In this document: one piece after another, positions 1 through 64,000 of the stretch
Layout of the letters: each line of letters begins with the position of its first letter
Numbering within the stretch: position 1 is the stretch's first letter
NCBI GenBank assembly: GCA_002840905.1
Contig: PHDD01000019.1
Coordinates: 1-64,000, forward strand
DNA from: Bacteroidetes bacterium HGW-Bacteroidetes-4
GTDB taxonomy: Bacteria; Bacteroidota; Bacteroidia; Bacteroidales; SZUA-534
Length of the DNA: 64,000 nucleotides
Direction: 5' to 3'
Program-made: the position numbers and the translations under genes
The notes under the pieces: generated by a model
What the model saw: only the letters and a program-made list of their open reading frames with translations
What the model was told of the DNA's origin: nothing
The model's database searches: none

Positions 1-70
1 GTATGATGGGAGACTATCACGTACGGTTCTGTGAGAGGCTTAGGGTGCAATTCCCTTTGCCTACTCGACC
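1..70 (+). mobile_element. 3' end of a group II intron (domains V and VI)
   Basis: The first 70 bases fold like domains V and VI of a bacterial group II intron. In domain V, GTA-TGATGG (1-9) pairs with CTATCA-CG-TAC (14-24) around a GAGA-type loop, leaving the two-base CG bulge typical of the domain. In domain VI, GAG (33-35), AGGC (36-39) and AGGG (42-45) pair with CCCT (53-56), GCCT (59-62) and CTC (64-66). A63 is bulged between GCCT and CTC, as expected for the branch-point adenosine. The intron probably ends at about 68-69 (…GAC). Its body and any maturase/reverse transcriptase lie outside the window to the left. The exact splice site is inferred. Confidence 0.75.
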
Positions 71-90
71 GCCAACGTTAGCCATCATGC
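71..90 (+). other. attC-like right end (GTTAGCC) abutting the intron
   Basis: Immediately after the intron end lies AACGTTAGCC. GTTAGCC at 77-83 resembles the GTTRRRY recombination end of integron attC sites (one base off consensus). It is the exact reverse complement of GGCTAAC at 1199-1205, just after the next gene. The nine-base pair GTTAGCCAT (77-85) and ATGGCTAAC (1197-1205) brackets that gene. Reading this as a cassette boundary is inference; no integrase is visible. Confidence 0.4.
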
Positions 91-133
91 AACAAACGCC
101 CCATAAGAAACATTTGTACAAAAAAAGATAAAC

Positions 134-1189
134 ATGAAATACATGAAACTGAAAAACTTAATTTTATTTGGATTACTATTCTCAATAGGAGTACTTAATG
201 CTCAGACTGATTTCAGAGCTGGTTATATTATAAAATCTACTGGTGATACTTTATATGGAGATATCGATTATCGCGGCGATTTGTTGATGAGTGGTCTTTG
301 TAAGTTCAAAGATAATGAGAATACGATTAAAGAGTATTCTCCAAATGATATTGCTGCGTTTAGATTTATTGATAGTAAGTATTATGTATCAAGAGAAATA
401 AATAATAGAAAAGTATTTCTTGAATACTTGATTAAAGGAAAAATCAATATATACTACATGCGAGATGATATCGGCGACCATTATTTTCTCGATAAGCAAG
501 ATGTAAAGTTGACTGAAATACCATATGAAGAAGGAATTAAATACGTTGAAGATAAACAAGTATTTTATGAATCGACAAGACATATTGGATTGCTAAGTGT
601 TTATATGCAAGATGCACCTAAATTACAATCTCGGATACAAACTATTAAAAAACCAGAGCATCAAAACTTGATTAAATTAGCAGAAGCCTATCATAATGCA
701 GTTTGCGAAGGAGAACGGTGTATCATTTATAAGAAATCAGCTCCATTCATAAAAATCTTACCAGAATTAACCGGAGGTGTGATAAAGTATTCAAATGTTG
801 AGGATTTGAATGATAAATTTTATATTCATACTGGTATAATTGGTCACATATGGATGCCTAGGACTAGTGAGAAAATGTATTTTCGAACAGGAGTACTTTT
901 CTCGCAACTTGACCTTGACGGAGAGAAAAAAAACTTTTATAAGATACCTTGCCAATTAGAGTATATTTACCCTAAAGGCATCCTTAGACCAAGAATTGCA
1001 TACGGATTGAATTTTTATATTCCGAATTATCGAACAGTCTCTTTCGATATTGGAGCAAACATAAAATTATCTGAAACATTCTTTTTAAGCGCAACTTCAG
1101 ATATTGAATTTAATCCTACAATGATGTTCTTGCCTAAGAACATGCTTTCGCATTCCTTGAAACTGGGATTATTTTTAGGTATTAAATAA
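134..1189 (+). CDS. Secreted or outer-membrane protein of unknown function
   Basis: 351 residues. It begins with a Sec signal peptide (Lys-rich start, hydrophobic core about 10-20, cleavage after LNAQ near residue 24). Next comes a GYIIKSTGDTLYGDIDYR segment; similar openings (a GDTL.G.I motif) are frequent in uncharacterised Bacteroidota envelope proteins. The last 120 residues alternate hydrophobic and polar positions and end in an amphipathic strand (LKLGLFLGIK), suggesting a small outer-membrane beta-barrel. It is noticeably more AT-rich than the neighbouring genes. It stands alone between attC-like sequences, which fits an acquired single-gene cassette. Function unknown. The start at 134 gives the intact signal peptide; Met-4 is an alternative. 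Confidence 0.75.
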   Translation: MKYMKLKNLILFGLLFSIGVLNAQTDFRAGYIIKSTGDTLYGDIDYRGDLLMSGLCKFKDNENTIKEYSPNDIAAFRFIDSKYYVSREINNRKVFLEYLIKGKINIYYMRDDIGDHYFLDKQDVKLTEIPYEEGIKYVEDKQVFYESTRHIGLLSVYMQDAPKLQSRIQTIKKPEHQNLIKLAEAYHNAVCEGERCIIYKKSAPFIKILPELTGGVIKYSNVEDLNDKFYIHTGIIGHIWMPRTSEKMYFRTGVLFSQLDLDGEKKNFYKIPCQLEYIYPKGILRPRIAYGLNFYIPNYRTVSFDIGANIKLSETFFLSATSDIEFNPTMMFLPKNMLSHSLKLGLFLGIK

Positions 1190-1196
1190 TGCACGA

Positions 1197-1326
1197 ATGG
1201 CTAACACGCGGTATAGCCAATAAGGGTTTCAGTGGTATGCAAGGGGTTGTAGCCCGCTTCAACTTTTGTGTAACTTGATAGGAAATCACCCGCAATCGGC
1301 AACGCAAACATACCGCCACCGTTACC
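1197..1326 (+). repeat. Large imperfect palindrome, attC-like
   Basis: A 130-base imperfect inverted repeat follows the orphan gene. It opens with GGCTAAC (1199-1205) and closes with CCGTTACC (1319-1326). Internally GCGGTAT (1208-1214) pairs with ATACCGC (1310-1316), and GCCAAT..GGGT (1216-1227) pairs imperfectly with ACCC..ATCGGC (1288-1300), with an unpaired bulge between the two stems and a large terminal loop. Two stem blocks, asymmetric bulges, outer AAC/GTT ends and a length within the known attC range (about 57-141 bp) all resemble an integron attC site. It could instead be an unrelated dispersed Bacteroidota repeat. Confidence 0.5.
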
Positions 1327-1397
1327 TGAAAGCCTGAAAAACAAAAATCCAGCTGCTAAATAGTTACTTGTCCCGGTTCAGTGTACACACCCATTTC

Positions 1398-1628
1398 CTA
1401 ACACGCACCGTCTACCCCGTAACACGCACAGTCTACCCCGTAACACGCACTGTCTACCCCGTCACACGCGCAGTCTACCTTGGAACATTTACAAGCTATC
1501 ACGTGGGGTGCATCGCATTTTTTCCCGATGTCCGGGTTTAAGGAGTAAAAGCAAAGCAGGGTAGTGGCACTGCGGTAGTACGTCCGTAAAAAAAAGAAGG
1601 CCGAAGCGTGTCCAGCCATATTGTACAC
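1398..1628 (-). CDS. Possible small Cys-rich repeat protein (doubtful)
   Basis: An open frame of 76 codons whose C-terminal third is translated from the 21-bp minisatellite. It gives tandem seven-residue units such as GVDCACY and GVDSACY with many cysteines. It starts 33 bases after the end of the upstream minus-strand gene, so it could be read from the same transcript. The N-terminal half shows no recognisable domain. Keeping four in-frame repeats open is weak support for coding, because the repeat unit itself lacks a stop in this frame. It may be a fortuitous frame. Confidence 0.25.
   Translation of the reverse strand: MYNMAGHASAFFFLRTYYRSATTLLCFYSLNPDIGKKCDAPHVIACKCSKVDCACDGVDSACYGVDCACYGVDGAC
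1399..1482. repeat. 21-bp minisatellite, four copies
   Basis: Four head-to-tail copies of a 21-bp unit (TAACACGCACNGTCTACCCCG) at 1399-1419, 1420-1440, 1441-1461 and 1462-1482. The first three differ essentially only at the eleventh base; the fourth is more degenerate. Because 21 is divisible by three, the minus-strand reading frame encodes a heptad containing VDCACYG. There are no spacers, so it is not CRISPR. Confidence 0.9.
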
Positions 1629-1660
1629 TCCGGCCCGGGCTGCATTACGCGAAGCCCTTT

Positions 1661-2395
1661 TTATACGGTTTCCGTTTCCGGAGTTTCTTCCGAAGTCGCT
1701 GCTTTAGCCGCAGCCCTTACCCGTTTCAGTAGGGCGCTAAAGGTATATTCCTTGTATTTTACCGGGTCTGTTTTTTTATACAGCGCCTTTCCAACTTGTA
1801 GTATCTCATTCAAATCGGCATTCAAGGTGTTTAATTCTCCCTGGTTGTTTTCTACCAGGGCTTTACGCTGACTGAGTAGTTCGTACCTTTGCTGCTTGTC
1901 GGCAGTTATCGAGGCCACGGTTGTTTTCATGTCAGCCAGTAAGTTTTCAGGCATTCCTGCCTCAGTCAGATGGCTTTGATTGGGTTCCAGAATCTGGAAA
2001 ATCTGTTTCATTAGCAGCTGTACCGCTTCTACATCCTTATTACGGATGCTGGTACGTAAATCCGAAAGTTTTAAATCCGATACCTTAAAACCCAGTTGCG
2101 CTTCAGCAAAACGGACGTGCTGTTCCAACTGTTTTACCTTATAACTAAGTCCATCCAGCGAAGCATACATGCGCCGGGTAATGCCTTTCATCAGAATCGA
2201 TTCCGATTCGGGTGTCAGCAGGTTTTGTGCACTGGAAATCTTTTGCTCAAAGGCATCGGCATAAGCCGGGGTAAACTTGCCCGAAAACGAGGAAAAATCA
2301 GGCAGGTCGCGCCTGAAACTGTACAGTACATAGCCACACAGCATGGGTAGCTCTTCCTCTTTGCAGCGAAATTCGCGTTGAATACGTTCCACCAT
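1661..2395 (-). CDS. Conserved helical protein of unknown function
   Basis: 244 residues, predicted almost entirely alpha-helical and cytoplasmic (no signal peptide or membrane segment). Residues about 70-210 are rich in heptad-like Leu, Gln and Glu positions (for example ESILMKGITRRMYASLDGL and the NNQGELNTLNADLNEILQVG stretch), suggesting helical bundles. The C-terminus has an Arg/Lys patch (ALLKRVRAAAKAA) followed by an acidic TSEETPETE tail. I do not recognise a characterised family, although the layout resembles uncharacterised Bacteroidota hypotheticals. It is monocistronic, or leads into the doubtful Cys-rich frame downstream. Confidence 0.7.
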   Translation of the reverse strand: MVERIQREFRCKEEELPMLCGYVLYSFRRDLPDFSSFSGKFTPAYADAFEQKISSAQNLLTPESESILMKGITRRMYASLDGLSYKVKQLEQHVRFAEAQLGFKVSDLKLSDLRTSIRNKDVEAVQLLMKQIFQILEPNQSHLTEAGMPENLLADMKTTVASITADKQQRYELLSQRKALVENNQGELNTLNADLNEILQVGKALYKKTDPVKYKEYTFSALLKRVRAAAKAATSEETPETETV

Positions 2396-3036
2396 AGTAG
2401 TAAGTATTATGTTAAACCATCAAGGCGTTCCATGGCTGGTAGGAAGTCGATACAAAATTAAATCTTTTTTATTTAGAAATCCAAATAATTGAACCTAAAA
2501 TTTCAAATAAAATGCTGATTAAGAACCATAACACTAATAAGTTACGTACCGAAAGTCCTGGTAGCTTTAGTCTCAGCGGTCGGTAGTAAGCTGCGTCTAA
2601 CGCTCACGGAATTATTTAGCCGTACGGATTACGTTTTCTTTAGTCTTAGGTCTGGCATCTTTCGTCTTTCGTCTTTCGTCTTTCGTCTTTCGTCTCGCGT
2701 CTTTCGTCTTGCGTCTTTGTTCTATTATCTAATAGCTAAATCTAAATGCAAAGTTTTTTTAGCCTGATAACCAGCATCCCGAAACACGAAACCAGTAATC
2801 AGTGACCCGAAACCCGCACAGGTGTAATTGCAATGAAAAATTCATTGAACTAATTTCCGGGAAAGAAGAAAGGTAAAAAAAAAAATTTATAGCTTTGAAA
2901 AGTAAACAGAATAAGCAGCTTAAATCCGGCTTTCCCCGCTTAAGAAATGCAATAGCTAAGGGTTAGCACTTTTTAAAGGGGTTAAAACAAGTAGGTAGGT
3001 TTACTTGTATTGTAATCAATGTAAAATACGAAGGTA
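2396..3036. other. 641-bp intergenic region with degenerate repeats
   Basis: No convincing gene. It holds the heptamer tract at 2659-2721. After that comes a stretch of short CCAG/AACCAG/CCCG words (about 2768-2820) that recurs in style at 57070-57200. A possible Bacteroidota -7 element, TAGCTTTG, lies at 2890-2897, about 140 bases before the kinase pseudogene. Nothing else is recognised. Confidence 0.6.
2659..2721. repeat. 7-bp microsatellite CTTTCGT, about nine units
   Basis: Tandem heptamers CTTTCGT run from 2659. Five are perfect, followed by CTCGCGT, CTTTCGT, CTTGCGT and CTTTGTT. Heptamer tracts are prone to slippage. No open frame runs through it, so contingency switching of a protein is not supported; it sits about 300 bases upstream of the kinase pseudogene. 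Confidence 0.85.
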
Positions 3037-4205
3037 ATGGAAGCCAATCATACTTCATTTAGTGAAATTCCTGACGAATTATTAATAAAGTGGCAGGAAA
3101 TTGCCGATTTATTGGCCGAACTTATTTCCGTTCCGGCTGCTTTGATCATGAAGACCGAAAATGAATTTATGGAAGTTTTTGTGTCAAGCAGCACCCATGG
3201 TAACCCGTATCATGTGGGCGATAAAGAGGAATGGTATGGCTTGTATTGCGAAACGGTAATTAAAACCCAAAAAAAATTACTGGTTCCCAATGCCTTAGCC
3301 GATGAAAAATGGGATAAAAACCCCGATATTAAACTGGGAATGGTTTCCTACCTGGGCTTCCCATCAATTTTCCCGACAACACGCCTTTTGGGACGATTTG
3401 TGTGGTCGATTCCAGGGAAAACTATTATTCGTCGAATCATGAACGCTTGCTGCAACAATTTAAGCGGGTGTTGGAGCAGGATTTGGTGCTTATTCAGTCG
3501 AATAAAGCGCTTCAGAAGCTTAATGCCGATAAGAACCTGTTTTTATCGGTGCTGGCCCACGATTTAAAGAGTTCGTTTGTTGCTCTCCTCGGTTTATCGG
3601 AACAATTAAAAGAGGGAGCCGAAATAAACGAGGTAGAAAAGATTAAGCGTTATGCCACAGCAATTCATGAGGTATCAAAAAATACCAATTTTTTATTGGA
3701 CGATTTATTGCTTTGGTCCACTTTACAATATGGGAAGCTTAAGGTTAACCCTCAAAATATTACATTCAAAACACTTTGTTCACAAATATTGGAGGAGCTA
3801 AAAAGTCAGACAGCCCCAAAATCGTTGGAAATTACCTGTAATGATCCCGAAAATTTGCTGCTATGGGCTGATGAAAGCATGCTGAAAATAGTTTTGCGGA
3901 ACCTGGTTACCAATGCCATTAAATTCTCCAATCCGGGAGGTAAAATACGCATAGACTCCGAGACACAAGACGCAAAGGTATTAATCACGGTTTCCGATAA
4001 TGGCATTGGAATGACCCCCGATACCCTAAAAAAGCTCTTTGATGTTACGCAAATCGATTCACAAACCGGCACCCTGGGCGAAAAAGGAACCGGACTGGGA
4101 TTATTACTATGCAAAGAGTTTATATAAAAACACAAAGGCCAGATTTGGGTCGAGAGTCAGGTGGGTAAAGGGAGTGATTTTAAGTTTACTTTGCCAGCTA
4201 ACTAA
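3037..4205 (+). pseudogene. GAF-domain sensor histidine kinase, disrupted twice
   Basis: A cytoplasmic kinase with an N-terminal GAF domain (about residues 15-150), a HisKA H-box (LAHDLKSS) and HATPase boxes N (LRNLVTNAIKFSN), G1 (VSDNGIGM) and G2 (GEKGTGLGLLLCKEFI). It is broken in two places. (1) In the GAF domain the frame shifts by one base at a C run (3360-3362): one more C would read GFPINFPDNTPFGTICVVDS, continuous with the downstream frame. (2) A TAA at 4125-4127 interrupts the C-terminal strand; beyond it the same frame continues KHKGQIWVESQVGKGSDF… to a natural stop at 4203-4205. The second lesion is a substitution, so a simple sequencing indel cannot explain both. The ligand and any partner regulator are unknown. 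Confidence 0.85.
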
Positions 4206-4364
4206 CAAATCAATTGGTTTCATAAGCAATAAGTGTACTATTTTTGCGTCTTAGTGTCCTTGCGGTGGAAAATAAACAGACTAAAGACATAAAAGACGGT
4301 GTTTTGGTATTTAAACTTTATACCCCCAGTTTTGTCTTTTACTTTACCAAATAAAAGTATTGAA

Positions 4365-5138
4365 ATGCAAAAAAAACTAAGTATTTTGGGTTGTGGATGG
4401 CTGGGGCTGCCCCTGGGACAAAGCCTTGTTGAAAAAGGCTGGGAGCTTAAAGGTTCCGTTACCAGCCCGTCGAAACAGGACGCATTAAGGGAAACAGGTA
4501 TTGAACCTTTTGTTTTGGATCTAAAGCAAAAGGATTATGAAACCGCAACGTTTTTGGACTCGGAGTTCCTGCTTATGGCGCTTCCGCCACAGGAGGCGGA
4601 GGACTACCAGCGTTTTATCGGTAAACTGGAAAAATCGGGCCTGAAAAAGGTGCTTTTTATCAGTTCCACTTCGGTGTATGCCGAAAGCAACGATGAACTG
4701 AACGAGGAAGCTCCTTTAAACGATGGAAGGGTAGCCCGTGCCGAAGCCTTATTTACAAACAATCCCAATTTTAAGTGTACCGTACTGCGTTTTGGTGGCT
4801 TGTTTGGCTACAACCGCAAACCGGGAAACTTTTTTCCCGAAGGACGCATCATTCCCAATCCTGAGGGGGTAGTGAACCTGATTCACCGCGACGATTGCAT
4901 CGGTATCATCAACGCACTGTTGGAGCAGGAGGCATGGTGCGAAACCTTTAATGCCTGTGCGCCTTCGCATCCCACCCGCAGGGCGTTTTATACCCGCGAG
5001 CAGTTAAAGCAGGGTCGTGTGGCTCCGGTTTTTAGTAACGCTAATCCGGGTACGGGCAAACGGATTAACTGTCAAAAACTCATTCAACGCATCGCTTACA
5101 GCTTTATCCATCCCGACTTAATGACTTATAGCGAATAA
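4365..5138 (+). CDS. NAD(P)-binding epimerase/SDR-like protein
   Basis: 257 residues from the ATG at 4365, where the Rossmann fold begins directly (MQKKLSILGCGWLGLPLG, a GxGxxG-type dinucleotide loop). A longer frame upstream from 4299 only adds an unrelated hydrophobic tail. The block FISSTSVYAES matches the fourth strand and Ser-containing motif of extended SDRs of the YeeZ-like group, and VLRFGGLFGYNRKPGNFF and LIHRDDCIGII match the C-terminal substrate region. The canonical YxxxK catalytic pair is not evident, as in many YeeZ-like members, so dehydrogenase activity should not be assumed. Substrate unknown. It is followed 67 bases later by corA. Confidence 0.8.
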   Translation: MQKKLSILGCGWLGLPLGQSLVEKGWELKGSVTSPSKQDALRETGIEPFVLDLKQKDYETATFLDSEFLLMALPPQEAEDYQRFIGKLEKSGLKKVLFISSTSVYAESNDELNEEAPLNDGRVARAEALFTNNPNFKCTVLRFGGLFGYNRKPGNFFPEGRIIPNPEGVVNLIHRDDCIGIINALLEQEAWCETFNACAPSHPTRRAFYTREQLKQGRVAPVFSNANPGTGKRINCQKLIQRIAYSFIHPDLMTYSE

Positions 5139-5205
5139 AGATGGGAAGGAAGCAACTTACATAAAATTTTGTAGCTTTGGGTTTACCCGAATAAATATAA
5201 ATAAG

Positions 5206-6288
5206 GTGAAAAAAAAAGAAAACATAAAAAGTAAAAAGAAAAGGCGGGTACTCGACCGAAAGAAAACCGATCCTTCTAAATTTGTTTTTACCGGGGCAGA
5301 GTCGGAAAAGCGCATTGCGGTGCAGTTGTTTATATACCATGCAGCGGAGTGTATTGAGGACCGGAATTATAATCCGGCAGCATTTGAGGGTTTCAGCGAC
5401 CCTGATTACCGTTACTGGCTGAATATTTATGGACTGAACGATGCTGAAACCATTTCGACCCTATGTAAAAAGCAAGCCATTCACGACCTGGTGATTCAGG
5501 ATATACTGGATGTAAACCAACGCCCCAAGTTTCAGACCTTTGACACTTTTTGTTTTCTAACCTTAAAATCCATTCTGCCCTCCGACAACGAGGTACTTAC
5601 CGAGCAAATCAGTTTTGTGTTTGGAAGCAATTACCTGATGTCTTTTCAGGAGCGTGAAGCCGACTACTTTGAACATCTGCGTTACCGGCTGCGCGATAAG
5701 AAGGGCATACTATCGGAACGTGGTCCCGATTATTTGCTTTACACCATGCTTGAGGCAATTCTCGACAATTATTTTAAAACCCTTCAGCAAATTGAAGATG
5801 CCATGGAAGCCTTTGATGTGTTGACCGGTTCACATGATCCATCACCGGCCGTATTGGAAAAAATTGAATCGTATAAAAAATTCCTGCACATTATACGCAA
5901 AGCCATTGTTCCCATTAAGGAATTTTCGATGGTAATTGAGCGGGAGTCCAATCCTTACATCGAAAAAAAGCACCTGAAGTATTTTCTTGAGATAAAAGAT
6001 TTGAGCCTCACCCTGCTCGATCAGTGCGACACCCTGGGTTCGTCGCTCGAGAGCAGTACCAACCTGTTTTTCTCGCTGCAAAGTCACCGCATGAACCAGG
6101 TAATGAAAACCCTGACCATGGTGGCCACCATTTTTATTCCCCTGACCTTTGTGGCCGGTATTTATGGCATGAATTTCAGGTACATGCCTGAACTGGAATG
6201 GAAATATGGCTACGCGGGCGCATGGGCCTTGTTTATTATTATACTGGTGCTGATGGTTTTTTATTTCAGAAAAAAGAAGTGGTTTTAA
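5206..6288 (+). CDS. corA: CorA-family magnesium/cobalt transporter
   Basis: 360 residues. A long cytoplasmic alpha/beta domain and helical stalk (about 1-295) are followed by two C-terminal membrane helices. The first runs into the family signature YGMNF (GMN at 321-323), which forms the periplasmic mouth of the pentameric Mg2+ channel; the second (about 339-354) ends in the basic tail FRKKKWF. The N-terminal 25 residues are very Lys/Arg-rich. The start is GTG at 5206, with no better ATG before the conserved domain. A -7-like TAGCTTTG lies at 5172-5179. Confidence 0.93.
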   Translation: MKKKENIKSKKKRRVLDRKKTDPSKFVFTGAESEKRIAVQLFIYHAAECIEDRNYNPAAFEGFSDPDYRYWLNIYGLNDAETISTLCKKQAIHDLVIQDILDVNQRPKFQTFDTFCFLTLKSILPSDNEVLTEQISFVFGSNYLMSFQEREADYFEHLRYRLRDKKGILSERGPDYLLYTMLEAILDNYFKTLQQIEDAMEAFDVLTGSHDPSPAVLEKIESYKKFLHIIRKAIVPIKEFSMVIERESNPYIEKKHLKYFLEIKDLSLTLLDQCDTLGSSLESSTNLFFSLQSHRMNQVMKTLTMVATIFIPLTFVAGIYGMNFRYMPELEWKYGYAGAWALFIIILVLMVFYFRKKKWF

Positions 6289-6318
6289 GCAATCAGGAAA
6301 AACTTAAAATTAGCATCC

Positions 6319-6928
6319 ATGGAACGACCCTTATTAAACAATCCGAAGGAACAGCCAACGTGTTATCTTTGGTAATGGCTGGCAGTTATTCGCTTCGCTT
6401 AGTTATCCGGCCTATCAGGCTCTGATGCAGGAAGTAAATCTGCCCGAAACACCCTGGCAGGTACAATGGAGGTATTATAACGACGGTAAAGCCTGGCTTT
6501 GCAAGGTAAGTTATAAAAAGAAAACGGTGTTTTGGTTATCGGTTTGGGAGGCTTATTTTAAGGTAGCTTTTTATTCGTGAGACTCAGATTTCAGGAGTGA
6601 GCGAACTGAAATCTGTTAGTCGAACGAATCCCGATGAAATCGGAGGGTATAAAACCCTGCAGCCTCGCCTGACCATCAGGCAGGTCTGCTGCGGAATAAG
6701 TTTCCAATTCCGATTATTATCGGAATGCTTTGGGGTTTAATACCCGTTGATTTTACCGAAAAGAATAGCCAGGGATTGATGAACCTGCCTCTGGATGCTT
6801 CAGTAAAAGAAGTATTTAAAGGGAGTAAACCCATTGGAAAACTTTTGCCTCTGGTTTTTAGCATCACCCGGGTGGAACAAATAAGTGAGGTAATGCAGGT
6901 AGCCAATTACAAAAAAGGATTGAAATAA
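6319..6928 (+). pseudogene. DUF3788-family gene, frameshifted and split by an insert
   Basis: Three pieces of one DUF3788-type protein lie in order. The N-terminus (MERPLLNNPKEQP, from 6319) shifts frame near 6358 into the core RVIFGNGWQLFASLSYPAYQ, with the family-like WRYYNDGKAWLCKV and VFWLSVWEAYFKVAFY blocks. This stops at TGA 6578-6580. After about 175 bases of unrelated hairpin-rich DNA the frame resumes as DFTEKNSQGLMNLPLDASV and KPIGKLLPLVF, ending at 6928. The two halves join naturally at AFY(F)/TEK, so the insert lies within the gene. The family is small, cytoplasmic and of unknown function in Bacteroidota and Firmicutes. Confidence 0.75.
6581..6726. repeat. Hairpin-rich insert inside the DUF3788 gene
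   Basis: Four successive inverted repeats: AGATTTCAG (6586-6594) with CTGAAATCT (6606-6614); CCGAT (6631-6635) with ATCGG (6639-6643); GCCTGA (6667-6672) with TCAGGC (6676-6681); ATTCCGAT (6707-6714) with ATCGGAAT (6719-6726). It encodes nothing. A dense run of short perfect hairpins resembles a small non-autonomous repeat element. Borders are set by resumption of the DUF3788 frame (about 6575 and 6751); I see no clear target-site duplication. Confidence 0.6.
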
Positions 6929-6976
6929 ATAACAGGAAAAGTTTGATCCTCACGAAATATTTTGTTTAAACAGTCT

Positions 6977-7305
6977 ATGAAAAAAATAATGTTATTTTTA
7001 ACTGCTCCTTCATTCCAAAAGGGTAAAAGCTGGAGGAACTGATGGGGCTTGAAAAACAGGATATGCAATTACTGGGTGTCGATAAGCTGAGTGCCTTTGC
7101 CTGTTTCGATTTGGTGTCGAACGAAACTTTACGTGAACTGTTTAAACGGATGGGATGTGAGGGACTTTTTAATATTTCGGATAGTGCTAAAATCAAAAAA
7201 GACGGGGTGCAAGATGCAGCGCGAATTTTCGATTACCTGAATGACAACGAGAATTTTCAATTGCCTGAATTGCAGGTTTCAGAAAGCAATGCAGATATAT
7301 TGTGA
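6977..7305 (+). pseudogene. Frameshifted conserved hypothetical gene
   Basis: The ATG at 6977 opens MKKIMLFLTAPSFQKG, which then goes out of frame and reaches a stop after WRN. The next frame, open from 7027 (KLEELMGLEKQDM…), continues uninterrupted to 7305. Adding one A to the run at 7025-7028 joins them as …QKGKKLEELMGLEKQDM…. The joined product would be about 109 residues, with a core LSAFACFDLVSNETLRELFK and no signal peptide or membrane helix. I do not recognise the family. The break is in a homopolymer, so a sequencing error is possible. A shorter product from ATG 7042 (87 residues) could also be made. Confidence 0.5.
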
Positions 7306-7392
7306 AGAAATTGTTAAGAGTAATAAGGGATTAGCAATTATTACGTAACTTTATTCGGTTATTTTTTGTTTAGCTAACTTAATATACTTACA

Positions 7393-8226
7393 ATGAAAAT
7401 GAAATTCCTGGCACTATTTGCCTGCCTGCTGATGGTTTGGGGAACCAATCAGGCGCAAAAAGCTGTTAAATTATGGGAAACACCCGCCGTTTTTGAAATT
7501 CCCGAGTCGGTACTCTTCAACGACACCGTAATTTATGTGAGCAATGTAAACGGCAGTCCGCTCGATAAAAACGGATTGGGTTATATATCGCGTTTGTCGG
7601 CTTATGGCGAGGTGTTGACAAAGCAATGGGTAAAGGGTTTGCATGCACCCAAAGGTATGGGAATGTATCAGCAGTGGCTCTACGTGAGCGACATTGACCG
7701 GGTAGCCAAAATTGACTGTTCCACCGGACAAATTGTTCAGTTTATTCCCATCGAAGGAAGCCGTTTCCTGAACGATATTGCCGTTTCGGATCAAGGCCTG
7801 GTGGCAGTTTCTGATTTAATGGATAAAACAATCTACCTGATTGAAAATGATTCGGCCCGGGTGTTGGTTCGTCACGACTTACTGGAGCGGGTAAATGGTC
7901 TTTATTGGGAAGGCGATCAATTGTATGCCGGTACCGCTGGAACGGTTTATGTAATTGCCATGAATAATCCCGAGCCCACATTGGTTCCTTTTATCCAGGA
8001 AACTGGCGGTATCGACGGGCTGGAGCGTTTGACCGACAGCACGTTTATTGTTTCCGACTGGGCCGGAAAAGTTCAGGCCATCAGTCCTTTTGCTCCACCG
8101 GTAGTATTGCTGAATTTTAAAGACGAAAAATACAATGCAGCCGATATTGAAATGGATCGAAAAACCAAAACCCTGTTTATTCCAACCTTTTTTGGAAACA
8201 GTGTAGCTGCATACACCATCGAATAA
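7393..8226 (+). CDS. Secreted SMP-30/NHL-type beta-propeller protein
   Basis: 277 residues with a Sec signal peptide (MKMKFLALFACLLMVWGTNQAQ; cleavage near residue 21). The mature part is a series of blades with recurring YVS/LYVSD/LYAGTAG strand motifs (YVSNVNGSP, WLYVSDIDRVAKID, FLNDIAVSDQGLVAVSD, TFIVSDWAGKV), typical of the SMP-30/gluconolactonase-like or NHL-repeat propeller fold. The conserved Asn-Asp of SMP-30 metal sites may be represented by LNDIAV, but enzymatic activity cannot be asserted. Monocistronic, with a strong terminator directly after it. Confidence 0.8.
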   Translation: MKMKFLALFACLLMVWGTNQAQKAVKLWETPAVFEIPESVLFNDTVIYVSNVNGSPLDKNGLGYISRLSAYGEVLTKQWVKGLHAPKGMGMYQQWLYVSDIDRVAKIDCSTGQIVQFIPIEGSRFLNDIAVSDQGLVAVSDLMDKTIYLIENDSARVLVRHDLLERVNGLYWEGDQLYAGTAGTVYVIAMNNPEPTLVPFIQETGGIDGLERLTDSTFIVSDWAGKVQAISPFAPPVVLLNFKDEKYNAADIEMDRKTKTLFIPTFFGNSVAAYTIE

Positions 8227-8235
8227 GATTTACCA

Positions 8236-8270
8236 AACCTGCCGGATACTTCACTTTCGGCAGGTTTTTC
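8236..8270 (+). terminator. Rho-independent terminator
   Basis: CCTGCCG (8238-8244) pairs with CGGCAGG (8258-8264) across a 13-base loop, followed by TTTTTC. It ends the propeller gene transcript before the ffh promoter. Confidence 0.85.
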
Positions 8271-8317
8271 CTAATCCTTCCTCACATTAACTTCATATTT
8301 CAAAAGCCAAATTAGCC

Positions 8318-8349
8318 TTTGACGGATTAAGCTTTTTTATATACTTTTG
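8318..8349 (+). promoter_or_regulatory. Bacteroidota-type promoter of ffh
   Basis: TTTG at 8318-8321, 20 bases, then TACTTTTG at 8342-8349. This matches the -33 (TTTG) and -7 (TAnnTTTG) elements of the Bacteroidota primary sigma factor. The ffh ATG follows 30 bases later. Confidence 0.7.
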
Positions 8350-8379
8350 CACCACTAAAAATTTCAAGCAAAATAGATT

Positions 8380-9708
8380 ATGTTCGAAAATTTATCAGAC
8401 CGGTTAGAGCGTTCGTTTAAATTGTTAAAAGGGCAGGGAAAAATTACCGAAATCAATGTGGCCGAAACATTGAAAGATGTTCGTAAAGCTTTGCTCGATG
8501 CTGACGTTAACTTTAAAATAGCCAAAAGTTTCACCGATACCGTTAAAGAAAAGGCCTTGGGTCAGGATGTGCTTAATTCCCTTAAGCCCAATCAACTGAT
8601 GGTGAAAATTGTTCACGATGAACTGGCGCAATTAATGGGCGGTAAAGCTGTCGATATTAATCTGAAAGGAAATCCTACGGTTATTCTGATTGCCGGTTTG
8701 CAGGGTTCGGGTAAAACCACTTTTAGCGGTAAGCTGGCTCTGCGTTTGAAATCGAAAAACGGAAAAATGCCCTTGCTGATTGCCGGTGACGTATACCGTC
8801 CGGCGGCTATCGACCAGTTAAAAGTACTGGGCGAACAAATTGGCGTTGAGGTTTACACCGAAGAGGGCAGCAATGACCCGGTAGCTATTGCTAAAAACGG
8901 GATTAAGTTCGCCAAACAAAAAGGATACGATCTGGTAATTGTCGATACAGCCGGTCGTTTGGCAGTAGATGCGCAGATGATGAACGAGATAGAGGCCGTT
9001 AAAAAAGCCATCGATCCTCACGAGATATTGTTTGTGGTCGATTCCATGACCGGACAGGATGCCGTGAATACAGCCAGGGAATTTAACGATCGCCTGAATT
9101 TTGACGGTGTGGTGCTTACCAAACTCGACGGGGACACCCGGGGCGGAGCAGCTTTATCCATCCGTTCGGTGGTTGATAAACCCATAAAATTTGTGGGTAC
9201 CGGCGAAAAAATGGAAGCCCTCGATGTATTCCATCCCGAACGTATGGCCGACCGTATTCTGGGAATGGGCGATATTGTATCGCTGGTTGAGCGCGCCCAG
9301 GAACAATACGATGTTGAAGAAGCCCGCAAGCTGCAAAAGAAGATAGCTAAAAACACTTTTAGTTTCGACGATTTTCTTTCCCAGATTCAGCAAATCAAAA
9401 AAATGGGTAACCTGAAAGATTTGGCGGCCATGATTCCCGGTGTAGGAAAAGCATTAAAAAATATCGATATCGACGACGATGCTTTTAAAGGCATTGAAGC
9501 TATCATTCATTCCATGACCCCGGCCGAGCGTGACGAACCGGCCATTATTAACGGATCGCGCCGTAAGCGTATTGCCAGTGGCAGTGGAACCACCATTCAG
9601 GAAGTGAACCGTTTGATAAAACAGTTCGAAGAAACCCGCAAAATGATGAAAATGATGAGTGGAGGAGCCGGTAAAAACCTCGCTAAAATGATGGGTGGTA
9701 AAAGGTAG
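8380..9708 (+). CDS. ffh: Signal recognition particle GTPase Ffh (SRP54)
   Basis: 442 residues, full length. The protein subunit of SRP binds signal peptides of nascent membrane proteins and delivers them with FtsY to the translocon. The N domain covers about 1-90. The G domain holds the P-loop GLQGSGKTT (about 107-115), DTAGR and TKLDGD. The methionine-rich M domain (about 300-442) contains the RNA-binding SRRKRIASGSGT element and ends in repeated KMMKMM and KMMGGKR. The start at 8380 gives the canonical MFENLSDRLERSFKLLKG N-terminus. It has its own promoter after a terminator. Confidence 0.98.
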   Translation: MFENLSDRLERSFKLLKGQGKITEINVAETLKDVRKALLDADVNFKIAKSFTDTVKEKALGQDVLNSLKPNQLMVKIVHDELAQLMGGKAVDINLKGNPTVILIAGLQGSGKTTFSGKLALRLKSKNGKMPLLIAGDVYRPAAIDQLKVLGEQIGVEVYTEEGSNDPVAIAKNGIKFAKQKGYDLVIVDTAGRLAVDAQMMNEIEAVKKAIDPHEILFVVDSMTGQDAVNTAREFNDRLNFDGVVLTKLDGDTRGGAALSIRSVVDKPIKFVGTGEKMEALDVFHPERMADRILGMGDIVSLVERAQEQYDVEEARKLQKKIAKNTFSFDDFLSQIQQIKKMGNLKDLAAMIPGVGKALKNIDIDDDAFKGIEAIIHSMTPAERDEPAIINGSRRKRIASGSGTTIQEVNRLIKQFEETRKMMKMMSGGAGKNLAKMMGGKR

Positions 9709-9749
9709 CAGGAAACTTATTACAAGAATTGAAAATTCACACACGAATA

Positions 9750-9803
9750 ACTTTAGTCACTCCAGGTACTTTAGTCACTTTAAGTACTCCAGACATTCTA
9801 ATT
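9750..9803. repeat. 18-bp degenerate tandem repeat between ffh and folD
   Basis: Three contiguous 18-base units starting ACTTTAGTCACT or ACTCCAGACATT (9750-9767, 9768-9785, 9786-9803). The first two agree at 14 of 18 positions; the third is degenerate. They lie in the short gap before the folD start and resemble a slippage-generated spacer. Confidence 0.6.
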
Positions 9804-9813
9804 ACTTTTTATT

Positions 9814-10692
9814 ATGGAACTGATTGACGGAAAGAAAATAAATGCAGCCATGCGGCTCGAAATAGCTGAAGAAGTCAGGAAAATGGTGGCTGAAGGAAAA
9901 AAGCGGCCCAATCTGGCGGTAATTATGGTGGGCGACGATGGAGCCAGCGCCACCTATGTGGCCAGTAAAGTAAAAACCTGTCACGAGGTGGGTTTTGAAT
10001 CGACCGATTATCAGTATCCGGCAACAGCCACCGAAGCTGAGATTCTGGCAAAAATTGAAGACATCAATCAGAACCCCGAAATCGACGGATTAATTGTTCA
10101 GCTTCCGCTGCCCACGCACATTAGCGAAAGCAAAGTAATTGAAGCCATTGATCACCGTAAGGATGTGGATGGTTTTCATCCCATAAATACCGGGCGTATG
10201 GCTATGGGACTTCCGTCGTATTTACCCGCTACCCCTGCCGGAATTATTGAATTATTACGGCGCTACAATATCGAAACCGGAGGAAAAAATTGTGTGGTAT
10301 TGGGTCGAAGCAATATTGTTGGAACCCCCATCAGCTTGTTGATGTCGCGTAAAGCCAACCCGGGAAATGCTACCGTAACTATTTGTCACAGCCGCACCAA
10401 AAACCTGAAGGAAGTTTGCGCCAGTGCCGATATTCTGATAGTTGCCATCGGTCAGCCTGAATTTGTAACTGCCGATATGGTAAAACCCGGAGCGGTGGTT
10501 ATTGATGTGGGTATACACCGCATGCCATCAGCTGAAACCAAATCGGGCTTTAAACTCAAAGGCGATGTTAACTTCGATGAGGTAGCACCCAAATGTAGCT
10601 ATATTACACCGGTTCCCGGAGGCGTGGGACCAATGACCATTATCAGCCTGCTGCAAAATACCCTGCTGGCAGCACAACAAAAGATATATTAG
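9814..10692 (+). CDS. folD: Methylene-THF dehydrogenase / cyclohydrolase FolD
   Basis: 292 residues, the usual length. The bifunctional cytosolic enzyme interconverts 5,10-methylene-THF and 10-formyl-THF using NADP+. The N-terminal catalytic domain has [11 protein letters not shown] with the essential Lys, and the [12 protein letters not shown] motif. The Rossmann domain has [17 protein letters not shown], and the C-terminus carries the signature [12 protein letters not shown]. It follows ffh by 105 bases, with the 18-bp repeats between, and may be co-transcribed. Confidence 0.97.
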
Positions 10693-10771
10693 TGTTTTTG
10701 AAGATACATATTGGCCTATCGCCCCAGGCTTTTATTTTGCTCAATAACTCCCGATTAGCGGTAAAAATCCT

Positions 10772-10779
10772 TATTTTTG
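10772..10779 (+). promoter_or_regulatory. -7 promoter element upstream of the GH31 gene
   Basis: TATTTTTG fits TAnnTTTG, 45 bases before the start codon at 10825. No convincing TTTG partner is seen about 20 bases upstream. Confidence 0.4.
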
Positions 10780-10824
10780 GATCCCACAAATTACCTTACG
10801 TTTTAATTCCATAAATTCAGCAAG

Positions 10825-13233
10825 ATGCAAAGCTACTTTATTAAAATTCAATGGTTAATACTCGGTCTGTTGTTGTGCTTTCAAGCCGCGGCACAAAACC
10901 AAAACCGGAGTTTTACCGGCTATAAACAAAACCTGGGAACAATTGAAATACAGGTTTCTGATGGAAACTATGTGATAACTCCCTTTACCAAGAAAATATT
11001 TCATGTGGCTTTTTATCCCCAACAGGAAAAAGTGAAGAATTATAGCTATGCACTTGCAGCAACTCCTGAAAAGGTGCATTTTATTATTAAAGACAAAGAA
11101 AATACGCTGATGATTGAATCGTCAGGAATAAAGGTGAAGGTTACCAAAGAACCCTTTAATCTGTCGTTTTATCATTTCAGCGATTTGTTAATTAGCGAGA
11201 ACAATGGTTATCAGTGGAGCGATTCAAGTCAGCAGGTAAGTTTTGGGCTTACTCCTGATGAGATTTTGTACGGAGGGGGAGCCCGTGTTATGGGTATGAA
11301 CCGGCGGGGAAACAGGCTCCAACTATACAATCGGGCGCATTACGGTTACGAAACGCATTCGGAGCTGATGAACTATACTTTACCTGTAGTCCTATCGTCA
11401 GGAAAATATGCCTTGCTTTTTGATAATGCTTCAGCCGGATACCTCGATCTGGATAGCAAAAACAACAATACCCTTACCTACGAAACGGAAAGCGGTACCT
11501 TGAATTATTATGTAATTGCAGCAAACAATTGGTACGAGCTGGTTGATAATTATACCTGGCTTACCGGGCGCCAACCCATGCCGGCCCGCTGGACTTTGGG
11601 AAATTTCAGCAGCCGCTTTGGTTACCATTCACAAAATGAGGTGTTGTCTACGGTGGATAAATTCTTTGAAGCATCGATACCCGTTGAAGCGGTTATTATT
11701 GATATTTACTGGTTTGGAAAAGAAATTATGGGAACCATGGGCAATCTGAACTGGTATCGCGACAGTTTTCCTGATCCCGACCAAATGATTGCTACATTGA
11801 ATAAAAAAGGGGTGAAACCCATTCTGGTAACCGAACCATTTATATTAACCACATCGGACCGATGGGGCGAGGCCGTAAATAACGATATCCTGGCCAAAGA
11901 CAGTCTGGGAAATCCGTTTACCTATGATTTTTACTTTGGAAATACGGGGTTAATCGATGTGTTTAAACCCGAAGCCCGAGAGTGGTTCTGGAATATTTAT
12001 AAAGACTTTACTGCCCAGGGAATTGGTGGCTGGTGGGGCGATTTGGGTGAGCCCGAAGTGCACCCGAAAGATTTGTTGCATGTGAATGGTTCAGCCAACG
12101 AGGTACACAATGCCTATGGACACGAATGGGCTAAAATTATTTTCGATGGATACCGCAGCAATTTTCCCGAAGTACGTCCTTTTATTTTGATGCGTGCCGG
12201 TTTTGCCGGTTCACAGCGATACGGAATGATTCCCTGGACCGGTGATGTAAACCGGAGTTGGGGTGGATTGGGTCCCCAGCCTGAAATATCGCTACAAATG
12301 GGAATGCAAGGGATTGCTTATATGCATTCTGATTTGGGCGGATTTGCCGGCGGTGAGGAGATTGATGATGAATTATACACGCGTTGGTTGCAATACGGAG
12401 TTTTTCAACCCATATACCGGCCGCATGCACAGGAGCATATTCCGGCCGAACCGGTATTTCAAAAACCAGCTACCAAAGCCCTGGCTAAAGAAGCCATTGC
12501 TCTGCGGTACAAATTGCTGCCCTACATTTATTCCATGGCTTTTGAAAACAGCCAGAGCGGAAAACCGTTGATGATTCCTCTATTTTTTAACGAAGATAAA
12601 AATCACGACTTGTTGACTTACGATCAGGCATATATGTTCGGCGATGCTTTTCTGGTTTCTCCGGTTAAAATAAAAGGAGCAAAAAATCAGAAAGTATATC
12701 TGCCCAAAGGCAGCCAATGGGTCGATTTTAATACAGCCCTTGCCTACGAAGGCGGACAGGAAATAGAAGTAACACTGGCTGAAAAGTACATTCCCGTTTT
12801 TGTAAAAGGAGGATCTTTTGTGCCTATGCATGCGCAAGCAAAGCAAACTCAGTATTACAGTCTCGATGCCTTTGAGGTGCATTATTATTTTGATGCGCAG
12901 CAAACCAGCAGCCAGTACCGGCTTTATAACGACGATGGCTCCACTTTCGATGCCTTTGGAAAAGGATTGTATGAATTTATTTACATGCAGGCATCTACCA
13001 CCGATAAAGAACTGGTTTTAAACTTTAGCCGCGAGAATGGCCGGAATTTTACCGGCATCCGCCAAAGCGAAATAAGTTTAGTTATCCATAATCTGGACCG
13101 AAAGCCTAAAAAGATAAGTGTGAACGGGGCAAAAATTAAAGGGTCGGAATTTACCTACGACGAAAATCAACGTTCGGTGGTTTTGAAAATGGCTTTGCGA
13201 AATACCGAAAAAGAAGTGCGTATCAGTTATTAA
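10825..13233 (+). CDS. Secreted GH31 alpha-glucosidase/xylosidase-type hydrolase
   Basis: 802 residues with a Sec signal peptide (cleavage near residue 23, after AAA). Domains: N-terminal beta-sandwich (about 30-250), catalytic (beta/alpha)8 barrel (about 255-570) and C-terminal beta domains including a DUF5110-like part (about 640-800). GH31 are retaining enzymes. The nucleophile is expected at Asp406 in GGWWGDLGEPE and the acid/base at Asp474 in IPWTGDVNRSW. GMQGIAYMHSDLGGFAGG is the conserved sugar-binding loop. Likely substrates are alpha-glucans or alpha-xylosides; specificity cannot be read from sequence. It is not flanked by susC/susD, but a GH97 alpha-glucosidase lies 2 kb downstream on the other strand. 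Confidence 0.93.
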   Translation: MQSYFIKIQWLILGLLLCFQAAAQNQNRSFTGYKQNLGTIEIQVSDGNYVITPFTKKIFHVAFYPQQEKVKNYSYALAATPEKVHFIIKDKENTLMIESSGIKVKVTKEPFNLSFYHFSDLLISENNGYQWSDSSQQVSFGLTPDEILYGGGARVMGMNRRGNRLQLYNRAHYGYETHSELMNYTLPVVLSSGKYALLFDNASAGYLDLDSKNNNTLTYETESGTLNYYVIAANNWYELVDNYTWLTGRQPMPARWTLGNFSSRFGYHSQNEVLSTVDKFFEASIPVEAVIIDIYWFGKEIMGTMGNLNWYRDSFPDPDQMIATLNKKGVKPILVTEPFILTTSDRWGEAVNNDILAKDSLGNPFTYDFYFGNTGLIDVFKPEAREWFWNIYKDFTAQGIGGWWGDLGEPEVHPKDLLHVNGSANEVHNAYGHEWAKIIFDGYRSNFPEVRPFILMRAGFAGSQRYGMIPWTGDVNRSWGGLGPQPEISLQMGMQGIAYMHSDLGGFAGGEEIDDELYTRWLQYGVFQPIYRPHAQEHIPAEPVFQKPATKALAKEAIALRYKLLPYIYSMAFENSQSGKPLMIPLFFNEDKNHDLLTYDQAYMFGDAFLVSPVKIKGAKNQKVYLPKGSQWVDFNTALAYEGGQEIEVTLAEKYIPVFVKGGSFVPMHAQAKQTQYYSLDAFEVHYYFDAQQTSSQYRLYNDDGSTFDAFGKGLYEFIYMQASTTDKELVLNFSRENGRNFTGIRQSEISLVIHNLDRKPKKISVNGAKIKGSEFTYDENQRSVVLKMALRNTEKEVRISY

Positions 13234-13338
13234 GCTTACGGAATTTGTAGAATTATATGTAATCAGGACCTTGTTTGTAAAGGGCTGCAGATTGAATTTT
13301 ACAATGACTTTGGTCTGGTGGTTAATAATTGGTTCAGC

Positions 13339-13371
13339 TTTGCTGCATTTTGCTACAATTTTATACCTTTG
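13339..13371 (+). promoter_or_regulatory. Bacteroidota-type promoter
   Basis: TTTG at 13339-13342 and TACCTTTG at 13364-13371 with 21 bases between, 21 bases before the ATG at 13393. It supports 13393 rather than the in-frame ATG at 13318 as the true start. Confidence 0.65.
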
Positions 13372-13392
13372 GTAATTCGAAAAAAAACAGAC

Positions 13393-13863
13393 ATGCAGCC
13401 ACAAACTCCAAAAGAAGCGTTAAAACAGATTCAGAAAGGATATTGGTTATTGGTGTTATTTCCGGTGGCTTTGTTAACCTTCTCGTATTTTTATATAGTA
13501 TTTAGCGAATCGGATGCAACATACAGCGACAGATCGTACACTTTGTTTCTGGTACTTTTGGGTGCCTGTATGCTGGTGGTTCCCGGGATGTTCTGGTTGA
13601 GCAAATCGCGCATCAAAAATATCCATAAGGGAACACCATTGATTAATAAATTAACCGCTTATCGCGATTTTATTCTCTGGACTTATTTTGGTTTTGAATT
13701 TTGTATGGTTTTTAGTGCCATATATTATTTGTTAACAGCGAACGATTATATTTTTATTCTTTCGGCTACCCTTTTGGGATTATTTATAACCTTTAGACCA
13801 ACCAAGGAACGAGTAGCCAACGATTTGGAACTTACCCAAAAAGAGCGTTTTGAGATGGAATAA
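13393..13863 (+). CDS. Small four-helix membrane protein (paralogue at 56495)
   Basis: 156 residues from ATG 13393. The upstream in-frame ATG at 13318 lies before the promoter. Four hydrophobic segments (about 19-37, 50-70, 97-115, 118-135) are followed by a cytosolic tail RPTKERVANDLELTQKERFEME. The protein at 56495-56992 has the same plan and a matching tail (RPTREKIALDLELNPSDKMKLE), so the two are paralogues of one uncharacterised inner-membrane family. Function unknown. Confidence 0.75.
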   Translation: MQPQTPKEALKQIQKGYWLLVLFPVALLTFSYFYIVFSESDATYSDRSYTLFLVLLGACMLVVPGMFWLSKSRIKNIHKGTPLINKLTAYRDFILWTYFGFEFCMVFSAIYYLLTANDYIFILSATLLGLFITFRPTKERVANDLELTQKERFEME

Positions 13864-13971
13864 ACAAATTAACGTCTCAACTTTTTATACTTCACCAATA
13901 ATTAAATAAAGTTACCCTATACTTTTGAAAAAAAATTGTGAATTACAGTGTCAGCGAAAGCTTTTACCCTG

Positions 13972-13979
13972 TATATTTG
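13972..13979 (+). promoter_or_regulatory. -7 promoter element upstream of the DUF486 gene
   Basis: TATATTTG, a perfect TAnnTTTG, 48 bases before the start codon at 14028. Confidence 0.5.
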
Positions 13980-14027
13980 CGCTCATTATTAACTGCTTTT
14001 TTAATAAAAAATTAGCTTAATACATCG

Positions 14028-14396
14028 ATGAAAATCATTGCAACCCTGGGGTTACTGACCCTGAGTAATGTGTTTATGACCTTTGCCTGGTATGGGCATC
14101 TTAAGTTTAAAGAAATGAAATGGTTTGCAGCGCTGCCTTTGGTAGCCGTAATACTAATAAGTTGGGGAATAGCCTTGTTTGAATATTTTTTTCAGGTTCC
14201 GGCCAACCGGATAGGTTTTCGTGAAAACGGTGGCCCATTTTCACTGGTTGAGTTAAAAGTGATTCAGGAAGTAATTACTCTGGTTGTTTTTACCCTCTTT
14301 TCCCTGGTGTTTTTTAAGACAGAAACATTCCGAATGAATCACCTTATTGGTTTCATCTTTTTAATTCTGGCCGTATATTTTATTTTTAAGAAGTAA
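14028..14396 (+). CDS. DUF486 (DMT-like) membrane protein
   Basis: 122 residues with four membrane helices (about 2-20, 31-50, 76-98, 102-120). The motif ALFEYFFQVPANRIG is diagnostic of the DUF486 family, which is related to half-size drug/metabolite transporter proteins. Such proteins probably dimerise in the inner membrane; no substrate is established. It converges on the lipoprotein gene that follows on the minus strand. Confidence 0.88.
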   Translation: MKIIATLGLLTLSNVFMTFAWYGHLKFKEMKWFAALPLVAVILISWGIALFEYFFQVPANRIGFRENGGPFSLVELKVIQEVITLVVFTLFSLVFFKTETFRMNHLIGFIFLILAVYFIFKK

Positions 14397-14464
14397 ACCT
14401 ATTGAGCTGTTTGAAACAACATGGAATACCTGTTTTAATGGGTATCATTTGTTGTTTTTTTTTA

Positions 14465-14896
14465 TTATTTCAGATGCGTAGAATGGTAGAATTTTATGGT
14501 CCAGTTACCTTCTTCTTTAACAAAGGTGCTACTCTCGATAAAATTCAGGTGAATGGTAGTGTCGGGATACACAAAAGTACCATGATTGATGAACTGGGCA
14601 TGAGCCGTATTGTTATCGACAATGATGTTTAATTTGTCGATTTTATAGGTGATTTTTACATCCTGAAAACCTTCCAGTGCGCTGAAAAACTCTTTGGTAT
14701 TCCAGACTGAACCATTTTCATAAATAATAAAATCGTCGTTGGTAAGCCTTTCCATTTCTTCATAATTGAATTCTTGTACAGCAGTAACAAATTGGTGTAA
14801 AAGTTCATCAATTAATTTATGGTTTTCTTTTTGTTCCATTTTTTGGCTACAGGCCCAAAAGCCTGTTAATACGAGTAGGAATAGAATTTTTTTCAT
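14465..14896 (-). CDS. NTF2-fold (SnoaL/DUF4440-like) lipoprotein
   Basis: 143 residues. A lipoprotein signal peptide ends at Cys16 (LTGFWAC-S). The mature part is a single cone-shaped NTF2-like domain: ELLHQFVTAVQEFNYEEMERLTNDDFIIYENG is the helical and first-strand part and WNTKEFFSALEGF follows. The C-terminal strands end in EGNWTIKFYHSTHL, the usual last strand of DUF4440/SnoaL proteins. No catalytic residue can be assigned; function unknown. It lies downstream of the GH97 gene's terminator, so it is probably a separate unit. Confidence 0.78.
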   Translation of the reverse strand: MKKILFLLVLTGFWACSQKMEQKENHKLIDELLHQFVTAVQEFNYEEMERLTNDDFIIYENGSVWNTKEFFSALEGFQDVKITYKIDKLNIIVDNNTAHAQFINHGTFVYPDTTIHLNFIESSTFVKEEGNWTIKFYHSTHLK

Positions 14897-14977
14897 AGCT
14901 CTGAGAGTTTTAGTTAGTTCGTTTTGCGCCTCAAAAAGATACGAAAAAATTTACAAAGGATTGTACTTATAAAAGCG

Positions 14978-15032
14978 TAAAATAAAAAAGGTTGCCAATT
15001 TTCTGGTATCAAATCAGTTGAAATTGGCAACC
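14978..15032 (-). terminator. Terminator of the GH97 gene
   Basis: A perfect 12-bp stem, GGTTGCCAATTT (14990-15001) with AAATTGGCAACC (15021-15032). On the minus strand it is followed by CTTTTTTATTTTAC. It separates the GH97 gene from the lipoprotein gene. Confidence 0.88.
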
Positions 15033-15054
15033 ATTATTTATGTATTCAATTAAT

Positions 15055-17172
15055 TTATAGAGCAATAAGGCTTATTGCAAAACCTCCTCCCGGTGCCAGG
15101 GTTATGGGCAAGCTACTTTTACTGTCGATGGTTAATGTTTCAATTTTATAAGCTTGTGGATTGGTATCCCAATGGGCATCTTCAGCATCTTTATAGAGAG
15201 TAGCCGTATAGGTTTTTCCTTCCGGAAGAAAATCGAATTTCAATTCCAACGAGCGCTCATTTTCATCGGTAATACCGCCTACAAACCAGTTTTCGCTGTT
15301 ACGTTCCTGCCTTGCAATACAAACAAAATCGCCAACTTCGCCATTCAATACTCTGGTTTGTTCCCAGTTAACGGCTACATCTTCAATAAATTTAAATGCC
15401 GGATGACCCTGGTAATATTCAATTAAATCGGCGGCCATTTGAATTGGGCTATTGATTACCACATATAATGCCAGCTGGTGACACAGGGTGGTATTTACCT
15501 GATTGTCTTTTTTGTACGGATCGAGTTTAAGGTTAAAAATTCCCGGTGTAAAATCGATGGGTCCAGCCAACATACGGGTAAAAGCAACAATGGGTAAGTG
15601 TTCCGGAGGATTTCCACCATCGGAAGCCCAGGCGTTGAATTCCTGTCCACGCAATCCTTCGCGTGCAATAGCGTTGGGATAGGTTCTGCGTTTACCGGTT
15701 GCTTTTATGGGCTCATGAGCATTTATGGCCACTTTGTATTTGGCACCGGTTTCCAGTACCTGGTGGTAATGGTTAACCATATACTGGCCGTGATGGTATT
15801 CGCCTTTGGGCAGAATTTTTCCGACATATCCGGTCTTAACCGAATGTATTCCAAGACTTTCCATCAGGCGAAAAGCTGTATCTAATTGGTTGGTGTAAGT
15901 TTGTGTAGCTGCTGAAGTTTCGTGATGCATAATCAGCTCCACACCTTTTTCTTTGCCGTAACGAACTACTTCTTTTAAATCGTAATCGGGATAAGGAGTT
16001 ACAAAATCGAACACGCCTTCGCGATCTTCAAAACCTATCCAATTTTCCCAACCGGTATTCCAGCCTTCGACCAGAAGTCCGCCAATATTGTGTGCAGCTG
16101 CAAAATCAATCAGTTTCTTTGCATAAGCAGTAGTTGATCCATGCCGTCCGTGTGGTTTTTTACCTGAAGCGCTGTTCATGTCCTGTGTGGCACCATAATC
16201 CCAGGTTTTAGTTCCCAGATGCATGTCCCACCAAATTCCCACATATTTCATGGGTTTAAACCACGACACATCGCCAATTTTATTGGGTTCATTCAGGTTT
16301 ACAATTAAATCCGATTCAATCAATCCACCTGCGTTTTCGCTAATTTGAATGGTACGCCAGGGAGTGACAAACGGAGTTTTACAGACTACTTTGTAGTTAT
16401 GATTTTCAGAACCAACCAGACAACTCTTCAACGTCAAATTTACCGTATCGACCAATAAGGTCATGTCGGCGTAGTTGGTCAGATTGGCTTCGTGAAAGCT
16501 TAGGTGTAAACCATTAGCTCCAACTAGTGTTACCGGCGTATTGACTGCATTGTTGGGGATGTGGGTTTGCGCCAAATCGTTATGACTGCGGTATTGTACA
16601 GCATTAATTTTTGAAAGAGGTGTTGTTCGGTACAAATGTTCGTAAATGTCCCAGTCGCCAGGTATCCAAAAGGTTTTATAATCGGCAGTAAGATTGAACT
16701 CCGTGTTTTCTTCCATAATATACATGGTGTCCAAAGCTTCCTGTTCGGGAAATTCATACCGGAATCCTAATCCATCGTTATAAACCTTAAAAATAAGGTT
16801 CAATTTACGATAGGGTTTATTGGTTTCTTCGAGACCTATTTTTAAGCTGTTGTAGTGGTTTAATACTTGTCGTTTTTCGCCCCAGGGCATTTCCCAATTC
16901 TCGTTAATACTTAATTGTTCAATGGTTTTAATGGACCAGTTTTCAGCTATAGCCGGCTGGTTTTCAAAACTGAATCCCAGAGTTGATGGTTTTATTACTA
17001 GTTTTCCATCAAAAGTAACGTTGTAAGCGGGTTGTCCCTTAGCATCCAGATTGAACTGAAGGGTAATTTTCCCGTCGGGCGAACTGACTTGCTGTTCGTT
17101 GTTTTGGGTTGTGCAACTGCTTAATGTAATAAGCGCCATAACAAAAACCCATACTGATTTTGCTTTGTTCAT
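15055..17172 (-). CDS. GH97 alpha-glucosidase, SusB type (lipoprotein)
   Basis: 705 residues. The signal peptide has a lipobox ending at Cys20 (ITLSSC-TT), so it is probably anchored in the envelope. An N-terminal beta-sandwich (about 30-270) precedes a (beta/alpha)8 barrel with a C-terminal beta domain. Three glutamates match the inverting SusB catalytic set with a constant offset of 21: Glu418 in MHHETS, Glu487 in INAHEP and Glu511 in RGQEF (439, 508 and 532 in SusB). It should therefore be an inverting alpha-glucosidase rather than a retaining alpha-galactosidase of the same family. No susC/susD lies nearby. It is divergent from an OhrR-like regulator across 190 bases. Confidence 0.95.
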   Translation of the reverse strand: MNKAKSVWVFVMALITLSSCTTQNNEQQVSSPDGKITLQFNLDAKGQPAYNVTFDGKLVIKPSTLGFSFENQPAIAENWSIKTIEQLSINENWEMPWGEKRQVLNHYNSLKIGLEETNKPYRKLNLIFKVYNDGLGFRYEFPEQEALDTMYIMEENTEFNLTADYKTFWIPGDWDIYEHLYRTTPLSKINAVQYRSHNDLAQTHIPNNAVNTPVTLVGANGLHLSFHEANLTNYADMTLLVDTVNLTLKSCLVGSENHNYKVVCKTPFVTPWRTIQISENAGGLIESDLIVNLNEPNKIGDVSWFKPMKYVGIWWDMHLGTKTWDYGATQDMNSASGKKPHGRHGSTTAYAKKLIDFAAAHNIGGLLVEGWNTGWENWIGFEDREGVFDFVTPYPDYDLKEVVRYGKEKGVELIMHHETSAATQTYTNQLDTAFRLMESLGIHSVKTGYVGKILPKGEYHHGQYMVNHYHQVLETGAKYKVAINAHEPIKATGKRRTYPNAIAREGLRGQEFNAWASDGGNPPEHLPIVAFTRMLAGPIDFTPGIFNLKLDPYKKDNQVNTTLCHQLALYVVINSPIQMAADLIEYYQGHPAFKFIEDVAVNWEQTRVLNGEVGDFVCIARQERNSENWFVGGITDENERSLELKFDFLPEGKTYTATLYKDAEDAHWDTNPQAYKIETLTIDSKSSLPITLAPGGGFAISLIAL

Positions 17173-17211
17173 ATACTGATTTTTTGAGTTTCTAAATTGC
17201 CTTTAGTGGCC

Positions 17212-17228
17212 AGTTAAAAAAGTTAACT
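17212..17228. promoter_or_regulatory. Inverted repeat in the GH97/OhrR-like divergent region
   Basis: AGTTAA (17212-17217) and TTAACT (17223-17228), a perfect 6-bp dyad with a 5-base centre. MarR-family regulators commonly bind such sites near their own promoters; assignment to the adjacent regulator is inference. Confidence 0.35.
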
Positions 17229-17360
17229 CATGCATTCTACCGGGGGATTACAAATTTAGTCAGATTTAGTTTTATTACGAATATTTTATGGATTAAGAAG
17301 TGAAGTTGTTTCATTTTTTACTTTATGTTTGCCTTATCAAACGATGAAAAGGATAGTAAC

Positions 17361-17804
17361 ATGACCTATGATCAATTAAAACTCGACAATCAGCTTTGTT
17401 TTCCGTTTTATGCCGTTTCGCGCCTGATAACAAGGGCTTATCAACCTTATTTAGACGAATTGGGAATTACTTACCCACAGTATCTGGTTTTACTGGTTTT
17501 GTGGGAAACAAACGGAATTACGGTAAGTGAAATTTCGCAGCGGCTGATACTAAATACCAATACCATAACTCCATTGCTGAAGCGCTTAGAGGTTTTAGGA
17601 ATTTTAAACCGTCAACGGGCTACCGATGACGAACGCAAGGTTATTATCAGTCTGACTGAAAAAGGACAGGCCATGAAAAACGATGCGGCAGATATTCCTT
17701 TTAAGTTAACAAATGAATTAAATAGTGAATTACTGAATGCGGAAGAGTTGATTGATTTAAGAGATAAATTACAATTGATTATTCAATCGATTACCCAAAA
17801 ATAG
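17361..17804 (+). CDS. MarR-family regulator, OhrR-like with reactive Cys
   Basis: 147 residues from ATG 17361. An earlier ATG at 17325 overlaps a -7 element (TATGTTTG, 17324-17331), so 17361 is preferred. The N-terminal helix reads LDNQLCFPFYAVSR. This is the OhrR signature in which the Cys is oxidised by organic hydroperoxides, releasing DNA. The winged helix follows (VSEISQRLILNTNTITPLLKRLE, then the wing RATDDERKVIISLTEKG). OhrR normally controls a neighbouring ohr peroxidase, but none is visible here. The divergent GH97 gene may simply be a neighbour. Confidence 0.85.
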   Translation: MTYDQLKLDNQLCFPFYAVSRLITRAYQPYLDELGITYPQYLVLLVLWETNGITVSEISQRLILNTNTITPLLKRLEVLGILNRQRATDDERKVIISLTEKGQAMKNDAADIPFKLTNELNSELLNAEELIDLRDKLQLIIQSITQK

Positions 17805-17820
17805 ATGGATATTAAAAGTT

Positions 17821-17872
17821 GAAAGCCGAAATATGGAGTTCCTTTTTACAGAACCCGTATTACGGCTTTCAT
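17821..17872. terminator. Bidirectional hairpin between OhrR-like and MCP genes
   Basis: GAAAGCCG (17821-17828) pairs with CGGCTTTC (17863-17870), with inner AATA/TATT pairing. It sits between convergent genes, so it can end both; the T-tract is weak (ATTATTT). Confidence 0.6.
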
Positions 17873-17907
17873 TATTTCAGTTTAATTTGACGTTTTATTT
17901 TATCTGG

Positions 17908-19791
17908 CTATTTTTTTGTTTTAATCTTAAAATATGCAATGGCTTTAATTAACTGCTCGGCCTGGTCTTCGAGCATTTGTGCGCTGGCAGCCATTTCCTC
18001 ACTGGCCGATGCATTTTGCTGGGTAACATTATTCAATTGCTGCATGGCATTATTTACCTGGTTGGTACCATTAAGCTGTTCGCTGCTGGCTGCACTTATT
18101 TCCTGTATTAACTGGGTAGTTTTTTCGATTTGCGGTAGTAGTTCATCGAGTTTTTTACCCGCCTGCATGGTTACAACAAAACTGTTTTGCGCCAGTGAAA
18201 CAATTTCATCAGCAGCCACTTTACTGTGTTCGGCCAGTTTACGTACTTCGGCAGCTACCACGGCAAAACCTTTTCCGTATTCGCCTGCGCGGGCAGCTTC
18301 TACTGCAGCATTAAGTGCCAATATATTGGTTTGAAAAGCAATATCGTTAATCACCTTAATTTTTTCAGCAATTTCTTTATTGGCTGTAACGGCTTTGTCG
18401 GTGCTGAGTTTAACTTCCTGCATTCCTATTTGCGCATCCTGCGATATTTTGCCGGTTTGGTTGGTATTATCACTATTTTGTTCAATGTTGGCCGTAATCT
18501 CTTCAATGGTCGAAGAAATTTCCTCTACTGAAGCCGCCTGTTCATTGGCACCCTGGCTTAGCGATTGCGAGGTGCCGTTTATTTCGATGCTGGCAGAATT
18601 TATACTGATGGCTCCTTCAGAAACCGATAAAATTACTTCGTTTAGTTTTTGCGATGTTGCTATAATGGAATTTAACAAAATTCCAATCTCGTCCTCACCC
18701 CGGGATACAATGTTTACATCAAGCTGTCCGTTTTTCATCTGTTCCATGGCCTTTACCGCAAAGTTTAACGGTATAGTAAGTACATTGCGCACGGTCATAA
18801 CAATAATAAAACTCAGTAGAGCCAGTAAAAATAAGGCTGTAGCAACAATTATCACATTCATTCGACGAATATTTTGCTGAAATTCTGAAATATCGAGTTG
18901 AAACAAGCCCAGGCCCACATGTTCGCCAATAAAATCTTTGATTGGGAAAAATGCATATTTATGGTCGCCTTTTTCAGTAATCAGTATATCTTTAAAACCG
19001 GCTAAAAACAACTCGTCGCTTAAGTGATTGAAAATCATGTTCTCAGAACTGGTGTTTATTAAGGCAAAATCGCTTTTTATCTGGCTTTGCCCTGAAACAT
19101 TCGATGAAGAAGCCTCCAGAAGTGAAGTAGAGGTTCCCAACAAATCCTTATGCATAAAAAGGGCAAAATCTTCGGTTTCGTCAGTTTTTGAAGTGTTTAT
19201 TATTTCGTCAATCGGAAGTAGCACCTCAACTGAACCATAATATTCCTGTTTATCGGAAAAAATAGGGGCTATACCGCGAATAACAAATCCACCGCGTCCT
19301 GCTTCAATCCCTTTAAGAGGCTTATGGTTTTTTGAAATGTTCAGAATGGTATTTCTGAATCCCGAAAGATCGTCACCCCGTTTGGCCGACCAACAACGAA
19401 TAAATGAGCGAGCCGGAGGCAGATGGAAATGTATTTTATGTACATCGCCATAAGTGCGTTCCAGGGCTTTGTTAATGTTCTTGTATTCGTTTTCGATGAG
19501 CATTGATGACTCCTGCAAATTGCCGGTTTCGTTGAACTGTGCATAAGCTTCTTTTACCACCGACATTTCGGAGCATATGGTGGCTGAGTATAGTGCTTTA
19601 TCGGCAATATTGTTTATGTTACTTTCAATTTCGTTAATTTTTTTGCTGAGTGCTTTTTGTGTTAATGCTTCGTTGTTTTGAATCAGATAATATCGGGCAA
19701 TAAATACCAGAATAAGAGTTAACAAGGTTGCTGCAATCAACGTTGGCATTAATAGTTTAAATGAAATTTTTTTGTTTTGTTTGACTTTCAT
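17908..19791 (-). CDS. Methyl-accepting chemotaxis protein
   Basis: 627 residues, inner membrane. TM1 is about 13-33. A periplasmic ligand-binding region of about 275 residues (34-308) resembles a double-Cache-type sensor (for example [15 protein letters not shown] and [10 protein letters not shown]). TM2 is about 309-331. A HAMP domain (about 332-385) precedes a cytoplasmic signalling hairpin whose tip [20 protein letters not shown] is characteristic and binds CheA/CheW. No C-terminal CheR pentapeptide is seen (it ends YFKIKTKK). No che or motility genes are in the window, so it would act on a distant array. It ends convergently with the OhrR-like gene. Confidence 0.93.
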
Positions 19792-19819
19792 ACCAGCTTG
19801 TTTTTAGAGTTTATAAATT

Positions 19820-21295
19820 TTATTTGAATATTAAACCAGGCTTGAATGTAAGCATAACAAAGAACCAGTGTCCGGCTTTTTCGTAATCGCCTCCGCGAAT
19901 AACACTTAACGAGCGTTGAGCAAACATTACGGAATATCCCACACTCATGGTTAATGTTTTGTGGTATTTGTAGTTGAGTAACAAGTCAATTTCTGAGCCC
20001 AAAGGTTTATCCAGTGCTTTTAAACCCGTTCCGGTATAATCGGTATCGATAACATTATTGGTGAGCGAAAAGAAATGATAAGCGCCACTGGTCGAAATTT
20101 TATCGTTTAATTTATAATCCAATTTCAGGTAAAGATCCATTAATCCCCCGTTTTTGGTATGGTTGTCAACAGTAATAAAATAGTCCATACTTCCACGTAA
20201 AGCATGTCCTGCACCATATAAATTATTAAACGCGTTTTTTTCGGTATCGAGAGTATCTAAATTATCATCTCCCGAATAATATTCAAAGCCCAAAGTGGTT
20301 TTTAGTTTTTCATTAACCTGATATGAGGCCGAAGCCAGAATCATGTGCGCGTTTAATTCTGTTCCGGTTTTGTCTTTACCGGTTTGCAGGTATGCGGCTC
20401 CTGAAAGGGTAAGTCCGAGGTCTTTATTGGAATAATTAGCATTTAATCCGGTTGTATTTCTGAAATACAGGGTATAGTCGGCACCGGTGGGTTGTAGGCC
20501 GTCGGTAATTTCGAGCAGCGATAAGGCTAATCCGTTGTCAAATTCTTTCAACAACCATAAAAACTGCATGGCTTTATAATAATCAACCGGGTAATTGCTT
20601 TCAAAGTTCTTTTCGGCTTCGTTGTTATAAGCCAAACCCAAATGGGCATCAAAGCCTGATTTTTTTAATTTTAACAAGGCCAAATCGTGCGATGAAGCTA
20701 CGTTATTCCAGTTGGTGGTTGCAAGTAAATGTTGTTGTTCATATTTAAGTTGTTGCCTGCCTAATTTAAGGGCCAGAGTTTCGTGTAGTTTCATTTCAAT
20801 CCATGCTTCAAAAAGCATGAATGAGGGAGCATCCGACTTTGTTTTCACGTCGCCCCAGGTCTGAACATCCTGAATTGCAAAATACGATTTGATTTTTTCA
20901 TTTTCGTAGCTTACACTCATGCGGCTGCGTTGTGTGGTTAAAAAAGCAGGTTGACTGGCTGGAGTAGTTAAGGCTCTGTATCCGTTTCTAAACTCGGTTC
21001 GGGGACGTAGTTCCAGGTTAAGGCTCCAGCTGTCTTTTTTTTCTTCTTTAGGTTCTTCATTCTGAACGGCTGGCAAAATGGTTTGTGTCTGATTTCCTGT
21101 TAATTTATTGGATGAGCCATTATTAACTTCCAAAGCAACAGGTTTATCTGACGTTTGTGATACCTCATTGGGGGTTGCAACTTGTTTAAATAACGGATCG
21201 CTACTCTGTAAAGCGGAGCGTGACTCATTTTGTGCATTAAGACTCAATGCATAAAAACCAAGTAAAAGGGCTGGAATAATGTGTAACTTTCTCAT
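19820..21295 (-). CDS. Outer-membrane porin, alginate-export family
   Basis: 491 residues. A signal peptide (cleavage after LNAQ, near 22) is followed by a low-complexity linker (about 25-85, ending in EEPKEEKKDSW). A beta-barrel of the alginate_exp type comes next: LELRPRTEFRNGYRAL at the start, TQRSRMSVSYENEKIKSYFA, the family-typical WIEMKLHETLALKLGRQQLKYE, and a last strand WFFVMLTFKPGLIFK ending in an aromatic-rich C-terminus. Members are passive outer-membrane channels with diverse substrates. It lies just upstream of the MCP on the same strand (28-base gap), so the two may share a transcript. Confidence 0.85.
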   Translation of the reverse strand: MRKLHIIPALLLGFYALSLNAQNESRSALQSSDPLFKQVATPNEVSQTSDKPVALEVNNGSSNKLTGNQTQTILPAVQNEEPKEEKKDSWSLNLELRPRTEFRNGYRALTTPASQPAFLTTQRSRMSVSYENEKIKSYFAIQDVQTWGDVKTKSDAPSFMLFEAWIEMKLHETLALKLGRQQLKYEQQHLLATTNWNNVASSHDLALLKLKKSGFDAHLGLAYNNEAEKNFESNYPVDYYKAMQFLWLLKEFDNGLALSLLEITDGLQPTGADYTLYFRNTTGLNANYSNKDLGLTLSGAAYLQTGKDKTGTELNAHMILASASYQVNEKLKTTLGFEYYSGDDNLDTLDTEKNAFNNLYGAGHALRGSMDYFITVDNHTKNGGLMDLYLKLDYKLNDKISTSGAYHFFSLTNNVIDTDYTGTGLKALDKPLGSEIDLLLNYKYHKTLTMSVGYSVMFAQRSLSVIRGGDYEKAGHWFFVMLTFKPGLIFK

Positions 21296-21671
21296 GGATG
21301 TAAATTATTACATTAATAAATAATGAATCTTTCAAATGAAAATTTAACTTCAATTTTTTACTTCGATGGATATTCTGTATCAGAGAATATTTTTTTCCTG
21401 CTTCAAAAGTCCAAATTATGCAAAATTCCCAAATATTCAAACCATTATACTTAACTTGAACCTTAATGGTTAGGGTTTTATGTAATATAGATTTATTATA
21501 AATTAGTTATCGTTAAATAGCATATTTGTTTTGAAAAATGAATGAACTGGTATTCGAGATTTATTCAATAAATTTTATGTTTATAAAACCTGTTTTAAAA
21601 AACTGAGAAAAATCAGGTATTTCATATAATGCTGTGTAAATTTGCAGCATAAAACAAAAACCAAAATTGAC
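21296..21671. other. 376-bp divergent intergenic region
   Basis: A very AT-rich spacer between the porin (minus) and maeB (plus). Apart from the maeB -7 element at 21637-21644 I see no gene, terminator or strong repeat. Confidence 0.6.
21637..21644 (+). promoter_or_regulatory. -7 promoter element of maeB
   Basis: TAAATTTG matches TAnnTTTG, 27 bases before ATG 21672. Its position rules out the upstream in-frame ATG at 21642 as the usual start. Confidence 0.55.
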
Positions 21672-23957
21672 ATGGCAACTTTTACAAAAGACGAAGCCCT
21701 GCGCTATCATGAAAATGGAAAACCGGGGAAGATAGAAGTAGTTCCAACCAAACCTTATAGTACGCAATACGATTTATCATTGGCTTATTCTCCGGGAGTA
21801 GCTGAACCTTGTCTTGAAATTGAAAAAAATCCTGAAGATGCTTACCGTTATACAACCAAAGGTAATTTGGTGGCTGTAATTAGTAACGGAACTGCTGTTT
21901 TGGGATTGGGCGATATTGGTGCATTGGCCGGCAAACCAGTAATGGAAGGTAAAGCGCTTTTATTTAAGATTTTTGCTGATGTCGATGTATTCGACATTGA
22001 ACTGGATGAAAAAGATCCCAAGAAATTTATCGAAGTAGTAAAAGCCATTGCACCTACTTTTGGAGGAATTAATCTGGAAGATATTAAAGCACCGGAATGT
22101 TTTGAAATTGAAGAAACGCTAATAAAAGAATTGAATATTCCGGTAATGCACGACGATCAGCACGGTACAGCCATTATTTCAGGTGCCGGATTGCTGAATG
22201 CACTTGAACTGGCCAAGAAAAAAATTGAAGCAGTTAAAGTAGTGGTTAACGGTGCCGGAGCTTCAGGAATTATGTGTGCCCGTTATTATGTATCGCTGGG
22301 GGTAAAGCTGGAAAACCTTTTTATGCTCGATTCAAAAGGACTGATAACTGTGCAACGAACCGATTTGAATGAGCAGAAGCGTTACTTTGCAAAAGACTCA
22401 AAATTGATTAAACTTGAGGAAGTTCTTAAAGGAGCAGATGTGTTTTTGGGCTTATCAAAAGGAAATATCCTGAGCCGCGAAATGGTTCAATCCATGGCCG
22501 ATAATCCCATTGTTTTGGCAATGGCAAACCCAACTCCAGAGATTTCGTACGAAGAAGCTATAGCTGCCCGTAAAGACATTATTTTTGCAACCGGCCGGTC
22601 CGATTATCCCAACCAGATTAACAATGTACTGGGCTTCCCGTTTATTTTCAGAGGAGCACTCGATGTTAGGGCAACAGCCATAAACGAAGAAATGAAAAAA
22701 GCCGCTACCTATGCCATTGCAGCCTTGGCTAAAAAAAATGTTCCCGAAACGGTGAATGCCGCCTACAAAAGTAGAAACCTGACCTTCGGACGCGAATACA
22801 TTATTCCCAAACCGCTCGATCCACGTTTGATAACCGAAGTGGCTCCGGCTGTAGCAAGAGCTGCAATGGAAAGTGGTGTTGCCCAAAAACCCATTAAAGA
22901 TTGGGACGCTTATCGGATTAAACTGATGAAGCAAATGGGAATTTACAACAAACTAACCGATGTAATCCACACAAAAGCCAAACAGCAATTAAAACGGATT
23001 GCTATTTCTGATGCTGAAAATTACAATGTATTGAAAGCGGTAATCATGATAAAAGAACAGGGAATTGCCGACCCAATTTTAATTGGAAACCGTGCGAAAA
23101 TTGAAGCAAATATGCGCGAAAACTGTGCGGGTTTGTGCGATATTCCTATAGTAGATTTGCACGATTTGATTGAAAGTGATCGTTTGGAGAAATACGCGCA
23201 GATTTTGTTTAAAAAACGTCAGCGTAAGGGAAGTAACCTGGAAGAAGCCCGCCAATTGGTTCGCAATGTCAATTATTTTGGGGTTATGATGGTCGAAGCC
23301 GGAGATGCCGATGGATTTTTGGCCGGCTACTCTACCAAATACTCAAATACCATTCGTCCGGCACTGCAAATTTGTGGAACAAACAACAGTTTAAATCATA
23401 TTGCCGGAATGTATGTGGTAATGAACAAAAACGGCACCTTCTTTTTTGCCGACACTACCGTAAATCATACACCCAACGCAAAAACCTTAATCGACACCAC
23501 CTTATTAACCGCTGCCGAAGTACGCAAGTTTAATATGGATCCGGTTATTGCCATGGTATCGTATTCTAACTTTGGTTCTACCCGTAAAGGCAGTCCTGAG
23601 GTGGTTCGTGAAGCGGTATCGTACTTACACGAAAATTATCCCGACCTTATGGTCGATGGTGAAATGCAGGCCAACTATGCGTTTAACAAACAAATAAGAA
23701 TGGAGAAATTTCCGTTCTCAAAAATTGGCGATAACGATGTAAATACCATCATCTTCCCTAATTTGAGCTCAGGAAACATTGCCTATAAGATGATGATGGA
23801 AATTACCGATGCCGAAATTATCGGGCCAATTTTGTTGGGGGTTAAAAAACCTATCAATGTATTACAAATGGGGGCATCAGTTCGCGAAATTGTTAATATG
23901 GCAGCCATTACTGCCATTGGAGCTCAAACTTATACCGATGAAATAATGAAACTGTAA
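21672..23957 (+). CDS. maeB: NADP-dependent malic enzyme fused to phosphotransacetylase-like domain
   Basis: 761 residues from ATG 21672 (MATFTKDEAL). The N-terminal half (about 1-430) is malic enzyme: YSPGVAEPCLEI, GDIGALAGKPVMEGKALLFK, the metal/substrate loop HDDQHGTAIISGAGLLNA and the Rossmann motif VVVNGAGASGIM. It decarboxylates malate to pyruvate with NADP+. The C-terminal half (about 430-761) is a phosphate acetyltransferase-like domain (ADPILIGNRAKIE, FFADTTVNHTPNA, VLQMGASVREIVNMAAI). In MaeB enzymes this part is usually regulatory, responding to acetyl-CoA. It is monocistronic with its own promoter and terminator. Confidence 0.96.
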   Translation: MATFTKDEALRYHENGKPGKIEVVPTKPYSTQYDLSLAYSPGVAEPCLEIEKNPEDAYRYTTKGNLVAVISNGTAVLGLGDIGALAGKPVMEGKALLFKIFADVDVFDIELDEKDPKKFIEVVKAIAPTFGGINLEDIKAPECFEIEETLIKELNIPVMHDDQHGTAIISGAGLLNALELAKKKIEAVKVVVNGAGASGIMCARYYVSLGVKLENLFMLDSKGLITVQRTDLNEQKRYFAKDSKLIKLEEVLKGADVFLGLSKGNILSREMVQSMADNPIVLAMANPTPEISYEEAIAARKDIIFATGRSDYPNQINNVLGFPFIFRGALDVRATAINEEMKKAATYAIAALAKKNVPETVNAAYKSRNLTFGREYIIPKPLDPRLITEVAPAVARAAMESGVAQKPIKDWDAYRIKLMKQMGIYNKLTDVIHTKAKQQLKRIAISDAENYNVLKAVIMIKEQGIADPILIGNRAKIEANMRENCAGLCDIPIVDLHDLIESDRLEKYAQILFKKRQRKGSNLEEARQLVRNVNYFGVMMVEAGDADGFLAGYSTKYSNTIRPALQICGTNNSLNHIAGMYVVMNKNGTFFFADTTVNHTPNAKTLIDTTLLTAAEVRKFNMDPVIAMVSYSNFGSTRKGSPEVVREAVSYLHENYPDLMVDGEMQANYAFNKQIRMEKFPFSKIGDNDVNTIIFPNLSSGNIAYKMMMEITDAEIIGPILLGVKKPINVLQMGASVREIVNMAAITAIGAQTYTDEIMKL

Positions 23958-23978
23958 AAGTTTATGTCAAATGAATTA

Positions 23979-24012
23979 AAGCCTCCAATTAACTTGGGGG
24001 CTTTTTCTTTTT
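23979..24012 (+). terminator. Terminator of maeB
   Basis: AGCCTCCA (23980-23987) pairs with TGGGGGCT (23995-24002, including a G-T pair) across a 7-base loop, then TTTTCTTTTT. Confidence 0.85.
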
Positions 24013-24054
24013 ATATGCTAAACTTTTAATTTTCTTATCGAAACACAAAAACAC

Positions 24055-24062
24055 TATATTTG
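24055..24062 (+). promoter_or_regulatory. -7 promoter element of the MaoC-type gene
   Basis: TATATTTG, a perfect TAnnTTTG, 22 bases before the ATG at 24085. Confidence 0.55.
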
Positions 24063-24084
24063 TGCAAACAGAAAAATTGAGATT

Positions 24085-24552
24085 ATGAGCAAAGTGATAA
24101 TAAAAAGTTTTGAAGATTTAGAAACCTATATTGGCAAGGAATTAGGAGTTTCAGGCGATCATGTAATCACACAGGAGCAAATCAACCTGTTTGCCGATGC
24201 TACACTCGATCATCAGTGGATACATACACAACCTGAGCGGGCTAAAATTGAATCGCCTTTTGGTAATTCCATCGCTCATGGGTATTTAACCTTATCTATA
24301 TTGCCCTATTTGTGGGAACAAATTGTCGATGTGCAAAATTTAAAAATGCAGGTTAATTACGGAATCGAAAAATTCAAGTTCAATCAGCCCGTTTTGGTAA
24401 ACAGTACCGTGCGTTTGGTAGCCCGTGTTAATAATGTAATCGATTTGCGTGGCGTAACAAAAGCCAATATTGGGGTAAAACTTGAAATTGAAGGGAATCG
24501 AAAACCAGCTTATGAAGGTGAAGTAGTATTTCTTTACCATTTTAATAAGTAG
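24085..24552 (+). CDS. MaoC-family hot-dog hydratase
   Basis: 155 residues, cytosolic. The catalytic signature of (R)-specific enoyl-CoA hydratases is present: ATLDHQWIH with the Asp/His dyad, followed by FGNSIAHGYLTLSI. The C-terminal strands form the rest of a single hot-dog domain. It probably hydrates an acyl-CoA intermediate. No beta-oxidation or polyhydroxyalkanoate genes lie nearby, so the pathway is open. Confidence 0.9.
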   Translation: MSKVIIKSFEDLETYIGKELGVSGDHVITQEQINLFADATLDHQWIHTQPERAKIESPFGNSIAHGYLTLSILPYLWEQIVDVQNLKMQVNYGIEKFKFNQPVLVNSTVRLVARVNNVIDLRGVTKANIGVKLEIEGNRKPAYEGEVVFLYHFNK

Positions 24553-24671
24553 GTGCTTTTTGTTTTAGCTTATTTTTCGTATTTATTAATGAATAAAAAT
24601 AGTACCTGATAATATTATTTTCTGGTGCATAATTTCCATATATAATTTTGCCATTTAACCTCATTTATTCC

Positions 24672-25823
24672 ATGTCTATCGACGAGCGTTTAGCCAACAC
24701 CCAATTTAGCTTGCCGGTTATCCGGCAGATTAACAACGCGAGGCATGAAACGGCAATTAGTCTGGGACTGGGTGAATTAAAAAACTTTCCGGTGGATTCG
24801 CGAATGCTTCAGGCGATGGAACACGCAATGAAACATGAGGGAACCAACTATACCGATAATGCAGGCTTGCCTGAACTGCGAAATGCTATTGCCGAAAAAC
24901 AACAAAGTTCAGATGATTTTCCTTACACAGCAGCGCATGTAGTTGTAACCATCGGTGTACAGAATGCACTTTATGCAACGATAAAAACCCTGGCAAAATT
25001 GGGAGCCAAAAGAGTGCTTATCCCCGAAATAAATTTTGGTATCTACCATAAAATACCCTCAGAATTTGGTTTTAAGGTAATTACCTACCCTATAACGCCC
25101 GATTTTGGAATCGATTTTGAATCATTGTTTTCTATGTTGGAACCCGATGATTTATTGCTGATTAATTCTCCGGCAAATCCAACCGGAAGGGTTTTTACCA
25201 AAACCGAGAAAAAAAAATTAGCTGAAGGACTAAAGCGAAAACTTACCCAGGGTTATGTAATCTCTGACGAAATTTATGATATGTTGGTTTACGAAGGGGA
25301 TCCGACAATAAGTTTTGCTGCCTTTTTTGAGCGCACCATTGTTCTAAACGGAATTTCAAAAAGTGGTGCAGCTGCTGGTTTACGTGTGGGTTGGATAATT
25401 ACCCGAAACGAAAAACTGGCGCAGGCCTTTACTTCCGGCAATGCTACGCTTATCAGTTGTCCGCCAACAATAAATCAATATGCAGCCATTCCGGTGGTAA
25501 AAGGCGAAACCAAACAAAGCATTGCCGATTACAACAATGCATTAAGGAAAAACCGCGATTTGGCTGCTCATTATTTAACTGCGCAAAATATTTCTTATGT
25601 AAATCCTACAGGTAGTTTTTATATTTTTCCTGAACTGGGTAATAACCTGCGAATGTCGGTAACCGAATTTTGTCTGAATTCAGCAAAAGCAGCCAATGGG
25701 GTAGTGGTAATTCCCGGCGAAGCATTTGGAGCTCCCGGTCATATCCGCATTTCGCTGGCATCGAATCAAATGAATGAAGGAATGCAACGGCTCAGCAATT
25801 TTATTGTACAGGCCAAAAAATAA
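24672..25823 (+). CDS. PLP-dependent class I/II aminotransferase
   Basis: 383 residues from ATG 24672 (MSIDERLANTQF); an in-frame ATG at 24648 overlaps a -7-like TAATTTTG (24643-24650). Fold-type I motifs: the substrate-binding NSPANPTGRVFT, the cofactor Asp/Tyr segment VISDEIYDMLVYEG, the PLP-lysine NGISKSGAAAGLRVGWI and the C-terminal Arg in PGHIRISLAS. Substrate cannot be assigned. It precedes the helicase by 51 bases and may be co-transcribed. Confidence 0.92.
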   Translation: MSIDERLANTQFSLPVIRQINNARHETAISLGLGELKNFPVDSRMLQAMEHAMKHEGTNYTDNAGLPELRNAIAEKQQSSDDFPYTAAHVVVTIGVQNALYATIKTLAKLGAKRVLIPEINFGIYHKIPSEFGFKVITYPITPDFGIDFESLFSMLEPDDLLLINSPANPTGRVFTKTEKKKLAEGLKRKLTQGYVISDEIYDMLVYEGDPTISFAAFFERTIVLNGISKSGAAAGLRVGWIITRNEKLAQAFTSGNATLISCPPTINQYAAIPVVKGETKQSIADYNNALRKNRDLAAHYLTAQNISYVNPTGSFYIFPELGNNLRMSVTEFCLNSAKAANGVVVIPGEAFGAPGHIRISLASNQMNEGMQRLSNFIVQAKK

Positions 25824-25874
25824 GGAATTGTTTTTATATGGAAGTGGATGCTTTTTTAATAAAACAAATTGTTG

Positions 25875-28118
25875 ATGAATTATTTGGATGAGAATCATGC
25901 GGCACAATGGGTAAACCGGTTTGTAAATGCCACAAACCAGCACATTTTTTTGACCGGAAAAGCCGGAACGGGTAAAACCACGCTGTTAAAAGAAATTATT
26001 AATACGACCCATAAAAAAGCGCTTATTGCTGCACCAACAGGTATTGCAGCAATAAATGCCGGAGGTTCTACCTTACATTCTTTATTTCACCTTCCTTTCG
26101 GAACATTTATTCCTTCGAACACCATTCCATCACAACTGAACATTCAATCGCAGCTTACTACTCCGGCCAGCTTGATAAAGAATCTGCACATGAATAAAAA
26201 CAAGCGGGCTTTACTTCAGGAAATTGAATTGCTGATTATTGACGAAGTAAGTATGTTGCGTGCCGATTTGCTCGACGCCATTGATACGGTCCTGCGTTTT
26301 GTGCGACGCTCACGCGATGCTTTTGGAGGACTTCAGCTACTTTTTATTGGCGATTTGTGGCAATTGCCTCCGGTTGTAAAAGACGATGAGAAAATTATTC
26401 TGAATGCCTTTTATCCCAATGTGTTTTTCTTTAATGCCAAAGCGTTGGAAAGCAACCCACCGGTTTATATTGAATTAAGCACCATTTACAGACAAACTGA
26501 TCAGCATTTTATCGATTTATTGAATCATTTTCGCGTTAATGAGGTTACTCCAGCCGATATAGCTCTGCTTAATAAATATTGCAATCCGCATTTTAAACTG
26601 ATGGAGCACAGTGGTTATATTTATTTAACTACTCATAATTATAAGGCCGATGCTGTAAACCGAAAAGCATTGGAAATGCTTGATGGTGAATTGCATAATT
26701 TTATTGCTACTGTTGAAGGAGAATTCAGCGAATACACTTATCCGGTAGATTTTACGCTGGAGCTGAAAAAAAATGCGCAGGTAATGTTCATCAAGAACGA
26801 TTACTCGGGCGAGAATGCCTATTACAACGGAAAAATAGGTAAAGTAACCGAGATGACCAGAAAATCGGTTAAAGTTGAATTCGACGATGGCAGCAAAGCT
26901 GCCTGGGTTGAGCCTTATACCTGGGAGCAAAAAAAGTTTTCGCTAAACAAGGAAACTCGCGAGATTGAAGAAACAGTAGTTGGAAAGTTTATTCATTTTC
27001 CTTTAAAATTGGCGTGGGCAATAACCATACATAAAAGTCAGGGTTTAACATTTGAGAAAGCCATGCTCGATATATCGCAGGCATTTGCTCCCGGACAAAT
27101 TTATGTGGCATTATCGCGGTTAACTTCCTTAAAAGGGCTGGTGCTGGCCCGTCCATTAGCAAGCGAAGGGCCCGACATGGATGATGCTTTGTACCAGTTT
27201 GTTCGCAAACAAAAAGCTGAAGCGGAATTGGAGCAGTTACTACTCTCGTCGTCACAATCGTATCTGCAAAGTAAAGTTCTCGATTCGTTTAATTTTTCCC
27301 GCTTGTTGATGAGTTTACAGGAACATATTGCTGGCTATACAAAAGATGAAAACAAATCAGCAAAACAGAAATACCTCAGTTGGGCCATTAATTTACGTAA
27401 TTCAATTTCACCACTGATTGAGGTTGGAATTAAGTTTCAGTCCCAATTACAAGGTATTATTCGTCAGGCGGAGAATACCTTTTTAAATAAATTGCACGAA
27501 CGTGTTGAAGCGGCCAGAATTTACTTTCAACCAGCATTTAATAAGCTTTTGCATGATATTGATGCACAAAAAGAATTGGTGAAAAAGGAAAAAGGAACAA
27601 AAAAATATTTAACTGAATTACAATGGCTTGAAGGGGAATTTTTTGAGCAACTGGTAGCTATTGGTAAAGCTGAAGCCCTTTGTTTGTCGGCTTTGAATAA
27701 CACCCAGTTAAATAAAGATTCTGTAAGGCAATTGACAGGAACGCTTGGCGTATCGTTGGCTGATAATCGTAAAATGATTGAAAAAGCACCTAAACAAAAC
27801 AATGATAAAGTTGATACGCGAGTAGCAACTTATGATCTTTATAAACAGGGATTAAGTGTGGATGAAATTGCTGCTAAACGCTCATTAACAACAGCTACCA
27901 TTGAGAAACACCTTGCCGATTGCATTGAGAAAGGATTGATTGAGGTAGATGAATTACTTAAAACCACTCAATTGAATATAATTTTAAATGCAATTCAAAA
28001 CTCAGATAACCAACAATTAAGTAATATTAAGCTATTGCTTGGCGACAAAGCGAGTTATGCTGAAATTAGATATGCCCTGGCTTATTTGAACTATGAGCAA
28101 TCGTTAATTGATGATTAG
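25875..28118 (+). CDS. PIF1/RecD-like helicase with C-terminal winged helix
   Basis: 747 residues from ATG 25875; two TTG codons precede it in frame, but nothing supports them. Superfamily 1B helicase: Walker A GKAGTGKTTLLK, motif Ia AAPTGIAAINAGGSTLHSLF, Walker B LLIIDEVSMLRADLLDAID, and the late motif ITIHKSQGLTFEKAMLDI…YVALSRLTSLKGLVL. A 250-residue C-terminal extension has a charged helical section and then a helix-turn-helix (DLYKQGLSVDEIAAKRSLT). This matches the RQC-like HTH attached to many bacterial PIF1 homologues. Likely a 5'-3' helicase for stalled forks or G-quadruplexes. Confidence 0.9.
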   Translation: MNYLDENHAAQWVNRFVNATNQHIFLTGKAGTGKTTLLKEIINTTHKKALIAAPTGIAAINAGGSTLHSLFHLPFGTFIPSNTIPSQLNIQSQLTTPASLIKNLHMNKNKRALLQEIELLIIDEVSMLRADLLDAIDTVLRFVRRSRDAFGGLQLLFIGDLWQLPPVVKDDEKIILNAFYPNVFFFNAKALESNPPVYIELSTIYRQTDQHFIDLLNHFRVNEVTPADIALLNKYCNPHFKLMEHSGYIYLTTHNYKADAVNRKALEMLDGELHNFIATVEGEFSEYTYPVDFTLELKKNAQVMFIKNDYSGENAYYNGKIGKVTEMTRKSVKVEFDDGSKAAWVEPYTWEQKKFSLNKETREIEETVVGKFIHFPLKLAWAITIHKSQGLTFEKAMLDISQAFAPGQIYVALSRLTSLKGLVLARPLASEGPDMDDALYQFVRKQKAEAELEQLLLSSSQSYLQSKVLDSFNFSRLLMSLQEHIAGYTKDENKSAKQKYLSWAINLRNSISPLIEVGIKFQSQLQGIIRQAENTFLNKLHERVEAARIYFQPAFNKLLHDIDAQKELVKKEKGTKKYLTELQWLEGEFFEQLVAIGKAEALCLSALNNTQLNKDSVRQLTGTLGVSLADNRKMIEKAPKQNNDKVDTRVATYDLYKQGLSVDEIAAKRSLTTATIEKHLADCIEKGLIEVDELLKTTQLNIILNAIQNSDNQQLSNIKLLLGDKASYAEIRYALAYLNYEQSLIDD

Positions 28119-28499
28119 TTAGAATTATTGAAGTATTGAATTATTCATCATGCTTTTTTACTGATATTTATCAGTTATTTAAAATTATTTCCAATTTCAT
28201 CGCTTTTTAATTAGTTATTCAATAAATAATGTAAAAAAATACAACAGGTGTATAAAATATACACACAAGCGTCAAATAGTCACAAAATCAGATAGATACC
28301 CACCATTATAAAATTAACTGTTGATTAATTCAACAATTCATTTCTGTTAAAATCTTCCAATTTAAAAGCTAAATATCACAAATACAGCATTATACGTATT
28401 GCTTTTTTTGTGGCATTATAATTGGCTTTTATCGTATCGAATATGTAAAACGCTGTAAAACAGTAATTAATTAAAGGATACTATAAAAAGCGAACAGTT
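28119..28499. promoter_or_regulatory. Putative control region of the GcvH-like/NrfD operon
   Basis: 381 bases without a gene. Two short perfect dyads with identical 5-base spacers are present: GTGTAT/ATACAC (28248-28264) and TGTTGA/TCAACA (28319-28335). A direct repeat TGTAAAAC occurs at 28444-28451 and 28454-28461. No TAnnTTTG element precedes the operon, unlike most genes here. Dyads about 75-165 bases upstream of a -24/-12-like site are placed as expected for binding sites of a sigma-54 activator. All roles are inferred. Confidence 0.4.
28411..28426 (+). promoter_or_regulatory. -24/-12-like (sigma-54) promoter, imperfect
   Basis: TGGCATTATAATTGGC resembles the sigma-54 consensus TGGCACG-N4-TTGC, 73 bases before the operon start. 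The GG-to-GC spacing is one base longer than ideal, so this is a weak call. It is favoured by the NtrC-type regulator encoded at the same locus. Confidence 0.3.
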
Positions 28500-30182
28500 A
28501 TGAAAAATCTAATTTATGTTTTTGCCGGAGTTTTGTTTTTTTTCTTTTCCAACATCAGTATGGGAGAAACAATCAAAAATCCATCTTCTGAGGAAGGAAG
28601 CTTAACTTTGTTAAGTTCGCCCGATTTAAAAAACCTAAGTGCAAAATGGGCAAATGCGTACACATTGCAGCACCCGGAAATAACTATCTCTGTTGCAGAT
28701 TATTCCCCGGAAGCGCTTAACCAGCAAACAACCGGCAAGGGTTCACTGGCGCTGGTATCCAAACCTTTTGTTCAAACCAACGAATGGAAAAACACCTGGC
28801 ATGTTGTGGTTGCCCGAAAAGTTATTGTACCCATAATTAATAAAAACAATCCGGTATATGATTTACTGATAGAGAAGGGGCTTTCGGTTCAGCAACTAAC
28901 TGAATTGACTAACGCTAAAGAAAAAATTGATTGGGGTAGGTTAATGGGACAACAAAAAACAGCTTCAATTAATTTCTATACCTTTATCGATGAGGATATT
29001 AATGAAAAAGTAGCCGGTTTTTTAAACCGGGAATTGAAAGAATTAAACGGAAACATAGTCAGTGATGCAACTAAATTAATTCAAAGCATTCAGAATGATA
29101 AAAACGGAATAGGGTTTTGTTATCTGTCCGATTTGGTTCAACCAAACACAACCGATTTGCCTCAAGGATTGGCACTTCTTCCCATTGATAAAGACAGTAG
29201 CAGAAAATTGGAATCGTATGAAAAATTTTATGACAACACTAGTTCTTTTTCAAGAGGCGTATGGGTTGGAAAATATCCACAAACACTTATTACCAATGTT
29301 TATGCAGTGGCTTTGGAACAACCCGTTACTCAATCGGCCAAAAATTTCTACAATTGGTTACTAACCGATGGACAAAACCAGCTTCAAACCTTAGGATATA
29401 CTGAATTGGTAAATGCTGAAATTGCTTATAAAATGGATAAAGTAACGGATGAAGTTGTACTCACAGAAGTTCCCATCGAGCGTTTTTCGGGATTTAAAAT
29501 TTTTGTTATTCTGTTGATTGCTTTATTTATAGTTGGTTTATTGTTCGATATTTTGGTATTTAACCGATACCGCAAGACAGAAAAAATTCAGCTAAAAACT
29601 GAATTGTCAGGTTATTTTAATCAGCATCCCAAACCCATACCCGCTGGTTTATTTTTCGACAAATCGCACACTTGGGCATTTATGGAAAAATCAGGCAATG
29701 TTCGCATCGGTCTCGACGATTTTATTCCGTCGGTTACCGGAACAATTTCGGGCATTAAAATGAAAAAAGCCGGTGAAAACGTTAAAAAAGGAGAAGCGTT
29801 GGTAACACTCATTCAACAGGGAAAACAACTAATTATAAAAGCACCGGTTTCAGGAGTTATTAAAGAGAATAACAGTCATCTGATGCAAAATGCTGCATTA
29901 ATTAACACCGATCCTTATCAGGAAGGTTGGGTATATCTGATTGAACCAAGCAATTGGTTACGCGAGTTAAGTTTCTATTTAATGGCCGACAATTTTAAAA
30001 TTTGGCTAAAAGCAGAGTATTTGCGACTCAAAGACTTTATTGCCATTATTCAAAAACCCGGAGTAAGTTTAGCACACCAGGTAGTATTGCAGGATGGTGG
30101 TGAACTGAGAAGTGGTGTTCTTAAAGATATGGGACCAGAAGTCTGGGAAGATTTTCAACAACTGTTTATCAATGAAATGTAA
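28500..30182 (+). CDS. Substrate-binding-protein/GcvH-like membrane fusion protein
   Basis: 560 residues. Signal peptide (about 1-22). Periplasmic domain (about 34-310) resembles PstS-type substrate-binding proteins (SLTLLSSPDLKNLSAKWANA, GIGFCYLSDL, FYNWLLTDGQNQ). One TM (about 332-354). Cytoplasmic GcvH/lipoyl-like domain (about 385-490: HTWAFMEKSGNVRIGLDDF, VKKGEALVTLIQQGKQL, KAPVSGVI) and a C-terminal extension (QVVLQDGGELRSGVL, PEVWEDFQQLF). The candidate Lys442 is seven residues before the Pro of APVSG, whereas lipoylated GcvH has eight, so lipoylation is uncertain. First gene of a four-gene operon with a ferredoxin, an NrfD-like subunit and a second GcvH-like protein; no gcvP or gcvT is nearby. 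Role unknown. Confidence 0.8.
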   Translation: MKNLIYVFAGVLFFFFSNISMGETIKNPSSEEGSLTLLSSPDLKNLSAKWANAYTLQHPEITISVADYSPEALNQQTTGKGSLALVSKPFVQTNEWKNTWHVVVARKVIVPIINKNNPVYDLLIEKGLSVQQLTELTNAKEKIDWGRLMGQQKTASINFYTFIDEDINEKVAGFLNRELKELNGNIVSDATKLIQSIQNDKNGIGFCYLSDLVQPNTTDLPQGLALLPIDKDSSRKLESYEKFYDNTSSFSRGVWVGKYPQTLITNVYAVALEQPVTQSAKNFYNWLLTDGQNQLQTLGYTELVNAEIAYKMDKVTDEVVLTEVPIERFSGFKIFVILLIALFIVGLLFDILVFNRYRKTEKIQLKTELSGYFNQHPKPIPAGLFFDKSHTWAFMEKSGNVRIGLDDFIPSVTGTISGIKMKKAGENVKKGEALVTLIQQGKQLIIKAPVSGVIKENNSHLMQNAALINTDPYQEGWVYLIEPSNWLRELSFYLMADNFKIWLKAEYLRLKDFIAIIQKPGVSLAHQVVLQDGGELRSGVLKDMGPEVWEDFQQLFINEM

Positions 30183-30223
30183 GCGATTACACCATAATTT
30201 AACCAAAAATAATTAATACTGCT

Positions 30224-31087
30224 ATGGGATTAGATAGAAGAAGTTTTTTCCAGATGCTTGGATTAACGGGATTAACCCTGGCCTTGGGAAAAGATGCCAA
30301 AGCTGCTCCAAGCGAAGAAGAAGCTGTAAGTTTTAAAGCCGTTCTATACGATTCTACACGTTGTGTAGGATGTCAGAGTTGTGAGTTTGCCTGCGCTGAA
30401 ACAAACGGACTACCGGAACCTACTGATGTTCCCGAAACAGGAGTTGTTCGTCAACTCGACGAAACCCGACGGACTGTAATCAATAGTTACGAAACCTCAA
30501 AAGGCGAAGTGTTTGTAAAACAGCAATGCATGCATTGCAACCAACCTGCCTGTGCTGCGGCTTGCTTAACAAAAGCCATGTTTAAAAACCAGGAAGGACC
30601 GGTTACCTGGCGTGGAAACAAATGTATGGGTTGCCGCTACTGCATGGTTTCCTGTCCGTTTGATATTCCAAAGTTTGAATACCACAGCGCCAATCCAAAA
30701 ATTGTGAAATGCACCATGTGTGTCGACCGCTTGGCTGAGGGTGAACTGCCCGCCTGCGTTGAAAATTGTCCGGCCGAGGCATTGACTTTTGGAACACGCG
30801 AAGAACTGATTAAAGAAGCAAGGCGTCGGATTCATGACGATACCGATACCTATTATGATTACATTTATGGAGAACACGAAGCCGGTGGAACCAGCTTTTT
30901 ATACCTGTCGCCGGTTTCATTTAACGAATTGGGATTCAATACAAAAATTCAAAAATCGTCCTACCCTGAACTGTCAAAAGGCTTTTTATACAGCGTACCC
31001 AGCATTTTTGTTTTATGGCCGGCTATGCTCTTAGGTTTACAGCAGGCTACAAAAGATAACGAACTTAAAACTGAAAACGATGATTAA
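30224..31087 (+). CDS. Tat-exported four-cluster ferredoxin (HybA/NrfC-like)
   Basis: 287 residues. The N-terminus has a twin-arginine signal (DRRSFFQMLGLTGLTLALG), so it should be folded with its clusters and then exported. Sixteen cysteines form four [4Fe-4S] sites: 47/50/53/57, 102/105/110/114, 134/137/140/144 and 163/166/178/182, the standard HybA/NrfC/DmsB arrangement. A hydrophobic helix near 254-272 probably anchors the C-terminus, as in HybA. It would pass electrons between a periplasmic partner and the NrfD-like subunit encoded next; the coding regions overlap by 8 bases, indicating tight coupling. No molybdopterin or hydrogenase catalytic subunit is adjacent. Confidence 0.92.
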   Translation: MGLDRRSFFQMLGLTGLTLALGKDAKAAPSEEEAVSFKAVLYDSTRCVGCQSCEFACAETNGLPEPTDVPETGVVRQLDETRRTVINSYETSKGEVFVKQQCMHCNQPACAAACLTKAMFKNQEGPVTWRGNKCMGCRYCMVSCPFDIPKFEYHSANPKIVKCTMCVDRLAEGELPACVENCPAEALTFGTREELIKEARRRIHDDTDTYYDYIYGEHEAGGTSFLYLSPVSFNELGFNTKIQKSSYPELSKGFLYSVPSIFVLWPAMLLGLQQATKDNELKTENDD

Positions 31088-32303
31088 CACCGATACAATG
31101 ATTTATCGTGATAACGATGGGAAAAATATTTGGCAATTTCTGAAGCAGGAGTTAAAGCCAAAAGGAAAATGGTTAACCCCTTTTAATTTGATATCGTTAC
31201 CCATAATGCTATTGGGTTTGGTATTAATTGTAATTCGTTTTTGGAAAGGAATAGGTTCCATTACCAATTTAACGCAGGATGTTCCCTGGGGACTTTGGAT
31301 TGGTTTTGATGTAGTTACCGGAGTAGCGTTTGCCGGTGGTGCATACGTAATTACCTTTATGGTTTATATACTGAATATGAAAAAATACCATTCCATTGTT
31401 CGGGTAACCGTACTAAACGGATTTTTGGCTTACGTATTTTATGCCGGCGCGCTGCTGCTCGATTTGGGGCGCCCATGGAACGTAGTTAATCCGATAATTG
31501 GAAATAGTTTTGGTACCAGTTCGGTTTTATTTTTGGTTGCCTGGCACTTTTTATTGTACATGATAGCACAACTCATTGAATTTTCGCCGGCTATTGCCGA
31601 ATGGATAGGTCATAAAAGAGCACATAAAATACTTTCAGCCATGACAATTGGTGCCGTTATTTTTGGAATAACCCTTTCAACCTTGCACCAATCGGGTTTG
31701 GGAGCCTTATTTTTAATGGCTAAAGATAAAATTCATCCCCTTTGGTACAATGAGTTCATTCCCATTATGTTCTTTGTGTCCAGTATTTTTGCCGGATTAT
31801 CGATGGTGATTTTTGAGGGCTCCATTAGCAATAAAGTTTTTTCAGATCAAATTAGTGAAAAAAACCAAAAAGCTCATCATTCCATTGTAATTAGTCTGTG
31901 TAAAATATGTGCCATGGCCATGTTTGCCTATTTCTTTTTACAGGTTTTAATTTTTGTTCATGAACAACACTGGAGTTATTTAACTACATCTTGGGGTTTG
32001 TGGTTTTTAACTGAAATGTTTGTGTTTGTGCTGTTACCCATGCTCTTGTTTGTTTATAGCTATAAAACGAATAGTTTTTTTATGGCCAAAGTGGCGGCAG
32101 TAATTACCATGCTTGGAATTATTATAAACCGCCTAAATGTAACCGTAATAGGATTCAAATGGGATGCTGCTGTACCTTATTATCCCTCGTGGATGGAAAT
32201 TGCAGTTACACTGGCTGTTATCTTTACTGAAATTTGGATTTTCCGTTGGATAATTAACCGGATGCCGGTATTGCGTGAATCGCCCCAATGGGCTAAAAAA
32301 TAA
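31080..32303 (+). CDS. NrfD/HybB-like quinone-interacting membrane subunit
   Basis: 407 residues with about ten hydrophobic helices. Family landmarks are DVPWGLWIGFDVVTGVAFAGGAY (read as DVPWGLWIGFD then VAFAGGAY) on an early helix pair, GALLLDLGRPWN, and LSTLHQSGLGALFL. These are typical of HybB/NrfD proteins, which exchange electrons with menaquinone and partner a four-cluster ferredoxin. The start overlaps the ferredoxin gene's end. With the ferredoxin it forms a two-subunit quinone/periplasm electron conduit; the terminal donor or acceptor is not encoded here. Confidence 0.93.
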   Translation: MINTDTMIYRDNDGKNIWQFLKQELKPKGKWLTPFNLISLPIMLLGLVLIVIRFWKGIGSITNLTQDVPWGLWIGFDVVTGVAFAGGAYVITFMVYILNMKKYHSIVRVTVLNGFLAYVFYAGALLLDLGRPWNVVNPIIGNSFGTSSVLFLVAWHFLLYMIAQLIEFSPAIAEWIGHKRAHKILSAMTIGAVIFGITLSTLHQSGLGALFLMAKDKIHPLWYNEFIPIMFFVSSIFAGLSMVIFEGSISNKVFSDQISEKNQKAHHSIVISLCKICAMAMFAYFFLQVLIFVHEQHWSYLTTSWGLWFLTEMFVFVLLPMLLFVYSYKTNSFFMAKVAAVITMLGIIINRLNVTVIGFKWDAAVPYYPSWMEIAVTLAVIFTEIWIFRWIINRMPVLRESPQWAKK

Positions 32304-32357
32304 TTTGTTTAACCACAATTGGATGTAAGCAATTCAATTGATTTAAAATTTACAATT

Positions 32358-33068
32358 ATGGATGGTTTTACTTATCACGATATCTTTCAGACAAAAGGTA
32401 TTGAATACTTAATTATCATAGCGTTTTTCATGGTTTTGATTCCATTTTGGATTATGATAAACCGAAAAACAAAGTTTGTAGCTAAAATTCACGATTCGCT
32501 AAGTCGATTAACAACTTCCGTATTAAAAATCCCGAAAGGCGTTTTTTACAGTCAGCATCATACCTGGGCTTTTCTTGAGAAGTCGGGCAACGCACAGATT
32601 GGAATTGACGATTGGTTGTTGCATATTACCGGGGCCTCAATTGTTAAACCCCTAATCTCAGTGGGCGAAACCGTTAAAAAAGGCGATGTTATTTCTCAGC
32701 TGGTAAAAGATGGCAAATCGCTCGAGGTGCTTTCGCCAATTTCGGGAACTATTTTAAAGGTCAATTTTAAAGTCTTTGAAGCTCCCGAAAAAATGCTTGA
32801 AAATCCATTCGATGGGGGTTGGCTTTTTAAAATTGAACCAGACCATTGGAAAGCGGAAACTAACCAGTACTATTTGGGCGAAGACTCAAAAGCCTGGTAC
32901 GAAAGCGAGATGAGCCGTTTTAAAGATTTTGTTGCCGTATCTATGGCTGAAAGTAATGCAAGCCTTAGCAACATAGTTTTGCAGGAAGGTGGTGAGCTAA
33001 TGGATTATCCGCTGGCTGAAATGAATGCTGAGGTCTGGAATAGTTTTCAGAATGAATTTTTAAAATAG
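32358..33068 (+). CDS. Membrane-anchored GcvH-like protein
   Basis: 236 residues from ATG 32358; an in-frame TTG at 32319 is unlikely. One N-terminal TM (about 16-34), then a GcvH/lipoyl-like domain (about 60-160: HHTWAFLEKSGNAQIGIDDW, VKKGDVISQLVKDGKSL, LSPISGTILKVN). The C-terminal extension (SNIVLQEGGELMDYPL, AEVWNSFQNEF) matches that of the first protein of the operon, so the two are paralogous modules. Lys120 sits seven residues before the Pro of SPISG, offset by one from lipoylated GcvH. It ends the operon at a terminator. Possibly a scaffold or carrier for the electron-transfer subunits; this is inference. Confidence 0.8.
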   Translation: MDGFTYHDIFQTKGIEYLIIIAFFMVLIPFWIMINRKTKFVAKIHDSLSRLTTSVLKIPKGVFYSQHHTWAFLEKSGNAQIGIDDWLLHITGASIVKPLISVGETVKKGDVISQLVKDGKSLEVLSPISGTILKVNFKVFEAPEKMLENPFDGGWLFKIEPDHWKAETNQYYLGEDSKAWYESEMSRFKDFVAVSMAESNASLSNIVLQEGGELMDYPLAEMNAEVWNSFQNEFLK

Positions 33069-33082
33069 CTGATATATTACAG

Positions 33083-33115
33083 GAAAAACCGGGTGTCAAA
33101 ATGCCCGGTTTTTGC
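33083..33115 (+). terminator. Terminator of the GcvH-like/NrfD operon
   Basis: AAAACCGGG (33085-33093) pairs with CCCGGTTTT (33104-33112), followed by a short T run. It separates the operon from the kinase/regulator pair. Confidence 0.8.
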
Positions 33116-33168
33116 TAATTTGCATTCATAAAAATCAATCAATCACTTGTTTATTTTTTCACTTTGGA

Positions 33169-34836
33169 ATGGAAGAGCAAAAGGCAACAAATACAAACGG
33201 GACTATCAAGCCTAAATTAAAAAAATACCTTCGGTTTCACCGTTCAATTTATGGACGAGTAGTATATACCATAAGTATTTTATCCCTAATTCTTTTTTTA
33301 TCGTTTGGTTCCATTTTTCACTATGTGTATCGCGAGTACCTGAATACAGTTATTAAGCAAAATGGTAACATGGTTGGCTCTATGGTCGAAGGTTCACTGT
33401 ATTATTCCATGCTTACCAACGATAAAGGCGCCTTACAAAGCAGTTTGGATATAATAAACACCATTCCCGGAATCGATGAGGTGAATATGTATAATCATAC
33501 CGATAGTCTGGTTTTTTCAACCCACAACAGTGAATTGTCGGGTATAAGTAGTGCAAATTGTATTTCGTGTCACAGCGATTTTAATACTATGTTTTCACAG
33601 GAAGAAAAATCGTACCGAATAATTGATATGAAAAGCGCTTGCAGTATGAACCAGACAGAGCGAGGGCATCGTCAATTACTTATTCGAAAACCTATACTAA
33701 ACGAAAAATCGTGCTTTACTGCCGATTGCCATTATCACGGTGAAAACGATAAGTTACTGGGGTCGTTAATTATAAAAGTCCCTTTGACCGAACTCGACGG
33801 ATCCATTAAACGTTCTTCGACTGAATTTTTTATTCTAGCCACCATCACCACCGTTTTATTAGTATTGTTTTTAATACTATTTACAAGCAAGGAAATTAAA
33901 AAGCCCTTGCACAATATTATTGTGGCCAGCGAATCGGTAGCCAATGGCGATAGGGCAACCCGAATCGAAATAAAACCCAATTTACTCGACGATATGCGCA
34001 TGGTTTCGAAGGCATTTAACAATATGCTCGATAACCTGAGTGCAGCCAACCTGGAACTGCAAAACTGGTCGAAACAGTTGGAATACAAAGTACAGATAAA
34101 GTCGGATAAGTTGGTACAGATGCAAAAAGAACTTATACATATTGAGCGAATTGCATCGCTGGGGAAGTTATCGTCGTCTGTTGCACACGAAATAAACAAC
34201 CCGCTATCGGGTGTTTTAACTTATACAAAATTGGTTCATAAATTGCTTGAAAAGAATCAGATGGAACAAAAATCCAAAGATTCGATGTTAAATTACCTGA
34301 AGATTATTGAGTCGGAAACCAAACGCTGTGGCGATATTGTAAAAAGCCTGCTTGATTTTTCACGTAAAGATCAGGAAAATTTTGAGACCAAACCCATGCA
34401 CAAAATTTTAAAGGAAGCTTACGATTTGATGGCGCATCAGCTTAAAATATCAAACATTCATTTTTATGCCGATTTTAAAGCCAGCAACGATGTCATTAGT
34501 TGCAGGGAAAATCAGATTAAACAAGCCTGTATTGCCATGCTGGTAAATGCATCGGAAGCGGTTTCAGAAAATGGAGAAGTGATGATGCGGACTTCAAATC
34601 CTGATGAGGACCACATAAAACTCGACATCATGGACAATGGAATAGGCATAAGCGCTGACGATATTCAGCATATTTTTGAGCCCTTCTTTTCGGCAAAACA
34701 AAAAGTAAATGGTGTAGGTTTGGGTTTGGCTATTGTTCATGGAATTGTACAAAACCATAAGGGAAAAATTGAGGTTGATTCGGAGGTTGGCAAGTACACC
34801 ACCATGTCGGTAACATTACCATTATATAAGGAATAA
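33169..34836 (+). CDS. Sensor histidine kinase with periplasmic c-type haem motifs
   Basis: 555 residues from ATG 33169. TM1 about 31-53. The periplasmic domain (54-218) contains CISCH (131-135), a CXXCH haem-attachment motif, and C182-FTAD-C187-H188, a CX4CH motif of the kind known in multihaem cytochromes. TM2 about 219-238, HAMP about 237-292, a coiled linker, then HisKA with SVAHEINNP (phospho-acceptor His340) and HATPase boxes (MLVNASEAVSENG, IMDNGIGIS, GVGLGLAIV). It probably senses periplasmic redox state or a haem ligand and phosphorylates the regulator encoded 16 bases downstream. Haem attachment would need cytochrome c maturation encoded elsewhere. Confidence 0.9.
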   Translation: MEEQKATNTNGTIKPKLKKYLRFHRSIYGRVVYTISILSLILFLSFGSIFHYVYREYLNTVIKQNGNMVGSMVEGSLYYSMLTNDKGALQSSLDIINTIPGIDEVNMYNHTDSLVFSTHNSELSGISSANCISCHSDFNTMFSQEEKSYRIIDMKSACSMNQTERGHRQLLIRKPILNEKSCFTADCHYHGENDKLLGSLIIKVPLTELDGSIKRSSTEFFILATITTVLLVLFLILFTSKEIKKPLHNIIVASESVANGDRATRIEIKPNLLDDMRMVSKAFNNMLDNLSAANLELQNWSKQLEYKVQIKSDKLVQMQKELIHIERIASLGKLSSSVAHEINNPLSGVLTYTKLVHKLLEKNQMEQKSKDSMLNYLKIIESETKRCGDIVKSLLDFSRKDQENFETKPMHKILKEAYDLMAHQLKISNIHFYADFKASNDVISCRENQIKQACIAMLVNASEAVSENGEVMMRTSNPDEDHIKLDIMDNGIGISADDIQHIFEPFFSAKQKVNGVGLGLAIVHGIVQNHKGKIEVDSEVGKYTTMSVTLPLYKE

Positions 34837-34851
34837 ATAAAAGATTGTATT

Positions 34852-36195
34852 ATGGCAAAATCTATTTCCATACTTATTGTTGACGATGAAGCATCGGTTC
34901 GCGATTCGCTGAACAATTGGTTTATCGAAGATGGTTACCAGGTAGCTTGTGCTGCGGATGCAAAAGAGGCCCTGAGTTTATTGGAGTCGAAAAGCTTCGA
35001 TATTGTTTTAGCCGATATTAAAATGCCCGGCATGGATGGATTGGAAATGCACCGCCGTATAAAGGTTTTAAATAAAGAGGCCATTGTTATTATTATGACT
35101 GCCTTCGCGTCGGTCGATACAGCCGTGCAAGCATTAAAAGACGGAGCTTACGATTATGTTACCAAACCTTTCGACCCCGATGATCTTTCGCATTTAATCC
35201 GTAATGCCACCAAACACATATCGCTTAAAACCGAAAACGAAGCCCTGCGAAACAAAGTAGTTTCACTTGAAAATGTTGAAGATATTATTGGTGTAAGCGA
35301 GCCCATGATGAAGGTTTTTAAAGAAATTGAAAGCGTAGCCCAATCCAATTCATCGGTTATTATTACCGGCGAAAGCGGAACCGGAAAAGAACTCATTGCC
35401 CGGGCTATCCATTTTAATTCGCCACGCAAATATTTTTCGCTGGTAAGCGTGCATTGTGGGGCTTTAACCGAGAGTCTGCTCGAAAGCGAATTGTTTGGAC
35501 ACGAAAAAGGTGCGTTTACCGGTGCCATGTTTAACCGGAAAGGGCGTTTTGAAATGGCCGATGGCGGAACCATTTTTTTAGACGAAATAGCTACCATTTC
35601 AACCAAGATGCAGGTGGAGTTGCTGCGTGTGCTCGAAACCAAAAGCTTTGTTAGAGTGGGGGGTAACAAGGAAATTAAATCCGATTTCCGGGTGATTTGT
35701 GCCACCAACAAAAACCTAAAAAAAATGGTTGAAAATGGTACTTTCCGCGAAGACTTATTCTACCGTTTAAATGTTGTAAATATCAATGTTCCTCCCTTAC
35801 GCGAAAGGGTTGAGGACATTCCCTTATTGGTTAATTATTTTATAAAAAAATACTGCAATGCCATGAGTCGCGACATTGTTACTGTGGACCCGGCTGCCAT
35901 GAAACGCATTGAGGAATTTGAATTTCCGGGCAACGTGCGCGAATTGGAAAACATGATTGAGCGAGCCATTGTAATTGGAAACGGAAAAGAAATCAGGTTA
36001 AAAGACTTGCCTTTAGGAAAAGAGATTGTGTACAACTCGGCCGAAAGCCTCGAAGATTTGGAAAAGAGACATATTCAGTTTATTCTAAATAAATACAATT
36101 GGAATATATCACGCGCAGCAAAAGTACTAAGCATCGATCGGGTAACTTTGTATAATAAAATTAAAAAATACGATTTAAAGTCAGAAACCGAATAA
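34852..36195 (+). CDS. NtrC-family sigma-54-dependent response regulator
   Basis: 447 residues. Receiver domain 1-120 (acidic pair Asp11/Asp12, phospho-acceptor Asp55 in LADIKMPG, Lys105 in TKPF). AAA+ domain about 142-375 with Walker A GESGTGKE (173-180), the sigma-54 contact loop GAFTGA (220-225) and Walker B GGTIFLDEIA. A Fis-type helix-turn-helix is at the C-terminus (NWNISRAAKVLSIDRVTLYNKI). All elements for sigma-54 activation are intact. It follows the haem-motif kinase by 16 bases, so they form a two-component pair. The likely target is the operon at 28500, whose upstream region has dyads and a -24/-12-like sequence. Confidence 0.95.
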   Translation: MAKSISILIVDDEASVRDSLNNWFIEDGYQVACAADAKEALSLLESKSFDIVLADIKMPGMDGLEMHRRIKVLNKEAIVIIMTAFASVDTAVQALKDGAYDYVTKPFDPDDLSHLIRNATKHISLKTENEALRNKVVSLENVEDIIGVSEPMMKVFKEIESVAQSNSSVIITGESGTGKELIARAIHFNSPRKYFSLVSVHCGALTESLLESELFGHEKGAFTGAMFNRKGRFEMADGGTIFLDEIATISTKMQVELLRVLETKSFVRVGGNKEIKSDFRVICATNKNLKKMVENGTFREDLFYRLNVVNINVPPLRERVEDIPLLVNYFIKKYCNAMSRDIVTVDPAAMKRIEEFEFPGNVRELENMIERAIVIGNGKEIRLKDLPLGKEIVYNSAESLEDLEKRHIQFILNKYNWNISRAAKVLSIDRVTLYNKIKKYDLKSETE

Positions 36196-36239
36196 CTTAT
36201 TTTATAAAAACATAATATAGTATATAGTAAATCAGCTAG

Positions 36240-36785
36240 TTGAAGAAGCAACAAATCATATTCTATATAAAAGGGCAATTTGAACCAGACTGCCTGCAAC
36301 GACTTAGTCAGGAGGTTTCAATAACTTTTAACCGGCAAGTGCTTATCCGAAATCTGGATTTAGATTTAGAGCCTTTTTACGATTTTAAACGCCGCCAATA
36401 CGATGCCCATAAAATATTGTATTGGCTTGATACCAATGAGGACAACGAAAATGATAAAAAAATTGCCTTAGTTTCAGTCGATTTGTACATTTCCATTTTA
36501 ACTTTTTTATTTGGTCAGGCCATTTTTAATGGAAATACAGGTATTGTTTCTAATTACAGGCTACGTAATGAGCAATATGGTTTAGCTCCTGATTCTAAAC
36601 TTACTTTTTTGCGTTTTAAAAAAGTAATTATCCATGAATTAGGGCATATGTTCGGTTTGGTTCATTGCCAGGTTCCCACTTGCGTAATGCGTTCAAGTAC
36701 TTATGTTGAAGATATTGATCAAAAGAAATCGCAGTTTTGCAGTATTTGCAGCCCTAAAATTGATAGTGAACCCGCATCGGTGTAG
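36240..36785 (+). CDS. Archaemetzincin-type zinc metalloprotease
   Basis: 181 residues. The archaemetzincin signature is complete: His132-Glu133, His136, Gly139, His142-Cys143, Cys148 and Met150, then Cys167/Cys170 (FCSIC). This is the HExxHxxGxxHC-x4-CxM plus CxxC pattern, binding a catalytic zinc and a structural zinc. No signal peptide, so it is cytosolic. The start is TTG at 36240 because no ATG or GTG precedes the conserved fold and a stop lies just upstream. It begins 44 bases after the response regulator with no terminator between, suggesting co-transcription. The physiological substrate of bacterial archaemetzincins is not established. Confidence 0.88.
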   Translation: MKKQQIIFYIKGQFEPDCLQRLSQEVSITFNRQVLIRNLDLDLEPFYDFKRRQYDAHKILYWLDTNEDNENDKKIALVSVDLYISILTFLFGQAIFNGNTGIVSNYRLRNEQYGLAPDSKLTFLRFKKVIIHELGHMFGLVHCQVPTCVMRSSTYVEDIDQKKSQFCSICSPKIDSEPASV

Positions 36786-36896
36786 CTTATTAACAGACTA
36801 CTTTTTGCTGGAGATTAAACTTTGAATATTTCATAGTTTGGCAGAATAACTAAAATGATTTAACTTGGGTTTTGTAAACCAATTAAATAATGAACT

Positions 36897-37307
36897 ATGG
36901 ATTATTCGGTAAACTATTTGGCAGTGCTGGTTTCAGCTGTTTTGGCTTTTGGTATAGGATCTCTTTGGTATGGCCCTCTTTTTGGAAAAGCATGGCAAAA
37001 AGAGTTAGGTTATTCTGAGGAGTATTTGCGTGAGGGGAATATGATTCAGATTTTTGGAATCAGCTTTTTGTTAACCCTGGTAATGGCTTTTGGAATGGCA
37101 TTTTTATTTCATGTTATCGATGCATCGAAAGTAAACTGGCTGGTAGGATTAAGCCACGGGTTTTATATTGGCGTAGCTTTTATTGTAACATCAATGGGGG
37201 TAACCTATCAGTACGAACGGCGCTCCTTTAAGCTTTGGGCCATAAATTCAGGATACCAGTTGGTGTTCCTCATGGTAATGGGTGCCATTTTAGGGGCATG
37301 GCATTAA
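36897..37307 (+). CDS. DUF1761 membrane protein
   Basis: 136 residues with four hydrophobic helices (about 5-25, 51-72, 80-100, 112-134). The N-terminal block FGIGSLWYGPLFGKAWQKELGYS is the recognisable DUF1761 motif (here split as FGIGSLWYGPLFG and KAWQKELGYS). Inner membrane, function unknown in the family. Stands alone, with a strong convergent terminator after it. Confidence 0.88.
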   Translation: MDYSVNYLAVLVSAVLAFGIGSLWYGPLFGKAWQKELGYSEEYLREGNMIQIFGISFLLTLVMAFGMAFLFHVIDASKVNWLVGLSHGFYIGVAFIVTSMGVTYQYERRSFKLWAINSGYQLVFLMVMGAILGAWH

Positions 37308-37350
37308 AAAATAAATCGTCGGGAGTAATTTACTCCCGACGATTTTTAGA
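37308..37350. terminator. Bidirectional terminator, perfect 14-bp stem
   Basis: AATCGTCGGGAGTA (37314-37327) and TACTCCCGACGATT (37331-37344) with a 3-base loop. An A run lies to the left and a T run to the right. It serves both the DUF1761 gene and the RND operon arriving on the minus strand. Confidence 0.92.
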
Positions 37351-37366
37351 ACCAATATCCCAGTTG

Positions 37367-37660
37367 TTAAACCGACTTTAGAACTTCCCAAACAAAAGCC
37401 CTAATTCCGACTTCCTCATTAATCGCGTTAATTTTCTGAACTTTATCGAGTACGGTGTCAACCAACGTATCATCTACCACAGAAATTATGGCTGAATTCA
37501 TTTCGGGCCAGGTATGCGTACCCATATGCGGAACACCGGTTTCACTTCCGCGTCCGCTTACATTGGTCCACTGGGTAAAGCCCCTGATGTTGAGCATATC
37601 TAACATGTATTCCACTTTTTCGGTGTGGGCCTGATTGTATATTATAAATATTGCTTTCAT
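37367..37660 (-). CDS. PG0541-type RND-associated protein (PII-like)
   Basis: 97 residues, cytosolic, ferredoxin-like fold. It begins MKAIFIIYNQAHTEKVEYML and continues FTQWTNVSGRGSETGVPHMG, typical of the PG0541 transporter-associated family that accompanies RND exporters in Bacteroidota and resembles PII/CutA proteins. It follows the RND pump gene by 13 bases and is the last gene of the operon. A regulatory role on the pump is plausible but unproven. Confidence 0.82.
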   Translation of the reverse strand: MKAIFIIYNQAHTEKVEYMLDMLNIRGFTQWTNVSGRGSETGVPHMGTHTWPEMNSAIISVVDDTLVDTVLDKVQKINAINEEVGIRAFVWEVLKSV

Positions 37661-37673
37661 AAAATTGTACTTT

Positions 37674-40600
37674 TTAGTTGTTCATAAAATCAAACTGGGC
37701 TCTTACTTCTTTAGTTTTGTTTCGTTCCCCTTTGGTAGCAAAAATGCGGTAAATTACCGGAACAATAATCATGGTAATAAAGGTTGAAAACAACAAGCCG
37801 CCAATCACTGAAATTCCCATAGGGCTCCATATTTCTGAACCTTCACCGGTACTTAAAGCCAGCGGTAACATACCTAAAATAGTGGTTAAAGCGGTCATTA
37901 ACACAGGACGCAACCTCGATTTTCCCGATTCAACTATCGCCTGGTCAAGATCCATTCCCCGTTCACGCATCAGGTTAATGTAATCGACAAGTACTATGGC
38001 ATTCTTAACCACAATTCCTACCAGCATTATAGCTCCTAAGGCAGCAATAACACTTAGGTTGGTACCGGTAATCAACAAGGCAAGTATTACTCCGGTAAAG
38101 GCAAATGGAATCGACATCATGATAATTAATGGCATTTTTAGCGATTCAAACTGTGAAGCCATTACAATGTAAACTAAAACCAGACTCAGCAAGAGAAGTA
38201 AGCCCAAATCTTTGAAACTGTCCATTTGATCTTCGTAAGCTCCACCTACTTCAATCATAACCTCGTTGGGAACGTCCATTTTATCGATTTCTGCCTGAAT
38301 ATTTGCTGCCAAATCACCCAGCGGAACTTTATAGGGCGTGGCCGATACTTTAACAATACGCTCACGACGCTGACGCTCGATATTTGGTGGCGACCAATAC
38401 TCCTTTACCTGACCCACATCGCCCAGCCTGACTGTTTTACCAGTGGCAGTTTGTAATAAAATCTGTTCTAAATCGGTGATGGAGTTCCGGTATTCTTCTT
38501 TAAAACGGATAATTACGTTGTATTCTTCACCCTGTTCCCGGTAAATGGTTGCAGTTAATCCGGCTATCCGGTTGTATAGTGCTGTAGATACCATGGCTGT
38601 GTTTAATCCCACAGCAGCCATTTTTTCACGATCGAGTTCAATGCGCAGTTCGGGTTTCGATTTTTCACGACTGATTTCGATGTTGCGGGCTCCCGGCACA
38701 TTTTTAAGCTTTTGAGCCAGTTCATTGGCCAGGTTGGTGGTTACATCGAGGTTGTAGCCGTAGATTTCCACATCAACCGCATTCCCGCCCGACATACCTC
38801 CACTACCCAGGGTAATGTTATAATTGGTTATTTCGGGAAAGGTGTTCAGCTGTTTACGTACTTCTTCGGCAATATCCCATATAGTTCGGGTTCTTTCTTC
38901 AATATGTTTTAGTTTAACCGTGTAATTAATAATGTTGGTTCCCGTTGAAAAAAACATGGCCATCATACCTCCGTCTTCATCAGCACCAGCTGATGTGCTT
39001 ATCAATTGAATTTCAGGAAAGGAGTACAAAATGGAATCGATTCTACGGGCCAACGCTATGGTTTTTTCAACCCGGGTTCCCGATTGAAGTTCAACTTCAA
39101 TGCTAAAGCGCCCTTCGTCGGTTTCAGGCATAAATTCGGTACCCAGGTTCCCGGCCATGAATAAACTTCCAACAAATACAACCAGTGCACCAATAATTAG
39201 TATAAAACGATTTTTTATACTCCATCCCAGTATTTTTCCATACCAGTTATCCAAGCGGTTAAAATAGGGAATTACAATTTTATCGAAACTGAATTTTTTA
39301 ACTTCATTGTTATTTTTCTGAAGGCGCAATAATTTTGAGCTCAACATGGGTGTAAGCGAAATAGCTGCCATTGTAGAGGTAACAACAGTTATGGTAACAA
39401 TCCAACCCAGTTCACGGAACATAATTCCGGTCATTCCGCTTACCATGGTCATGGGGAAGAACACAGCCACAACGGTTAAAGTGGTTACAATTACGGCCAT
39501 CCATACTTCGTTGGTGGCATAAATGGCGGCCTCACGCGGACTTGCACCCCGGTCAATGTGTTTTGCTATGTTTTCGAGTACCACAATGGCATCGTCAACT
39601 ACCATTCCAATAGCAATGGAAAGCGCCGACAGCGAAATAATATTGATGGAACTACCGGTAACATATAAATAAATAAAAGCAACAATGAGTGAAATGGGAA
39701 TGGTGAGCACAATAATAAACGTTGCCCGCCAACGCCCCAAAAAGAACATTACCACCAGGGTAACAAAAATTAAGGCGTACATTAAGGTGTTGGTCAGGTT
39801 GCTAATGGAACCATTGATGAATTCACTCGAATCGTAAATTGTAGTCAATGCAATATCGCCTGGTAAATCAAGCTTAAGTTCGGGTAGTTTTTTATTAATT
39901 TCCTGGGCAATTTTTACCGTATTAGCACCCGACTGCTTCATAATCATCATGCGAACACCTTGTTTCCCGTTGATTTTTTCATCAATGGTCATGTCCTTTA
40001 TGGAATCACGTACCGATGCAACATCTTTTAAATAAATGGTTTGTCCGTTAAAATTACCCAAAACCAGATCTTTAATTTGATCGCTGTCGCTAAATTCACC
40101 TTCTACCCGCAAGGGATAGTTCATTTGTCCCATTTTAATGTTTCCTGAAGGCATATTCAGGTTTTCGGCCCGCAGAATAGTTCCAATTTGTTCTACCGAT
40201 ATATTGTAGGCTTCCAGCTTTTGTGGATTAATATCGATACTAACCTGCCGGATGGGTGAACCAATCAGACTGATAGACCCGATGCCGTTAATGCGGTTGA
40301 GCGGATTCACCAGTTTTTCGTCCAGTATTTTTTCAATTCCTTCATAACTCTCATCTGCTGTAATGGCAAACATCATGATAGGAATCATGCTCGAACTGAA
40401 TTTGAAGATGGTGGGTTTTTCGGCATCTTCAGGCAGACTTTTTTCAACCAGCGACAAGGCATCGCGAATATCATTGGCTGCTTCGCTCAAATCAGAGCCA
40501 TATTCAAATTCGAGAGAAACTACCGAAATATTATCGCGTGACACCGAACTTATTTTTTTTAGATTATCCAGGGTGTTAAGCGAATTTTCAATGGGTCGCG

Positions 40601-40790
40601 ATATATTGGTTTCAATATCAGCTGCATTGGAACCAGCGTAGGTAGTAAATACCGTAATGGCCGGGAATTCAATATCGGGATACATATCGATGGGTAATTT
40701 TACCAACGAGTACAAGCCGAATACAATAATCGCCATAAAAATCATGATGGTGGTTATTGGTTTTTTTACAGCACTTCCGTAAATACTCAT
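37674..40790 (-). CDS. RND efflux pump inner-membrane subunit
   Basis: 1038 residues, full length for the HAE/AcrB-type family. Twelve membrane helices are arranged as one plus five in each half, with two large periplasmic domains (about 35-330 and 560-855). The start MSIYGSAVKKPITTIMIFMAIIV is typical (here split as MSIYGSAVKKPITT and IMIFMAIIV). TM4 carries the proton-relay acidic pair in IAIGMVVDDAIVVLENI. It imports protons to export drugs, lipids or other compounds through the adaptor and TolC-type channel encoded upstream. The substrate is not predictable. Middle of a five-gene minus-strand operon. Confidence 0.95.
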   Translation of the reverse strand: MSIYGSAVKKPITTIMIFMAIIVFGLYSLVKLPIDMYPDIEFPAITVFTTYAGSNAADIETNISRPIENSLNTLDNLKKISSVSRDNISVVSLEFEYGSDLSEAANDIRDALSLVEKSLPEDAEKPTIFKFSSSMIPIMMFAITADESYEGIEKILDEKLVNPLNRINGIGSISLIGSPIRQVSIDINPQKLEAYNISVEQIGTILRAENLNMPSGNIKMGQMNYPLRVEGEFSDSDQIKDLVLGNFNGQTIYLKDVASVRDSIKDMTIDEKINGKQGVRMMIMKQSGANTVKIAQEINKKLPELKLDLPGDIALTTIYDSSEFINGSISNLTNTLMYALIFVTLVVMFFLGRWRATFIIVLTIPISLIVAFIYLYVTGSSINIISLSALSIAIGMVVDDAIVVLENIAKHIDRGASPREAAIYATNEVWMAVIVTTLTVVAVFFPMTMVSGMTGIMFRELGWIVTITVVTSTMAAISLTPMLSSKLLRLQKNNNEVKKFSFDKIVIPYFNRLDNWYGKILGWSIKNRFILIIGALVVFVGSLFMAGNLGTEFMPETDEGRFSIEVELQSGTRVEKTIALARRIDSILYSFPEIQLISTSAGADEDGGMMAMFFSTGTNIINYTVKLKHIEERTRTIWDIAEEVRKQLNTFPEITNYNITLGSGGMSGGNAVDVEIYGYNLDVTTNLANELAQKLKNVPGARNIEISREKSKPELRIELDREKMAAVGLNTAMVSTALYNRIAGLTATIYREQGEEYNVIIRFKEEYRNSITDLEQILLQTATGKTVRLGDVGQVKEYWSPPNIERQRRERIVKVSATPYKVPLGDLAANIQAEIDKMDVPNEVMIEVGGAYEDQMDSFKDLGLLLLLSLVLVYIVMASQFESLKMPLIIMMSIPFAFTGVILALLITGTNLSVIAALGAIMLVGIVVKNAIVLVDYINLMRERGMDLDQAIVESGKSRLRPVLMTALTTILGMLPLALSTGEGSEIWSPMGISVIGGLLFSTFITMIIVPVIYRIFATKGERNKTKEVRAQFDFMNN

Positions 40791-40821
40791 AATACTATTT
40801 TTATTGGATTGAAAAGTCTTT

Positions 40822-41877
40822 TTAATTTAATACATTGAGTTTTGAACCGTCCATTAAGTTGGCCTGTCCTTCAACAATAAGTTGTGTTCCAACGGGTATT
40901 TTATCGGAAATAATTTCAATTTTATCGTCGAATCGTTTTCCAACTTCTACTCTTATCTTTTTAGCCACGCCGTTGTTGTTTACAAATACATACCGGTTGT
41001 TGGTCCCTTCTTGTTTTAGCACTGTTATGGAGGGAACAGTCAGGGCTTTTGTTTTTTCAAGATTGATGCTGATAGCTGCAAACATTCCCGGGCGTAATTC
41101 CTCTTTAGGATTATCAATCAAAACTTCTACTTTAAAGCTACGGGTAGCCGCATCGATGGTTGGGTGTATTTTATGAACTTTTCCGCTGAAAACCTTGTCG
41201 GGATGAATGTTCGTAGTAATTTCCGCATCCATTCCTTTTTGTATTTGGTTAAAGTAACTTTGCGACACGCTCACCATGGCTTTCATGGGGTTTATTTGCA
41301 TTATCGTAAGTATGGCCGCTTTTCCGGCTATGGTATTGGGTGCACCTGAATACAGTTCGCCATTTTCGAAATATTTTCCGGTTACCAAACCCTGAATTGG
41401 AGACAGTAGTCGGGTATTTTCAGTAAGGTACTCCACATTCATTTTTGCCAAATCATATTGGGTTTTTAACTGTTCATGCTGTTGTTCCGATGCACTTCCC
41501 AAGCGATACAAGGTGTCGATTCGAATAAAATTGGTTTTTGCGCTTTCAAACTGGGTTTTTGCCTGGTTCAGTTGGGTTTTGTCCATTTCAACCAGTAATT
41601 GGCCTTTTTGAATCCGGTCATCCACATCAACCAAAATTTTGTCAATACGTCCGGGAGCAGCTGGAGCGTAGTAAATTTCTTTAAAAGCCACCAGGTTAGC
41701 CGTGTATTCCAACGGACGATTGATGATTTCCTGTTCAACCCTGGTTACTTTTACCGGATAGGTCCGTTCCTCGTTGGTTAAAGATGCTGCATTGTCAGCA
41801 GTTTGCTTTTCTTTATTTGCGCACGAAGTCAGAGTCAGGGCAAATAAGGCTATTCCGATATATTGAATGGTTTTCAT
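40822..41877 (-). CDS. RND periplasmic adaptor lipoprotein
   Basis: 351 residues. The lipobox ends at Cys19 (ALTLTSC-AN), giving a lipid-anchored membrane-fusion protein. The order is split barrel-sandwich (YYAPAAPGRIDKILVDVDDRI…LLSPIQGLVTGKY), a helical hairpin (about 100-150, KTQFESAKTNFIRIDTLY), beta-barrel and membrane-proximal domain (RYVFVNNNGVAKKIRVEVG…LIVEGQANLMDG). It bridges the RND pump and the TolC-like channel. Tightly packed in the operon, 31 bases before the pump gene. Confidence 0.93.
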   Translation of the reverse strand: MKTIQYIGIALFALTLTSCANKEKQTADNAASLTNEERTYPVKVTRVEQEIINRPLEYTANLVAFKEIYYAPAAPGRIDKILVDVDDRIQKGQLLVEMDKTQLNQAKTQFESAKTNFIRIDTLYRLGSASEQQHEQLKTQYDLAKMNVEYLTENTRLLSPIQGLVTGKYFENGELYSGAPNTIAGKAAILTIMQINPMKAMVSVSQSYFNQIQKGMDAEITTNIHPDKVFSGKVHKIHPTIDAATRSFKVEVLIDNPKEELRPGMFAAISINLEKTKALTVPSITVLKQEGTNNRYVFVNNNGVAKKIRVEVGKRFDDKIEIISDKIPVGTQLIVEGQANLMDGSKLNVLN

Positions 41878-41902
41878 GTTACATTGATATTTTTAGATGT
41901 AA

Positions 41903-43282
41903 TTAAATTGAATTATGAAGTTTGTCGACAGCTAATTTTGATTGCAATAATTTCATAATAGCCGAAACGTAATTGCTTTGCGCCTGCAAATAATTGCTGT
42001 TAGCCTGAGTAAGTTCCATGCTCGAAACTGCTCCCTGACGGTATTTGTTTTGATAACTTTGGTAAACCCGTAAGGCCACCGCAACGTTTTCTTTTTGAGT
42101 CATATAGTTGTCGTATGCGCTGGTTAATTCATACGAAAGCTGATTCTCCTGCAACTGGAGCTGTTCTTGCAACAAACTTTTGGTACGTTTTATTTTATCA
42201 AGTTCAATTTTCTTCTGGCTCAGCTGCGCTTGTTTGATACCTCCCGCAAAAACAGGTACACTTAGTGTTAAACCGGCAGCATTTTTAGGTGTTAAGTCAA
42301 AACCGGATGTCAGAATCTTTTCGGTATAGCTGTAGTAGCCAACCAGCGTGGGTCCGTAAGCCCATTTTTGCAGGTTTACCTGTTTGTCGCCTATTTCCTC
42401 TTGTATGTTAATAAGCTTATAATTGGGATTGTTGTTGAGGTCAAAATCTTGCTTATGAAGCACCGTATTTTCGGCTATACTTATCAATTGGTTCATAGGA
42501 TCGGTGAGTTGAATTTCAGTATTTGAGTCAATACCTAAAACCAATCGGAACATATTATAATTTAACTGTAGATTCCGCTCCATTTCACGCTTTGAATTTT
42601 CGAGTAACGATAGGTTTACTTTAATCTGGTCTACATCGGTTTGTTCAGCCATCCCTGAATTATACATGTTATTTGTGTGCTTGTAGAGTTCCTCCAGATT
42701 TTGTGTGTTTTCGGTAATTACCTGGAGTAATTCTTTGGTTACCAGAATCAGGTAATACGAATTAGCCACTTGTTCTTTTACTTCGAGTTCTGTTAAGGTA
42801 AGGCTGGTTTCACGTACCGATTTGGCTAATTTAGCCATTTGCAGACCCACCCAATACTGACCGCTAAAAATTAATTGTGACACAGTCAGGTTAGCACTTG
42901 CCTGGTCTTTCATAACAATGGTTGACCCCCCGGAGCTAAACATTCCATTAATAAGCTTTAACACCTCTATATCACCCGCATCAAATTTTGTTGGATCATA
43001 ATCCGGAGGTGTTGACGACTCTGAGCCAAAACTAAATTCAGCTTCATAATTAAAGTTGGTCATGTAATCAACTTTGGCATCTACTTTAGGCAAGCCAGCT
43101 CCCCGGGCTTCAACGTATTGCTCGTGAGCCAGTTTAAGATCGTCTTTTGAATTTTGAAGCGTTTTGTTGTGCTCTAAGGCATAATCTTGTGCTGCCGTAA
43201 GCGAAAAGCTTAAGGGCGATTCCTGGGCTTGAACCAGGAATGAGCTACCAGCCAATAACGCAAGAATTACTTTGATTTTCAT
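41903..43282 (-). CDS. TolC-family outer-membrane efflux channel
   Basis: 459 residues from the Met at 43282, which begins a clean signal peptide (MKIKVILALLAGSSFLVQAQ). An in-frame start at 43321 would add a polar stretch before it. The mature protein has the duplicated TolC plan of long coiled helices: LTAAQDYALEHNKTLQNSKDD near the start (split here as LTAAQDYALEHNK), then two OEP repeats ending in QYVSAI-like NYVSAIMKLLQSKLAVDKL. It forms the trans-periplasmic exit duct of the RND system. First structural gene after the repressor. Confidence 0.92.
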   Translation of the reverse strand: MKIKVILALLAGSSFLVQAQESPLSFSLTAAQDYALEHNKTLQNSKDDLKLAHEQYVEARGAGLPKVDAKVDYMTNFNYEAEFSFGSESSTPPDYDPTKFDAGDIEVLKLINGMFSSGGSTIVMKDQASANLTVSQLIFSGQYWVGLQMAKLAKSVRETSLTLTELEVKEQVANSYYLILVTKELLQVITENTQNLEELYKHTNNMYNSGMAEQTDVDQIKVNLSLLENSKREMERNLQLNYNMFRLVLGIDSNTEIQLTDPMNQLISIAENTVLHKQDFDLNNNPNYKLINIQEEIGDKQVNLQKWAYGPTLVGYYSYTEKILTSGFDLTPKNAAGLTLSVPVFAGGIKQAQLSQKKIELDKIKRTKSLLQEQLQLQENQLSYELTSAYDNYMTQKENVAVALRVYQSYQNKYRQGAVSSMELTQANSNYLQAQSNYVSAIMKLLQSKLAVDKLHNSI

Positions 43283-43352
43283 CTGATTTTTATTTACTTT
43301 TTTTTGAATTGTCATTACCATTTTTGGAAGTTTGTTCTTGTTTTGAATTGTA

Positions 43353-43387
43353 TTAAATAGTTTATAACAAACTGAACTAAATGAATT
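43353..43387. promoter_or_regulatory. Putative operator A (35 bp) before the tolC-like gene
   Basis: A 35-bp sequence identical at 31 positions to operator B upstream of the repressor gene. It contains the dyad AGTTT (43359-43363)/AAACT (43369-43373). Its place between the repressor and the efflux genes suggests the repressor controls both transcripts. Confidence 0.6.
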
Positions 43388-43396
43388 CTAATTTAT

Positions 43397-43858
43397 TTAT
43401 TTTTCTGATTCTTCAATTAATTTATTCAGCTGAGTCAATACAAATTCCATGGTGTCTTTCATTTCTTTAAGAAAAACAGCATTGCTCGAATTCTTATCGG
43501 CTTTCAGGCTTAGAATGCAGTCGAACATGTCCATCGATTGACGCATCTTTTTTTCAAAGCCTTTAATCAGTGTGAATTTGTCTTGTTTGCGAACCTGAAA
43601 ATAGCGCTTTCTGTCGCCAGGCAGGGTTATGTATTCAATGTCCTCACGTATTTCAAGGTTTTTTAAGGCGTTGCTGGCTGAGCTTTTGCTGATTTGTAGT
43701 TCTTCAACAATTTCATCAAAGGTAAATTGCTCTTTATCCATTACCATGAGTAGACCCAATATCCGGCCGGCTATGGGCTGAAATCCTTCCTTATCAAAAT
43801 ACAAACCAATTTTTTCTATCAGTTCGCGTTGCTTTTTTATGCGTTCTTCGGTATTCAT
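43397..43858 (-). CDS. GbsR/MarR-type transcriptional repressor
   Basis: 153 residues. The winged helix (about 20-95) reads FQPIAGRILGLLMVMDKEQF, then FDEIVEELQISKSSASNALKNLE (recognition helix KSSASNALKNL) and the wing YITLPGDRKRYFQVR. This is the GbsR-like branch of the MarR superfamily. The C-terminal helices provide dimerisation. It heads the efflux operon, and near-identical 35-bp boxes stand upstream of it and of the next gene, indicating autoregulation and control of efflux. Confidence 0.88.
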   Translation of the reverse strand: MNTEERIKKQRELIEKIGLYFDKEGFQPIAGRILGLLMVMDKEQFTFDEIVEELQISKSSASNALKNLEIREDIEYITLPGDRKRYFQVRKQDKFTLIKGFEKKMRQSMDMFDCILSLKADKNSSNAVFLKEMKDTMEFVLTQLNKLIEESEK

Positions 43859-43895
43859 AATTTATTTGTTTTAAAACAGGATGCAAAACTAATAT

Positions 43896-43930
43896 TTAAA
43901 TAGTTTATAAAAAACCGAACCAAATAAATT
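43896..43930. promoter_or_regulatory. Putative operator B (35 bp) before the repressor gene
   Basis: Copy B of the 35-bp box, 37 bases before the repressor start on the minus strand. It differs from copy A at only four positions. On the minus strand TTTG (in TTATTTGG) and TAGTTTTG (about 43885-43892) could serve as -33 and -7 elements, so a bound repressor would cover the promoter. Confidence 0.6.
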
Positions 43931-43984
43931 ATTTAATTATTTATAAATTTTTTTTAATCTGTCTTTTTTTACGAGGGTAAGAAT

Positions 43985-44025
43985 TATAAAATAACAGCTT
44001 GCTGCAATGGGCTTTGCAGCAAGCT
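43985..44025 (-). terminator. Terminator of the symporter operon
   Basis: A perfect 12-bp stem AGCTTGCTGCAA (43996-44007)/TTGCAGCAAGCT (44014-44025) with a 6-base loop. On the minus strand it is followed by GTTATTTTATAATTC, a weak U-tract. Confidence 0.75.
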
Positions 44026-44056
44026 TAACTTTTAGCAAAACGTTTGCGTGATGAAC

Positions 44057-45463
44057 TTATTTTTTAGTGAAGATTTGGTGCATCAAAATATACAGAAGTG
44101 CCGAAACGGTGATTCCAAAAATATTGGCATCGAGCCCAAGAGGTAGTTTTGTTTGTAATATAATAAGTGTTAAAGTGGTTGAGCCTCCGGCAATCATGGC
44201 CACTAAAGCAGCTTTTGCATCAGGTTTTTTGGTAAAAAGCGCTGCAACTACCGGAACCAGCATGCCCGAAACCATAAAGGCATACGACAAGAGCATCAAT
44301 TCGAGCACGTTTTCCTTTTTTAGAGCCAGAAGGAGGGCAACAACACCCACCACCAGGGTAAGCATTTGCGACAGCCGCAAACTGTTTTTTTTCTGATGTT
44401 TACCCAGTACATCGGTGAGAATATTTCCCGATGAAGCCATTAAACAGCTATCGGCCGTTGACATAATGGCTGAGAAATAAGCAGAAAGCACAATTCCAAG
44501 AAACCCAACGGGTAATATGGTTTTTAGCAAAACGGGCAATCCCATTTCAGCATCAATAGTTTCGGCAGTATAACCAATTAATTGACCGTTTTCGAGTGCA
44601 ACCTGTGCCAGCATTCCCAATACAACGCCAATAAACGCCATTACCGGATATTCAAACAAACCGGCAATAAACCAGCCCCGTTGAGCTGTTTTGGTGTCTT
44701 TGGCCGCATAAATTCGTTGATAAAGTGTCATTCCCACAAACCATATGGGAATTATGGTGAAAGCCCAATTTACTAATTGTTGCCAGCTCACGTTTTTAAG
44801 GCTGAGGAATTCGGGAGCTATGGTTTCTCTTATAACGTCAATTCCGCCAACGGCATGATATGCAATAGGTAAACCTATAAATATAAGTCCGAACATTAAT
44901 ATGAGCCATTGTACGGTATCGGTATAAATCACCGCTTTTAATCCCCCCAAAACAGTATATATCACCGCTATGGTTCCCATAAGTAATAAAGCATTTTGTA
45001 TCGATAATCCATCGAATGTAGATGCGGCAAGTTTGGCTCCGGCCAAAATCTGAGAACTGGTAAAGCCCAGGTATCCAATAGCCGAAATTATACCGGCAAT
45101 CAGGGCTACGCGTTTATCGAATATGGCACCTAAAAATTGGGGAAAAGTTAAAAATCCGTTTTTTCGGGCTAAAGCGGAAACTTTTGGAATAAGCAACACC
45201 CCCGAAATCCAGGCACCTAAAAGCCCGGTAAAAAGAAGCCAACTGCCCGAAAGACCCATGGTAAAACCCAAGCCTCCCAAGCCAATAGAAAAACCACCTC
45301 CCACATCGGTTGCCACTACCGAAAGCCCGATATGCAAACTGTTCATGCTGCGACCTCCCACAAAATAGTCGTCAGTCGATTTGTTTCGCTTTAAAAAAAA
45401 GAATCCCACACCCAACATTAGCAAAAGGTATAGGCTGAAAATGCTAAGATCGATCCAATGCAT
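44057..45463 (-). CDS. Sodium:solute symporter family transporter
   Basis: 468 residues with about 13 membrane helices. SSS-family marks are the N-terminal DDYFVGGRSMNSLHIGLSVVATDVGGG (read as DYFVGGRSMNSLHIGLS) and GWFIAGLFEYPVMAF. STADSCLMASSGNILTDVL carries the Ser/Thr Na+ site region of the fifth core helix. It couples Na+ entry to uptake of an unidentified solute (sugar, amino acid or carboxylate). It starts 2 bases after the stop of the small winged-helix gene, indicating translational coupling. Confidence 0.92.
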   Translation of the reverse strand: MHWIDLSIFSLYLLLMLGVGFFFLKRNKSTDDYFVGGRSMNSLHIGLSVVATDVGGGFSIGLGGLGFTMGLSGSWLLFTGLLGAWISGVLLIPKVSALARKNGFLTFPQFLGAIFDKRVALIAGIISAIGYLGFTSSQILAGAKLAASTFDGLSIQNALLLMGTIAVIYTVLGGLKAVIYTDTVQWLILMFGLIFIGLPIAYHAVGGIDVIRETIAPEFLSLKNVSWQQLVNWAFTIIPIWFVGMTLYQRIYAAKDTKTAQRGWFIAGLFEYPVMAFIGVVLGMLAQVALENGQLIGYTAETIDAEMGLPVLLKTILPVGFLGIVLSAYFSAIMSTADSCLMASSGNILTDVLGKHQKKNSLRLSQMLTLVVGVVALLLALKKENVLELMLLSYAFMVSGMLVPVVAALFTKKPDAKAALVAMIAGGSTTLTLIILQTKLPLGLDANIFGITVSALLYILMHQIFTKK

Positions 45464-45465
45464 TT

Positions 45466-45693
45466 TTAAATAAGATTAACATTTAGTTGCAAGCGGGACG
45501 ATTGTTCGGGATGTTTTATGAAGCCTTTTTCAAGGAGTGAACCAATCACTTGCGGTCCTTTAATGGCAGAAAGCGAAAGTTCTTTTACTATCTCGCCTAC
45601 ATGGCATTTTTCTTTTTCATTTAATAAATGTAGAATTTGTTTTTCGGTTTTGTTTGTAATTTTTTTTAGTTCAATTTTTTTTAGTTCCTGCAT
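45466..45693 (-). CDS. Small winged-helix DNA-binding protein
   Basis: 75 residues. A single winged helix: NKTEKQILHLLNEKEKCHVG, EIVKELSLSAIKGPQVIGSLLEKGFIK and a short wing RLQLNVNLI. No ligand domain. MarR/ArsR-like by pattern, but the family is uncertain. Coupled to the symporter gene that follows, it may be a local regulator. Confidence 0.7.
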   Translation of the reverse strand: MQELKKIELKKITNKTEKQILHLLNEKEKCHVGEIVKELSLSAIKGPQVIGSLLEKGFIKHPEQSSRLQLNVNLI

Positions 45694-45734
45694 ACTATTT
45701 GGTTTTTACTTTATTATTTCCAAAGTACATCAAC

Positions 45735-45911
45735 TTATTGGTTCTGTTTTTCCTGAAAATCTGCATGTCGCTCACAGTTTTTCCAGCCTTTACTACCCCT
45801 GTGGCAGAATACATTTTTAATCACAAAGAGTGGCGAGTCGTTCATTTTTTCGGTCCCCTTATAAATAGGGCATTTATCGGTAAACATACAGATGTGATTA
45901 GGTCTATTCAT
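45735..45911 (-). CDS. 58-residue Cys-rich small protein
   Basis: ATG at 45909-45911 to TAA at 45735-45737, 58 codons: MNRPNHICMFTDKCPIYKG…, then LFVIKNVFCHRGSKGWKNCERH, with cysteines at 8, 14, 36 and 46. The spacing C-x5-C…C-x9-C with CPIY and NCERH resembles small metal- or iron-sulfur-binding proteins of the CPxY…YC…KC type that occur widely in bacteria. It is upstream of, and co-directional with, the winged-helix and symporter genes (41-base gap). Function unknown. Its clear Cys pattern and operon position argue that it is real. Confidence 0.65.
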   Translation of the reverse strand: MNRPNHICMFTDKCPIYKGTEKMNDSPLFVIKNVFCHRGSKGWKNCERHADFQEKQNQ

Positions 45912-46298
45912 TTTAGTTAAGCTTTGTTTTGATTCTTAATCGCCTGATGCCCAATAATCCTTAAAATGTTAAACTGAATACCTTTTCGGTTAAAAAATTA
46001 TGAAGCACATTCGGGCGAAACATTTTTTGAAAAGGTTATAAAAGAATCAAATAGTTTCTATGCGAACAAAAATACAAAAAACAAACGGAAATTAAAACCC
46101 AGGTTTAATTATTTTGAGCCTAAAGACTTTGTTATATTTGCACTGTGAACAAGAAATTACATTAGTTAAAGTCAGAATAAATAAAATAGGTTCTGTAGGA
46201 ATAAGAATATATGTTTTGGATTTTATTATTTTCGAACATTGATCATTTCTAAATGTTTATTAGCTGCAACCAACTACAAAATATTAAAAAACAGCACG
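45912..46298. other. 387-bp divergent intergenic region
   Basis: An AT-rich spacer between the Cys-rich small gene (minus) and the trehalose gene (plus). It holds a perfect TATATTTG -7 element at 46133-46140, about 160 bases before otsAB, implying a long leader. No leader peptide, riboswitch or terminator was recognised. Confidence 0.55.
46133..46140 (+). promoter_or_regulatory. -7 promoter element of the trehalose operon
   Basis: TATATTTG matches TAnnTTTG; TTTG at 46113-46116 may be its -33 element at a short spacing of 16 bases. Confidence 0.45.
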
Positions 46299-48497
46299 AT
46301 GAATCGATTAATTATAGCATCAAACCGTCTTCCGGTCAGTATTCAGTGGCAGAACAATAGTTTTCTGGTTTTTCCCAGTGCAGGAGGTTTGGCGACAGGA
46401 CTTAAATCGTACCATAAAAATAACAACAGTTTATGGATTGGCTGGCCGGGAATAAATGCAAGTAACCAAAATGAGGAAAAGACCATTACTGGTTTGCTGC
46501 TAAAAGAAGCCTGTCTGCCGGTGTTTTTAAGTCAGGATTTGGTCGAAAAATTCTACGATGGTTTTAGCAATGCCACGCTTTGGCCCTTGCTTCATTATTT
46601 CACCGAATATACCGAGTTCAAAGGAGCTTATTGGGAAGCTTACCAAACGGTAAACCAACTGTTTGCTGATGCAATTATTGCCAATGCCAAGGAAGGTGAT
46701 ACCATTTGGGTACACGATTACCAGCTTTTGCTGGTTCCACAAATGATAAGAGAGCAACGTCCCGATTTGCGCATTGGGTTTTTCCTGCACATACCTTTTC
46801 CTTCGTTCGAAGTATTTCGGATTCTGCCCTGGCGATTGGAGATTGTCAACGGAATTTTAGGTGCTGATTTAATTGGTTTTCACACTTTCGATTATGCCCG
46901 ACACTTTATTAGCTCGGTAAAACGTTTGCTGGGTTACGAAGTCGATTTTAATAAAATAAGCGTAGGTAATCGCCATGTGTATATTGATGTTTTTCCCATG
47001 GGAATCGATTATAAAAAATTTGAACAGCGTGCCATCGAAATTCAGAACAAACCCATGCACGAGCGTTCAAAGGAGCATCAGGACATCGATAGGTTTTTAC
47101 TCGGGGCTCCCAATCGCAAATTAATTCTTTCTATCGACCGTCTTGACTATACCAAAGGGATTCCCGAACGCTTGCATGCCTTCCGAAATTTTCTGAATAA
47201 ATACCCCGAATATAAAGAACAGGTTTCACTTATTATGCTTACCGTTCCTTCGCGCGTTGATGTGGAACAGTATCAAAATCTACGTAGCGAAGTTGAAAAA
47301 CTGGTTGGAAGTATCAACGGCGAGTTTGGAACCATTAATTGGAATCCGGTAATTTATTTTTACCGCTCACTTCCTTTTGAGAATCTGATTGAGCTATACA
47401 GCTCGGCCGATATTGCCTTGCTTACTCCCTTGCGTGATGGAATGAATCTGGTAGCTAAAGAGTATATTGCATCAAAAGTAAACCATCGGGGAGTACTTAT
47501 TCTTAGCGAGATGGCCGGAGCTGCCAAAGAGCTGGGCGAGGCCCTAATTGTAAATCCGAATAATGTTGATGAGGTTTCGGAAGCCATTTATAAAGCCTTA
47601 ACCCTGTCGAATCAGGAACAGGTGAAAGCTATTACCGCCATGCAGGAACGAATTACCCGATACAATGTGTACAAATGGGCTGCTGATTTTATACAGATGC
47701 TTGAGAAAACAGAGAGCCGACAAGCTGCATATCAGGCGCGTAAGGTGTCGGCAAAACATAAAAATCAGTTTAAACATCAATTTGCCGAGGCAAAAAGTAA
47801 AATTCTGTTTTTAGATTACGACGGAACCCTGCAACGGTTTTATAACAATCCTAAAGATGCCATACCCGACAACGATTTGGTTTCTTTGCTCAATGAGCTG
47901 AGTTTGATTAAAAATACCGAGTTGGTTTTGATTAGCGGGCGCGATAAAAACACCCTAAACGAATGGTTTGGTAAAAAAGATTATACCTTGATAGCTGAGC
48001 ATGGAGCCTGGATAAAAACAGGAAATCAAGGGTGGAAAGCACGTAACACCAGCCACAGCAAATGGAAAGAAAACATTCGTCCGGTTCTCGAGTTTTATGT
48101 CGACCGTACTCCCGGAAGTTTGATCGAGGAAAAAACCAATTCGCTGGTTTGGCATTACCGAAAAGTAGATATTGAATTGGGCGCATTGCGGGCTCTCGAA
48201 CTGAAAAACGATGTAACCAACCTGATAAGCAATCAGGATTTGGAATTATTGGAAGGCAGTAAAGTATTGGAAGTAAAAGTTGCCGGTATTAATAAAGGCA
48301 ACGCTGCCCTTGAATACCTTCAGGATAAAAAACCTGAATTTTTAATGGCCATTGGCGACGACTGGACCGATGAATTCCTTTTTAAAGAATTGCCCGACGA
48401 AACAATAACCATAAAAGTAGGTACCGACAAATCAGTAGCAAAATATTATGTGAGCGATTATCAGGAAGTTCGTGAACTACTTAAAACTTTTTATTAA
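46299..48497 (+). CDS. otsAB: Trehalose-6-phosphate synthase / phosphatase fusion
   Basis: 732 residues from ATG 46299, where the GT20 fold begins (MNRLIIASNRLPVSIQW). Residues about 1-470 are OtsA: GGLATGLKSY, WVHDYQLLLVP, FLHIPFPSFEVFRILPWR, SIDRLDYTKGIPERL and LTPLRDGMNLVAKEY, transferring glucose from a nucleotide sugar to glucose-6-P. Residues about 500-732 are OtsB, a HAD phosphatase (FLDYDGTLQRF with nucleophile Asp, LVLISGRDK, LEVKVAGINKG, IGDDWTDEFLF). The fusion makes trehalose in one polypeptide. The next gene, a GH15 enzyme, starts 3 bases after its stop. A likely osmotic or desiccation protection function. Confidence 0.93.
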   Translation: MNRLIIASNRLPVSIQWQNNSFLVFPSAGGLATGLKSYHKNNNSLWIGWPGINASNQNEEKTITGLLLKEACLPVFLSQDLVEKFYDGFSNATLWPLLHYFTEYTEFKGAYWEAYQTVNQLFADAIIANAKEGDTIWVHDYQLLLVPQMIREQRPDLRIGFFLHIPFPSFEVFRILPWRLEIVNGILGADLIGFHTFDYARHFISSVKRLLGYEVDFNKISVGNRHVYIDVFPMGIDYKKFEQRAIEIQNKPMHERSKEHQDIDRFLLGAPNRKLILSIDRLDYTKGIPERLHAFRNFLNKYPEYKEQVSLIMLTVPSRVDVEQYQNLRSEVEKLVGSINGEFGTINWNPVIYFYRSLPFENLIELYSSADIALLTPLRDGMNLVAKEYIASKVNHRGVLILSEMAGAAKELGEALIVNPNNVDEVSEAIYKALTLSNQEQVKAITAMQERITRYNVYKWAADFIQMLEKTESRQAAYQARKVSAKHKNQFKHQFAEAKSKILFLDYDGTLQRFYNNPKDAIPDNDLVSLLNELSLIKNTELVLISGRDKNTLNEWFGKKDYTLIAEHGAWIKTGNQGWKARNTSHSKWKENIRPVLEFYVDRTPGSLIEEKTNSLVWHYRKVDIELGALRALELKNDVTNLISNQDLELLEGSKVLEVKVAGINKGNAALEYLQDKKPEFLMAIGDDWTDEFLFKELPDETITIKVGTDKSVAKYYVSDYQEVRELLKTFY

Positions 48498-48500
48498 TCC

Positions 48501-50324
48501 ATGAATAATTTGAATTACGGAGTAATTGGTAACGGTAAAACCGCTGCTTTAATCTCCGAAACAGGTTCCATCGATTGGTGCTGCCTGCCCGATTTTAACT
48601 CACCCAGTTTTTTTGCAAAACTGCTGGATAAAAGCATTGGCGGGTCGTTTGAACTATTGGTCGACGACTCGTATAAAATCAATCAGCGCTACATTAAAAA
48701 TACCAACATATTGCGTACTGAGTTTACTAATGGAACCGATGCTTTTGAATTGCTCGATTTTATGCCCCGGTATAAGGCTGAAAATGGTTCGTACTATAAT
48801 CCACCCGACATTATCCGTTATTTTAGGCTTTTATCGGGCAAACCGGTTTTTCGGGTAAAGTACGATCCCCGGCTCGATTATGCACGCTATCCGACAAAAA
48901 CGGTAGTGTATTCAAAATTTATTAAAAGCTATACCACGCAAGGTGAATACGATTCCCTGTATTTGTACACCGATTTTAACAAAGAAGATTTACTCAACGG
49001 AAAACCGCTTACCTTGACCGGCGATTCGTTTATGAACATGTCGTACAATCAGAAATTACTTAAGCAAACCGCTCAACGGCAATATATAAAGCTGCAACGT
49101 ACCAAAGTATATTGGTTAAACTGGTCGGAACAAATAAAATCATATCCAACTTATCGCGATGAGATTGTACGTAGTGCCCTGGTGCTAAAAATGCTGAGCT
49201 ACGATAAAACCGGTGCTGTTCTTGCGGCACTTACCACCTCAGTTCCTGAAACCATTGGCGAGCAACGTAATTGGGATTACCGCTTTTGCTGGATTCGCGA
49301 TGCATCGATGGTAATAAAAGTTATTTCGGAATTGGGACACCAAAACATGACCCGCCGCTTTATGAATTTTATTCTCGATATTATTCCCGATAAAAATGAG
49401 AAGATTCAGATAATGTATGGCATCAACAAAGAAAAGGTTCTTACCGAGGAAAGTCTTGACCATTTAAGCGGTTACGAAAATTCCAAACCCGTTCGGGTTG
49501 GAAATGCGGCTTATATTCAAAAGCAAAACGATATTTATGGAATTCTGGTCGATGTAATTTATCATCAGTTTAGCTTGTTCGACACTTCGCTCGAAAACAG
49601 CGAAGCCTTATGGACAATTACACGAAGCATTGTTCGCATTGTTGAAGCCAATTGGCAAAATCCCGATAAAGGAATCTGGGAAATCCGTACCGAAGAGCGT
49701 CATTTTACTTTTTCAAAAGTCTTGTGTTGGGTTGCTATTGATAGAGCCATAAAAATTGCAAAAATTGTGGGCATGGAACAGTATGTCGATTTGTGGAAAC
49801 CCCTGGAAAAAACCATTAAAGACGACATTTTTGAACATGCCTGGAATGAGAAAGTGCAAGCCTTTACGCAAAGTTATGGTTCCGACGATTTGGATGCGGC
49901 AACCCTGCTTATGGAACCTTATGGCTTTATCGAGGCCACGCATCCCCGGTATGTAAATACAGTAAAAGCTACCCAACGCAATTTGTGCGCTGAGGGCTTG
50001 ATGTATCGCTACAAAAACAAAGATGATTTTGGTTTTCCGAGTTCTTCGTTTACCATTTGTAATTTTTGGCTTATTAACAGTTTACATGCTATAGGCGAAG
50101 TACAGCAAGCACAAGATATGTTCCGGCGTATTCTATCATACAGTAATCATGTGGGCTTGTTTAGCGAAGATATTGATTTTAAAACCAAACGTTTACTGGG
50201 AAATTTTCCCCAGGCCTATTCACACCTGGCTTTAATTGAAACAGCCATGAATTTATCGAAGGGAACAATTAGCCACGATGAACGAATTCTGGAATCCTTA
50301 AAATATCATCGGACTGAATTGTAA
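48501..50324 (+). CDS. GH15 glycosidase, probable trehalase
   Basis: 607 residues, no signal peptide. It has the N-terminal beta-sandwich of bacterial GH15 (NYGVIGNGKTAALISETGSI, DWCCLPDFNSPSFFAKLLD) and then an (alpha/alpha)6 barrel with RNWDYRFCWIRDASM. The likely catalytic acid is Glu in GIWEIRTEERHFTFSK and the base in GLFSEDID, followed by GNFPQAYSHLALI. GH15 includes glucoamylases and trehalases. Cytosolic location and coupling to otsAB (3-base gap) favour trehalase or trehalose turnover, but glucoamylase-type activity cannot be excluded. Confidence 0.88.
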   Translation: MNNLNYGVIGNGKTAALISETGSIDWCCLPDFNSPSFFAKLLDKSIGGSFELLVDDSYKINQRYIKNTNILRTEFTNGTDAFELLDFMPRYKAENGSYYNPPDIIRYFRLLSGKPVFRVKYDPRLDYARYPTKTVVYSKFIKSYTTQGEYDSLYLYTDFNKEDLLNGKPLTLTGDSFMNMSYNQKLLKQTAQRQYIKLQRTKVYWLNWSEQIKSYPTYRDEIVRSALVLKMLSYDKTGAVLAALTTSVPETIGEQRNWDYRFCWIRDASMVIKVISELGHQNMTRRFMNFILDIIPDKNEKIQIMYGINKEKVLTEESLDHLSGYENSKPVRVGNAAYIQKQNDIYGILVDVIYHQFSLFDTSLENSEALWTITRSIVRIVEANWQNPDKGIWEIRTEERHFTFSKVLCWVAIDRAIKIAKIVGMEQYVDLWKPLEKTIKDDIFEHAWNEKVQAFTQSYGSDDLDAATLLMEPYGFIEATHPRYVNTVKATQRNLCAEGLMYRYKNKDDFGFPSSSFTICNFWLINSLHAIGEVQQAQDMFRRILSYSNHVGLFSEDIDFKTKRLLGNFPQAYSHLALIETAMNLSKGTISHDERILESLKYHRTEL

Positions 50325-50340
50325 ACGCAAAGTTGCAATA

Positions 50341-50841
50341 CTAAAGTGTTTCTGTTTCATCCATTGAATCGTCAATGGTATCTTCAATTGTAAGCAGGGG
50401 TGAAGCATCAACTTCTTGTAAATCGAGCAGGGTTACCAGTGCGTCGAGCCCTCGTTCAATTTCATTGAATTGTGGTTGCGACAAAGTTTCGAGCTTTTGC
50501 GACAGTTGTTCGTGCAACAGTTCAGGAATTTGTTGGAGTAATTTGGCTCCAGCCGAAGTAAGCGCTAGGTTTACTACGCGTTTGTCGCCTTGCTTGGGAA
50601 GTTTGGCCAATAATCCTTTTTTCTCGAGTCGATTTATAATGCCGCTTATCGTACTTGAATTCAGGTTCAGGAACCGACGGATTTTACCCTGTGTCGATTG
50701 ATAATTATTGGAACGATACAGGTAATTCAGGCACAAAACCTGGGGAATGCTAACGCCATATTCTTTTTGAATTTTCTTTGATTCCAGATTAATGGAACGC
50801 ACTATTTTACGGATTTTAATAAGAATTTCAGTGGTGTCCAT
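50341..50841 (-). CDS. MarR-family transcriptional regulator
   Basis: 166 residues. Helix ESKKIQKEYGVSIPQVLCLNY leads into the winged helix (GKIRRFLNLNSSTISGIINRLEKKGLLAK and wing PKQGDKRVVNLALTSAG). The acidic tail (DTIDDSMDETETL) is unusual. It is convergent with the GH15 gene, so control of the trehalose genes is not implied by position. A TATTTTTG -7-like sequence precedes the start on the minus strand. Confidence 0.88.
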   Translation of the reverse strand: MDTTEILIKIRKIVRSINLESKKIQKEYGVSIPQVLCLNYLYRSNNYQSTQGKIRRFLNLNSSTISGIINRLEKKGLLAKLPKQGDKRVVNLALTSAGAKLLQQIPELLHEQLSQKLETLSQPQFNEIERGLDALVTLLDLQEVDASPLLTIEDTIDDSMDETETL

Positions 50842-50975
50842 TGTCGATTTATTTACCGCAAAAATAACAAACTTTGATAAATTCTTCCGTTTTCTGATTT
50901 GTTAAACATTTTCCGGCGCAAAGCTGCTATTAACAGCTATTGCGTTTAATAGGTTTAAAATAGTTTGATAAAGTT

Positions 50976-51006
50976 TTTGCCGTCAAGTCAAGTTTACTTA
51001 TCTTTA
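50976..51006 (+). promoter_or_regulatory. Orphan Bacteroidota-type promoter
   Basis: TTTG at 50976-50979, 19 bases, then TATCTTTA at 50999-51006 (one base off TAnnTTTG). It points away from any plus-strand gene and towards a terminator 90 bases on. Confidence 0.45.
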
Positions 51007-51011
51007 ATCGG

Positions 51012-51130
51012 TTAATTAAAGCTTTTTGTTATAAATTCTAACTAAAAGTGCGGATTGAACCATTCATTTAATAAGCAGGTTTAAGTTATTGAGGTTGTTT
51101 CGGCCATGCACCGGGCAACCTCTTTTTTTT
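51012..51130 (+). ncRNA. Candidate small RNA, about 115-120 nt
   Basis: Bounded by the orphan promoter and a strong intrinsic terminator, with no gene on this strand. Internal sequence includes TTAATCGGTTAATTAAAGC and AAGCAGGTTTAAGTT, with weak self-complementarity. Ends are inferred. It resembles no RNA family I can name. Confidence 0.35.
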
Positions 51131-51132
51131 TG
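51088..51132 (+). terminator. Strong plus-strand terminator without an upstream gene
   Basis: GAGGTTG (51091-51097) and CAACCTC (51116-51122) with an 18-base loop, then a run of nine to ten T residues. Confidence 0.8.
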
Positions 51133-51136
51133 ATGG

Positions 51137-51166
51137 GAAAAAAAAACGCCCGCAAGCGTTTTTTAT
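51137..51166. terminator. Bidirectional terminator of the DUF302 gene
   Basis: AAAAAACGC (51141-51149) pairs with GCGTTTTTT (51156-51164) around a 6-base loop. On the minus strand it yields a U-tract after the DUF302 gene. Confidence 0.75.
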
Positions 51167-51183
51167 TTTTATTGTAAGTCTTT

Positions 51184-51642
51184 CTAAAGGTTTTCCAAAG
51201 CCCTTCGAAAACGGGTGGTAACCTCACCGGCAACCTGGTTCAGTGCATCGTTTCCAAGCATCTTCATCATGGTTGATGGATTTATCATTACTACTTCGGT
51301 AGTATTTGCATCGATGCTTTTAAGGACTACCTTACAGGGAAGAAACAGCCCAATGTTTTCTTCAAGTTTTAACGTTTCATAAGCAAATTTTGGATTGCAA
51401 ACACCAAGAATCCGATAAGGTTTGAGTTTTGCATCGGGCACCTTGTCTTTAATTTTTTGGTCCATCGGAATATCGGTAATCACACCGAATTGTTCTGTTT
51501 TTAGGGCGTCAACCACTTTTTGGTAAGTGTCATCCATGTTAAGTGCCAGGGTTTTGCTAAAGTAAAAGGCATCTTTTTCCTGAGCGTTTCCTGTAAATGC
51601 TCCCATTACTGAAGAAAGAAGAGCAAAAAATCGTAGTTTCAT
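51184..51642 (-). CDS. Secreted DUF302 protein
   Basis: 152 residues with a signal peptide (cleavage after GNAQ, near 21). The mature domain matches DUF302: MDDTYQKVVDALKTEQFGVI, then DIPMDQKIKDK, YRILGVCNPKFAYETLKLE, NIGLFLPCKVVLKSI and EVVMINPSTMM. Two cysteines (CNPK and PCKV) are conserved in the family. Periplasmic, of unknown function; family members are often found with envelope or redox proteins. Preceded on the minus strand by an AT-rich upstream region. Confidence 0.88.
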   Translation of the reverse strand: MKLRFFALLSSVMGAFTGNAQEKDAFYFSKTLALNMDDTYQKVVDALKTEQFGVITDIPMDQKIKDKVPDAKLKPYRILGVCNPKFAYETLKLEENIGLFLPCKVVLKSIDANTTEVVMINPSTMMKMLGNDALNQVAGEVTTRFRRALENL

Positions 51643-51800
51643 AATTTTTTTTTGTTTTTAATGTTCTGCAAATGCTTCAGTGGGTGATGTAGTTTGAAAT
51701 TTTACTTTCCTGACAAACCAATGAGAGTCATCAACAGAAACAGTTCATTTATTCTCTGTGGTAAGAACAGATAAAACTAAAATATGTTTATATCTATATA

Positions 51801-51830
51801 TATCAATAAATATCAATAAATATCAATAAA
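51801..51830. repeat. 10-bp tandem repeat TATCAATAAA, three copies
   Basis: Three perfect copies at 51801-51810, 51811-51820 and 51821-51830, inside an AT-rich stretch (51643-51900) between the csp terminator and the DUF302 start. No other feature seen there. Confidence 0.85.
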
Positions 51831-51910
51831 TATTATTTATTGTAAATGCAGGAGATTTGTGCGGCAAGAAAAGGGGAGGCGGACGGTGTTTGAAAAGGAA
51901 AGTTAAGGGC

Positions 51911-51935
51911 AAAAAAAATCCCGGCAGGGCCGGGA
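51911..51935 (-). terminator. Terminator of the cold-shock gene
   Basis: TCCCGGC (51919-51925)/GCCGGGA (51929-51935) with a 3-base loop. The A run at 51911-51918 forms the U-tract on the minus strand. Confidence 0.88.
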
Positions 51936-51966
51936 CGCAAGTCTTTAAATGTTCTAGTATTATAAA

Positions 51967-52158
51967 CTATGCCAGTTTAACATTTACTGCATTTAATCCT
52001 TTTCTACCTTCTTCTAGGTCAAAAGTAACTTCATCATCTTCTCTGATTCGGTCTTTTAAACCAGTTGAGTGCACAAAATACTCTTTTGACGAATTTTCGT
52101 CTTTAATGAAACCAAAGCCTTTTGTTTCATTAAAAAATTTTACTGTTCCTTTATTCAT
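51967..52158 (-). CDS. Cold-shock domain protein
   Basis: 63 residues, one cold-shock domain: MNKGTVKFFNETKGFGFIKD carries RNP1 (KGFGFI), and YFVHSTGL is the RNP2-like strand (FVHST). It binds single-stranded RNA or DNA and acts as an RNA chaperone. Monocistronic, with a 150-base AT-rich leader and a strong terminator. Whether it is cold-induced or constitutive cannot be told. Confidence 0.95.
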   Translation of the reverse strand: MNKGTVKFFNETKGFGFIKDENSSKEYFVHSTGLKDRIREDDEVTFDLEEGRKGLNAVNVKLA

Positions 52159-52314
52159 TATTGTAATAATTAATTTGGCGCAAGTTAAGGTTTATTATTT
52201 ATTTACCAGCAATTTTCAAAAAAAAATATTTTTTTTTCTGTTTTTTTCTGTGATGCTTTTTGATTAAGGGTGAGAGAAATTAAAAAACATAGAAGCTTAG
52301 CTTTATCTGTTTAC

Positions 52315-53709
52315 TTATTCCTCATCTTCATTCTCCGGAATCAGGGTGTCAGGCAGTTCGGTGGTTTCGGCTTCGGGCAGTTCTTCCACTTTTTTAAGTT
52401 TTGAAAGCATCATTTTGGTGCGGGTGCCCACCAGCGTATCAATTTCTTTGTTGGCTTCGTTGAGTTTGCGTTGTGCTTTTTCGAGCACCTCGCCAAATTT
52501 ACCGAACTCGCTTTTTACCGCGCCCAGTATGCGCCATACCTCACTGCTGCGCTTCTGAATAGCCAGGGTTTTAAAGCCCATCTGCAAGCTATTGAGCATA
52601 GCCGCCAGGGTAGTGGGGCCGGTAACAATAATCTTGTATTCGCGCTGCAATAAAGCCACCACTTCGGGTTGACGCACCACTTCGGCAAAGAGCCCTTCAA
52701 TGGGAAGAAACATAATCCCAAAATCGGTGGTATGAGGCGGATCGATGTACTTGTCGCGAATATCGCGGGCAAATTTCTTTACGCTTTGCACCAGAGCCTT
52801 ATTGGCCGCATCAATTCCCGCAGCATCGCCCTGGTCGTAAGCGGTTTGCAGGCGTACGTAATCTTCCTGTGGAAACTTGGCATCGATGGGCAGGTAGACT
52901 TCTTTTCCCGAATCGTCCTTACCGGGAAGCTTAATGGCAAACTCCACGTGGTCGTTCGAGCCGTGTTTGGTCTTAACATTGGCCTGATATTGTTCGGGGG
53001 CCATGATTTGTTCCAGAATGTTCCCCAGTTGAATCTCGCCCAATACGCCGCGGGTCTTCACGTTGCTGAGCACCTTTTTCAGGTCGCCCACGCCGTGTGC
53101 CAGATGCTGCATCTCGCCCAGACCTTTCTGCACAGCTTCGAGTCGTTCGCTCACCAGTTTGAACGATTGCCCCAACCTTTCTTCGAGGGTTTTGTGCAGT
53201 TTTTCGTCCACGGTCTCGCGCATCTTTTCGAGCTTTAATTCGGTGGTTTTTACCAATTCGTCCTGTTTAAGGCCCAGAGCTTCGAACTGCTGTTTTTGCA
53301 TCGTGTTAAACTCTTTCACGTTAAGGGTAAACGAATCCTGAAACGCTTTGAGGTTTTGAGTCAGCTCCTCGCGGTTGGTTTTGGAATGCTGGTTCAGCAT
53401 CTCACCCATATGGCTGAGCCTGAGTTCCATCTTCTCACTCAGTGTTTCAAGAGCCCGGGTTTGGTTTACCGACAGTTGCTGCAGGGCTTCCATAAACGAC
53501 TGCTGAAACCGGGCAATGCTGTTGTTCAGTTCCTCGCGGTTGGCACGCAATTCGCTTTGCAGCTCGTTACGGTTCTCGCGGAACTCGTTTTGCATCAGCA
53601 GGCGGATGCTTTCGGTAAGCTGTGCAGGACTCGATTTTTGATTTACTGCAAGCAGATAGCCAACCAGTACAATAACAATTAGTAAAAGAATAAGTAAAAG
53701 ATAATCCAT
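52315..53709 (-). CDS. rmuC: RmuC-family DNA recombination protein
   Basis: 464 residues. N-terminal TM (about 3-20), a long coiled coil (about 25-215, with many REELNNS and RENRNELQSE repeats), then the RmuC nuclease-like domain (about 220-400: VLGEIQLGNILEQIMAPEQY, LPIDAKFPQEDYVRL, IMFLPIEGLFAEV, IVTGPTTLAAMLNSL) of the PD-(D/E)XK-like type. Limits inversions or processes recombination intermediates in Escherichia coli. The acidic tail ends ENEDEE. Stands alone. Confidence 0.93.
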   Translation of the reverse strand: MDYLLLILLLIVIVLVGYLLAVNQKSSPAQLTESIRLLMQNEFRENRNELQSELRANREELNNSIARFQQSFMEALQQLSVNQTRALETLSEKMELRLSHMGEMLNQHSKTNREELTQNLKAFQDSFTLNVKEFNTMQKQQFEALGLKQDELVKTTELKLEKMRETVDEKLHKTLEERLGQSFKLVSERLEAVQKGLGEMQHLAHGVGDLKKVLSNVKTRGVLGEIQLGNILEQIMAPEQYQANVKTKHGSNDHVEFAIKLPGKDDSGKEVYLPIDAKFPQEDYVRLQTAYDQGDAAGIDAANKALVQSVKKFARDIRDKYIDPPHTTDFGIMFLPIEGLFAEVVRQPEVVALLQREYKIIVTGPTTLAAMLNSLQMGFKTLAIQKRSSEVWRILGAVKSEFGKFGEVLEKAQRKLNEANKEIDTLVGTRTKMMLSKLKKVEELPEAETTELPDTLIPENEDEE

Positions 53710-53991
53710 TGTATTTTTTTGTTTTTGGAAGAATTCTTAGCGAGTATTCCTATTGATACCTTTTACAAAAATCGCATTTTTTAATTGGCAGACCAGCATT
53801 AAATTAAAACTTATTTAGGTAAAGCTGATTTAAAGGTGCCAAGTATTTGAAGTAAAATATAGAATGACACGATAAACCGTATAATAATTATAAAAATAAA
53901 CCAAAATATTAAAATAAGTTACAATAAGTTACTATTACGGTAATATATATTATATTTGTTCTACAACAAATCTTAATTTCACCTATTATTT
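53710..53991 (+). promoter_or_regulatory. AT-rich upstream region of gdhA
   Basis: 282 bases with very high AT. TATATTTG at 53951-53958 is the -7 element, 34 bases before the gdhA start; no other gene or operator was recognised. Confidence 0.5.
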
Positions 53992-55350
53992 ATGGAAATA
54001 ACATCAGTACAACAGTACATCGAGCAGTTTATGTCGAGGGTACAATTAAAGAATCCGCACGAACCCGAGTTTCATCAAGCCGTTTATGAGGTTGTTGAAA
54101 GTTTGGCCTCTTTTCTTTTAGAGAATCCGGTTTATTGTAAAAACAAAATATTGGAACGAATGACCGAAGCTGAACGGATAATAAGCTTTCGTGTTCCGTG
54201 GATTGATGATCAAGGAGAAGTTCAAATAAACCGGGGCTACCGAGTGCAAATGAGTAGTGCTATTGGCCCTTACAAGGGAGGACTTCGTTTTCACCCCAGT
54301 GTAAACCAGAGTATTTTAAAATTTCTGGCTTTTGAACAGGTTCTCAAAAATAGTTTAACATCGTTACCCATGGGGGGTGGAAAAGGAGGCTCCGATTTTA
54401 ATCCAAAAGGAAAATCGGATCAGGAAGTTATGAAGTTTTGTCAATCGTTTATAACCGAACTGCACCGTCATTTGGGGGCTAATGTTGATGTGCCCGCCGG
54501 AGATATTGGCGTAGGAGGCCGTGAGATTGGGTATATGTTTGGTCAGTATAAACGTCTGGCCAATACCTTTGAAGGAGCCTTTACCGGTAAAGCTGCTGAA
54601 TGGGGAGGAAGCCCCATGCGTCCTGAAGCTACAGGTTATGGAGCCGTTTACTTTACCCAGGAAATGCTGGCGACCAGTAACGAGACTATTCAAGGGAAAA
54701 GGGTAGTTATTAGCGGATCGGGCAATGTGGCTCAGTTTGCTATTGAAAAAGTGCTGGAGTTAGGTGGAATACCTCTTACGGCATCCGACTCGTGCGGATA
54801 TATTTATGACCAAGCGGGCATCGATAAAGCCAAACTTGAACATCTTAAACTAATAAAAAATTGCTTTCGTGGAAGGATTTCAGAGTATGTTAATCAATAC
54901 CCTAATGCGGTATATTATCCGGCCGAAAAACCCTGGGGAGTAATATGCGACATAGCCTTACCTTGTGCTACACAAAATGAATTGGATGCAGGCGATGCCC
55001 AAAAACTAATTAATAACGGATGCATATGTGTGACCGAAGGGGCCAATATGCCCTGCACGCCTGAAGCCGTTGAATTGTTTCATCAACAGAAACTACTTTT
55101 TGCACCGGGAAAAGCGGCCAATGCAGGTGGTGTTGCTACTTCAGGATTGGAAATGACCCAAAATTCTATGCGCATTCGATGGACCCGTGAGGAAGTGGAC
55201 CACAAACTTAAATCGATAATGACCAATATTCATGCAGCTTGTGTTAGTTATGGACGAGAAGCCGACGGATACGTTAACTATGTAAAAGGTGCCAACATCA
55301 GTGGTTTTATTAAAGTGGCCAATGCGATGCTGGCCCAGGGGGTAGTTTAA
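53992..55350 (+). CDS. gdhA: Glutamate dehydrogenase (NADP-type, hexameric)
   Basis: 452 residues. Substrate domain: GYRVQMSSAIGPYKGGLRFHPSV (split: GYRVQMSSAIGPYKGG and LRFHPSV), LPMGGGKGGSDFNPKGKSD with the catalytic Lys, and NVDVPAGDIGVGGREIG. The Rossmann domain has KRVVISGSGNVAQFAIEK (GSGNVA). The C-terminus has APGKAANAGGVATSGLEM. The GSGNVA pattern and 450-residue length fit the biosynthetic NADP-dependent GDH assimilating ammonium into glutamate. Monocistronic, with a promoter and terminator of its own. Confidence 0.96.
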   Translation: MEITSVQQYIEQFMSRVQLKNPHEPEFHQAVYEVVESLASFLLENPVYCKNKILERMTEAERIISFRVPWIDDQGEVQINRGYRVQMSSAIGPYKGGLRFHPSVNQSILKFLAFEQVLKNSLTSLPMGGGKGGSDFNPKGKSDQEVMKFCQSFITELHRHLGANVDVPAGDIGVGGREIGYMFGQYKRLANTFEGAFTGKAAEWGGSPMRPEATGYGAVYFTQEMLATSNETIQGKRVVISGSGNVAQFAIEKVLELGGIPLTASDSCGYIYDQAGIDKAKLEHLKLIKNCFRGRISEYVNQYPNAVYYPAEKPWGVICDIALPCATQNELDAGDAQKLINNGCICVTEGANMPCTPEAVELFHQQKLLFAPGKAANAGGVATSGLEMTQNSMRIRWTREEVDHKLKSIMTNIHAACVSYGREADGYVNYVKGANISGFIKVANAMLAQGVV

Positions 55351-55492
55351 ATTTAAAATCAAAGAACACTGATGTAGTGAACCAGAAATTTATTATACTT
55401 TTTTAAATTTTTAAATAGGTTTATGCAGGCTCTTTCGGGAACGGTGTTATTTTTAAAGGGAACGCCCGTCTGTTGGCTTACCGGAACCAATT

Positions 55493-55532
55493 AAAAAACC
55501 CTGCTGCATATGGTTTAGCGGCAGGGTTTTGT
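55493..55532 (+). terminator. Terminator downstream of gdhA
   Basis: AAAACCCTGC (55495-55504) pairs with GCAGGGTTTT (55521-55530) across a 16-base loop. It is 140 bases after the gdhA stop. Confidence 0.85.
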
Positions 55533-55665
55533 ACTGGATGAGTATTCCTTCCATCTTGTAGATAAAAGATAAGATTCATTGCAATTGGCATAAAACCAAT
55601 CAAAAATGTGTTAAATTTGTTAGCCATTTTATTCGTTCCCTGTATGCTTTACTAAACTTTTTATC

Positions 55666-56463
55666 ATGAAAAATACGGTGCCCGGAATGCTACTTCTATT
55701 AGTCTTGGGTTTTGGATGTACTGAAAAAACCGCATCGCCCGAATACCTTAATTCTTTTCCGATGGAAAACGGTACCCAATGGGTTTACGACTTGGTATCG
55801 GTAATGCAGGAATTGGAACACGAAGGTTCCGATAAAATTATTGCTTCTGACACCTTTGCTCAACAGATTTTAAGCGTATGGATTGCCAAAGATACGGTGC
55901 TAAACGATACCCTGCCGGTAAAGCAATTTTTATCGCGAATGAATAATGCGCCGTTGCTTATGGAAAACTATTACCGCATCGACGAAAGCGGCCTATGGGC
56001 CGTTGCTTACCGGAATCCGGGAGCCCCCTTCTTAAAAAAAGGAACTGGTTCGGTGGCCGCACCTATGTATTATTCGCTTTTTGGGAGCAGCAATAAGGTT
56101 ATGGATAATAGCCTGCATATTTATGAAGAACCCCGCCTGGCACTTAAGTTCCCCTTAAACCTGGAAGTGGAATGGAACTATGGTACGGAAGAGGGGCTTG
56201 TAGATTTTCGACTCGATAAAAAAGTAAGTGCATTCGAAAGTGTGGATCTTGGCCATGCCAGTGCATTGGCTTTTCGCATCGAATACCTTTATCCTCCTGA
56301 TAGTTTTTTTGATGACTTTGAAGTTAAAGACTGGGTTTCGGAACAGGGTTTAATTAAAAGAATTGATGTGATTAATGGCGTGCAGATGGATTTTGATGGA
56401 GAATTTATAGGCACCTACCGGTTGACAAACACATTAACCCTTCGTAAGCTGGAATTGAAATAA
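55666..56463 (+). CDS. Lipoprotein of unknown function
   Basis: 265 residues. Lipobox ends at Cys18 (VLGFGC-TE). The mature part is beta-rich, opening with FPMENGTQWVYDLVSV and followed by strands such as QILSVWIAKDTVL and EYLYPPDSFFDDF. The NGTQWVYD opening is common in uncharacterised envelope lipoproteins of the phylum. No enzyme motif seen. The membrane gene that follows (31-base gap) may share its transcript. Confidence 0.72.
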   Translation: MKNTVPGMLLLLVLGFGCTEKTASPEYLNSFPMENGTQWVYDLVSVMQELEHEGSDKIIASDTFAQQILSVWIAKDTVLNDTLPVKQFLSRMNNAPLLMENYYRIDESGLWAVAYRNPGAPFLKKGTGSVAAPMYYSLFGSSNKVMDNSLHIYEEPRLALKFPLNLEVEWNYGTEEGLVDFRLDKKVSAFESVDLGHASALAFRIEYLYPPDSFFDDFEVKDWVSEQGLIKRIDVINGVQMDFDGEFIGTYRLTNTLTLRKLELK

Positions 56464-56494
56464 AAGGAATTACTTAACCAAAAATAAAACACCT

Positions 56495-56992
56495 ATGCAA
56501 ACTTCAAAACAGTATTTCAGAAGTCTTAGTTTGATTCACTATGCCTTATTGGCCGGGCAGCTTGTATTTGCAGGTGTGGCTCTTTATCTGACTTATGGAA
56601 AAACACAACTGGTTGATTCCCCCAAAGGAGTGTTTATTTATGTGGTTCCATTGATAGCTCTGTTGGCAGTATTGGTTAGTCAGGCTATTTACCGCTTAAA
56701 AATTAAAAAGCTTATTAGCTACCAAAGCTTGATCCCTAAAATGACCGAATACCAAAGTATTTTTATTATCCGTCTGGCGCTGATTGAAGGTGCTTCGCTT
56801 TTTGCTATTGTGGTTTATTTATTAACGATTGAAGCCATTTTTATGGCTATCGCTGTTTTACTCATTGTATATTTTGTTTTGTTACGGCCTACCCGCGAAA
56901 AAATAGCCCTTGACCTGGAGCTAAACCCAAGCGATAAAATGAAGCTGGAACAAGCCGACGCATTGATTGCCGATATTCAGGAAAAGAAATAA
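56495..56992 (+). CDS. Small four-helix membrane protein (paralogue of 13393)
   Basis: 165 residues with four hydrophobic helices (about 13-33, 44-62, 90-108, 112-130) and a cytosolic tail RPTREKIALDLELNPSDKMK. This tail and the helix spacing match the protein at 13393-13863, so the pair are paralogues. Function unknown. Confidence 0.75.
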   Translation: MQTSKQYFRSLSLIHYALLAGQLVFAGVALYLTYGKTQLVDSPKGVFIYVVPLIALLAVLVSQAIYRLKIKKLISYQSLIPKMTEYQSIFIIRLALIEGASLFAIVVYLLTIEAIFMAIAVLLIVYFVLLRPTREKIALDLELNPSDKMKLEQADALIADIQEKK

Positions 56993-57211
56993 CAATGAAC
57001 AATGAATAATTAATAATGAACAAAAACCAAATAAACAGTTAAAAATCTAATTTCTATTTATCAAAATTCCAGAAACCAGAAATTAGCAATCAGCCTTCAG
57101 GTAGCGGTTTCCTATCTTTAGTTTTGAGTCTAAACTCTAACATCTAATAGTCTAGTATCCAGTAATGCATTAATTCTGTATTCCAGAGACCAGCAACCCG
57201 GGGCCAAACAC
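56993..57211. other. Low-complexity intergenic DNA
   Basis: 219 bases of short CCAG, AATCAG and TAATA words (57000-57200), similar in style to 2768-2820. No gene or clear hairpin. Confidence 0.5.
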
Positions 57212-57412
57212 TTACTCTTCATCAAGAATCTCCTTTACCCGGCCCACCAAACCATTGGTAAGTCTTACTTTTATTCCATGGGGGTGATGACTGCTGTTGG
57301 TCAACAGGCTTTGCACCACGCCCTCAGTAAGCTTTCCACTGCGTTGATCCTGCTTCAATACAATATTTACCCGAAGTCCGGGCTTTATATCCTCACGTTT
57401 TCTTCCATCCAT
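57212..57412 (-). CDS. YwbE-family protein
   Basis: 66 residues from the Met at 57412 (MDGRKREDIKPGLRVNIVLK). An upstream in-frame start adds eight residues without support. The family signature GLRVNIVLKQDQRSGKLTEG and HHPHGIKVRLTNGLVGRVK are both present. Likely a small beta-barrel. Function not established. Confidence 0.88.
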   Translation of the reverse strand: MDGRKREDIKPGLRVNIVLKQDQRSGKLTEGVVQSLLTNSSHHPHGIKVRLTNGLVGRVKEILDEE

Positions 57413-57544
57413 TCCAATAATTCTTTTGCGATGCAAACATAGGAAATATTTAGTTTAGCAATATTTAACTTAAAAATTACCGATAAAAAACCGCAAAAAT
57501 GATTATTCAATTATCTTTACCAAAATTTAAAACCCTATATAGTT

Positions 57545-58372
57545 ATGAGATTCGTTAAGTTTTCTTTTTTAATTTTAATGGCGACCGCAGTAGCACTGTT
57601 AACCGGATGTTGCGGAAATTCGAACAAAAAAGAGCAAAACAGCTCACTGGTTCACACCTTAAAAAAAGATCAGGTAAAAACTGAAGTAGCTGAGTTTGTA
57701 TATCCCTTGCCTACGGCTTTTGAAGTAACCCAGATGTTGAACCGCATTGGAGCTTCTTATATCTTATCGTTATCGAATCCAGCCGAGAATGCCGAAAAAT
57801 ACTTCACTGAAAAAAGCCGGGCATTAAACCTTGGTGTTTACAGCGCCGATTTAAGTTATGCCAGCACCTATAACCAAAAACAGATTACCATCGATTATAT
57901 GAATGCATCGAATAAACTAATTGAAGAATTGGACTTTTCGGATGCCATCGATGAAAACCTGCCTGAAAAAATAGAAAAAGCCGAGAACGATAAAGACCAA
58001 ATGATTGAATTAATTACCAATACTTTTTACAATACCTACGAGTACTTAAATAAAACCAACCGGGGTTCGGTTTCGGTTTTGGTGTTGGCCGGAAGTTGGG
58101 TTGAGGCTCTGTATATAGCCATGCACATATCTGAGGATACCTACAACAATGTGGAGATGGTTAAAATTGTGATGGACCAGAAAGAGCCTTTGCAAAAGCT
58201 GATGGATTTGATTACCGAACACACTTCCAGCGAGGCCGTAGCCGAAACCGGAGCTTTGTTGACACCTATCCATAACCTTTATCAACAATTGGATGAAGGC
58301 AGTATTTCACAAAGTCAGATGGAGGCAATTGCAGCCGAGGTTGCACAAATTCGTGCTGAAATAGTAAAATAA
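57545..58372 (+). CDS. Conserved Bacteroidota lipoprotein
   Basis: 275 residues. Lipobox ends at Cys22 (VALLTGC-CG). The mature part is mostly helical: AFEVTQMLNRIGASYILSLSNPAEN, YSADLSYASTYNQKQITIDY, VLVLAGSWVEALYIAMHI and a C-terminal helix. The layout recalls an uncharacterised Bacteroidota lipoprotein family. Function unknown. Followed by a long-loop terminator. Confidence 0.78.
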   Translation: MRFVKFSFLILMATAVALLTGCCGNSNKKEQNSSLVHTLKKDQVKTEVAEFVYPLPTAFEVTQMLNRIGASYILSLSNPAENAEKYFTEKSRALNLGVYSADLSYASTYNQKQITIDYMNASNKLIEELDFSDAIDENLPEKIEKAENDKDQMIELITNTFYNTYEYLNKTNRGSVSVLVLAGSWVEALYIAMHISEDTYNNVEMVKIVMDQKEPLQKLMDLITEHTSSEAVAETGALLTPIHNLYQQLDEGSISQSQMEAIAAEVAQIRAEIVK

Positions 58373-58390
58373 AGATACCGAAAACAATAC

Positions 58391-58443
58391 AGACGGATGT
58401 CCGGAAAAGTGTGAAGCGCATTTTTGGTCATCCGTTTTTTTTG
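58391..58443 (+). terminator. Terminator with a 29-base loop
   Basis: ACGGATG (58393-58399) pairs with CATCCGT (58429-58435), then TTTTTTTT. Confidence 0.75.
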
Positions 58444-58478
58444 TATTTTGGCGTTTCAATTCCTAAATAGAACAAACC

Positions 58479-61400
58479 ATGAGTGAACTTCTGTTGGATG
58501 CATTGATGCAGCTTTTTGCACTGCTTACCGACTTTGATAAAGAAATCAAAAACCGTAGGGCTCATGGCTATATTAAAGATTACCTCGAGCGTCAGTATAA
58601 TGTGGAGCTCTCAAAAAAATACCTCGACCTTTACGACGAATACTTAAATGCTTTTCATGGTTCCGATTTTTTACAGGAGCACGATTGGGAGCAAAGCAAG
58701 AAAAAAGCCGACCTGAAACGTATTTCATTGCTTTGCGAAAAGCTGAATCAGGAGATGGAAAAAGCACCCAAGGTTTTGCTTTTTGTCCTTCTGTTGGAGT
58801 TTTTATTGCGTTGCTATTCAGTGGGCACTACCGAGAACGAGTTGATGGACGTGCTGGCCAAGAAACTTAAGATTGACCCGGCCGATTATATTAACCTGAA
58901 GCCTTTTGTGTTGGGCGATGCCGAAACCATCAGCGATTTAACATCCTTATTGATTATTAGTGGCGATAAAGCACGTGACAAACAGGCTTACAAGCACATT
59001 TACAACCCCAAACAACAGGTAGTGGTGTGGATGCTCCGCATTAACAGCACCAGCTCGTTTATTTTTAAATACTCGGGCGGACGGAACCTTTACCTGAACG
59101 GATACAATATTGAACAAAACCGAATTTATGTCTTTGCCTCGGGTTCGGTAATTAAAACATCGCTGATGCCGCCCATTTATTATGGCCGGGTCAACGAAAT
59201 GTTTCTTGAACAGCGGAACAAAAACCGTATTGTGTATAAGGCCATTGAGGTGGAACATAAATTTAATCCAAAACTGATTGGTGTACATAAATTCAGTTTG
59301 GTTGGGCGCAGCGGTCAGTTAATAGGGATTATCGGCGGCAGCGGAACCGGAAAATCGACCTTGTTGAATGTGCTGAACGGAAATTTAAAGCTGAGCCATG
59401 GTAAGATTACCATCAACGGCTTCGATTTAAAAACCGAAAAAGAACATTTGGAGGGGGTTATTGGCTATGTTCCCCAGGTTGATTTGTTGATTGAAGAACT
59501 TACCGTTTACGAAAACCTGTATTACAATGCCCGCCTTTGTTTTAGCAAACTTCCTGAATCGGAACTGAAGCAATTGGTAGCCAAAGCCCTCGACGATTTC
59601 GATTTGGCTGAAGCCAAAGATTTGGTAGTGGGTAGTCCCCTGAAAAAAACACTGAGCGGAGGTCAGCGAAAGCGACTGAATATTGCCCTGGAACTGATTC
59701 GCCAGCCCAGTATACTCTTTGTTGATGAACCCACTTCGGGACTTAGTTCCATGGATTCCGAAAAGGTAATGACCTTGCTTAAAAGGCAAACCGTGCATGG
59801 CCGTTTGGTTATCATCAACATTCACCAGCCCTCGTCCGATTTATACAAACTCTTCGATAAACTTTTAATCATCGATAAGGGAGGCCGGGTTATTCACAAT
59901 GGAAATCCTATGGATGCCATTGTGTATTTTAAGCGGATGGCGCATTATGTAAATCCCGAAGAACGCGAATGCCAGACCTGCGGAAACGTAAAAACAGAAC
60001 AACCGCTGCGTATTATCGAGGCTCGTAAAGTTACTCCCGATGGACGGTTGGTGCGCGAACGAAAAATTACCCCGCAGGCCTGGTACAATTATTATCGCAT
60101 TAATTTCGAAGACAAATTCAAGTGGAAAGAAACTGCCGTAAAAGATAAAAAGGAAAAATTGCCACCCAATCTGTTCAGCATTCCCTCGCGCTGGGAGCAG
60201 TTCCGTATTTATTTTTCGCGCGATGCTTTGTCAAAATTAAAAGACCGTCAGTATTTGCTTATTAACTTTTTAGAAGGGCCTTTGCTGGCACTAATACTGG
60301 GTTTTTTTACCAAATATATGATAAATGCGGGTACGGGTGGTGGTTATGTTTTTGCTGAGAATGTAAACATTCCGGCTTATTTGTTTATGTGTGTGGTGGT
60401 TGCACTCTTTTTAGGACTAAACGTAAGTGCCGAGGAAATTATTAAAGACCGCAAGCTTCTGCAACGGGAGTCGTTTCTTAACCTTTCGCGTTATAGTTAC
60501 CTGAGTGCTAAAATTGTTGTGTTGTTTCTTATTTCGGCCATCCAAACCTTTACTTTTGTGCTTATTGGAAACAGCATACTCGAGATTCAGGGGCTTACCC
60601 TAAGCTATTGGCTCATACTTTTTAGTGTGGCCTGTTTTGCCAATATGCTGGGACTGAATATCAGCAGCGGGCTAAACTCAGTGGTTTCCATCTATATTTC
60701 AATTCCTTTAATACTGGTTCCCCAGATGCTGTTTAGCGGGGTTATTGTAGAATTCGACAAACTGCACAGCTCCATTGCAAACGATGAAAATGTGCCGGTT
60801 ATTGGCGATATTATGACCTCGCGCTGGGGGTATGAGGCCCTGGCCGTGAATCAGTTTATGAACAATGCCTTCGAAAAACATTTCTTTGAATTAGAGCAAA
60901 AGATGAGTACTTGCTCGTTCAATTATGGCTACCTGATTCCGGAATTAATGATGCGTAATAATGAGGCGCAATATGCACTCGATAAAAACCGTCCCGACGA
61001 TGCCGCTTTTCATTTGGCCGTTTTGAATAAGCAGTTGTTTTGGGATGGTAAAGTCTTGCAATTACATTTGAACAAAATACCTGAAAGTACTTTCCAACTC
61101 GACGATTACCAGGCCGGTTTGCATGATCGGCTAAAAGTTCAGCTCGACAGTTTGTCGAAAACAGAACAATTGATTTATAGCGCACTCAGCCGGCAAAAAG
61201 ACAGTATTTATGAGGTCTTATTGACCCAATTGGGCAGTTCTGAGGCCTTGTTGGAATTTAAGCAAAAGCATTACAACAAAAATTTGGCGCAATGGGTTTT
61301 GGCCAAAAACGAACCCCGGCAAATTGTGTTCGATGGAGAAAAGTACATCCGCAAAAAGCATCCGGTATATAAAGATCCGACCCATCGTTGGGGGAGGGCT

Positions 61401-61595
61401 CATTTTTATGCTCCCTTTAAACGCTTAGGCAATTGGGTTTTTCCAACTCCCTGGTTTAACGTTGCTGTAATTTGGCTTATGACCTTTACTTTTTTTGTAA
61501 CTCTTTATTTCGACTTTATGCGTCGTACAATAGCTTACTTTGAGCGCTTTAAGCTGCGTCGCTTATACAGCAGGTGGCAAAAGTTACCCATCTAA
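58479..61595 (+). CDS. Large ABCG-like transporter, ATPase and permease in one chain
   Basis: 1038 residues. A 260-residue N-terminal region has TerB-like helices (LLLDALMQLFALLTDFDKEI, KAPKVLLFVLLLEFLL) and then a beta segment (VWMLRINSTSSFIFKYSG). ABC ATPase about 265-480: Walker A GGSGTGKS (286-293), signature LSGGQRKRLN (392-401) and Walker B SILFVDEPTSGLSSMD (about 411). It resembles the ABCG/White subgroup with NBD before TMD. Six membrane helices follow (five in about 595-765 and one near 980-1000), interrupted by a 210-residue, mainly helical extracytoplasmic loop. Substrate unknown. Monocistronic. Confidence 0.85.
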   Translation: MSELLLDALMQLFALLTDFDKEIKNRRAHGYIKDYLERQYNVELSKKYLDLYDEYLNAFHGSDFLQEHDWEQSKKKADLKRISLLCEKLNQEMEKAPKVLLFVLLLEFLLRCYSVGTTENELMDVLAKKLKIDPADYINLKPFVLGDAETISDLTSLLIISGDKARDKQAYKHIYNPKQQVVVWMLRINSTSSFIFKYSGGRNLYLNGYNIEQNRIYVFASGSVIKTSLMPPIYYGRVNEMFLEQRNKNRIVYKAIEVEHKFNPKLIGVHKFSLVGRSGQLIGIIGGSGTGKSTLLNVLNGNLKLSHGKITINGFDLKTEKEHLEGVIGYVPQVDLLIEELTVYENLYYNARLCFSKLPESELKQLVAKALDDFDLAEAKDLVVGSPLKKTLSGGQRKRLNIALELIRQPSILFVDEPTSGLSSMDSEKVMTLLKRQTVHGRLVIINIHQPSSDLYKLFDKLLIIDKGGRVIHNGNPMDAIVYFKRMAHYVNPEERECQTCGNVKTEQPLRIIEARKVTPDGRLVRERKITPQAWYNYYRINFEDKFKWKETAVKDKKEKLPPNLFSIPSRWEQFRIYFSRDALSKLKDRQYLLINFLEGPLLALILGFFTKYMINAGTGGGYVFAENVNIPAYLFMCVVVALFLGLNVSAEEIIKDRKLLQRESFLNLSRYSYLSAKIVVLFLISAIQTFTFVLIGNSILEIQGLTLSYWLILFSVACFANMLGLNISSGLNSVVSIYISIPLILVPQMLFSGVIVEFDKLHSSIANDENVPVIGDIMTSRWGYEALAVNQFMNNAFEKHFFELEQKMSTCSFNYGYLIPELMMRNNEAQYALDKNRPDDAAFHLAVLNKQLFWDGKVLQLHLNKIPESTFQLDDYQAGLHDRLKVQLDSLSKTEQLIYSALSRQKDSIYEVLLTQLGSSEALLEFKQKHYNKNLAQWVLAKNEPRQIVFDGEKYIRKKHPVYKDPTHRWGRAHFYAPFKRLGNWVFPTPWFNVAVIWLMTFTFFVTLYFDFMRRTIAYFERFKLRRLYSRWQKLPI

Positions 61596-61781
61596 ACCGG
61601 ATGAGAAATAATATTTGTAATGATAAAACTTATTGGTAAGTCTTTACGTAGAACCTGAAGTTTTCGCAAAACAGTGTGTTCCGATTGATAAAACAGAGAT
61701 TGTTCCTAAAAACGATAAAAGTATAAACGATTATCTTTGATTGGTAGATGTTTAAGAGTGTTCGTTATAAAATTTAATCCC

Positions 61782-62177
61782 ATGCAAAGTATTGTAATTA
61801 ACGACAAATTAAAAGTAGTTCAGGGCGATGATCAAATTTACAAATACATCGCCATTAACAAATGCACGCTCGATATGGAAATGGTAAAAGAGATGACCCG
61901 GGTTGGAGACGCGTGGAATGGAACCCGTTTGTGTGCCAACCTGGTCGATATGCGCGATTTGTTTTTTATCGATTCCCGGACCCGCGAATATGCTGCTGCC
62001 CAGTACCGTCCCCATTTGGCCGGACAGGCAATTTTAATTGAATCGCACCTGTCGAGCTATTTTGCCAATTTGTTTCTAAAGTTTAGTAAGCCCAAGGTGC
62101 CTACAAAACTTTTTACTAAAGAAAATGAAGCCCTGGAATGGCTGAAAGAAAAGATGCAGAAACGCAGTAAAAATTAA
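61782..62177 (+). CDS. STAS/SpoIIAA-like small protein
   Basis: 131 residues from ATG 61782; the -7-like TATCTTTG at 61732-61739 lies 43 bases upstream and excludes a TTG in that element. Alternating strands and helices (VVQGDDQIYKYIAINKCTLD, RLCANLVDMRDLFFIDSRTR, AILIESHLSSYFANLFLKFS, FTKENEALEWLKEKM) give a STAS/SpoIIAA-like alpha/beta fold. It lacks a clear phosphorylatable Ser in the usual place. Function unknown. The DUF493 gene follows 6 bases later. Confidence 0.75.
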   Translation: MQSIVINDKLKVVQGDDQIYKYIAINKCTLDMEMVKEMTRVGDAWNGTRLCANLVDMRDLFFIDSRTREYAAAQYRPHLAGQAILIESHLSSYFANLFLKFSKPKVPTKLFTKENEALEWLKEKMQKRSKN

Positions 62178-62183
62178 TAAGGA

Positions 62184-62462
62184 ATGAACCCGGTTCACCA
62201 ATCTTACGAAAAGCTCAAGCAATTATTGCTCAATAATCCGCAATGGCCCCGGATGTATATGTTTAAGTTTGTGGTTCCCAATAAAAACGGTAATGTGGAG
62301 CGGGTGGTAAGTTTATTGCCCCCCGAAGGAAAAATATCTTACAAACACACCGAAAACCTGAAGTATGTTTCGGTAACCTGTATCCACACCATGGCATCGG
62401 CCGACCACATTATTGAAATAACAAAAAATGTCACCGAAATTAAAGGCGTAATGGCGTTATAG
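62184..62462 (+). CDS. DUF493 (YbeD-type) protein
   Basis: 92 residues. Ferredoxin-like (ACT-like) fold: WPRMYMFKFVVPNKNGNVERV, then KISYKHTENLKYVSVTCIHTM and ADHIIEITKNVTEIKGVMAL match DUF493. The family is called a putative lipoate-metabolism regulator by analogy with E. coli YbeD; function unproven. Six bases after the STAS-like gene, same operon. Confidence 0.88.
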   Translation: MNPVHQSYEKLKQLLLNNPQWPRMYMFKFVVPNKNGNVERVVSLLPPEGKISYKHTENLKYVSVTCIHTMASADHIIEITKNVTEIKGVMAL

Positions 62463-62540
62463 TTATGAATTCATGGGGAAGGAAATACCCGGTATTAAAA
62501 ACGTCACCTTACCTGTAAAAAACCATAGGGACGTTAAAAA

Positions 62541-62602
62541 ATAATCGTATAGGCGATTATAAAAAACCATCTATACGGTTTTTTAAAACCGTATAGACGA
62601 TT
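62541..62602. terminator. Compound convergent terminator of nested palindromes
   Basis: ATAATCG/CGATTAT (62541-62547 with 62554-62560), AAAAAACC/GGTTTTTT (62561-62568 with 62577-62584), and an alternative long stem in which ATCTATACGGTTTT pairs with AAAACCGTATAGACGAT and a T run follows. The core word CGTATAG(A/G)CGAT recurs, once inverted. It ends the DUF493 operon on the plus strand and the aminotransferase on the minus strand. Confidence 0.75.
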
Positions 62603-62646
62603 TTTTCCTTGGCTCCAATGCCTTTAAACAGGCGCTGTGGAAGCAC

Positions 62647-63891
62647 TTATAAAGCCGACTTCTGAAGTTGGTTTTTTTTATGCCGGACTATTTCTTCTTT
62701 TATGACCTCGGCCAGACGTTTTACTCCTTCACGGTTTTTTTCTTCGTTCACAAACGAGAAGTTCAGGCGCAGGGTGTTTTTTCCACTGCCATCGGCATAA
62801 AATACCTGCCCGATTACATAAGCCACTTTTTTCTCCACGGCTTTAAAAAACAGTTCTTCAGCATTCATGTATTCCGGAAGGGTTACAAACAGGAACAATC
62901 CGCCTTCGGGTTCGGTCCAGCTCACTTCTTCGGGCATGAACCGGCGAAATCCCTCGAGCATAATGTCGCGGCGTTTGTGATACAAATTGATGGTTTGTTT
63001 CAGGTTTTTATGAAACTGGGGCGATTGGAGGTACTTGGCAGCAATTTTTTGCACAAATGTAGGCGTACATAAATCGGCCGATTGTTTTGACACCACCATT
63101 TTATCCAATACCTTGGGGTCGGCAAGTACCCAACCAATACGGAACCCGGGCGCCACAATTTTTGAGAAGGTGCCCAGGGTAATTACATGGCCGGTGGTGT
63201 CCATCTGGTACATCATGGGCTGGTGATCGCCCTCGAAACGAATTTCGCGGTAGGGACTGTCTTCCACAATCAAAACATCGTATTCCAGGGCCAAATTAAT
63301 TATCTGTTGACGTCGCTCTTTGGGCATGGTTATTCCGGCCGGATTCTGAAAGTCAGGAATAATGTAAATGAATTTGGGTTTTTCGTTCTTTGCTTTCAGT
63401 TCTTTAAGGCGACTTTCCAATGCATCAGCACGCATGCCCTTATCGTCGAGCGGAACACCTACCATTTGCGCCCCGTACGACATAAACGCACTAATTCCTC
63501 CTAAATACGAGGGCAAACCACAAATTACTTTGTCGCCTTTATTTAAAAATACCCGGCCTAATAAATCCAATCCTTGTTGCGATGCGGTGGTAATGATTAA
63601 ATTGTTGATGTTACAGGTTACATCCTCATCCTGGTATTTTTTAACCAGCGTTTCACGTAATTCTTTCAGGCCTTCGGTTGCATCGTATTGCAGGGCAGCA
63701 GCTCCGTCGTTATACAGCACCTGATTAACAATCTCCTTTAGGTCGTCAATGGGGAATGATTCGGGAGCCGGTAACCCACCGGCGAACGATATAATTTCGG
63801 GTTGTTGGGTAAGTTTTAATATCTCGCGAATGGCCGAACGTTTGCTACGTTTTACCATATCGGAAAAAATAAAGTCTAAATCGGTAACCAT
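62647..63891 (-). CDS. PLP-dependent aminotransferase (2-aminoadipate/KAT II-like)
   Basis: 414 residues from the Met at 63891 (MVTDLDFIFSDMVKRSKRSA); a 29-residue upstream extension in frame is AT-rich and unlikely. Fold-type I motifs: IISFAGGLPAPESFPIDDL, LLGRVFLNKGDKVICGLPSY, the PLP-binding IPDFQNPAGITM, VLIVEDSPYREIRFEG, the Schiff-base Lys in LGTFSKIVAPGFRIGWV and the substrate Arg in NTLRLNFSFV. The group includes LysN and kynurenine/2-aminoadipate aminotransferases, and the helix-turn-helix of MocR proteins is absent. Substrate uncertain. Confidence 0.93.
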   Translation of the reverse strand: MVTDLDFIFSDMVKRSKRSAIREILKLTQQPEIISFAGGLPAPESFPIDDLKEIVNQVLYNDGAAALQYDATEGLKELRETLVKKYQDEDVTCNINNLIITTASQQGLDLLGRVFLNKGDKVICGLPSYLGGISAFMSYGAQMVGVPLDDKGMRADALESRLKELKAKNEKPKFIYIIPDFQNPAGITMPKERRQQIINLALEYDVLIVEDSPYREIRFEGDHQPMMYQMDTTGHVITLGTFSKIVAPGFRIGWVLADPKVLDKMVVSKQSADLCTPTFVQKIAAKYLQSPQFHKNLKQTINLYHKRRDIMLEGFRRFMPEEVSWTEPEGGLFLFVTLPEYMNAEELFFKAVEKKVAYVIGQVFYADGSGKNTLRLNFSFVNEEKNREGVKRLAEVIKEEIVRHKKNQLQKSAL

Positions 63892-64000
63892 GGCTTTAAT
63901 TTTTAAGTTTTTGATGCTATCAAAGTTACCACAACTTTGTTTATATTCTTTAATAAAGCTTATATATAGAAAAAACAACTATATAACTATAAAAAAACAG

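Follow-up and report, generated by a model that had tools for sequence, protein, structure and literature searches.

The locus at positions 33169-34836 raises the question of what its sensor kinase perceives in the periplasm and which genes it controls. Here, the window denotes the whole 64,000-nucleotide stretch of Bacteroidetes bacterium HGW-Bacteroidetes-4 DNA that was analyzed; the window features described below lie on its plus strand unless stated otherwise. The kinase ORF starts with ATG, and its frame is open upstream as far as a TTG at 33112. The 555-residue product comprises TM1 (approximately residues 26-54), a Cache-like domain, TM2 (approximately residues 216-244), HAMP, HisKA and HATPase_c; the helices were located by hydropathy, and the last three domains all score above their Pfam cut-offs. 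With HisKA and HATPase_c domains, two membrane helices and a HAMP domain, it is a transmembrane HisKA-type histidine kinase. In agreement with the HisKA match, the His that accepts the phosphoryl group lies in the H box HEINNP (34186-34203). The sensor-domain stretch used throughout (33235-33786, 184 amino acid residues) was delimited from alignments and a structural model and extends from TM1 as far as the final strand ahead of TM2. It contains CISCH (residues 131-135, 33559-33573), Cys158 (33640-33642) and CFTADCHYH, a CX4CHxH motif (residues 182-190, 33712-33738). An earlier note on this DNA, made from its letters alone, had described a sensor kinase with CISCH and CX4CH between two membrane helices, and Pfam matches, hydropathy and motif conservation all bear this out. 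The second His of CX4CHxH, Cys158, the cognate regulator and the operon go beyond that note.

Conservation of the motifs was assessed in related Bacteroidota loci retrieved by peptide patterns that did not include any Cys or His motif. A total of 202 loci were confirmed, and the counts given here use the best 80 of these 202. All 80 have CxxCH, CX4CHxH and one Cys between them; since the search patterns were free of the motifs, their retention is beyond chance. CxxCH, CX4CHxH and the intervening Cys are likewise kept in 11/11 aligned orthologues, which come from 10 of 99 genomes, one of them with two tandem copies. Tandem duplication of the kinase was also seen in loci L037, L094, L121, L122 and L133, where both copies have CxxCH and CX4CHxH. 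A profile search found the sensor domain in 55 of 395 genomes sampled from the phylum; the window's own genome has one clear copy, its other two matches having E values of 0.006 and 0.7. Of the loci from this search, 29 distant ones were analyzed besides the window's own; all of them have CxxCH and CX4CHxH, and none has the third Cys at the position of Cys158. The invariant residues of the close branch include five Cys and three His; Cys158 is invariant in the Bacteroidales branch and missing from the distant one. A hand-picked alignment of 17 rows (6 of the 11 close rows and 11 of the 29 distant loci, the latter with 22-28% identity to the window sensor domain) has 11 invariant columns. Seven of these columns correspond to the motif Cys and His residues, and the only others are M59, N156, L175 and G176 (domain numbering).

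The AlphaFold2 model of the sensor domain, built from 81 sequences, is of moderate quality (pLDDT 72.6, pTM 0.60). It predicts a long helix and a second helix followed by five strands. CISCH falls after strand two and ahead of strand three, and CX4CH begins on a short helix that precedes the final strand. VIA-align matched the model to WalK (Z 10.9, rmsd 3.1, 126 aligned residues), KinD (Z 10.4, rmsd 3.6, 140 aligned) and CitA (Z 8.2, rmsd 3.5, 115 aligned). Foldseek and VIA-align both put the model among Cache sensors, and the domain is therefore predicted to have a Cache fold. The best PDB match in the sequence profile search was GSU0935 (3b42), a sensor that carries a single haem c, with a whole-sequence E value of 6.7e-5; the two aligned stretches are each weak when taken alone (approximately 12 bits, independent E value of about 1). 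In this match the CXXCH of 3b42, in NEQRC..SCHD...LGGL, is aligned with NEkSC...CHaH...LGvL of the family. Foldseek also matched the model to 3b42 (E value of 8.9e-5), although the two superpose badly (rmsd 14.8, TM 0.34/0.47). This may be due to the swapped dimers that the GSU0935 domain is described as forming in the available part of PMC3460858. 3b42 was not among the VIA-align matches listed, nor were Tll0287 and GSU0582 (3b47) among those of Foldseek and VIA-align, which excludes nothing.

These alignments suggest that CX4CH, two residues longer than the GSU0935 motif, occupies the known GSU0935 haem site. CISCH, a canonical CXXCH located elsewhere in the domain than that site, appears to be an additional haem site. 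At the level of Pfam, the window sensor domain has no match above cut-off. Among the 81 members the commonest weak matches were to Mcp40H-20_sensor (31), CusS (28), CHASE5 (23) and sCache_4 (20). The window domain scores 13.2 bits (E value of 0.12) against Mcp40H-20_sensor (PF21563), below the cut-off of 27 bits, and the distant relative L043 scores 27.8 bits, above it. For the window domain, PF11845 was absent from the matches listed up to an E value of 10, in a search whose filters drop most matches above 0.1; it matched one of the 81 members (E value of 0.063), and the best E value among distant relatives was 0.012, below cut-off. The residues aligned with the conserved haem site also form CX4CH and not the CXXCH typical of PF11845. 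On these profile results, the kinase is not assigned to PF11845.

Covalent haem would have to be attached by a maturation system, and the earlier note held that its absence from the genome would speak against haem. The genome has one PF01578 match, and the same 1022-residue ORF also matches ResB; judged by these matches, it encodes a CcsBA-type haem lyase. This is a weak test, since PF01578 is present in 391/395 genomes of the phylum sample; the four exceptions all fall outside the 55 sensor carriers. Co-occurrence with the haem lyase was accordingly rejected as a test for haem, being uninformative for a nearly universal family, and the presence of the lyase is permissive, not diagnostic, for haem on the kinase. 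ORFs with six and seven CxxCH share a contig with the CcsBA-type ORF. On another contig, a 505-residue ORF with four CxxCH and one CxxCK adjoins an ORF with four CxxCH; we take this pair to be the nitrite reductase NrfA/NrfH. Together, motif conservation, the alignment with GSU0935, the Cache fold and the haem lyase support the earlier proposal of one or two covalent haems, with the haem itself inferred from them. The periplasmic domain very probably binds two haems, at CISCH and at CX4CH, and we hold the simultaneous presence of haem at both sites to be likely.

The kinase gene is part of a conserved operon, in the order PBP-GcvH, HmcB-like, NrfD, GcvH-like, kinase, sigma-54 regulator and archaemetzincin. 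Of the 80 loci, only those whose flanks were long enough entered the neighbor counts, and these loci are partly non-independent (L082 and L083 look nearly identical). The first gene (28500-30182, 64/64 loci) encodes a PBP-like domain, a membrane helix and a GcvH-like domain, with PBP_like_2 and GCV_H above cut-off. It is followed by an HmcB/HybA-like 4Fe-4S protein (30224-31087, 62/68 loci), which has Fer4 domains, scores 325 bits against HmcB (cut-off 420 bits) and is also below the HybA cut-off. The HmcC/HybB-like, NrfD-type membrane protein (31080-32303, 63/71 loci) is above the NrfD cut-off and scores 401 bits against HmcC (cut-off 550 bits). A GcvH-like protein (32319-33068, 72/73 loci) is above the Pfam GCV_H cut-off and below the NCBIfam gcvH cut-offs; counts for this and the first gene overlap because they have the GCV_H domain in common. 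A nearby NrfD match is missing from 8 of the 71 loci (L087, L107, L111, L120, L125, L129, L135 and L139), in which the kinase and PBP-GcvH-like matches are kept, and the PBP-GcvH gene was matched also in loci missing both NrfD and HmcB. Downstream of the kinase is a sigma-54-dependent response regulator (34852-36195, 73/73 loci) with receiver, AAA+ and Fis-type helix-turn-helix domains assigned by Pfam, the probable partner of the kinase.

Several features of this neighborhood were recorded as observations in their own right. Two GcvH-like domains, in 28500-30182 and 32319-33068, adjoin the NrfD module, one of them behind the PBP-like domain; each exceeds the Pfam cut-off for GCV_H and stays under those of NCBIfam for gcvH. 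Inspected by eye, both presumably lack the canonical lipoylation motif and have a G-K pair nearby instead. The gene following the regulator (36240-36785, 60/61 loci) encodes an archaemetzincin-family protein (NF033823, 157 bits, cut-off 145 bits). Further on, at 37367-40790, a minus-strand ORF of 97 residues lies beside an ORF of 1038 residues, which by eye we take to resemble an RND efflux pump.

Gene context of the distant sensors was analyzed in stretches from 16 of the 55 carrier genomes, the window's own genome aside, containing 19 sensors. HmcB- and NrfD-like matches lie within 6 kb of 18 of these 19, paired sensors in one stretch sharing the same matches; the remaining sensor, L199, has no electron-transfer neighbors within 6 kb. 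An ORF with 13 CxxCH is located directly 5' of a sensor kinase in 6/16 stretches, and one such ORF that was compared with HmcA scored 56.7 bits, far below the cut-off of 400 bits. A Qrc-like set, with QrcA above cut-off and QrcB and QrcC below, lies opposite one distant sensor. The L058 sensor locus has a confusing cytochrome neighbor. Judged from these matches, the steady partners of the sensors are genes of quinone-linked electron-transfer modules, which favors redox state over a gas as the signal. In L187, a receiver domain fused to a GcvH-like domain behind an apparent membrane helix (10671-11837) adjoins the distant kinase, which may point to an output acting on the electron-transfer complex itself; tblastn detected a similar layout in L190, L191, L192 and L201.

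Upstream of the operon we found two elements that may link it to the regulator. The regions compared were those of the window and of 65 of the 80 loci, the rest falling short of the required first-gene match length or of 400 bp upstream. A sigma-54-type site, TGGCATTATAATTGG (28411-28425), is the proposed operon promoter. Its pattern, TGGYAY-N5-TTG, is present in 60/66 upstream regions compared with 0.4 in block shuffles, a score that is optimistic because these 66 regions also served to refine the pattern; with spacings of 3, 4, 6 and 7 it was found in 1/66 each. When the base after TTG is required to be A, G or C, 28411-28425 is the sole site of this kind on either strand of the window. It emerged once only TTG was demanded of the -12 element. 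Stricter, classical sigma-54 patterns with a terminal TGC matched 0/66 and 1/66, and 4/66 with loose spacing (0.58 expected), and GG-N10-GC alone was at chance level (16/66 versus 16.8). The second element is an inverted repeat, TGTTGATTAATTCAACA (28319-28335), the proposed regulator site. Its pattern, TGTTGA-N5-TCAACA, is present in 24/66 upstream regions compared with 0.03 in shuffles; gaps of 0-4 and 6-10 gave none and a gap of 11 gave one among the 66 regions. In the 4.3-Mb genome the perfect repeat is found only at 28319-28335, where simple arithmetic gives an expectation of approximately 0.3 to 0.5. A genome search allowing one mismatch gave 31 places, compared with 17 for the reversed pattern. 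One of them, a one-mismatch copy (G000:C22:6290-6306), is at an ORF start between the CcsBA-type ORF and the six-CxxCH ORF, which may be chance. Plasmids gave no match. From its linkage we infer that the regulator at 34852-36195 binds TGTTGA-N5-TCAACA. The genome encodes RpoN, and since the repeat is perfect only here and stands with a sigma-54-type site, this is probably a local, self-regulating circuit of a single operon. Control of the kinase and regulator over their own operon is, in our judgment, likely.

We therefore favor, with a probability of roughly 0.6, a kinase with two haems that senses the periplasmic redox state and controls its own electron-transfer operon through a sigma-54 regulator. 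The periplasmic single-Cache domain would carry two haems c, at CISCH and CX4CH. Either periplasmic cytochromes or quinone-linked electron flow would determine the redox state (and axial ligation) of these haems. A change in that state would shift the Cache domain, and the movement would reach the kinase core by way of TM2 and HAMP. The kinase would then phosphorylate the adjacent regulator, which would bind the TGTTGA-N5-TCAACA repeats located 5' of 28500 and act together with RpoN to switch on the operon encoding the NrfD/HmcB-like electron-transfer module. Redox as the main signal is somewhat better than an even bet. Counted against the reading as a whole are the weak individual stretches and poor superposition with 3b42, the missing Pfam match, the moderate model, the lone sensor L199 and the loci without NrfD. 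A further, tentative possibility is that the two haems exchange electrons with the adjacent NrfD/Hmc/Qrc-type complex or with a cytochrome, the extra His of CX4CHxH perhaps being an axial ligand of the neighboring haem. The kinase would in this way gauge how loaded with electrons the complex is and set its expression through the single-operon sigma-54 switch.

The best-surviving alternative, which we consider unlikely, is a periplasmic sensor of NO or another gas, in which one labile or five-coordinate haem binds NO and the other tunes or reduces it. According to the available text of PMC12889525, a single-haem sCache_heme protein of P. azotoformans linked to transmembrane helices and HAMP behaves as an NO sensor, and this relative, which does not behave as a redox protein, also counts against the redox reading. 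The window kinase has the same fold class and arrangement, and the presumed NrfA/NrfH pair could connect it with nitrogen oxides. On the other side, the linked genes are electron-transfer modules, Pfam and NCBIfam profiles recognized no NO-handling gene in the operon, and a sixth ligand could be provided by the invariant second His and, in the Bacteroidales branch, by Cys158. The earlier note had named redox state, O2, CO and NO as signals: redox is favored by the electron-transfer context and NO is conceivable by analogy with the protein described in the accessible part of PMC12889525, while O2 and CO gained no specific support.

Still less probable is that no haem is bound and the Cys and His residues coordinate an iron-sulfur cluster or zinc, or act as thiol-disulfide switches. 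The invariance of five Cys and three His in the close branch and a CX4CH spacing that is unusual for haem c would agree with this. The motifs nevertheless lie between two membrane helices in a genome with a haem lyase, one of them aligns with a known haem c site, and the distant branch has lost the fifth Cys and kept both motifs. Least probable of all is a ligand-binding Cache sensor with structural haem, its signal coming from the PBP-like domain encoded by the first gene or from a small molecule: the best fold matches are indeed ligand- or partner-controlled Cache sensors and PBP-GcvH is present in every locus counted, even without NrfD and HmcB, but the four invariant residues beyond the motifs leave no conserved ligand pocket apparent.

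Haem c sensors of the Cache fold are established, with DcrA, GSU0582 and GSU0935 as examples in the part of PMC8396549 available. The current grouping is sCache_heme (DUF3365/Tll0287-like, PF11845), which includes GSU0582 and GSU0935 (PMC12889525, available text). Like its members as described there, the window kinase combines a predicted Cache fold, in which a putative haem c site precedes the final strand, with transmembrane helices, HAMP and a kinase; unlike them, it has CX4CHxH at that site, an extra CXXCH earlier and no PF11845 match. The terms Bacteroid, diheme and CX4CH are absent from the text of that paper. Two motifs in one transducer are not new: the accessible part of PMC8396549 describes Geobacter GSU0591 and GSU0599 as signal transducers with two motifs of the signature CX2-4CH, and that of PMC3831638 reports additional haem motifs in Anaeromyxobacter Adeh_2011 and Adeh_3383, to all of which the kinase is likened by description only. 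It also resembles DcrA of Desulfovibrio vulgaris, again by description only, in its putative periplasmic haem c domain; DcrA is reported to sense redox potential and oxygen and, unlike the window kinase, is a chemotaxis transducer (PMC8396549, available part). The HmcB- and HmcC-like proteins recall the HmcBC, HybAB and Qrc complexes, as does the Qrc-like set beside one distant sensor; unlike these complexes, the window operon has no multihaem subunit and has PBP-GcvH and GcvH-like genes in addition. In the literature covered, with most subscription journals outside it, we found no description of the operon, of a two-haem Cache kinase, of a branch in Bacteroidota that strictly keeps CX4CHxH, of CX4CH in alignment with the haem site, or of an associated NrfD operon and its promoter logic.

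Single-haem sensors are thus known, whereas the two-haem branch and its partner genes have hardly been studied. If our reading is true, Bacteroidota have a directly testable periplasmic redox sensor with a defined promoter, a defined operator and apparently a single target operon. Because sensors of this type accompany Hmc/Hyb-like and, once, Qrc-like genes, they could show what these poorly understood complexes respond to. Through this kinase one could also address how a second haem and a CX4CH site arose in a Cache domain.
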